This document shows positions 1-26,062 of a DNA stretch of 26,062 nucleotides, one piece after another; position 1 is the first letter of the stretch; each line of letters starts with the position of its first letter. The notes beneath the pieces were generated by a model that saw nothing but the letters and a program-made list of their open reading frames with translations, did not search any database and was not told the origin of the DNA. This DNA is from a virus. A program made the position numbers and the translations under genes. The DNA is taken from positions 1 through 26,062 of IMG/VR virus record IMGVR_UViG_3300009082_000055. One strand, given 5' to 3'.

Positions 1-882
1 CGCCAGTGCCATCTCGTACATCTTGGACGCCACACCATCGTGGATGCGAGCCAGGCTGGACAGATCTCCATCCTCGGACACCATCATGGCGTCTTCGATG
101 ATGCCCTTGGTCTGGCAGAGGTCGGCGTCGAACGCCCCCACGAACTCCACGTAGTCCATCGCGGACAGCGCAGGGTCCCCGGTCCCCGACCGAAGGACGT
201 GGGCCTCCGTCACCTCGCGGGCAAGAGCCAACGAGTTGCACATCTCGGCGAGGCGCTCCTTCAGAGTGACCAACGAGCTGGTGACGATCTTGCGAAGGCG
301 CCCCTGGTCGTCTGTCGTGTGCTCCTGGATGTTCTCGAAGCGAGGCTGCGGCGTGGGCTTGTTGGCATCGGCCCCGACGAAGGTCCGCATGGCCTTCTCG
401 TTGGTCCGCACGGCCCTGAGCCACTCGGTCTCCGTTGCCCCCATCGCGATGAGGTCGTTCTCGACGGCCTCCGCCGTGAGCCTGACGCCGCCCTGAACGA
501 GGTTGTACAGCTCCGAGACCGCCCCCAGGGCCTTGTTCTTGTCGCCGTTCAGGATGGCATCGACAGCGTGGTTCGCCGTCTCACGGGCCTCGCGAGCCAT
601 GGTGCGAGCTTCCCGGACAGGGACGTTGACCCGCTCCACCTGCTCGAACTGGGGCTCCCCGGTGTCCTCGGAGACACCCAGGGAGGCGCGGAAGAACTCG
701 CCATCCGAGTTGGCGACGACGACGTGGGTGGGGAACGTCCAGGACTGAAGCTGGACCCCGTCACCGCCTCCGAACAGCTCGGCATGGCGCTCGACCATCT
801 CGTCTGCTCGACGGATGGACTCCTCGAAGGAGCCCGCGATGAGCTTGGAGAGGTACTCGCCGTCAACCAGTTTTCGTGTCAT
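1..882 (-). CDS. Unknown protein downstream of portal (3' end cut by window)
   Basis: Open frame read from an ATG at 882 to the window edge (294 codons, no stop seen), so the C-terminus is missing. The protein is mostly helical in character and acidic, beginning MTRKLVDGEYLSKLIAG, with helix-rich stretches around residues 90-150 and 190-230. I recognise no catalytic motif. It lies directly downstream of the portal gene. In T4-like phages that position holds prohead core or protease genes, so a capsid-assembly role is possible, but this is only position-based. It has its own candidate promoter at 914-943. The ribosome site is weak (GGGCGAC before the ATG). The opposite-strand open frame across the same bases is a GC-rich shadow. 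Confidence 0.8.
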   Translation of the reverse strand, partial: MTRKLVDGEYLSKLIAGSFEESIRRADEMVERHAELFGGGDGVQLQSWTFPTHVVVANSDGEFFRASLGVSEDTGEPQFEQVERVNVPVREARTMAREARETANHAVDAILNGDKNKALGAVSELYNLVQGGVRLTAEAVENDLIAMGATETEWLRAVRTNEKAMRTFVGADANKPTPQPRFENIQEHTTDDQGRLRKIVTSSLVTLKERLAEMCNSLALAREVTEAHVLRSGTGDPALSAMDYVEFVGAFDADLCQTKGIIEDAMMVSEDGDLSSLARIHDGVASKMYEMALA

Positions 883-913
883 GTCGCCCGTTGGTGCGGG
901 TTGTTACGCAGCT

Positions 914-943
914 AACCTACGGCCATGATTACGCCGCTGTCAA
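914..943 (-). promoter_or_regulatory. Sigma70-like promoter for the gene at 1-882
   Basis: On the minus strand TTGACA (938-943) is followed after 18 bases by TAGGTT (914-919), in the gap between the portal stop and the next ATG. The -10 box matches the family seen elsewhere in the window, although here the spacer is 18 rather than 16, which lowers confidence. Confidence 0.5.
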
Positions 944-974
944 GCCACTCTTCCCGGTCACCAGAGGCATCCTA

Positions 975-2771
975 TCACATGAGGGGCGAGGTGGAAGAGC
1001 GGAGTGCTCCACGAATCTCCATCATGAGCCCGCCAAGCTCCTTCAGACGGCGTGTCGTGTCCCTGCTTTCCCTGAGCACGCGAGACAGCTTCTCCTCGGC
1101 CCGTCGCTCGGCCTGACGAGGCCCCTCGAAGCCTCGCCTCCAGTCATTCTTGGCGACGGCCGTGATGAGCTGGGAGAGCCTCACGTCGAGGTCGCTCTGG
1201 AGCATCCTGTTGCGCTCGCCAGGGGTGAGGGCCTCGGCCGCCCCCATCTTCGCGATCTGGGCGTCCCGCGCGCCCTTGTCTATCTCCTCCTGGCTGCGCT
1301 CCTTCATCACGGCGACGGCTTCGTCCTCGGAGAACTTGTAGAGGTGCATCAGGACCCACTTCGTACCGACGTCCTCCTTCATGCGCTGGGCGAGGTCAGC
1401 GGTCGCGCTCATGACCTCCACGCGGGCCAGCTCAAGGATCTGGGACGGGACGTTCATCCTGATGTCGTAGTCGGCTCGGCTGTCCATCCCCTTCGCAATG
1501 AGGTGAATGCGAGCCGCCTGGCGGTAGCCGCTCCGCGTCACGCGCTGGATTCTCATCACCGTGCGGGCGAACCGGATGTCCTCGCTGGACAGGGCGTTGC
1601 GCGTGCTCTCGCCCCCGTAGCCCATGTAGACCTTGGGGATCTTGATGGAGCTGACCAGCTTGTCCCGGTGGTACTCCAGCGTGTCGGTCTCGGAGTAGTC
1701 GGGACCGCTGATGACGTCGATCTCCGTGGTCCTCTTGCCCGCCCGCACCGGGACGAAGAAATCCTCGTCCATGGCCAGCGGGTTGAACCGCATGTCCAGC
1801 TTGCCGGTGTTGGGATTGACGAACTTCTGGCGGGTGAAGCTGTTCTTGACCTTGTTGACGAACGCCAGGCCACGCTCGGCGTCCAGCTCGCCGACGTCGA
1901 TGTAGAAGGCGTAGCGGGCCGGGGCTCGTTCGAGCTTGTAGATGAGCAGGGCGTCTTCGAGGAGCGCCAGCCGCTTCCACACCCATCGCGCTGGGTCGAC
2001 GACGGCGTGACCGTAAACGGAACGCAGGTGCTTGCCACGGAGACGCCAGTGGATCAGCTCCCAGTCCTCGAAGACGGTCAGCTCTCCAGGCTGCCGACCC
2101 ATCGCAGATGGAATCCTGTTGGATTCCTTCCCGTCACGATACGCCTGCTGCTGCGCCGCTAGCGTGTAGAAGTCCTCCAGGCTGATGTTGAACTCACCCC
2201 GGATGTCCTGGATGAAGCCGATCAGCTCCCCTCTCGGCCCCTGCACGCGCCTGACGGTTGGCGGCGGCAAGTAGTTGATGCCGACCAGGCCGTCCTGAGT
2301 GACCAGCGCCTCGCCGAAGACATTCCCGTACTTGCAGAGCGTCCTGACCACGCCCCAGATGTCCTCCTCGATGAGGAGCTGACGATGGAGCATGTTGTTC
2401 AGCTCGTCGGCGGTGGCCTTGTCCTCGCTCACTGCCCAGATTGCCTGCTCGCGGTCGAGGTTGGGGCTGGTCGAGTCGTCGGCGTAGATGTCGAGCCCCA
2501 CGCTGATCTCGGGGTACTCGTCCATCTCCTCGTAGTCGGTGTAGCGCTGCTGGAGGTCTTGATCGATACGGAGGTAGTTGGCGAGCGCGTCGTAGCCGAA
2601 CTGCGTGACCAGGTTGTAGGGTAGCCCAGCCATGGAAACGGCGGGCGTCCCACCACGCTGAAGCTCGATGACCTGCCGTTGGGGCGTCCTGGCGAAGAAG
2701 GATCTCAGGGCGCTGCCGACGTTGGCAGTGAAGCCCTCCCAGAGGCGTCTGGGTGCGAAAGGTGTTGCCAC
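975..2771 (-). CDS. Portal vertex protein, T4 gp20-like
   Basis: This 598-residue protein resembles the T4 gp20 portal family, which forms the dodecameric ring at one capsid vertex that DNA passes through and on which the neck and tail assemble. Family-like signatures are visible: YEEMDEYPEI followed by LDIYADDST near residues 80-101, a segment around 255-295 with WKRLALLEDALLIY and then RAPARYAFYIDVG, and a downstream block with a long helix-rich C-terminus. T4 gp20 is about 524 residues, so this is somewhat longer. Translation starts at GTG 2771, one base after the terL stop, with GAGGGGA ahead of it inside the end of terL. The tight spacing implies coupled translation in a packaging operon. 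The portal type suggests a contractile-tailed phage. Confidence 0.93.
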   Translation of the reverse strand: MATPFAPRRLWEGFTANVGSALRSFFARTPQRQVIELQRGGTPAVSMAGLPYNLVTQFGYDALANYLRIDQDLQQRYTDYEEMDEYPEISVGLDIYADDSTSPNLDREQAIWAVSEDKATADELNNMLHRQLLIEEDIWGVVRTLCKYGNVFGEALVTQDGLVGINYLPPPTVRRVQGPRGELIGFIQDIRGEFNISLEDFYTLAAQQQAYRDGKESNRIPSAMGRQPGELTVFEDWELIHWRLRGKHLRSVYGHAVVDPARWVWKRLALLEDALLIYKLERAPARYAFYIDVGELDAERGLAFVNKVKNSFTRQKFVNPNTGKLDMRFNPLAMDEDFFVPVRAGKRTTEIDVISGPDYSETDTLEYHRDKLVSSIKIPKVYMGYGGESTRNALSSEDIRFARTVMRIQRVTRSGYRQAARIHLIAKGMDSRADYDIRMNVPSQILELARVEVMSATADLAQRMKEDVGTKWVLMHLYKFSEDEAVAVMKERSQEEIDKGARDAQIAKMGAAEALTPGERNRMLQSDLDVRLSQLITAVAKNDWRRGFEGPRQAERRAEEKLSRVLRESRDTTRRLKELGGLMMEIRGALRSSTSPLM

Positions 2772-2772
2772 T

Positions 2773-4836
2773 CTATCCCCTCGTGAACGGCATCGGCATG
2801 TCCTTGGCCGACACTCGCTGCCCCACCATACCCTGCTTGGTGCCCCTGACGCCAGCCGAAGGTGGGACCATCACCTTGCCCCCGGTCACCCAGGAGTCAT
2901 CGCGGACCTCGCGCGATGAGTGCCGCTCGGAAACCATCGGTGCGATGGGCATCCCTGGCTGCCTGGTCATCAAGCCGTGGACCACGCCGGCCAGCCCATC
3001 AGAGACGTCCTTCGTCCCCCTCGGCGGGTGGTCGACCATGAACTTCGGGATGACTCCCTTCGTGCTCTGGACCCGCTGAAGCGCTCGAAGCTCCTTCTGG
3101 ATGAGCACGTTGTCCTGGAGCCGCAGCCTGTTCTCGTACAGGGCCGTCTTCATCGCGTCGTAGGGGACGGTCGTCTTGTCAACGGAGAGCACCTCGGCCT
3201 CGATGCCACGAAGCCGGAACTGCTGCCTGGTGTCGGCGCTCTGGTAGCTGTCCATCGAGGCGTAGCTGATCAAGAACCCGTGGGCCTGGAACTCGTAGAT
3301 GATGCCCCTGATGTCCCCCAGGAAGATTTCATCGCCTGGAGGCGGGATGATGCGGAGCATGAGGTCGGTCTCGATGAGGGGTGCCACCTCGGTGAAGGAC
3401 TCCCCGTGGGCGTCCCTCCTGACCACCTCCGTGTAGCCAGCGATGTGGGCGATGACGAGCCCGGCGCAGTCCCCGGTGAGCGATGGGTCGATGTGAACGT
3501 AGCGCGCAGCGGACGGGTGCCTGATGGGCCTCCACGCCTCCTCGAAGAAGCCACCAGGGATGGAACGCCGGAAGGGGACCGCCACCCTCTCCCACCAGAA
3601 CTCCAGTGGCTCGCCGCTCATCCACTCCTCGACGTCCAGAGGGCTCGCCAAGCTCTCGTCGATAGCCTCGACGATCTTCTCTCTGCGGTGGATGAAGAGG
3701 CTGACGCTCTCGGTCGCGAAGCCGGCGATGTCGCGGAGCGCTCCCTCCAGGTCAGACTCGAAGTCGGGCCTGTACTCTTCGGGGACGTCGATGATGCGGA
3801 GGCTGGCGTCCTTGTACCACACGACGTCTTCTGGCGTCGGGTCGATCTTGGACCGCACCGTCTCGCTCCCCACTGCGATCTGGAAGGTCTTGCCGCTGAA
3901 GTTTTCCCTGGGCTTGACGTCCCAGGTCGAGTAGTCCCGGAGGAAGACGCCAGGGCTCTGCCCTCGCCGCGCCTCCGCGATCTTCTCCTCGATGAAGGAG
4001 ACAGGCTTCTCCTTCGACGAGACCAGGAACATGATGCCTGGGAGCTTCCCGGCCCGCATGAACCTGGACTTCATCCGGCGCACGATGGCCTTCGTCAGCA
4101 CCTCCGACTTGTCAACCTCGACGAGGCGCCCCGTCTTGTCCACCTGACGCTTGCCGCCCATGAACGCCATCTCGTCCAGGAACCCAGCGAAGACGTTGGT
4201 CCCGATGGCCGCACTTGACGTCGAGCCCGCCACCACCATCATCTTCTTGGTGGGGAAGCGGATCTCGTACATGGTCGCCGCGATCTTGTAGGGGCACTTC
4301 TCCTTGAAGTAGGGCGAGAGCTGGAGCTTGGAGCCCAACTCGGCAAGGGGAACACGTCGGGCCGCTTCGCGCGTGGCCGACAGGATGGCGATGGCGAGCG
4401 CCGTGCCCGTTGCAAGCCCGTAGACCTCCTGCGGGTTGGCGAGGCACGACATCTGGTAGAGCACGTAGGCCAGGCCGCACGTCGCGAAGAAGCTCTTCCC
4501 CCAGCCCAGGGAGCCGGTCAGGATGGCCTCGGAGTAGTCGCCCTCGAACAGCTCCACGAAGTCGTCCTGGAGCTTGGGCCACATATGGGTGCCCACCTGC
4601 CCCAGGTAGTATTCGTCCAGCAAGAACGTCCTCGGGTCGACGGGCTCCTCGACGTACTCGGCCTTGACGAAGGGGTCCAGGATGTCCCCGTTGCCCTTCT
4701 CCATCTCGTCGAGGTAGTGCAGAAAGGCCGCCTGCTCGTCAGGGCTCATCGCCTCCAACGAGTCAACCATGTCTCGGATCAGCTCCTCCTCAGTACGAAT
4801 GGAGCGAGGGCGCCCGTTGATCAGCTCGATGGCCAT
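2773..4836 (-). CDS. terL: Terminase large subunit (packaging ATPase-nuclease)
   Basis: This 687-residue protein is the DNA packaging motor and concatemer-cutting nuclease that docks on the portal. The ATPase half carries a Walker A motif GSLGWGKS at residues 108-115 and a Walker B-type LDE at 220-222 followed by MAFMGG. The C-terminal half looks RNase H-like: YVHIDPSLTGD supplies a first acidic position, SMDSYQS a second, and DVSDGL near the C-terminus a third. The length fits large-phage terminases. The ATG at 4836 overlaps the stop of the upstream gene in a TGATG junction, so the two are probably translationally coupled. The stop is TAG, and the portal gene follows immediately. Confidence 0.95.
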   Translation of the reverse strand: MAIELINGRPRSIRTEEELIRDMVDSLEAMSPDEQAAFLHYLDEMEKGNGDILDPFVKAEYVEEPVDPRTFLLDEYYLGQVGTHMWPKLQDDFVELFEGDYSEAILTGSLGWGKSFFATCGLAYVLYQMSCLANPQEVYGLATGTALAIAILSATREAARRVPLAELGSKLQLSPYFKEKCPYKIAATMYEIRFPTKKMMVVAGSTSSAAIGTNVFAGFLDEMAFMGGKRQVDKTGRLVEVDKSEVLTKAIVRRMKSRFMRAGKLPGIMFLVSSKEKPVSFIEEKIAEARRGQSPGVFLRDYSTWDVKPRENFSGKTFQIAVGSETVRSKIDPTPEDVVWYKDASLRIIDVPEEYRPDFESDLEGALRDIAGFATESVSLFIHRREKIVEAIDESLASPLDVEEWMSGEPLEFWWERVAVPFRRSIPGGFFEEAWRPIRHPSAARYVHIDPSLTGDCAGLVIAHIAGYTEVVRRDAHGESFTEVAPLIETDLMLRIIPPPGDEIFLGDIRGIIYEFQAHGFLISYASMDSYQSADTRQQFRLRGIEAEVLSVDKTTVPYDAMKTALYENRLRLQDNVLIQKELRALQRVQSTKGVIPKFMVDHPPRGTKDVSDGLAGVVHGLMTRQPGMPIAPMVSERHSSREVRDDSWVTGGKVMVPPSAGVRGTKQGMVGQRVSAKDMPMPFTRG

Positions 4837-5531
4837 CAGCCGTTACCGACTGGCTCTGCCTCCGCGTCGATCACCGGCATGTTCGCAGCCTGGACGAGCC
4901 TCTTGAACATGGCGAGCACCTTGTGGCGGCTCTCAGGGTCTTGCATGACGGACATGATTCGCTGACCGAGGCCAGTGGCCGAACCACCCTGGATCTCCAG
5001 GCTCATCTTCATCCGGTCGATGGCCGGGCCGAACTGCTCCTGGAGCTTCGCGTGCGTCTTCAGCATCTCCAAGGCGCTGTTCATCTCCCTGGGCATCTCC
5101 TCGTAGGGGACCCCAACGCTGTGCTCCAGGTGCATCAGCATGTCGATGCGATCCCGCTGGGCGAGGTACAGGCTCTCGGTCTCCAGCAAGGCGTTGATGC
5201 CCCGCGCAGCCTGCCTGTACATCCCGCTGGACAGACGCCCAGGCGACCTCGGGGCAACACGCTGCTCAGCGGGCGGCGCGAAGGCCGCCGGCCACTCCTC
5301 CGGGGTAGGTGGCGGCGGAGGGAGGCTCGCGCGCCTCGTCTTCAGAGCCTCCACCAGCGTGCGCTCGGGGATGTCCACCAGCAGCTCGAAGGTCTGCTGG
5401 ATGTGCTTGGCCACGTCAGGCGCGGAAAGCCCCTCGCGGAGCATGTCATCCACGTCGTTGACGATGGGCAGATCCGAGACGCGCTGCGCCACCGGAATGT
5501 GTCCGCCTCGGATGGGTGCTACGTCTCCCAT
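4836..5531 (-). CDS. Candidate small terminase subunit
   Basis: This 231-residue protein sits immediately upstream of terL and shares a TGATG junction with it, the usual place for terS. The N-terminal part (about residues 25-70) contains LREGLSAPDVAKHI and a following helix that could form a helix-turn-helix. A proline-rich linker with five consecutive prolines follows near residue 72. The rest is helical and could mediate oligomerisation. Small terminases bind the packaging site and regulate the large subunit. Sequence identity within the family is very low, so the call rests on position, size and architecture. The start ATG at 5531 lacks a strong ribosome site; a perfect palindrome (5539-5554) lies just upstream. 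Confidence 0.6.
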   Translation of the reverse strand: MGDVAPIRGGHIPVAQRVSDLPIVNDVDDMLREGLSAPDVAKHIQQTFELLVDIPERTLVEALKTRRASLPPPPPTPEEWPAAFAPPAEQRVAPRSPGRLSSGMYRQAARGINALLETESLYLAQRDRIDMLMHLEHSVGVPYEEMPREMNSALEMLKTHAKLQEQFGPAIDRMKMSLEIQGGSATGLGQRIMSVMQDPESRHKVLAMFKRLVQAANMPVIDAEAEPVGNG

Positions 5532-5538
5532 ATCACTA

Positions 5539-5554
5539 CCATTGTGAACAATGG
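5539..5554. promoter_or_regulatory. 16-bp palindrome upstream of the terminase operon
   Basis: CCATTGT-GA-ACAATGG is an inverted repeat with perfect 7-base arms, placed 8 bases upstream of the first codon of the packaging operon. It could be an operator or an mRNA hairpin next to the start. A weak TTGACC at 5564-5569 lies upstream on the same strand, but no convincing -10 box follows it. Confidence 0.4.
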
Positions 5555-5572
5555 CAGCTTATAGGTCAAGAA

Positions 5573-5593
5573 GAGCGAACCCCAGTTTCGCTC
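5573..5593 (-). terminator. Stem-loop between the 575-aa gene and the terminase operon (copy 1 of a repeat)
   Basis: Seven-base perfect arms GAGCGAA and TTCGCTC flank a 7-base loop, 12 bases after the stop of the 575-aa gene. On the minus strand the stem is followed by TTCTT, so it could act as a modest intrinsic terminator between the recombination block and the packaging block. Near-copies occur at 18332-18352 and 24381-24401. Confidence 0.5.
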
Positions 5594-5605
5594 CTGTGAG
5601 GGGCG

Positions 5606-7333
5606 TCAGAGCCGAATGTACCAGGCTGTATGGTCCTCGAAGGTGGGGATGAGCTGGTCGCCGTAGAGCCGCGTGAACTTCTTCACGGTCTTCTTGCCCT
5701 GGGGGCTGATGTTGAAGAACTCCATGTCGTAGAGGTCGGCGCCGGGGAGGTACTTGACCTCGACGTAGTTGCCGATGCGCGCCCGATGACGGCTCGGCCA
5801 CTTGATGCCGAGGGTGTTGCCGTCGATGGCCATGGCCTGCCCGCCGATCATCGACAGCCCTCGGCCGCCGCCCATCTGCTGGAAGATGGTCTTGACGACC
5901 TCGGACATCTCGGTCAGCTCGTCGCCGACTGGATCGTCGCCCTCGGAGTAGGCTGCGTGGGCCGAAACGGCCCTCGGAGGCGCACCCTTGGGCAGCGGCA
6001 CCTTGTTGCGCCCGGCGTAGGAGCCGATCATCGCCCACGCCTGCTCGATGGCAGCGTTCTTCGTCGAGTAGCTACCCATCTCGACCTTGTTGTCGGAGCC
6101 GTCCGGGTTCTTCATGATGAACCAGCCACGGCCCATCTTCTTGACCATCTGCTCCGGGTCGAGCAGCTTGCCCTCACCGAGAAAAGGGGAGCCGCCGAAC
6201 ATCCCGAAGTCCTCGAAAAAGTCGAAGAGGTCGCCGTGCTCGGCCGCCTCGATGACCGCCTGGTCGTCGATCTCGCCGCTCTCGTTCTTGACGATCTTGG
6301 AGCCCGGGTAGTCCTTCTGGACCTCCTTCGCCCCCTTCTCGGTCTTCGTGTAGAGCGGAGGCTTGTCCTTCAGGAGCACCTTGAAGCCGTAGCCCTTGGC
6401 CTTCATCTTCTTGGCCACTCCCTCCTCGGGCTTGTCCTCCGCTGCCGCCTCCCCCAGAAGCTCGGCCTCGATGCCCTCGATGAGCGCCTGGGCCTCGTTC
6501 CTGTCCTCGCCCAGCACACCGCGCGTGGCCCGCATCCGGTCCCGCTCGATGGCCTCACGAAGCTCGGGACAGTCGATGGGCAGGTCGCTGCTCGCCACCA
6601 TGCGGCTCGGCTTGGTCCGCATGGCCTTCGCGTACTCCTTGCCGTACTTGCCGACGGGCTTGGCCGGGATGGCGTTGAGGCGCCCGATGAGACCGTTGTA
6701 GGGACCCCACACCTTCGAGCCGAAGGCATCGCGGAAGTCCACGAAGTCCTGGTAGAGGGCTCCGATCTCCTCCCTGATGGTCTCGTCGTTGGGGGCCTTG
6801 TACTTCAGGATGCGGTCGATCTGGTGGAGCATGTAGGCGCCATCGTCGGCGAGGCTGTGGATGCCACCGGATAGCCGCTGCACCTGGTTGTGGACCTCCT
6901 TCTTGAGCTGAGGCTGGGCGAGGCTCGACCAGTCCATCTTGCCGCGCGCACTCGGGGCCTTGCCCTTCGTGCTGTGGCGCCTGGTCGTGACGCCCATGCT
7001 CTTCACGAGGTCCATGAAGCCCTGGGTGGCGTTCTTGAAGTCGGCGTAGACCTTGTTGACGTCAGCGCTCCAGCGCGCGACCTCGTTCTGGACGACCGTC
7101 TTCGACCAGTCGGACTCCTCGGCCCGCTGGACGATCTTCTGGGCCGACTCCATGAACTTGTCGATGTCCCCTTGGATCATGCGACGGAGGCGAACCTGAA
7201 TCTCCTGGAGCGGTCCACGCCAGTCGGCAATCTCCTCGGCCACGTTGCCACCCACCGCCGGGGCAGCAGGCTCGCCACCAAGGCTCGCCGAAAGTGTTCT
7301 GATTTCCTCTACGAACTGAGTCGCGGTCTTCAT
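5606..7333 (-). CDS. Unknown 575-aa protein
   Basis: I do not recognise this protein. The start ATG at 7333 has a good ribosome site (GGAGG, spaced by TCGGAT). The N-terminal ~300 residues are helix-rich (starting MKTATQFVEEIRTLSASLGG). A charged stretch rich in Ala, Glu and Lys spans about residues 300-345. A distinct C-terminal region begins near residue 400 with GRGWFIMKNPDG and ends in EDHTAWYIRL; it has a more beta-like pattern and many glycines. There is no signal peptide or membrane segment. It lies last in the run of genes before a stem-loop and the terminase operon, so either a virion-associated or a DNA-metabolism role is possible. Confidence 0.85.
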   Translation of the reverse strand: MKTATQFVEEIRTLSASLGGEPAAPAVGGNVAEEIADWRGPLQEIQVRLRRMIQGDIDKFMESAQKIVQRAEESDWSKTVVQNEVARWSADVNKVYADFKNATQGFMDLVKSMGVTTRRHSTKGKAPSARGKMDWSSLAQPQLKKEVHNQVQRLSGGIHSLADDGAYMLHQIDRILKYKAPNDETIREEIGALYQDFVDFRDAFGSKVWGPYNGLIGRLNAIPAKPVGKYGKEYAKAMRTKPSRMVASSDLPIDCPELREAIERDRMRATRGVLGEDRNEAQALIEGIEAELLGEAAAEDKPEEGVAKKMKAKGYGFKVLLKDKPPLYTKTEKGAKEVQKDYPGSKIVKNESGEIDDQAVIEAAEHGDLFDFFEDFGMFGGSPFLGEGKLLDPEQMVKKMGRGWFIMKNPDGSDNKVEMGSYSTKNAAIEQAWAMIGSYAGRNKVPLPKGAPPRAVSAHAAYSEGDDPVGDELTEMSEVVKTIFQQMGGGRGLSMIGGQAMAIDGNTLGIKWPSRHRARIGNYVEVKYLPGADLYDMEFFNISPQGKKTVKKFTRLYGDQLIPTFEDHTAWYIRL

Positions 7334-7360
7334 ATCCGACCTCCGCTTGGGGTCAGACTA

Positions 7361-7609
7361 TCACGTCCCCGCGAGCCCTTCCAGAGCTGCCGAAACAGCA
7401 GCAAGCTCGGCGCGCATCTTGATGGTGTCCTCCTCGCCAAGCGTCTGGGCGACCATCGCCCCCTCCGGGACCTCGACGTCCTCGGTGTTCCCCATGCCGT
7501 CGATGACCCGCTTCTCCGCGTCTGGCTTCCTCAGCCGGCGCTCCCAGTACCCCAAGAGCTTCCTCGCCGTGGCAAGCGTCTCCGCTGCCACCTCACGCCT
7601 GACGTGCAT
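7361..7609 (-). CDS. Small unknown helical protein (82 aa)
   Basis: This short protein is largely helical and charged, with a basic N-terminal half (TARKLLGYWERRLRKPDAEKR) and an alanine-rich C-terminal helix. The ATG at 7609 follows the upstream stop by one base, and its ribosome site (GGAGGAG) is formed by the terminal glutamate codons of that gene, so translation is probably coupled. No domain is recognisable. The intervals to both neighbours are small, consistent with one transcript. Confidence 0.78.
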   Translation of the reverse strand: MHVRREVAAETLATARKLLGYWERRLRKPDAEKRVIDGMGNTEDVEVPEGAMVAQTLGEEDTIKMRAELAAVSAALEGLAGT

Positions 7610-7610
7610 C

Positions 7611-8660
7611 TCACTCCTCCTCGTCGCCGATGGCCTTCAGGTACTCGTGGCCATAGATGACCTTCTCGTCTGCCGGGTCCACCGCGATGACGTGCAGCCC
7701 CGTGTTGCGCTCGAACGCCGCCAGCCACTCGCCGACCATCGCGGTCTTCTTGTCGTGGGAGAACGACAGGAAGTGCTGCGCGATGAGGCTCAGGGAGTAG
7801 CCAGGGTTGGCCGTGTTGCCGATCTTCTTCGCCAGCTCGATGGCGTCGTCGATGGTGCCCTTCGTGTCCTTGGGGACCCTCATCGAGAAGGTGGTCCACT
7901 CCTCGTCCTTCGCCCTCACCTCATTCACCTGCTCCTTCGTCGGAGGCTCGACGCCCTGTGGCTCCTTGGCCTCCGTGGCCTCCGTGGGGACACCTCCGCC
8001 GTTGGCCTTGGCATCGGCCTCCTCGGTCGTCGGCGTCTCGGGCTCCGGGTCATCGGGCGTCATCCCCGGCGGAGGGTTCATCTTCGGCTTGGTGTCCTTG
8101 ACGCGCCGGTCCTTCGTTTTGCCAGCCGACTGGAGCGCAGCTCGGACGTGCTTGGCCAGCTCATCCTTCGTCACCGACTTGGCCAGCTCGAACCACTTGT
8201 CGGCGTTCTTCTCGTCCACGACCTTGACGAGCTGATGGGCTTTCGTCCACCCGATCTCGCGAGCCCCCTGGATGAGCTTGGGTCGGCCCTCCTGCGCGAT
8301 GCAGAACCACCAGTGGACCGCCGCGAGCATCTGGGCCTTGCGGACGGTGAACTCCAGCTCCAGCTCCACGTAGTCCTTGAAGGTCTCGTAGCCGCCCAGG
8401 CTCTTCGCCGTGAACAAGCGCTCCTCGCTGACGCGGTAGAGCAGATGGGCGATCTCGAAGTAGGTCTCCTCGTACTTGGCTCTCAGGTCGATCAGACGCA
8501 GGTGGACCTTGTTGGCCTCCGTCTCGTCGGTCGTCAGCACCTCGACGCCGCCCTTGGCCCCGGACAGAGGGACGAGGTTCCCTCCGCCAACCGTGCTGCG
8601 AGCATCCTGCTCTTCCTTCGTAGCCTCTCGAAAGCCGCCACGCTTCTTGGCGATCTTCAT
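7611..8660 (-). CDS. Unknown two-domain protein, possible DNA-binding role
   Basis: This 349-residue protein starts at ATG 8660, which overlaps the stop of the RuvC-like gene in an ATGA junction; the open frame extends 66 codons further upstream, but that part is RuvC-gene sequence in another frame. Residues about 45-165 form a helical domain with GGYETFKDYVELELEF and GWTKAHQLVKVVDEKN, the kind of helical pairs seen in some plasmid and phage regulators. A Pro/Glu/Thr-rich linker of about 60 residues follows. The C-terminal domain begins with WTTFSMRVPKDTKGTIDDA, reminiscent of short ribbon-helix-helix or CopG-like patterns, but I cannot assign it. DNA binding is inferred weakly. Confidence 0.85.
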   Translation of the reverse strand: MKIAKKRGGFREATKEEQDARSTVGGGNLVPLSGAKGGVEVLTTDETEANKVHLRLIDLRAKYEETYFEIAHLLYRVSEERLFTAKSLGGYETFKDYVELELEFTVRKAQMLAAVHWWFCIAQEGRPKLIQGAREIGWTKAHQLVKVVDEKNADKWFELAKSVTKDELAKHVRAALQSAGKTKDRRVKDTKPKMNPPPGMTPDDPEPETPTTEEADAKANGGGVPTEATEAKEPQGVEPPTKEQVNEVRAKDEEWTTFSMRVPKDTKGTIDDAIELAKKIGNTANPGYSLSLIAQHFLSFSHDKKTAMVGEWLAAFERNTGLHVIAVDPADEKVIYGHEYLKAIGDEEE

Positions 8661-9271
8661 GACGTCCTCTCCTTCACGTCCTCGAACTTCCACCGGGCCA
8701 CGACATAGGCGTCCGCCTCGTGGTCCGTCTCGAAGCTGATGCTGCTCAGCCGCAACGCCTCGACGACCTTCTCCTTCTGGTCCTTCCCCTTGCCCCCGTA
8801 GCCCAGCACGACCTTCCTGGCCGAGTTGGCCGTCACGAGGTCCGGGAACAGGTGACACGCAAGCCAGACCTGGGTGAGCACAACGTAGAGAAGCCCCCCT
8901 CGCTGGATGGCCTGCGACTTGGCCCCGAACGAAGCACCACCAGCCTCGATGGCGATGTGCTGGACCCCGAACGTCTTGACGACCCCGATGATGTCGTTGG
9001 CGAGGTGGAGGATTCGATCAACGCGGTCGCGCTCCGAGACCGGGATCTTCTTCGTGCTGACGAGCGGATAGTGATAGGTGTGCGACCGGAGAACGTGTCC
9101 TCGGTCGGTCAACACCACGAGCCCAGTGTTCACCAGCTCAAGGTCGAGGCCGATGATTCTTCCAGGCGCTCTCCAGCTCTCTGCACTGGCAAGGTCCGAA
9201 CCGAGTCGAGCCGCCATCTGGGCAGGGAGGGATGCTGGATTCTGGGTTCTTTGTCGCTTCGCGGAAGGCAA
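8657..9271 (-). CDS. RuvC-like Holliday junction resolvase
   Basis: The protein (up to 204 aa) has the RNase H-fold pattern of RuvC-type resolvases, which cut four-way DNA junctions using four acidic residues and two metal ions. Using the long start, the first strand IIGLDLELVNTG supplies D43, the IAIEAG strand supplies E109, and DHEADAY supplies D183 and D187. The first start is TTG 9271, preceded by GGAGAAGG, which places its first ~45 codons over the end of the Cas4-like gene. An in-frame ATG at 9217 is an alternative with no good ribosome site. It probably debranches recombination intermediates before packaging, together with the two nuclease genes upstream. Confidence 0.85.
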   Translation of the reverse strand: MPSAKRQRTQNPASLPAQMAARLGSDLASAESWRAPGRIIGLDLELVNTGLVVLTDRGHVLRSHTYHYPLVSTKKIPVSERDRVDRILHLANDIIGVVKTFGVQHIAIEAGGASFGAKSQAIQRGGLLYVVLTQVWLACHLFPDLVTANSARKVVLGYGGKGKDQKEKVVEALRLSSISFETDHEADAYVVARWKFEDVKERTS

Positions 9272-10097
9272 TGACCTTCTCCTTCTCCTTCGCCATCAGC
9301 TCGTGATCAGCCACGACGGGATGCTCAACGATGGCGTCCACCAGGTGCTTCGAGGCGCGGTCCAGGTAGACGAGCCTGCCGTGGGCCATCTTGGCCATGT
9401 CCAGATACCAGTTGAGCTGCTTCAGGTTGCTCTCGTCCGGGGCCTCCCTTATCCACTCCATGCTCTCCGTGCTGGCCTTCGTCTTCAGGTCCCACAGCTC
9501 GTCCTCGTGCGGGCTCCAGTCGATGATGCCGTCGCACCAGCCAACCACCCTCAGCTCCAGGTCATACAGGATGGGCTCGACGTAACTGAAGGGACTGCGC
9601 CACGACGGCTTGTGGCCACACTTCTCGCACACGTCCGGGCACAGCACGGCGCTCTTCGTGGTCACCTTGTGGATGATCTCCTCGCCGTGGGAGTAGACCG
9701 GCACCATGTCGCTGGAGTCGATGCCAACGGTGTGGCCACACGCCGGGCACTCCCAGCCACCCTTGATGATCTTGGACGGTCCCATCCACCACTCCTGGAA
9801 CAGGCTGTGGTGAGCAGTGCCACCGTCCATCCACCAGCGGTTGTCCGGGCCGATCTCATCGACCAGGGGGATGCCCATGCGATAGGCCAGCGTCCAAGCC
9901 CTTGGGCACCATCCGGCAAGCACGGATGGGGAGAGCCACATATCCGGCTTGACGTCGACCTCCCTGACGCTCGTGAGCGCCTCCATGATACGCGGTTGAA
10001 GCCAGAGGTCTCTGGGCCGCTCGGGCCTCTCCAGCTCGACATGAGGCTTGGCGGCCTTCTGCTGGCGTCCCCTCTGGATCAGGTTTCCGAGGCCCAC
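9138..10097 (-). CDS. Cas4/RecB-like PD-(D/E)XK nuclease with iron-sulfur-type cysteines
   Basis: This 319-residue protein looks like a Cas4/AddB-type exonuclease. Candidate cluster cysteines are C64 (in LAGWCPRAW) and C292, C303, C305 near the C-terminus, the spacing style of Cas4 Fe-S nucleases. The nuclease core shows H96-H97, D189 (VVGWCDGIID), the D203-x-K205 pair (LWDLKTKA) and Q227 (QLNWYLDM). Two additional CxxC pairs (C117/C120, C157/C160) suggest an inserted zinc ribbon. The start is GTG 10097, with GGAGGAG five bases ahead; the longer open frame to 10163 runs into the upstream gene. No CRISPR array or cas1 is present, so a recombination role is expected, probably processing ends for the nearby RecA-like protein. 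Confidence 0.87.
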   Translation of the reverse strand: MGLGNLIQRGRQQKAAKPHVELERPERPRDLWLQPRIMEALTSVREVDVKPDMWLSPSVLAGWCPRAWTLAYRMGIPLVDEIGPDNRWWMDGGTAHHSLFQEWWMGPSKIIKGGWECPACGHTVGIDSSDMVPVYSHGEEIIHKVTTKSAVLCPDVCEKCGHKPSWRSPFSYVEPILYDLELRVVGWCDGIIDWSPHEDELWDLKTKASTESMEWIREAPDESNLKQLNWYLDMAKMAHGRLVYLDRASKHLVDAIVEHPVVADHELMAKEKEKVIAFREATKNPESSIPPCPDGGSTRFGPCQCRELESAWKNHRPRP

Positions 10098-10513
10098 TCC
10101 GACTCCTCCACTCCGACCGCATCGAGCAGCCGCCTGAAGACGCTCCGAGGGATGGCAACCCAATCTGGCTCCGCCGTGATCTGCCCAGGCTCGGTCAGCC
10201 GGCGCAGCACGTCGGGCTCGAATTGAATCGCCAGGGCTGGCTCCCTGGTGAGCCCCGCCTCAGTGGTGATCTTGTTCAGCCACCGGGCTTGCAACCTGAG
10301 AGACTGGTCCTCGGTGCGCTTGCACTCTACCAAGAATTCGGTCAGTTTGGTAGATACCCCACGCACATCGCCCTTGAACCCATCCTTGGAACCGCTCGCC
10401 GGTTGGCAGCGCCCCCCAAGGGCCTTCGCCGTGTCCTTCTCGTGAGCCTTCGGCTTGCGGGCTCGCGCCGCCTTGCCGCTGGTCTCTTCCTCGATGAAGC
10501 GTGGCAGCGCCAT
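10079..10513 (-). CDS. Hjc-like endonuclease / resolvase
   Basis: This 144-residue protein resembles archaeal-type Hjc and related PD-(D/E)XK endonucleases common in phages. The key pattern is visible: E25 in the first helix, then LGGR, a serine/glycine loop, KGDV with D49, and LVECK with E63 and K65, followed by a helix containing WLNKI and the strand ALAIQF. These residues would coordinate metal for phosphodiester cleavage. The ATG at 10513 lies two bases after the recA-like stop, and its end overlaps the Cas4-like start by 19 bases. It is unusual to see this enzyme and a RuvC-like resolvase encoded almost side by side. Confidence 0.8.
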   Translation of the reverse strand: MALPRFIEEETSGKAARARKPKAHEKDTAKALGGRCQPASGSKDGFKGDVRGVSTKLTEFLVECKRTEDQSLRLQARWLNKITTEAGLTREPALAIQFEPDVLRRLTEPGQITAEPDWVAIPRSVFRRLLDAVGVEESEWASET

Positions 10514-10515
10514 CG

Positions 10516-11808
10516 TCAGGACCCTGGGGTGAAGCGTGCAAGCAGGGCGATGCGGACAGCCTCGCGGACCTCTGGGTCATCCCTGATGGCCGTAAGCACG
10601 TCCTTCTGGGTGCGGAAGCCCCGGTCCCCCATGACGTACTTGTCGTCCTTCGCCTTCTTGTCCTCCGTCACCAAGAACTTCATGGCCATCTTGTAGAGGC
10701 TCTCGTCCTCCATCACCTTTCCAGCCGGGCTCTGCTCGTAGTGACCCTTGACGCCCTTGGTGGCACAGCTCCGGTTCTTGACGACCTCGAAACTAAACCT
10801 CTCCGAGACCATCGTCTTGACGATCTCGCCCCTCTTCGCGTCGCCCCACTGCTCATCGACATGCTCCCCATGGGAGCCCCGGAAGCGGATCTCGACGTGA
10901 GCCCCGAACTCCTGCCCCATCCCAGCCGGCTTGACGGATGGATCGCCGAACATGACGCCGATCTTCATGCGCGTCTGGTTGATCCATATCTGGGTGAGGC
11001 GTCTCCCGGACTGATGCCCCTTGTGGGCCGTCGAGATGAACTTCCGCACGCCCTTGTTGACGATGCGAGCCTGGAGCCCTTGCTGCCACTCGTGCGCGCT
11101 GGCCTCCACCTCGTCCTTCGGAACAAAGTGGGCGAGCGAGTCGAGGACCATCAGGTCGATGCACCCGCTGGATGCCAGGACGTGAGCGATGTCTATCGCG
11201 TCCTCTCCGACCTCGGGCTTGACCAGCATGATCCGCCGTGGGTCCCCGAAGTTGGAGAAGTAGCGCTTTTCGAAAGCGTCCTCGGCGTCGATCCAGGCCA
11301 CCACGGTCTCCTCGTAAGAGTTGGCCCTGAACGCCTCCTTGACGACCTCGACACGCTCTGCGTAATCCTTCGCCGACTCCCCCTTGTCGCGAGCCGGGAC
11401 CACGAAGTCCCGGTCCATGAGCCCCAGGGCGTAGCAGTCACACTCGCCCTTCGCGCTCCACCTGGCATCCTGGTCAACCGCCAGCTCCTCTTCTGTCGGC
11501 GGTATCGCCTCGATGCCCTTGGCTGGCCTCCAGCAGTTGCGACAGAGCCCCTGGAAGATGCCGGCGACCCGCATGGACGTCGTGGTCTTGCCGCCGCTCT
11601 TGTCACCCCAGAAGGCGTGCGCCCTCCCGACGATGATGCCGAAGCCGCTCTCGATGGAACCTCCCATCGCCATGTCCAGCTCGAACGACCCGGACGAGAC
11701 CCGGATGTCCCGCTTGGCGATGCGATCCCCGGAGCCAAGCACTGCGGCGGCTCCATACTTCTTGACCAGTGCAGCCTTGGCCGCTGCCAGGCCGATCTTT
11801 TCAGCCAT
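10516..11808 (-). CDS. RecA-like recombinase with a cysteine-bearing insertion
   Basis: This 430-residue protein carries RecA-family signatures: Walker A GDKSGGKTT at residues 68-76, an acidic strand WIDAEDAFE with the probable catalytic glutamate near 176, Walker B LMVLDS at 219-224, and a QTR motif within INQTRMKIGV near 276-285 leading into loop L2. It would form filaments on ssDNA and pair homologous strands, the role of UvsX in T4. Between the Walker A helix and the catalytic strand there is extra sequence of roughly 75 residues compared with E. coli RecA, carrying C89-x2-C92 and C123-x-C125, a likely metal site. It leads a run of three nuclease genes with almost no spacing. Confidence 0.92.
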   Translation of the reverse strand: MAEKIGLAAAKAALVKKYGAAAVLGSGDRIAKRDIRVSSGSFELDMAMGGSIESGFGIIVGRAHAFWGDKSGGKTTTSMRVAGIFQGLCRNCWRPAKGIEAIPPTEEELAVDQDARWSAKGECDCYALGLMDRDFVVPARDKGESAKDYAERVEVVKEAFRANSYEETVVAWIDAEDAFEKRYFSNFGDPRRIMLVKPEVGEDAIDIAHVLASSGCIDLMVLDSLAHFVPKDEVEASAHEWQQGLQARIVNKGVRKFISTAHKGHQSGRRLTQIWINQTRMKIGVMFGDPSVKPAGMGQEFGAHVEIRFRGSHGEHVDEQWGDAKRGEIVKTMVSERFSFEVVKNRSCATKGVKGHYEQSPAGKVMEDESLYKMAMKFLVTEDKKAKDDKYVMGDRGFRTQKDVLTAIRDDPEVREAVRIALLARFTPGS

Positions 11809-11815
11809 GGCGCCC

Positions 11816-12154
11816 TCAGAAATTCGGCTTGGAGGTCTTGTCCTTGCCGTTCCCGTTGCTGGGGCTGCGGACCTCGGCGACCTCGGCCTCGCACCGCTTC
11901 TCGACCCACTTCTTGGCGAACTCGTCCGCCGCGTCGATGTCCTCGACGTAGCAGGGGACCTCCAGCACGACGTCGAACCTGGCGCTCTCGTAGTTGCCCA
12001 GGTTCATGGTGAGCCCGTAGCCCCGACGCACGCGCGCCACAGGCCCCTTGAAGTCGTGGACGAGCACGGTCTCCTCCTTCGAAGTGGAGTCGTACTCCTC
12101 ACCCTTGTGGACGAACCGCCCGTCGATGAAGGCAACCGCCGCTTCTTCCGCCAT
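11816..12154 (-). CDS. Unknown 112-aa protein preceding recA-like gene
   Basis: I recognise no named domain. The central region (about residues 35-90) has alternating beta-like strands with GYGLTMNLGNYESARFDVV, followed by an acidic helix (DIDAADEFAKKWVEKR). This layout occurs in many small phage proteins encoded near recombination genes, but I cannot assign a function. The C-terminal tail is polar, rich in Ser, Asn, Gly and Lys. The ATG at 12154 is preceded by GGACGGAGGGAAGC, matching the leader motif used by other promoter-proximal genes here, and by a promoter at 12173-12200. It therefore heads the recombination operon. Confidence 0.83.
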   Translation of the reverse strand: MAEEAAVAFIDGRFVHKGEEYDSTSKEETVLVHDFKGPVARVRRGYGLTMNLGNYESARFDVVLEVPCYVEDIDAADEFAKKWVEKRCEAEVAEVRSPSNGNGKDKTSKPNF

Positions 12155-12172
12155 GCTTCCCTCCGTCCTTCC

Positions 12173-12200
12173 ATTCTAGGCACTAAGAACGGGTTGTCAA
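12173..12200 (-). promoter_or_regulatory. Promoter of the recombination operon
   Basis: TTGACA (12195-12200), 16 bases, TAGAAT (12173-12178) on the minus strand, the closest match in the window to the sigma70 consensus. The spacer contains one arm of a 10-base inverted repeat (12185-12194 paired with 12221-12230). Confidence 0.8.
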
Positions 12201-12230
12201 CTGCGGAATGGCAGCTTATGACCCGTTCTT
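12185..12230 (-). promoter_or_regulatory. 10-bp inverted repeat spanning a stop codon and a promoter
   Basis: AAGAACGGGT at 12185-12194 pairs perfectly with ACCCGTTCTT at 12221-12230 across a 26-base spacer. One arm lies in the last codons of the 188-aa gene and the other inside the promoter spacer. It could end the upstream message, or be a binding site that controls the recA-like operon. No T-run follows, so a simple intrinsic terminator is less likely. Confidence 0.45.
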
Positions 12231-12782
12231 GGACGTCTTTGTCTGTTTCAGGGCCTCTTTCAGGCCACCCTCGCAGCCGACCGGAACGCCTGACGCCTCC
12301 CACGCAGCAGCGATCTTGGCGTACATCTCCGGGTCCACCGGATAGAGCCGCCGCTTCGTCCCGACGTGCTCCTTGACCACCTCCATCATCGCCTGGGTGT
12401 AGTAGCGGAACCGCCTGGTGCCCTGGATGTAGGGGGTCCTGGGCAGGATCGCCGGCTTGCCCTCTTCGGGGTCGTCCTTCTCCCACTCGTTGATGGACTG
12501 GATGGACCGACCGACGAACAACGCGAAGAAGCCGATGCTGTAGAGCACGACCTCGCCACCGTCCCCGGTCTTGTACTTCTTCGGGACCTGATGCCGTGGC
12601 ACCTTGACCCGTGGGACAGCTCGTTGCCGCTCTCGATGCTCCGCCGACTGGCTGAGCACCTTCTCCCGGTAGCTGTCGTCCTCCTGGTAGGACCGCTTCC
12701 TCTTCTCGCTGATGCGATCCTTGTTCGTCTGATACCAGTCCGCGTAGTAGTCCTTGCGCGGGCTTGGGACTCGTTCTGCCAT
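12216..12782 (-). CDS. Possible MerR-like DNA-binding protein
   Basis: This 188-residue protein has a strongly basic, helical N-terminus (residues 8-70, with repeated Arg/Lys and Tyr). After it comes a segment resembling a winged helix: LYSIGFFALFVGRSIQSINEW (about 80-100) as a helix-turn-helix, a loop with LPRTPYIQGTRRFRYYTQ as the wing, and a further helix. In MerR-type domains the pattern is similar, with an Arg/Tyr-rich wing contacting DNA. It could regulate phage transcription. It has its own promoter at 12803-12830 and a good ribosome site (GGAGGGTGAGGAG) before ATG 12782. No metal- or ligand-binding domain is evident. Confidence 0.8.
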   Translation of the reverse strand: MAERVPSPRKDYYADWYQTNKDRISEKRKRSYQEDDSYREKVLSQSAEHRERQRAVPRVKVPRHQVPKKYKTGDGGEVVLYSIGFFALFVGRSIQSINEWEKDDPEEGKPAILPRTPYIQGTRRFRYYTQAMMEVVKEHVGTKRRLYPVDPEMYAKIAAAWEASGVPVGCEGGLKEALKQTKTSKNGS

Positions 12783-12802
12783 CTCCTCACCCTCCTACCC
12801 AC

Positions 12803-12830
12803 AAACTAACACTTGAGATGGCATTGTCAA
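12803..12830 (-). promoter_or_regulatory. Promoter of the MerR-like gene
   Basis: TTGACA (12825-12830), 16 bases, TAGTTT (12803-12808) on the minus strand, with AGTG just before the -10 box as in several other promoters here. It lies between the helicase stop and the ATG at 12782. Confidence 0.75.
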
Positions 12831-12836
12831 GACCCA

Positions 12837-14687
12837 TCAACCTGCCACTACCGTGCCAAGGGTGTCGTAGTAGTCGCGCCTGTAACGCTCCCTCTTCGAG
12901 GCCAGCGGGATGCCGATGTCCACGATGTCGGCCACAATGGGCATGGGCTTCCCCTCACACACCCCAGCACGCCACGGGCAGTAGTGGGCGCACTTCGATG
13001 GCTCGGGCTTGCAGATGCGTCTGATGCGCCCGCTGGCCTGTTCCACGTCGCTCACCGGGCTCACCAGGATCTCGGTGTCGATGGCCGGGATGTCCACGCC
13101 CTCAGCGCACATCTGGTAGGTCGCGAAGATGACACGCGCCCGCTCGGCCTCGTGTAGCTCGTCATCGGTCTGGTGCCTCTTGCGCTCGATGCTCGTCTGC
13201 TGGATGTCATAGAGCTTCGCGATGTCGTACAGGTGAGCGTCCTCCAGCTCTTCGAGGCAAACGTGGACCCACTCGTCATCCTCATCGCCGTCCGTGACGA
13301 TGCCCTTGATGGCCGACACGTTCCCCCATTGCATGAAGACGTTGTGCCGCTTCTCCCCGGTGTCCTTGACGACCGACACCACTGGCTTCAGCTCGCCAAG
13401 CTCCTCGACCGGCTTCCACGACCTCGCCATGCTCCTGTAGATGGTGTCGATGGCCCTCTCGCGGCCCCCGTCCTTCATGGGCCACGACCTCGGGGCGAGC
13501 TTCGGGACCGTCTCCCCCGTGAACCACTCACCGACGTAGAACCCCGTGGTCAGCTCCTCGTCTGGTACACCACCAGCCTCGCGCTCGGTCTTCCACGCCT
13601 CTCGCAGCATCTCTTCCAGCTTGCGGAGGTGATCCAGGCGCTCTGAGAGCACGAACAGCTTGCGGGCGGCCGGGGCCTTCAGGGCCTTGACCATCTCATC
13701 GACGGCCTTCCGGTTGCGGCGCTTCAGCTTGACCAGGATGTTGATGACGATGGGCGCCTTCACGGTTTCCCGCATCACGACGGGCGGCAAGCCATCCGAG
13801 CGCACCTTGATCATCCTGACGTTGGGCTTCGGCGTCTCGGTCCTGGCCTTGTAGGCGACCTCTCCGAGGTGCCACCAGAAGACCTTGTCGGCCCCGTCCC
13901 AGCGCCTCGCAGTCGCCGTCATGCCCAGGCGCCACGCACTGGAGAACTTCGGCGGGATGGGCGCCCAGGTCGGAGCCCCCACACGATGCGTCTCGTCCAC
14001 AACGAGGAGCCCAGGCCAGCCGTACAGCTCGGCCGGGTAGCGCTCGCCGTCGTCCAAGGCGAGGCTCTGTGCCATCGCCACCACAAGATGGCGGCCCTCG
14101 AAGTCACACTTCTTCTCGCGGACGAGCCCGATCTTCATGTCGGGGAACCACTTCTTGGCGCGTCCAATCCACTGGGTCTGAAGGAACTCCTTGTGGACAA
14201 TGACCAGCGTGGTGGTCTGGAGCCTGTTGATGAGGCCCAGGGCCACGTCGGTCTTCCCGAACCCCGTGTCAGCCTGGAAGATGCCACCCATGAGCAGCCC
14301 AGCCTCACGGTCTGGCGTCTCTTCATCCTCAGCACAGGCCGGGCTACACCTCTCGAATCGACCCTGGAACAGGTCGATGATCTCTGCCTGCTCGGCGTAA
14401 GGCCCCTCATGCGTCAGGAGACACTCTGGCGACTCCTCCCATCGGCTCCCGAATGAGACGTCCCAGTCGTACTCGTAGCTCTTCGTCGAGGTCCCGAACC
14501 AGAAGGCCCTCGGAACCCCGAACTCATAGGGAGTCTCGATGTAGCACCGGATGGGATCGGACTTCACGTCATCGTACCCCCGCGCCTTGCGAGGGATGAT
14601 GGTTAGCTCACTGCGGAGGTGAGCGATCAGCATCCGGTCCATCTCCTCCTTCGGGAGCCAGACCATTCCTGAGACTCTTGGGCGCAT
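12837..14687 (-). CDS. SF2 DNA helicase, UvsW/Rad25-like
   Basis: This 616-residue superfamily 2 helicase resembles T4 UvsW and Rad25/XPB-type proteins, which unwind or migrate branched DNA. Walker A is ADTGFGKT at residues 139-146, motif II is DETH at 231-234, motif III is GMTATA near 255-260, and motif VI is QASGRIRR at 550-557. Just after motif VI is a cysteine set C559, C566, C570, C577, unusual at this place and suggestive of a metal site. The ATG at 14687 has GAGGTGTCC as its ribosome site. Upstream is a strong hairpin (14715-14760) separating it from the ssDNA-binding gene, with which it probably shares a transcript. Confidence 0.92.
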   Translation of the reverse strand: MRPRVSGMVWLPKEEMDRMLIAHLRSELTIIPRKARGYDDVKSDPIRCYIETPYEFGVPRAFWFGTSTKSYEYDWDVSFGSRWEESPECLLTHEGPYAEQAEIIDLFQGRFERCSPACAEDEETPDREAGLLMGGIFQADTGFGKTDVALGLINRLQTTTLVIVHKEFLQTQWIGRAKKWFPDMKIGLVREKKCDFEGRHLVVAMAQSLALDDGERYPAELYGWPGLLVVDETHRVGAPTWAPIPPKFSSAWRLGMTATARRWDGADKVFWWHLGEVAYKARTETPKPNVRMIKVRSDGLPPVVMRETVKAPIVINILVKLKRRNRKAVDEMVKALKAPAARKLFVLSERLDHLRKLEEMLREAWKTEREAGGVPDEELTTGFYVGEWFTGETVPKLAPRSWPMKDGGRERAIDTIYRSMARSWKPVEELGELKPVVSVVKDTGEKRHNVFMQWGNVSAIKGIVTDGDEDDEWVHVCLEELEDAHLYDIAKLYDIQQTSIERKRHQTDDELHEAERARVIFATYQMCAEGVDIPAIDTEILVSPVSDVEQASGRIRRICKPEPSKCAHYCPWRAGVCEGKPMPIVADIVDIGIPLASKRERYRRDYYDTLGTVVAG

Positions 14688-14714
14688 AGGACACCTCTAC
14701 AAAGACCTCCCCCA

Positions 14715-14760
14715 GCCCCACCGGGTCAGTGTGTGGGGGGGCGCACCTTCCCGGTGGGGC
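14715..14760 (-). terminator. Strong intergenic hairpin between SSB-like and helicase genes
   Basis: GCCCCACCGGG (14715-14725) and CCCGGTGGGGC (14750-14760) form a perfect 11-bp stem. The loop can pair further (GTGTG 14731-14735 with CGCAC 14742-14746, one wobble). In the direction of transcription it is followed by TGGGGGAGG rather than a T-run, so it is more likely a partial terminator or a 3' stabiliser for the upstream message than a full stop. No separate promoter for the helicase is visible. Confidence 0.55.
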
Positions 14761-14777
14761 AGGAGAGGAATCCTTGG

Positions 14778-15539
14778 TCAGTAGGGAGCGTCCTCGTCCA
14801 CGGACTCGTCTGAGCTGGCGCCCTCTTCGTCACCGGGCGCCGCCATGCTGAACATGATCTTCAGCGCCTCGTTGGACCGGACCTCCAGGATCTCGCCGTA
14901 GTTGTAGGGCTCCCAGGGGTGACGCTCCCACATCTTGTCGAGCGTGAGGTACTTCTCCGGGTCGTCGATGTTCTCGTTGATGCGCTGGACCCACTCCTTC
15001 AGGTGCTTCTTCCCGAAGGCCGCGATGTCCTTGGGCGCGATCTTCTCGACGAGGGTGAACTCATCGCCGACCGACTCGGTCTTGCCGCCGCTGCGGTAGA
15101 TGTCGAAGACGCAGCCGGTCAGACCGCCGTGCTGCTTCTTCATCCTCTCCAGCTTCTTGAGGACCCCGGGCTTGTCCTTGCCACCCAGCTTGGCCGCGAA
15201 CAGCTCGCGCCCGTAGCAGAACTCGCGCCCCTGCTTGGACTCCCAGGGGGTCATGCTGATGACCGAGAGCAGCCCGATGAAGCTGGGCTTGCGGTCGGGG
15301 TAGCGCTCGCAGAGCGCGCAGTTGTCGTCCATCCGGTTGCGCTTCTTGCAGGGCTCCCAGTTCTTCCAGGACCCCTTGTGCTTGAAGTTGTGCTCCCAGA
15401 AGGTCGTCGGGTCGTCGTCCAGGAAGATGACGCGCTTCTGGGTCTCCGGTGGCATCCAGAACCGCCGTGGACCCTTGTTGCTGTCGTCGTAGTCGTAGGC
15501 GTGCGAGGAAGACTCGAACCCAGTGTTGAACCAACCCAT
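14778..15539 (-). CDS. Probable single-stranded DNA-binding protein
   Basis: This 253-residue protein fits phage ssDNA-binding proteins by pattern rather than by a firm signature. The N-terminal part has KRVIFLDDDPTTFWEHN followed by aromatic residues and a cysteine set (C64, C74-x2-C77), as in zinc-containing phage SSB-like families. The C-terminus ends in an acidic tail with DESVDEDAPY, typical of SSB tails that recruit replication partners. It lies between primase and helicase genes. It has a promoter, a structured leader and the best ribosome site of the window (AAGGAGGT, spaced by AGCAAG, before ATG 15539), consistent with high expression. Confidence 0.7.
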   Translation of the reverse strand: MGWFNTGFESSSHAYDYDDSNKGPRRFWMPPETQKRVIFLDDDPTTFWEHNFKHKGSWKNWEPCKKRNRMDDNCALCERYPDRKPSFIGLLSVISMTPWESKQGREFCYGRELFAAKLGGKDKPGVLKKLERMKKQHGGLTGCVFDIYRSGGKTESVGDEFTLVEKIAPKDIAAFGKKHLKEWVQRINENIDDPEKYLTLDKMWERHPWEPYNYGEILEVRSNEALKIMFSMAAPGDEEGASSDESVDEDAPY

Positions 15540-15553
15540 CTTGCTACCTCCTT

Positions 15554-15593
15554 GCTCTACCAGAGCATCGCTAACGTGCAGTCATCGCTGCAC
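15554..15593 (-). promoter_or_regulatory. Tandem hairpins in the SSB-like leader
   Basis: In the leader between the promoter (15601-15629) and ATG 15539, GTGCAG/CTGCAC (15576-15581 with 15588-15593) and GCTCT/AGAGC (15554-15558 with 15562-15566) form two small hairpins just before the ribosome site. T4 gp32 is known to repress its own translation through a structured leader; a similar arrangement is possible here but unproven. Confidence 0.5.
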
Positions 15594-15600
15594 ACTTCCT

Positions 15601-15629
15601 AACCTAACCCATCGCGATCTGCGTGTCAA
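15601..15629 (-). promoter_or_regulatory. Promoter of the SSB-like gene
   Basis: TTGACA (15624-15629), 17 bases, TAGGTT (15601-15606) on the minus strand. It overlaps the last codons of the primase gene, whose TAG stop is part of the -10 box. Confidence 0.75.
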
Positions 15630-16800
15630 CACCCTTTCCCCACGGCTCACCCAAGAGCTGGCGATGCTCATGGGGCAGCATCGAGGCTGGGTCGCTTCCA
15701 TCCGGGCATGGCCTCGTGAAGCACGGAACACGCCTGGCGATCATGTTCTTGACCATAGCCCCCATGCTGTGACCCGCCTCGTCGCCGTCGTGGACCACGA
15801 GGACGATCCGCATGGGCCTCCTCGGGATGCTGGCGTAGTGGACCAGGCGCTCGACCTGGCTCTCCCCCACCTTCGTCCCCAGCGTCGCAACCACGGGGCG
15901 GTAGCCGGCCTGCCAGAGCATCAGGGCGTCCAGATGCCCCTCGACCACGTAGAGCCTCGTGCCGCTGTCGTTGGGAAGCATGTGCTCACCGTACAGGAAC
16001 ACGTTGCGATGGAAGCCCTTGCTGTGGAGGTACTTCGGTGGGGGCTCCTTGCCACAGTTGCCGCAGATCCTCTTGCCCTTCTTCGCCGGGGGGATGGGCG
16101 CCATCGTGACGACCTGACCTCCACACCGCACGCACTTCTTCTCCTCGTAGAGGCGCCCGCTGATTGCTATGAGCCGACCATGATGGTCCCGCATCGGGAA
16201 GAGGATGCGCCGCATCCTCGTGTCGACGCCAAGCTCCCACTCCAGCCAGGTGTCGAGGTAGATCCCACGAGCTTCCGCGTAGGGGTGGATGGCCTCGGTC
16301 AGGTAGGGCTCGTACTCCGCCCAGGGGATCTCGGGCACATCATCGCTGGCTGCGATGGCGTACTTGTCATGCCACGGAGCATCCTCTGTCTGCCGCCTGC
16401 GACGATAGACCTCGTGAGCGCCCCCATCGTGCTGGAGCTTCGCCAGCCTGGCGGCCTTCTCGTGCAGGAAGGGGTTCTGGACCTCCTTCCCCTCGGGAGG
16501 CTTCACCGGGGCGTCTGGACCGTCCAGCGCCTCGATGGTGTTCATCATGTTGAGGCCGGTCTTGTGCCACAACAACAGCACGAGGTCTCGTAGCGAGCCA
16601 TCGTGGTGGCACGCCTGGCAGGAGTAGATGGGATCGCCGTACTTGCCCTCGGGGAAGACGACCATCGAAGGCGTGCTGTCCTTGCCACCTGGATGGGTCC
16701 ACGGCGCAAGCAAACAGGAGCACCGCACACGGTCCCGCGCGATGCTCGTGTTACGGGCGCCGATGGTCTGGAGGATGGCCTGGAGTCGTCCCGGGGTCAC
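15604..16800 (-). CDS. DnaG-like primase (zinc-binding and TOPRIM domains)
   Basis: This 398-residue protein combines an N-terminal zinc-binding domain (C27, C29, H36, then C61-x2-C64 in IYSCQACHHDGS) with a TOPRIM catalytic core: LYVVEGHLDAL with E287 and D291, then VVHDGDEAG with D338 and D340. Such primases synthesise RNA primers on the lagging strand and usually work with a DnaB-type helicase, encoded a few genes upstream. Between the two domains there is a second CxxC pair set (C223/C226 and C246/C249), a probable extra zinc ribbon. It starts at GTG 16800, overlapping the previous stop in a GTGA junction, with GAGGGTGAG ahead. It ends with TAG. Confidence 0.92.
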   Translation of the reverse strand: MTPGRLQAILQTIGARNTSIARDRVRCSCLLAPWTHPGGKDSTPSMVVFPEGKYGDPIYSCQACHHDGSLRDLVLLLWHKTGLNMMNTIEALDGPDAPVKPPEGKEVQNPFLHEKAARLAKLQHDGGAHEVYRRRRQTEDAPWHDKYAIAASDDVPEIPWAEYEPYLTEAIHPYAEARGIYLDTWLEWELGVDTRMRRILFPMRDHHGRLIAISGRLYEEKKCVRCGGQVVTMAPIPPAKKGKRICGNCGKEPPPKYLHSKGFHRNVFLYGEHMLPNDSGTRLYVVEGHLDALMLWQAGYRPVVATLGTKVGESQVERLVHYASIPRRPMRIVLVVHDGDEAGHSMGAMVKNMIARRVPCFTRPCPDGSDPASMLPHEHRQLLGEPWGKGVDTQIAMG

Positions 16801-17180
16801 GCGATCTCACCCTCGAACCACTCCTTGGCCCTGACGACGTTGCGCTCGATGCGCTCGATGACGGCCTCGATGCCTCCATCGCGGAGCTGCTTGGCCATCT
16901 CCTCCAGTTGCTCGATGGTGAACGTGATCGGAGGTGGCCCAGCCGCCATGAGCTGCGCCTTGCCGATCCAGTCGCGCACGTCCAGATCGTCCGGGGCGCC
17001 GTACTCCTCGGCGAAGTCCACGGAGCTGGAGCACATGACCCCATCCTCGGGATCGGCTCCCCACTCCTTCAGGGTCTCTGCCAGCGCGGCCTTGCCCTCG
17101 TCGTCGAACGAGAAACCACGCTTGGTGTTGTCGTGGTTGCGAAGAGTCAGGCTGCCGTTTTCGACCGATGCGAAGATCAT
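16797..17180 (-). CDS. Unknown 127-aa protein upstream of primase
   Basis: I do not recognise this acidic protein. The N-terminal part (residues 1-30) looks like a small beta-sheet (MIFASVENGSLTLRNHDNTK), and the C-terminal half is a long helical region with EQLEEMAKQLRDGGIEAVIE. The ATG at 17180 is chosen over the longer frame because it is preceded by GGACGGAGGGACACC, the leader motif shared with other promoter-proximal genes, and by a promoter at 17204-17231. It is translationally coupled to the primase (GTGA overlap), so a replication-related role is possible. Confidence 0.85.
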   Translation of the reverse strand: MIFASVENGSLTLRNHDNTKRGFSFDDEGKAALAETLKEWGADPEDGVMCSSSVDFAEEYGAPDDLDVRDWIGKAQLMAAGPPPITFTIEQLEEMAKQLRDGGIEAVIERIERNVVRAKEWFEGEIA

Positions 17181-17203
17181 GGTGTCCCTCCGTCCGTGCA
17201 TCC

Positions 17204-17231
17204 AATCTAACCACTGAGGAGGGTTTGTCAA
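17204..17231 (-). promoter_or_regulatory. Promoter of the primase operon
   Basis: TTGACA (17226-17231), 16 bases, TAGATT (17204-17209) on the minus strand, with GTGG before the -10 box. It starts immediately after the stop of the GroES-like gene. Confidence 0.8.
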
Positions 17232-17234
17232 CAA

Positions 17235-17789
17235 CTAGCCGCTCATCACCAGGTCCGGGTGGAGAACGCCTCGCTCGATGTCCCACCAGGGCTCGAAGTC
17301 ATCCACGAACGCCAGCACCTTGTCGGGATCGAGGACCCGGATGTAGAGCGGGTGAGAGAAGCCAGGGGGCTGGAACATGAGACCAAGCCGAGAGCCGAAG
17401 CGCCGGTTGAACAGCACGGTCTTCCCCAGCTCCAGGCCCTCCTCGTGAAGCCCAGCGAGCTTGGGACACACCATCGTCTTCTTCGGACAGCCCCACGAGC
17501 ACCGCTGGCACATCTCGTTCGTCCGCACGTTCATCATCCGGCCCGAACCGATGGCGCAGACGATCCCATAGCGCTCGTTCAGGTGCTTGTAGCGAGCAAA
17601 CGTGAACGCCTCGTCTGGCAGCCAGATGCCGCCATGGCTCAGGTTGGGCTGGCCAAGATCGGCCACGAAGATGAAGTCGTGCATGGGCCTCACGGGGAAG
17701 CCCTCCATCATCCGTATCTCCATCACCTTCTCCTTCGGTTCGTCGTCAAACGGGCAGGCGTACATGAGACCAGAGTGCATGAACTCCAT
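17235..17789 (-). CDS. GroES-like co-chaperonin
   Basis: This protein of up to 184 aa matches the Cpn10 fold pattern. A first strand PVRPMHDFIFVADLG is followed by a mobile-loop-like segment with GGIWLPDEA, then YGIVCAIGSGR, LGKTVLFNRRFGSRLGL and the closing YIRVLDPDKVLAFV. Co-chaperonins cap the host GroEL ring; T4 gp31 substitutes for GroES to fold the major capsid protein, so a similar role is plausible. An insertion with C94, C97, C101 and C108 is not part of standard GroES. The ATG at 17789 overlaps the upstream stop (TGATG). An in-frame ATG at 17723, with AAGGAG six bases ahead, would give 162 aa and may be the true start. Confidence 0.8.
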   Translation of the reverse strand: MEFMHSGLMYACPFDDEPKEKVMEIRMMEGFPVRPMHDFIFVADLGQPNLSHGGIWLPDEAFTFARYKHLNERYGIVCAIGSGRMMNVRTNEMCQRCSWGCPKKTMVCPKLAGLHEEGLELGKTVLFNRRFGSRLGLMFQPPGFSHPLYIRVLDPDKVLAFVDDFEPWWDIERGVLHPDLVMSG

Positions 17790-18319
17790 CAGGCAGCCTC
17801 GTCGGGCTCGCCAGTGATCAGGGCGTCGATGGCCCTTTCCTGAGCATCGACATAGGCGTCGGCCTCCTCCTCGGTCAGCTCTCTTGGGGTCCCACGCTTG
17901 CGCGCTCGCGCCTGAGACATCTGGTCGGCCTGACGCTGCTTCTGCACCACACGAGACTGTTGGCGGGCGGCCAGAAGCTCGTCCATGGTCAGCGCGCCCT
18001 TCTCCCTCTTCTTCCGCAGCAACCTGTAGAGCGAGAGGATGCCGATAAGCTCGTCGGCCGTGATGGAAGCGATGCTGATGCAGCCGCCAAGAACGAGGGC
18101 CACGTACCATGGCCACTGCTTGACGAGAACGCCCCACAGGAAGCCCACCCAGATCCCGCAGCACATCGAGCAGCGTAGAAGCTCCCCAGCGATCCTGAAC
18201 GGGTTGTACGGCTTCTCGAAGGTGAGGAGCCACTCGCGGAGCGACTCGAAGATGCGACCCGCCGTGATCACCAGCGTCACGCCGATGAGCCCGACGACCT
18301 CCCACCATTGGATGTTCAT
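17789..18319 (-). CDS. Small membrane protein with CxxC motif
   Basis: This 176-residue protein has two or three hydrophobic segments: about residues 8-22 (VVGLIGVTLVITAG), 55-70 (GIWVGFLWGVLV) and 75-95 (YVALVLGGCISIASI). A cysteine motif CSMCCG lies just before the second segment. The C-terminal ~75 residues are highly charged and helical, probably cytoplasmic. ATG 18319 is used because GGGGAG precedes it and because it overlaps the stop of the small gene upstream; the longer open frame is that gene in another frame. The function is unknown. Position among replication genes might suggest membrane attachment of the replisome, but nothing in the sequence proves that. Confidence 0.82.
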   Translation of the reverse strand: MNIQWWEVVGLIGVTLVITAGRIFESLREWLLTFEKPYNPFRIAGELLRCSMCCGIWVGFLWGVLVKQWPWYVALVLGGCISIASITADELIGILSLYRLLRKKREKGALTMDELLAARQQSRVVQKQRQADQMSQARARKRGTPRELTEEEADAYVDAQERAIDALITGEPDEAA

Positions 18320-18495
18320 CTGCTCCCCTTGGAGCGAACCTCGGTTTCGCTCTCCCTCTTCACCCCTGCGACGTGGACGCACATCTCGACGCCGCTGTCG
18401 AACCGGATGACGACGCAAGCGTCGCTGAGGTATCCCTTGATCTCCCCGGGACCCCTGCTCTCAACCACCACACGCTCGCCGACCTTGAAATCCAT
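18316..18495 (-). CDS. Small KOW/SH3-like protein (59 aa)
   Basis: A short frame from ATG 18495 to a TGA that overlaps the next ATG (ATGA junction), starting six bases after the DnaB-like stop. The 59-residue product begins MDFKVGERVVVESRGPGEIK and continues with CVVIRFDSGVEMCVHVA, alternating hydrophobic strands with glycine turns as in small SH3-like or KOW barrels that bind nucleic acid or protein. The Lys/Arg-rich tail contains a 21-base stem-loop repeat (18332-18352) in its coding sequence. The tight packing on both sides and the regular strand pattern support a real gene despite its size. Confidence 0.72.
   Translation of the reverse strand: MDFKVGERVVVESRGPGEIKGYLSDACVVIRFDSGVEMCVHVAGVKRESETEVRSKGSR
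18332..18352 (-). repeat. 21-base stem-loop repeat, copy 2
   Basis: GAGCGAA and TTCGCTC arms of 7 bases with a 7-base loop, inside the last codons of the 59-aa gene. It differs by one base from the copy at 24381-24401, which is in the opposite orientation, and by two bases from the copy at 5573-5593. Confidence 0.7.
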
Positions 18496-18501
18496 CGCCC
18501 A

Positions 18502-19842
18502 TCAGTACACGTAGCTGTGCCCTTTGTCATCGAAGTCGTCGTCGCGGTCGTCAGCGATGACGGAGGTCCCGACCTCATCGAAAGCCATCTCGTCCATGTC
18601 CCAGCGCGTGACGATGGCGCTCCACATGGCCTGGCGCCGAGCCTTCAGGGGCACGAAGAGCATCTGCTTATCGAGCTTCATGTCGTCGTCCTGGTACAAC
18701 GCGAAGAGGTTGTGGCAGTCCTGGAAGAGCGTGTCCGAGAAGGCGAGCGTGTCTTCGAGCCCCCCGGTGCCCAACCCCTTCTTCAGCGTCTCCCTGGCGC
18801 TCTTCTTGACCTTGCCCGTGCGGGCGAGCTGGCTGATGGCGCAGATGGCCTTCTGCTTCTTGCGTGACGTCGAGCGCATCCAGTCCACCGTCGAGACCAT
18901 GCGCTCCTGGCGGTCGCCGCGTGAACCAGGGCCGCTCTTGATGCCCTTCTGGGCCACCTTCAGCATGTAGGCGCTGTCGATGCCCACGAAGTCAGCATCG
19001 GTCGCGTCGATGGCCTCTTCGATGAAGGCAGGCTCCAGCTTGTCCTCGTCGTCGAGGATGAAGAGGTTCTGGGCCTCGTTGCTCTGCTCGATCTCCTTGA
19101 TGGTCTTGAAGAACTGCGGCTCAGCGTAGGTTCCAAGGGTAGCCGAGACGACGTCGCCGTAGTTGAAGGCGCCGTGCTTGACGACGAAGCGCTCACCCAT
19201 CTCAACCCGGTTCATCTCCGGGCTGACGAGCAGCACCTTGATCTTCTGGTCGAAGGCGGCGAACCAGCACACCAGCACCATCGTCCAGGTCTTGCCGACG
19301 CTGGGGCGGGCCACGAACATCGTGAGCGTCCCGGGCCACATCCCCATGGTCATCCTGGTCATCGTCTCCCAGGGGAACTTGACGCCGGTCTCGCCCCGCT
19401 TCGTGCGTTCGTAGAGTGCCTGGACCTCTGGGGCGACCTCGGCGAGGGTGTGGATGCGGGTCCTCTGGATGGAGAGGCCCCTCAGATGCTCGGAGAGCTT
19501 GTGGACCTCGGCCTCGGCAGCGTCCTTGTCCCCCTTCTCCAGGTGCTCGATGCCGGCCGCGTAGCCGTGCTCCAGGGCTCGGAACTTGTGCCGGTCGAGG
19601 AGCTGGTCGACCACCCAGTCGATGGCGGTCCCGTCCTCGACCTGTTCGATGCTAATGCCGGTCTGCTCCTTGACGACGGATGGTGGGGGGAGTTGGCCGT
19701 GTTCCGTGAAGTAGCTCTGAACGAACTCCCACGCCCGCTTCCCAGGCTTCAGTAGGAGCTGATCGCTCAGCAGCTCGCGCGCTCTTCTGAATCCAGACTC
19801 GCTTCTCGTTGCGAGCCCGATAGCAGCAGCATCAAGGTCCAC
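18502..19842 (-). CDS. DnaB-like replicative helicase
   Basis: This 446-residue protein has a helical N-terminal region (residues 1-130) and a RecA-fold core beginning with FPWETMTRMTMGMWPG. Walker A is ARPSVGKT at 178-185. Downstream are LLVSPEMNRVEMGERF (the DnaB H1a region), DFVGIDSAYML as Walker B and AISQLARTGK as the sensor strand. These features fit a hexameric 5'-3' replicative helicase of the DnaB/T4 gp41 class, loaded by the AAA+ protein encoded just upstream and working with the primase downstream. It starts at GTG 19842 with GGGGGAG seven bases ahead. The tail is very acidic (DDRDDDFDD). Confidence 0.9.
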   Translation of the reverse strand: MDLDAAAIGLATRSESGFRRARELLSDQLLLKPGKRAWEFVQSYFTEHGQLPPPSVVKEQTGISIEQVEDGTAIDWVVDQLLDRHKFRALEHGYAAGIEHLEKGDKDAAEAEVHKLSEHLRGLSIQRTRIHTLAEVAPEVQALYERTKRGETGVKFPWETMTRMTMGMWPGTLTMFVARPSVGKTWTMVLVCWFAAFDQKIKVLLVSPEMNRVEMGERFVVKHGAFNYGDVVSATLGTYAEPQFFKTIKEIEQSNEAQNLFILDDEDKLEPAFIEEAIDATDADFVGIDSAYMLKVAQKGIKSGPGSRGDRQERMVSTVDWMRSTSRKKQKAICAISQLARTGKVKKSARETLKKGLGTGGLEDTLAFSDTLFQDCHNLFALYQDDDMKLDKQMLFVPLKARRQAMWSAIVTRWDMDEMAFDEVGTSVIADDRDDDFDDKGHSYVY

Positions 19843-19877
19843 GGCGAAACTCCCCCGTCACACCCGTCACCAGGGCG

Positions 19878-19896
19878 CCAGGTTGGTCGGACCTGG
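19878..19896 (-). promoter_or_regulatory. Small intergenic hairpin between loader and helicase
   Basis: CCAGGT and ACCTGG form a perfect 6-bp stem with a 7-base loop, in the 58-base gap between the loader stop and the helicase GTG start. It has no T-run. It could modulate readthrough or message stability. Confidence 0.35.
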
Positions 19897-19900
19897 GTTG

Positions 19901-20575
19901 TTAGCCAGTGAGCCGGGCTTCCATGTCGCTCTGAGCCCGGTCACGCCAGTTGTGCGTCTTCAGCCGCACAGGATACATCGCTTCCCGCATCACCTCCAGC
20001 ATGGAGGCGATGTACTTGGTCTTCAGCGAGGCAGCTTGCTCGCGGCCAGGCGGAGGGTTCACCGGCAGGTTGGTCGTCACCAGCGTGACGCGCTTGCCTG
20101 CGCTCCGCACCCTGATCAGGTTCTCGAACAGACGCTCGGTGTAGCCGCTCTCGCCCGCGTGCTCCTTGCCCAGGTCGTCCAGCACGAGGAGATCCACCTC
20201 GCGCGCCCGCTCAATGAGGGTGCGCTCGTCGGAGAACATGGTGCCTTCCAGCGTGGACTGGCGAAGCGTCTCGGCCTGGACGAAGAGCACGGACGCACCA
20301 CGCCGCCTCGCCTCCATGGCGATGATGACGGCAGCCGACGTCTTGCCATGGCCGTTCTCACCCCACAGGAGGAGACCTTCGCCACGGTCCATCATGTCCT
20401 CGATGTTGCGGAGGTAGGACCGGATGGTCTCCTTCCCCTCGCAATCGGGGATCAGCTCAAAGTCCGACTCCCAGAACCGACGCGGAATCCGCATCAGCTC
20501 CATGTGAGCCTTCGTCAGCTTGACTCTCAGTCCGACGACACGCATCGCTCTGCCTATATCCAGCCTACCAGCCAT
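19901..20575 (-). CDS. Helicase loader, DnaC-like AAA+ ATPase
   Basis: The protein (224 aa from ATG 20575) has AAA+ features of DnaC/IstB-type loaders: Walker A GENGHGKTS at residues 72-80, Walker B LLVLDDLGKE with acidic residues 133-134, a sensor strand VTLVTTNL and a basic C-terminus. It would place the DnaB-like helicase on DNA at replication start; the helicase gene follows directly. The start is uncertain: ATG 20575 overlaps the previous stop by 11 bases with GAGGG ahead, while ATG 20545 would give 214 aa but has no clear ribosome site. The longer frame to 20629 lies inside the upstream gene. Confidence 0.88.
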   Translation of the reverse strand: MAGRLDIGRAMRVVGLRVKLTKAHMELMRIPRRFWESDFELIPDCEGKETIRSYLRNIEDMMDRGEGLLLWGENGHGKTSAAVIIAMEARRRGASVLFVQAETLRQSTLEGTMFSDERTLIERAREVDLLVLDDLGKEHAGESGYTERLFENLIRVRSAGKRVTLVTTNLPVNPPPGREQAASLKTKYIASMLEVMREAMYPVRLKTHNWRDRAQSDMEARLTG

Positions 20576-21065
20576 TCCCGCAGCCCTCATAGGGGTCGGT
20601 GCCGTCGTCCTCGACATCACCCCAGCCACGGGTCGGGCTTGCTTCGGCTGCCTCCTCCGAGAACTCCCCGGAGGTGATTCTCGTCTCGCGCAGCTCTGGA
20701 ACCCTCACCCTGCCTTCCATCTCGGCCGCCAGTTGCTCTCGCATAACCCACAAGAGCTTGAGCCCCGGTGTCCCGCTACGCGACGCCTTCCTCCTGTCCC
20801 AAGTACCGAAGAAGTGCTTGACCAACGCCAAGGCATCTTCAAAGCCACGCTCGTCGATCAGCCTCTTCGCCAGCGCGGCCTCCGCGCCGGTCCATTCTGC
20901 TTCAGCATCGGGGAAGCGTAGACGCATCAGCGTCAACCACTCCTTCCCCAACCATTTCACAGGGCTACGCTCCCTTCTTCGCTGCACCTTCCGTGCTCTC
21001 GCCTTCTCCCCCTTCTCCCGCTGTTGGAGAGCGAGGGTGGCGAGCGTTAGGGTCTTCGAGCCCAT
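20565..21065 (-). CDS. Probable replication-associated protein upstream of loader
   Basis: The product (about 166 aa) has a very basic N-terminal segment (ARARKVQRRRERSPVKW) and a helical core with WTGAEAALAKRLIDERG and a conserved-looking VKHFFGTWD, then an acidic tail ending in CGNGW. Comparable proteins are often encoded just before DnaC-like loaders in phages and may act as replication initiators or organisers, but I cannot name a family. ATG 21065 is chosen because the longer frame begins in the -35 box of a promoter (21074-21101). That start would make the message nearly leaderless; an internal GTG is possible. It ends with TAG. Confidence 0.72.
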   Translation of the reverse strand: MGSKTLTLATLALQQREKGEKARARKVQRRRERSPVKWLGKEWLTLMRLRFPDAEAEWTGAEAALAKRLIDERGFEDALALVKHFFGTWDRRKASRSGTPGLKLLWVMREQLAAEMEGRVRVPELRETRITSGEFSEEAAEASPTRGWGDVEDDGTDPYEGCGNGW

Positions 21066-21073
21066 CACTTCTA

Positions 21074-21101
21074 ATTCTATGTCATGAAATGGGTTAGTCA
21101 A
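21074..21101 (-). promoter_or_regulatory. Promoter of the helicase-loader operon
   Basis: TTGACT (21096-21101), 16 bases, TAGAAT (21074-21079) on the minus strand. The predicted start of transcription falls only a few bases before ATG 21065. Confidence 0.7.
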
Positions 21102-21382
21102 GGCATGTCGAACACGTCGCGGACCTTTGACGTGTCGATCACATCCATGGTCCCGGAGGGGAACATCACGTCGGCGTGGTAGTAGACGTCGCGCCAGTGC
21201 TCTCCGAAACGAGCCTGGGCCATGGTCGCCAGCGCGATGGCCTCCACCTCGGTCATCATCTTCAGGACCGAGTTGGCCTTGAACACGTTGACCACGGTGG
21301 CCGTTCTCCCGTCATGCAGCCTGACGCCCTGACCGACCTTCGGCCTGGGGTACTGCTCAATCAGAGAGGCCACGACCAACAC
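21098..21382 (-). CDS. Unknown 94-aa protein
   Basis: A small protein with a beta-like N-terminal part (KVGQGVRLHDGRTATVVNVF, reminiscent of SH3-like barrels) and a helical middle (EVEAIALATMAQARFGEHW), ending in DVFDMP. No named domain. It overlaps the upstream zinc-finger gene by 26 bases. The start is GTG 21382 or GTG 21373; neither has a strong ribosome site, so coupling to the upstream gene is likely. The end overlaps the -35 box of the next promoter. Confidence 0.7.
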   Translation of the reverse strand: MLVVASLIEQYPRPKVGQGVRLHDGRTATVVNVFKANSVLKMMTEVEAIALATMAQARFGEHWRDVYYHADVMFPSGTMDVIDTSKVRDVFDMP

Positions 21383-21716
21383 CGAAACGATCCACGACCA
21401 TGCGACTCGTGAAGCTCACCCCCATGACGAACTTCTCAGCGTCCGCCGGATGGAGACGCCCCCGCTCGTCCAGCAAGGGCAACGGCTTGCGAAACTTGGC
21501 CGCCTGCTCCTGGGCCGCCCGACCAACCTCCAGCAGCTCGCCCCTGTTATCGTGCCCCCACTCGGTCTTCCCGGAGTAGAGCAAGCAGAAGGCACAGAGA
21601 GAAGCCTCGTCGCCCGTCAGGAGCTTCGCCACCCAGGTGGCCTTGCGCTCTCGACACTCAGCACAAGGCTGGCGCTCCTGGCAGACGTGGACCTCGTTGT
21701 CGTCGAAGTACAGCAT
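21357..21716 (-). CDS. Small zinc-finger-type protein (119 aa)
   Basis: The N-terminal half carries C12, C18-x2-C21 and C41-x2-C44, the pattern of a treble-clef or zinc-ribbon module. The C-terminal half is helical then beta-like (EKFVMGVSFTSRMVVDRFG). Such proteins bind nucleic acid or protein partners; the partner is unknown. ATG 21716 is the only sensible start, but no ribosome site precedes it. It follows the endolysin stop by 36 bases. A clear promoter of the window's family was not found, although a weak TAGACT/TACAGT pair is present. Confidence 0.75.
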   Translation of the reverse strand: MLYFDDNEVHVCQERQPCAECRERKATWVAKLLTGDEASLCAFCLLYSGKTEWGHDNRGELLEVGRAAQEQAAKFRKPLPLLDERGRLHPADAEKFVMGVSFTSRMVVDRFGVGRGLSD

Positions 21717-21752
21717 GACAACCCATACTGTAGCAACGATTTGCCAACGAGT

Positions 21753-22415
21753 CTAGGCCGCTTCGAGGTGACCCAGCTCGCGGAAGATGTGGAAGCCGGG
21801 GTCGTACTTCTCGGTCGTCTTGTGGAAGTGCCCCATGACCCCCTGGAAAGCCCGCTGCTCCTTGGGCGTCAGCACCCTCAAGGCGATCTCGCCACTCGGC
21901 TCCCTTGGGAACACCAGGGGGATGCCGAGCACGGTGCAGAGCACCTTCGTGAGAGCCGCCACGCTGTCGAGCTGGTCCGGGAAGAACCTGGCGCATCGAA
22001 CCTTGGCCCCGTGGATGATCTCGTCGTCCACGATGCGGTCCTTCCCCTTCGAGGGGAGAGGTTGTCCCTTCAGCCTGAAGCCGTAGCTGGCGATCTCCAA
22101 GCTGATCGACCGACGCCCGATCTGGCCATCCGTGTCCCTGGGGTCGTAGAGAACTGGGTCCAAGAACTGGTAGATGATGCCATCCCTGTTGATGCAGAAC
22201 GTCACGCCCAGGCTGCGGTTGAGGAGGGTGTTGTAGGTGGTCTCGGCGCTGTTCTCGCCGCCGGTCCAGTGCCAGATGATGACGTCAGGACGAAGCTCCC
22301 GCTTCAACGTGTTCTTCTTCCCGACGAAGCTCATCCCGTGGTCCTCCCACGTCTTCACCGGAGCCCCCACCAGATACTCCTTGCCGTCCAGGATGATCTT
22401 GCCCGTGTTGCTCAT
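21753..22415 (-). CDS. Endolysin: N-acetylmuramoyl-L-alanine amidase
   Basis: This 220-residue protein matches the Amidase_2 (PGRP-like) fold. IIWHWTGGENSAETTYN gives the first zinc histidine (H49), GVTFCINRDGIIYQF the central strand, and GHFHKTTEKYDPGF near the C-terminus gives the second histidine and the Lys/Asp pair (K203, D205). It would cut the amide between N-acetylmuramic acid and L-alanine to lyse the cell. There is no separate wall-binding domain and no signal peptide. ATG 22415 lacks a good ribosome site and lies inside the upstream lysis gene (131-base overlap), so its translation may depend on that gene. Confidence 0.92.
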   Translation of the reverse strand: MSNTGKIILDGKEYLVGAPVKTWEDHGMSFVGKKNTLKRELRPDVIIWHWTGGENSAETTYNTLLNRSLGVTFCINRDGIIYQFLDPVLYDPRDTDGQIGRRSISLEIASYGFRLKGQPLPSKGKDRIVDDEIIHGAKVRCARFFPDQLDSVAALTKVLCTVLGIPLVFPREPSGEIALRVLTPKEQRAFQGVMGHFHKTTEKYDPGFHIFRELGHLEAA

Positions 22416-23415
22416 GGGTGGAGTCTATCGCGGCTGGCAACCCATATCCAAGCTGAACGCAGATGGGCTCCGGGTCTGTGCGACACCCAGGCTGTCCTGG
22501 CCTGCACCAGAAGGCGTTGAGGGTGTCAGTGTCCTCGATACGAGCCAGCCCCCGCGAACAAGCGATCCTATCGTCGCAAGCCCCGGTCTTGCTCTCGCAA
22601 CGACCACCCCATGTCATGGGACGGCCTCCTAGCCACGCGAGGTCGACGCCAGGACGCCGAGGCGGCAACTCCCCCTTCAGCAGATACCTCCCCAGCTCTA
22701 CGACATGAGGGCACCTCTTCGCGCCGTACTGGGCGTCCCACTGGCTCTCGCCCCCGGTCCAGCCCTCCGGGACATCACAATCGGTCGTCAGCTTCGAGAT
22801 CCAGGCCGCCCGGCCGTTCCTGATGGGGACGTAGCCGAGGACGTGTCTCTGGCTGCGCCGCATGACGCTGAGCATCGTCTCGCCGTCCTCGTCGCACTCG
22901 GTGATCCGCCGCACCTCGCCACGGTCGCAAGCTCGGCGCCGGATGTTCTTGAAGACCTGCCAGATGCCCACGCAGTCCTGGGAGTTGCCATCGGCCTCAG
23001 CGATGCAGATCCGCAGAAAAGCCGTCAGGACGTCCAGCTCCGTCTCCTCGTCGGGGACGTTCCAGACCTTCCCCCTGGTCTCCGCCGGGCTCTCCCACTG
23101 GAACCGCCGCACCTCACGCTTCTTCGGTGGCGGCGCGTTCTCCAGCTCGGCCTGGAGGGCAACCCGCCTGGCCTCTGTCTCGGCCTCGATCTTCGCCCAC
23201 CGAGCGTCTCTCTCCTTCTCGCTGCGGTCCCGCTCCCTGTCGAAGTCCTCGCGCTGCTGACGAGCTTTCGCGCGCCGAGCCTCACGTTGCGCGACCACAG
23301 CCCCCTGAGCTTCGTCTTCGCAGACAACCCACGGGATCAGCGCAGACAGCGCAGCCATGATGAGAACCGCGACCAACACCATCACCCCCTTCGCCTTCGA
23401 TGACCATGAAGCCAT
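22285..23415 (-). CDS. Membrane-anchored coiled-coil, Cys-rich lysis-associated protein
   Basis: This protein has an N-terminal anchor (residues about 10-31, VMVLVAVLIMAALSALIPWVV), then a highly charged coiled-coil stretch (about 40-95), then a domain with many cysteines (CIAEADGNSQDC, CDRGEVRRITEC, WISKLTTDCDVPEGW). Anchor plus periplasmic coiled coil recalls inner-membrane spanins; the Cys-rich part has a transglycosylase-like look (AEAD, IWQVFKNI), which I hold weakly. ATG 23415 has the strong site GGGAGGTGAACC. The frame continues 43 codons over the endolysin start; those residues are Gly/Glu-rich and look like a frame shadow, so the real C-terminus may be under little constraint. Confidence 0.78.
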   Translation of the reverse strand: MASWSSKAKGVMVLVAVLIMAALSALIPWVVCEDEAQGAVVAQREARRAKARQQREDFDRERDRSEKERDARWAKIEAETEARRVALQAELENAPPPKKREVRRFQWESPAETRGKVWNVPDEETELDVLTAFLRICIAEADGNSQDCVGIWQVFKNIRRRACDRGEVRRITECDEDGETMLSVMRRSQRHVLGYVPIRNGRAAWISKLTTDCDVPEGWTGGESQWDAQYGAKRCPHVVELGRYLLKGELPPRRPGVDLAWLGGRPMTWGGRCESKTGACDDRIACSRGLARIEDTDTLNAFWCRPGQPGCRTDPEPICVQLGYGLPAAIDSTHEQHGQDHPGRQGVSGGGSGEDVGGPRDELRREEEHVEAGASS

Positions 23416-23469
23416 GGTTCACCTCCCTTCCAAACCCCCCGCACCCTATCACACTCCGCCCAGGCCCCA

Positions 23470-23560
23470 CAAAAGGCGAACCCCCCGGGCACCACCCCGG
23501 GGGGTTCTAGGACGGAGCGACCACCATGGCCGCCGCTGCGGAGGACAGCCGCAGCATCTA
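23470..23560 (-). ncRNA. Candidate small structured RNA (~90 nt)
   Basis: A promoter (23567-23594) and a strong terminator (23479-23506) enclose about 90 bases without a convincing gene. The minus-strand RNA would fold into three successive hairpins: GCTGCGG/CCGCAGC (arms 23549-23555 and 23535-23541), GCGGCCA/TGGTCGC with one wobble, and the 11-bp terminator stem. The first hairpin shows CTGTCCT in its loop. A 16-codon frame starting MLRLSS is present but has no ribosome site. The best reading is a phage regulatory RNA; a short leader for the lysis gene that is attenuated at the terminator is the main alternative. Confidence 0.55.
23479..23506 (-). terminator. Strong intrinsic terminator
   Basis: AACCCCCCGGG (23479-23489) pairs perfectly with CCCGGGGGGTT (23496-23506) across a 6-base loop. 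On the minus strand the stem is followed by CGCCTTTTG, giving a short T-run. No T-run follows on the plus strand. Confidence 0.85.
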
Positions 23561-23566
23561 TTCAAC

Positions 23567-23594
23567 AACCTAGCCCATCGGCATCGGTTGTCAA
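23567..23594 (-). promoter_or_regulatory. Promoter of the candidate small RNA
   Basis: TTGACA (23589-23594), 16 bases, TAGGTT (23567-23572) on the minus strand, the same form as the gene promoters of this window, but with no gene directly behind it. Confidence 0.75.
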
Positions 23595-24016
23595 TCTGGG
23601 GGGCCTCGCAGGTCTCGAACCCGCGCTGTCGCCGTGGCCAGCGAAGCGTCCATCGGCGAAACCCGATGACCCTCGCTCGACACGGAACGGGGAGTTGAAG
23701 GCTACGCCAGCCTGAGCCCGTATGCGACCAACCTCGTGGCGTCCCACTCAGCCAGCCGACCGTCAGCCCGCTCCCAGAGCCCACAATGGGCCTTCACCAA
23801 GTCCTCCCGGCTGTGATGGGGCTGTGGAGGAGGCGCCGGGTCACCCGCCCTCCTGCCCCTGACCTAGACCATGTTGCCCGTCCAGCCCTTTCTCCTCCCG
23901 TCTTTCCGTGGGTCACGGGAGGTCGACCCGTCGTTGGCTGGTATCTATGCCACCTCGCCATCGCCCCAGCCGTCAATTTCCATGGCTGGCGAGGTATCGG
24001 CATTTTTTCAGGGCAT
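23591..24016 (-). pseudogene. Interrupted reading frame under its own promoter
   Basis: An ATG at 24016 with a good ribosome site (AAGGAGG, spaced by CCGACG) opens a frame stopped at once by TGA (codon 3), then by TAG at 23945-23947, 23864-23866 and 23702-23704, before a final TGA at 23591. The translation between stops looks protein-like, especially REDLVKAHCGLWERADGR and the following AEWDATRLVAYGLRLA. A GTG at 23797 with GGGAGGA ahead could express this last part alone as a 31-aa peptide. TAG is a normal stop elsewhere in the window, so readthrough is unlikely; a decayed gene is the simplest reading. Chance is not excluded. Confidence 0.35.
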
Positions 24017-24058
24017 CGTCGGCCTCCTTTCTCCTCGGTGTCTCCCTCCGACACTCAC

Positions 24059-24086
24059 AACCTAAGCACTTGTTTCAGATTGTCAA
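24059..24086 (-). promoter_or_regulatory. Promoter in front of the interrupted frame
   Basis: TTGACA (24081-24086), 16 bases, TAGGTT (24059-24064) on the minus strand, with AGTGC before the -10 box. The leader behind it contains GTGTC/GACAC arms around GGAGGGA, a version of the shared leader motif. Confidence 0.75.
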
Positions 24087-24319
24087 CACCCACCCATGAT
24101 CTTCCTGCACACGTCCGGTTGGTACTCCCGGAGGTCGAGGAGGAGGTCACGCGCGTACTCGTCGTCGCGCCTGCGCTGCTCCTCGACGTACCGCTCCTCG
24201 CACGCCTGCGAGCAGAAGCCGCTCGCCGACTCGGAGTTGTCGCCGCCGCACACGGGGCAGCTCTCCGGGGGCTCGATCTCCGTCTCCCACTGCTCACGAC
24301 GTCGCATGGCTGTTGGCAT
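24083..24319 (-). CDS. Small YacG-like zinc-finger protein (78 aa)
   Basis: The 78-residue product carries CPVCGG (C21, C24) and FCSQAC (C36, C40), the CxxC...CxxxC layout of YacG/FCS-type zinc fingers; YacG is known as a small DNA gyrase inhibitor, though the rest of this protein is different (acidic helix RDDEYARDLLLDLREY). DNA or protein binding is likely; gyrase inhibition is only a thought. ATG 24319 is chosen because GGACGGAGGGACACC precedes it and a promoter lies at 24343-24370; the longer frame would begin within the promoter. The stop overlaps the -35 box of the next promoter. Confidence 0.82.
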   Translation of the reverse strand: MPTAMRRREQWETEIEPPESCPVCGGDNSESASGFCSQACEERYVEEQRRRDDEYARDLLLDLREYQPDVCRKIMGGC

Positions 24320-24342
24320 GGTGTCCCTCCGTCCTTGGACAC

Positions 24343-24370
24343 AACATAAGCACTGGTTTGCGTCTGTCAA
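24343..24370 (-). promoter_or_regulatory. Promoter of the 78-aa zinc-finger gene
   Basis: TTGACA (24365-24370), 16 bases, TATGTT (24343-24348) on the minus strand. The spacer GACGCAAACCAGTGCT resembles those at 25467-25482 and 26022-26037. Confidence 0.8.
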
Positions 24371-24380
24371 CAGCAATTCG

Positions 24381-24401
24381 GAGCGAAACCGAGGATCGCT
24401 C
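24381..24401. repeat. 21-base stem-loop repeat, copy 3
   Basis: GAGCGA and TCGCTC arms (6 bp) directly after the TAG stop of the 152-aa gene and before the next promoter. It has 20 of 21 bases in common with the reverse complement of 18332-18352. Its position suggests a transcript 3' end, although no T-run follows. Confidence 0.65.
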
Positions 24402-24859
24402 TACTTTCCGGCGGGGACGAACTTCACGGTGGGGTCTGGGGTCTTGCCCAGCTTCAGGCAGCTCTCGTACTGAGCCTCGGTGAGGTACTGGCGGGCCTTG
24501 GCCTTGTCGAATGTCTGAGACGCCGCCTTCACGATGACCTGGACCTTCCCTTCGGGACCCGTGAAGTCGTCCACCCCGTGTTCCCGGCTCATCTTGGTGG
24601 CCCGCTCCTTCAGCTCATCTCGCCACTCGTTGAGCGTCTTGAGCTGGGCCTCGACGCTCGCGAAGTCCTTCACGAGCTGGCGCACCTGAGCCGTGAGGTC
24701 CGACACGACGGCCTCGACGCGCTCCTTCTTCTGGGGGCGCTTCTCGGCCCGAACATCGTCGGCGCCCATCGCCTCGTTGAGGGTCTTGGTCTCGGTCTTG
24801 GGCTTGCCCTTGCTGGCCTGGTTCATCCCCAGGCGCCTGGTCATGTTCCCGATGCCCAC
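24401..24859 (-). CDS. Unknown 152-aa coiled-coil protein
   Basis: The start is GTG 24859, five bases after AAGGAGG; the longer open frame lies in the preceding gene. The first ~35 residues are polar and basic. A long heptad-like helix follows (RVEAVVSDLTAQVRQLVKDF and ASVEAQLKTLNEWRDELKER), then a small C-terminal domain with VQVIVKAASQTFDKAKARQY and a Lys-rich end. The combination of a coiled coil with a compact C-terminal module occurs in various phage accessory proteins, but I cannot assign a family. It ends with TAG and is followed by a stem-loop. Confidence 0.8.
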   Translation of the reverse strand: MGIGNMTRRLGMNQASKGKPKTETKTLNEAMGADDVRAEKRPQKKERVEAVVSDLTAQVRQLVKDFASVEAQLKTLNEWRDELKERATKMSREHGVDDFTGPEGKVQVIVKAASQTFDKAKARQYLTEAQYESCLKLGKTPDPTVKFVPAGK

Positions 24860-24878
24860 AGGGGCCTCCTTCCACCAG

Positions 24879-25439
24879 CTACAGGCTGGCGCTGTCGAGG
24901 GAGGCTCCCTGGGCCTCCCGTTGTTTCCTCGCGCACTCCTCGGCGTGAGCCCGAGCACGAGCGATGATCGCCTGTCGCTTGTGCTCCAACTGCTCGGCCT
25001 GACGCTTCTCCTTCTCGGCCTGGTCGAGCGCCTGAGCCTCCACCTCGGTCATGATGGTCCACACGACCCTGCGGCCCCGGCGCACGCGCGGCCCCAGGCG
25101 ACCGACGATGGTGACCCCCTCGGTCCTGGTCATGCTGTCGCAGTCGTACCAGACCGCCGCCTTCTCGGCGCTCTCGGCCCGGTAGACCTCGAAGCCCTGC
25201 TTCGCGTCCTCGTGGATGATGAAGACCGGCCCCTTGCCGTAGAAGCGGTCCTTGGCGCGCTCGATCTGCGCGTTGAGCAGGATGGCCTCCTTGTACCCGT
25301 AGTCGCCTGGGTACTTGAACATCGTGTCGTGGTCGTTGCTGCGGCAGAGGTACGCCATGATGTTGGCGTCCACGATCTCGCCGCCGGGCAGCTCGACGCT
25401 CTGGGTCTTGGCCCTCAAGGTGTAGGTGTAAACGCCCAT
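24879..25439 (-). CDS. Unknown 186-aa protein
   Basis: I recognise no family. Residues 1-125 look like a compact alpha/beta domain (MGVYTYTLRAKTQSVELPGG; GPVFIIHEDAKQGFEVYRAE; GVTIVGRLGPRVRRGRRVVW). The last 60 residues form a charged helix rich in Glu, Gln, Arg and Ala. The ATG at 25439 is preceded by GGACGGAGGACACC and a promoter at 25461-25488, so it is probably expressed early and independently, with the 152-aa gene as the second gene of the transcript. Confidence 0.83.
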   Translation of the reverse strand: MGVYTYTLRAKTQSVELPGGEIVDANIMAYLCRSNDHDTMFKYPGDYGYKEAILLNAQIERAKDRFYGKGPVFIIHEDAKQGFEVYRAESAEKAAVWYDCDSMTRTEGVTIVGRLGPRVRRGRRVVWTIMTEVEAQALDQAEKEKRQAEQLEHKRQAIIARARAHAEECARKQREAQGASLDSASL

Positions 25440-25460
25440 GGTGTCCTCCGTCCTCTCGCA

Positions 25461-25488
25461 AACCTAACTCATGGTTTGCGTGTGTCAA
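25461..25488 (-). promoter_or_regulatory. Promoter of the 186-aa gene
   Basis: TTGACA (25483-25488), 16 bases, TAGGTT (25461-25466) on the minus strand. The spacer contains CGCAAACCATG, as at 26022-26037. Confidence 0.8.
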
Positions 25489-25493
25489 CTATC

Positions 25494-25997
25494 CTATCCC
25501 CAGGTGACCTTCTCGCCCTCTTCCCTGGCCTTGCGGCAGATGTCCAGGATCTCACGGACGCGACGCTGAACGGTCTCGTCCGAGTAGCCGCAGACGAAGG
25601 TCTCGGCGCCCATGCGCTCGATGCGCGCCACGTTGCCCTCGCGAACAACACACATGCCAGCGTGACCACGAGGCATGTAGACCTCCTCGCGGGTCGCCAC
25701 GGCCCGACGAGTCTCGCTGTTCAGCGCCCGCAGGCAGCGCTGGATGACCACGTCCAGGGTCTCGTCCTCCCAGACGCCATACAGCTCGTCGTCACAGGCG
25801 AAGCCCAGGACGGCCAGCACGTTGCGAGCGTTGGTGTTGGCGAGGTTGACCCACGGCCACGCGGGCTCGCGGTCCTCGCTCATGCCAGTCCCCTGACACC
25901 AGGGGCAGCCCTCTTCGGCCTTCCCGTCATAGACGCAGAAGCACTCCGAGTGGGAGATGGTGTAGGGGGAGTTGGTGATGGAGAAGGTGACCGACAT
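25494..25997 (-). CDS. Unknown protein with DnaJ-type CxxCxGxG motif (167 aa)
   Basis: The N-terminal 40 residues contain C19, C21 and CPWCQGTG (C31, C34), one half of a DnaJ-like zinc-binding pattern. The rest looks alpha/beta, with NARNVLAVLGFACDDELYG and ETVQRRVREILDICRKAREE; I cannot assign it. ATG 25997 is used because GGAGGACAGC precedes it directly and the promoter is at 26016-26043; the longer frame would extend into the leader. The ribosome site is perfectly complementary over ten bases to the loop region of the candidate small RNA at 23470-23560. Confidence 0.83.
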   Translation of the reverse strand: MSVTFSITNSPYTISHSECFCVYDGKAEEGCPWCQGTGMSEDREPAWPWVNLANTNARNVLAVLGFACDDELYGVWEDETLDVVIQRCLRALNSETRRAVATREEVYMPRGHAGMCVVREGNVARIERMGAETFVCGYSDETVQRRVREILDICRKAREEGEKVTWG

Positions 25998-26015
25998 GCT
26001 GTCCTCCTGCACAGC

Positions 26016-26043
26016 AATCTAGCACATGGTTTGCGAGTGTCAA
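26016..26043 (-). promoter_or_regulatory. Promoter of the 167-aa gene
   Basis: TTGACA (26038-26043), 16 bases, TAGATT (26016-26021) on the minus strand, with the CGCAAACCATG spacer segment shared with 25467-25482. Confidence 0.8.
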
Positions 26044-26062
26044 CAGGCTATGGAGAGACTTC

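Follow-up and report, generated by a model that had tools for sequence, protein, structure and literature searches.

Relatives and a putative small RNA gene upstream of lysis-like genes

The minus strand of a 26,062-nt IMG/VR virus record (the window, meaning the whole stretch of DNA that was analysed) has a promoter and a terminator in close succession directly upstream of a gene of about 376 codons, raising the questions of what is encoded between them and on what it might act. The features of the locus were compared with those of three related phages found by protein-based searches (G001 = 3300027057_000001, G002 = 3300021351_000053, G003 = 3300033155_001653):

23594..23567, minus strand: sRNA promoter TTGACA-N16-TAGGTT, matching both hexamers of the promoter family of the window
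23470..23560, minus strand: predicted small RNA (sRNA) of ~91 nt, its putative start set 7 nt past the -10 hexamer
23535..23555, minus strand: hairpin 1, loop CTGTCCT, kept in G001 and absent from G003
23516..23534, minus strand: hairpin 2, the 3' half of which prolongs the antisense match to a shared leader
23508..23515, minus strand: linker CCGTCCTA, 8 nt, single-stranded, the proposed seed
23478..23507, minus strand: intrinsic terminator, 12 bp, loop GTGGTG
22285..23415, minus strand: gene directly downstream of the sRNA, ~376 aa, with a hydrophobic N-terminal segment and Cys-rich, marking the conserved position

The original prediction of a family-type promoter with a terminator about 90 nt further on is borne out on the minus strand (23594..23470). 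The promoter family has 11 copies within 2 mismatches in the window against 1.8 expected, a number reached by none of 100 shuffles. The GC-rich intrinsic terminator hairpin is present as predicted, with a stem of 12 bp rather than 11 and the tail GCCTTTTG. The three hairpins also appear in the fold computed for the window (hairpin 1, hairpin 2 and the terminator) but are not universal among the relatives. The predicted fold has an energy of -53.4 kcal/mol (z -3.3, equalled by 0 of 200 shuffles), much of the score being supplied by the terminator. That no credible gene lies between promoter and terminator holds for conserved open reading frames; a 16-codon ORF nevertheless opens with an ATG at 23557 (MLRLSSAAAAMVVAPS, stop codon TAG at 23509-23507). 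It has no Shine-Dalgarno sequence and no counterpart in G001, G002 or G003, and was dropped as a candidate leader peptide for these reasons. A search of the element for tRNA or tmRNA found none, Rfam returned no family for the window at the gathering threshold and only weak matches to irrelevant families at the E-value level, and the covariance model of the C4 antisense RNA had no match at its gathering score and none at E up to 5. With its own promoter, its own intrinsic terminator, a conserved structure and no conserved ORF, the element has the attributes of a stand-alone sRNA gene, and the original reading of it as such is supported as far as can be judged from sequence.

The product of the 376-aa gene has no Pfam or PHROG match. 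It is followed by the gene of an Amidase_2 protein; both look like lysis genes, and they adjoin the sRNA.

Conservation of the element

The element is located directly upstream of the homologous ~376-aa gene in all four phages. In the three relatives it has the order promoter-hairpin-linker-terminator:

G001: L002 6100-6240
G002: L004 276-535
G003: L015 9832-9935

The check that had been proposed on homologous phages thus came out in favour of the prediction, G001 to G003 having the element at the same position with its structure kept and no conserved ORF. All four have a promoter of the same type, the linker TCCGTCYTA(A)GA and a terminator whose loop is GTGGTG. The linker is conserved as TCCGTCYTA across the four phages, that of G002 being altered to TCCGTCTTA. 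The hairpins before the terminator vary in sequence, length and number: G003 has a single one and G002 a longer 5' part, and these hairpins differ even though G001 and G003 share 82-86% identity with the window in their DnaB-like proteins. In the alignment of the four sequences, 97% of cells are paired and five pairs are changed on both sides (4/500 shuffles), whereas in slid controls pairing drops to 39-61%.

The nearest described phages are distant, the terminase being ~34% identical to those of Vibrio phages. Among 50,697 phage records there was no DNA similarity to the 1.2-kb region, and searches of viral contigs with sRNA patterns returned the known members only, plus chance matches in coding DNA. 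The DnaB-like protein and the sRNA pattern had no match in 84,980 bacterial and archaeal genomes, and so no host is assigned. The DnaB-like helicase ORF of G002 (L004 4348-8046) encodes 1232 aa, compared to 446 in the relatives, owing to two insertions, one of ~420 aa after residue 185 and one of ~360 aa after residue 376, which are likely to be inteins.

Complementarity to a leader shared by early-type genes

Genes behind the promoter family, four of them in the window, have in common a very short leader with the consensus AGGACGGAGG(G)ACACC-ATG, in which GGACGG starts 4-10 nt, mostly 7-9 nt, past the -10 hexamer, close to where the transcript should begin. The sequence GGACGGAG occurs five times in the 26-kb window: four copies are in these leaders (24334, 25453, 17195 and 12168, minus strand), 11-14 nt before the ATG and behind a family promoter, and the fifth lies opposite the sRNA linker, on its antisense strand, which makes the linker antisense to the shared leader. 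The same sequence is among the commonest 8-mers of 36 leaders (12/36). The predicted targets, with their pairing energies, are:

25436..25454, minus strand: leader AGGACGGAGGACACC-ATG of the MGVYTYTLR gene (24879-25439), -21.8 kcal/mol
24317..24335, minus strand: leader AGGACGGAGGGACACC-ATG of the gene of a small Cys-rich (zinc-ribbon-like) protein, -22.2 kcal/mol
17178..17195, minus strand: leader GGACGGAGGGACACC-ATG of the gene at 16797-17180, -19.1 kcal/mol
12152..12169, minus strand: leader AGGACGGAGGGAAGC-ATG of the gene at 11816-12154, -11.0 kcal/mol

The leader of the MGVYTYTLR gene is kept in G001 and G003. These genes appear to be of early type, judging only from their promoters and non-structural character. 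Many family promoters share a spacer motif, CGCAAACCAnTGCTTAGATT (window 26043, 25488 and 24370; many in G001 and G003), which is missing from the promoter of the sRNA; there may be two subclasses of promoter, or the motif may be an operator.

The match in the window extends beyond the linker: CCATGGTGGTCGCTCCGTCCT (23529-23509) is the antisense of AGGACGGAGGACACCATGG apart from two bulges of one base each, and the loop of hairpin 1 contributes a second match of 9 nt, TGTCCTCCG (23547-23539) being antisense to CGGAGGACA of the shared leader. Compared with dinucleotide shuffles, the longest exact match of the pre-terminator part has p values of 0.007 in the window, 0.03 in G001, 0.03 in G003 and 0.2 in G002, and the duplex energy has p values of <0.0005, 0.04, 0.0015 and 0.03, respectively; because the four sRNAs are homologous, the values do not amount to four independent tests. 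A whole-sequence duplex scan that ignored accessibility was rejected as too permissive, GC-rich non-target sites scoring equally.

Leaders were ranked by pairing energies corrected for the accessibility of both partners. In the window, the four shared-leader genes rank 1-4 of 8 leaders, the remainder being at -7.6 or weaker, and the mean over the targets is -18.3 kcal/mol, compared to a shuffle mean of -3.6 and a best value of -12.2 among 300 shuffled sRNAs. In G003, the six GGACGG leaders rank 1-6, with a mean of -14.3 (p ~0.05 against shuffled sRNAs). The target mean of G001, -9.3, is not above shuffles (p 0.36, 120 shuffles), and its best sites use hairpin 1. By these energies the case for pairing with the leaders is strong in the window, weak in G003 and absent in G001. 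An accessible seed complementary to the ribosome-binding region of distant targets is found in the window and weakly in G003. Linker and leader are each conserved in G001 and G003. The G002 contig is without an early region, and no leaders matching the altered linker were found on it; the early-region leaders of this phage are predicted to carry UAAGACGGA.

Some complementarity comes cheaply when leaders with Shine-Dalgarno sequences are purine-rich and the linker is pyrimidine-rich. It is possible, if rather doubtful, that the element encodes an ordinary stand-alone phage sRNA acting on host mRNAs or a host protein, its match to the leaders reflecting a generic anti-Shine-Dalgarno character: the leaders contain GGAGG and hairpin 1 contains UCCUCC, the complementarity in G001 is no better than in shuffles, and off-target sites are equally strong when accessibility is disregarded. 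Yet the match outruns GGAGG in both directions, taking in AGGAC at one end and ACACCATGG at the other, and the targets of the window beat 300 of 300 dinucleotide shuffles. Moreover, the element kept in G003, AGGACGG, is not the Shine-Dalgarno sequence in several leaders, being retained even where the latter is separate or altered (L048 1017, 2484 and -258).

Proposed mechanism

The reading that we favour, with a probability of about 0.55, is that the locus encodes a stand-alone, trans-acting antisense sRNA that would occlude the Shine-Dalgarno sequences of an early-type phage regulon. The sRNA would be transcribed from a promoter of the same class as those of its targets and ended by its own terminator. 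Its exposed linker, CCGUCCUA, would act as the seed by pairing with the AGGACGG that lies close to the 5' end of the shared leader, after which hairpin 2 would open and pairing would spread across the Shine-Dalgarno sequence (GGAGG) and the start codon. Ribosome loading would thereby be blocked, and translation of several early-type phage genes would stop together, perhaps with decay being triggered. A multi-target function, which goes beyond the original prediction, is plausible and would probably reside in the 3' half of hairpin 2 together with the linker. What the nucleotide sequences themselves show is a conserved element, a leader common to several genes and the complementarity of the two; from these we infer transcription, pairing in the cell, repression as the direction of the effect, and its timing; late shut-off of the target genes is plausible because the sRNA adjoins the lysis-like genes (the 376-aa gene and that of the Amidase_2 protein).

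The invariable location of the element upstream of the 376-aa gene in four of four phages, with the terminator of the window ending ~60 nt before the start codon, would also suit a cis-acting leader or attenuator, in which promoter, leader and terminator gate transcription of that gene. Such an arrangement is improbable, given that no alternative antiterminator fold is found (a single dominant fold with a paired terminator is predicted in the window, G001 and G003) and that no such element precedes the homologous genes of other phages (L017-L021 and L024), the contig L022 ending at that point. Furthermore, the 376-aa gene may have its own promoter, since the interval separating it from the terminator contains, in each of the four phages, a candidate extended -10 element (TGnTAGGGTGC or TGGTAAAGTGC). 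The form TGnTAGGGTGC is conserved at 23452-23441 of the window (minus strand), L002 ~6262 and L004 ~547. It is very improbable that TAGGACGG, found at a nearly fixed distance, mostly 7-10 nt, past the -10 hexamer in many family promoters, is the DNA operator of a phage regulator with an inverted copy in the sRNA region as with stoperators, RNA pairing being incidental, because that copy falls within a linker left unpaired in a conserved RNA fold, the antisense match runs past the linker, and no copy occurs elsewhere in the window.

Comparison with known phage RNAs

The C4 antisense RNA of phages P1 and P7 and the CI RNA of satellite P4 silence early genes through exposed bases that pair with phage leaders; they are processed from the leader of the transcript that they regulate and act on one locus. 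The putative sRNA of the window resembles them in being a small phage RNA with exposed bases matching phage leaders, but a promoter and a terminator of its own set it apart, as do its several predicted targets. Lambda OOP RNA and P22 sar RNA are short RNAs that base-pair with phage mRNAs and thereby block them, each being antisense to one gene (PMC12197685), whereas the sRNA of the window is encoded away from its predicted targets and would pair imperfectly with several. VpdS of phage VP882 is trans-encoded and Hfq-dependent and affects both host and phage RNAs (PMC12197685); the likeness is that of a trans-encoded phage sRNA with phage mRNA targets, here predicted ones, but no repeated leader is described for VpdS in that source. 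Most of the phage antisense RNAs known to date silence a single gene; an sRNA matched to a repeated start leader would shut off a whole gene set at the level of translation, with no protein repressor.

The closest known parallel, which is a lead rather than proof, is that of the cluster K mycobacteriophages, in which start-associated sequences (SAS, GGGATAGGAGCCC) that include the Shine-Dalgarno sequence directly precede the start codons of 13-19 genes; some of these phages have one inverted SAS copy away from any gene start (PMC3203893). Whether the binding partner of the SAS is RNA or protein was left open (Pope et al. 2011, PMC3203893). A non-coding gap close to the right end of the genome (gp92-gp93 of Adephagia, gp96-gp97 of Anaya) contains a stable hairpin whose loop has the inverted copy (Adephagia 58682-58694, Anaya 59870-59882); late transcription of Adephagia appears to begin in the gp92-gp93 gap (PMC11373665). 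The region was found in 177 Mycobacterium phage records. The hairpin is kept in nine sequences with 98.6% of cells paired; two pairs are changed on both sides, a number not above shuffles, and the covariation score is reached by 19 of 500. In Adephagia, Anaya, Enkosi, Validus and Niklas the hairpin has a 10-nt antisense loop, which was not found in five further phages examined; Amgine, DarthP, Phrank and Ximenita retain the hairpin with poorer complementarity to an SAS consensus that has not changed. Across cluster K genera, co-variation between SAS and loop is not supported, the SAS being constant while the loop drifts.

Both systems combine a repeated leader containing a Shine-Dalgarno sequence before start codons with a single inverted copy away from any gene start, located in the single-stranded linker of the sRNA in the window and in a hairpin loop in Adephagia and Anaya. 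The phages are unrelated, however, and the leaders (AGGACGGAGGACACC in the window, GGGATAGGAGCCC in cluster K) are analogous rather than the same sequence; nor is the mycobacteriophage RNA described as a regulator in the cited cluster K papers. A speculative and unlikely extension is that unrelated phages have convergently built start-signal regulons, in which a repeated leader marks early genes and a cognate anti-leader RNA from the late-gene boundary silences them all. If true, this would explain the role of the cluster K SAS and its inverted copy. The sRNA of the window gives a testable idea for the SAS; both Adephagia and its host are cultivable and open to assay.

Non-coding sequences upstream of the sRNA

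Pieces resembling the 3' ends of tRNAs are located just upstream of the sRNA promoter (window 23650-23600, minus strand; L002 5860-5900 and 6050-6100, with GTGGGTTCGAGGCCCAC..CCACCA in L002), where ARAGORN and Rfam identified no tRNA or tmRNA. A second, longer conserved non-coding stretch (window 24058-23600, minus strand; L002 5280-6100; L015 9391-9825) spans from its own family promoter (24086) to the sRNA, and contains a GCCAGCC..GGCTGG hairpin and a conserved GGTCTAnGTCAGGG...GAGnGCGGGTGACCCGGC block. This stretch could be a target or a sponge of the sRNA. It opens with a strong Shine-Dalgarno sequence and a two-codon ORF in three of three phages (ATG-CCC-TGA, ATG-AGC-TAG and ATG-GAC-TAG), which resembles a minigene.
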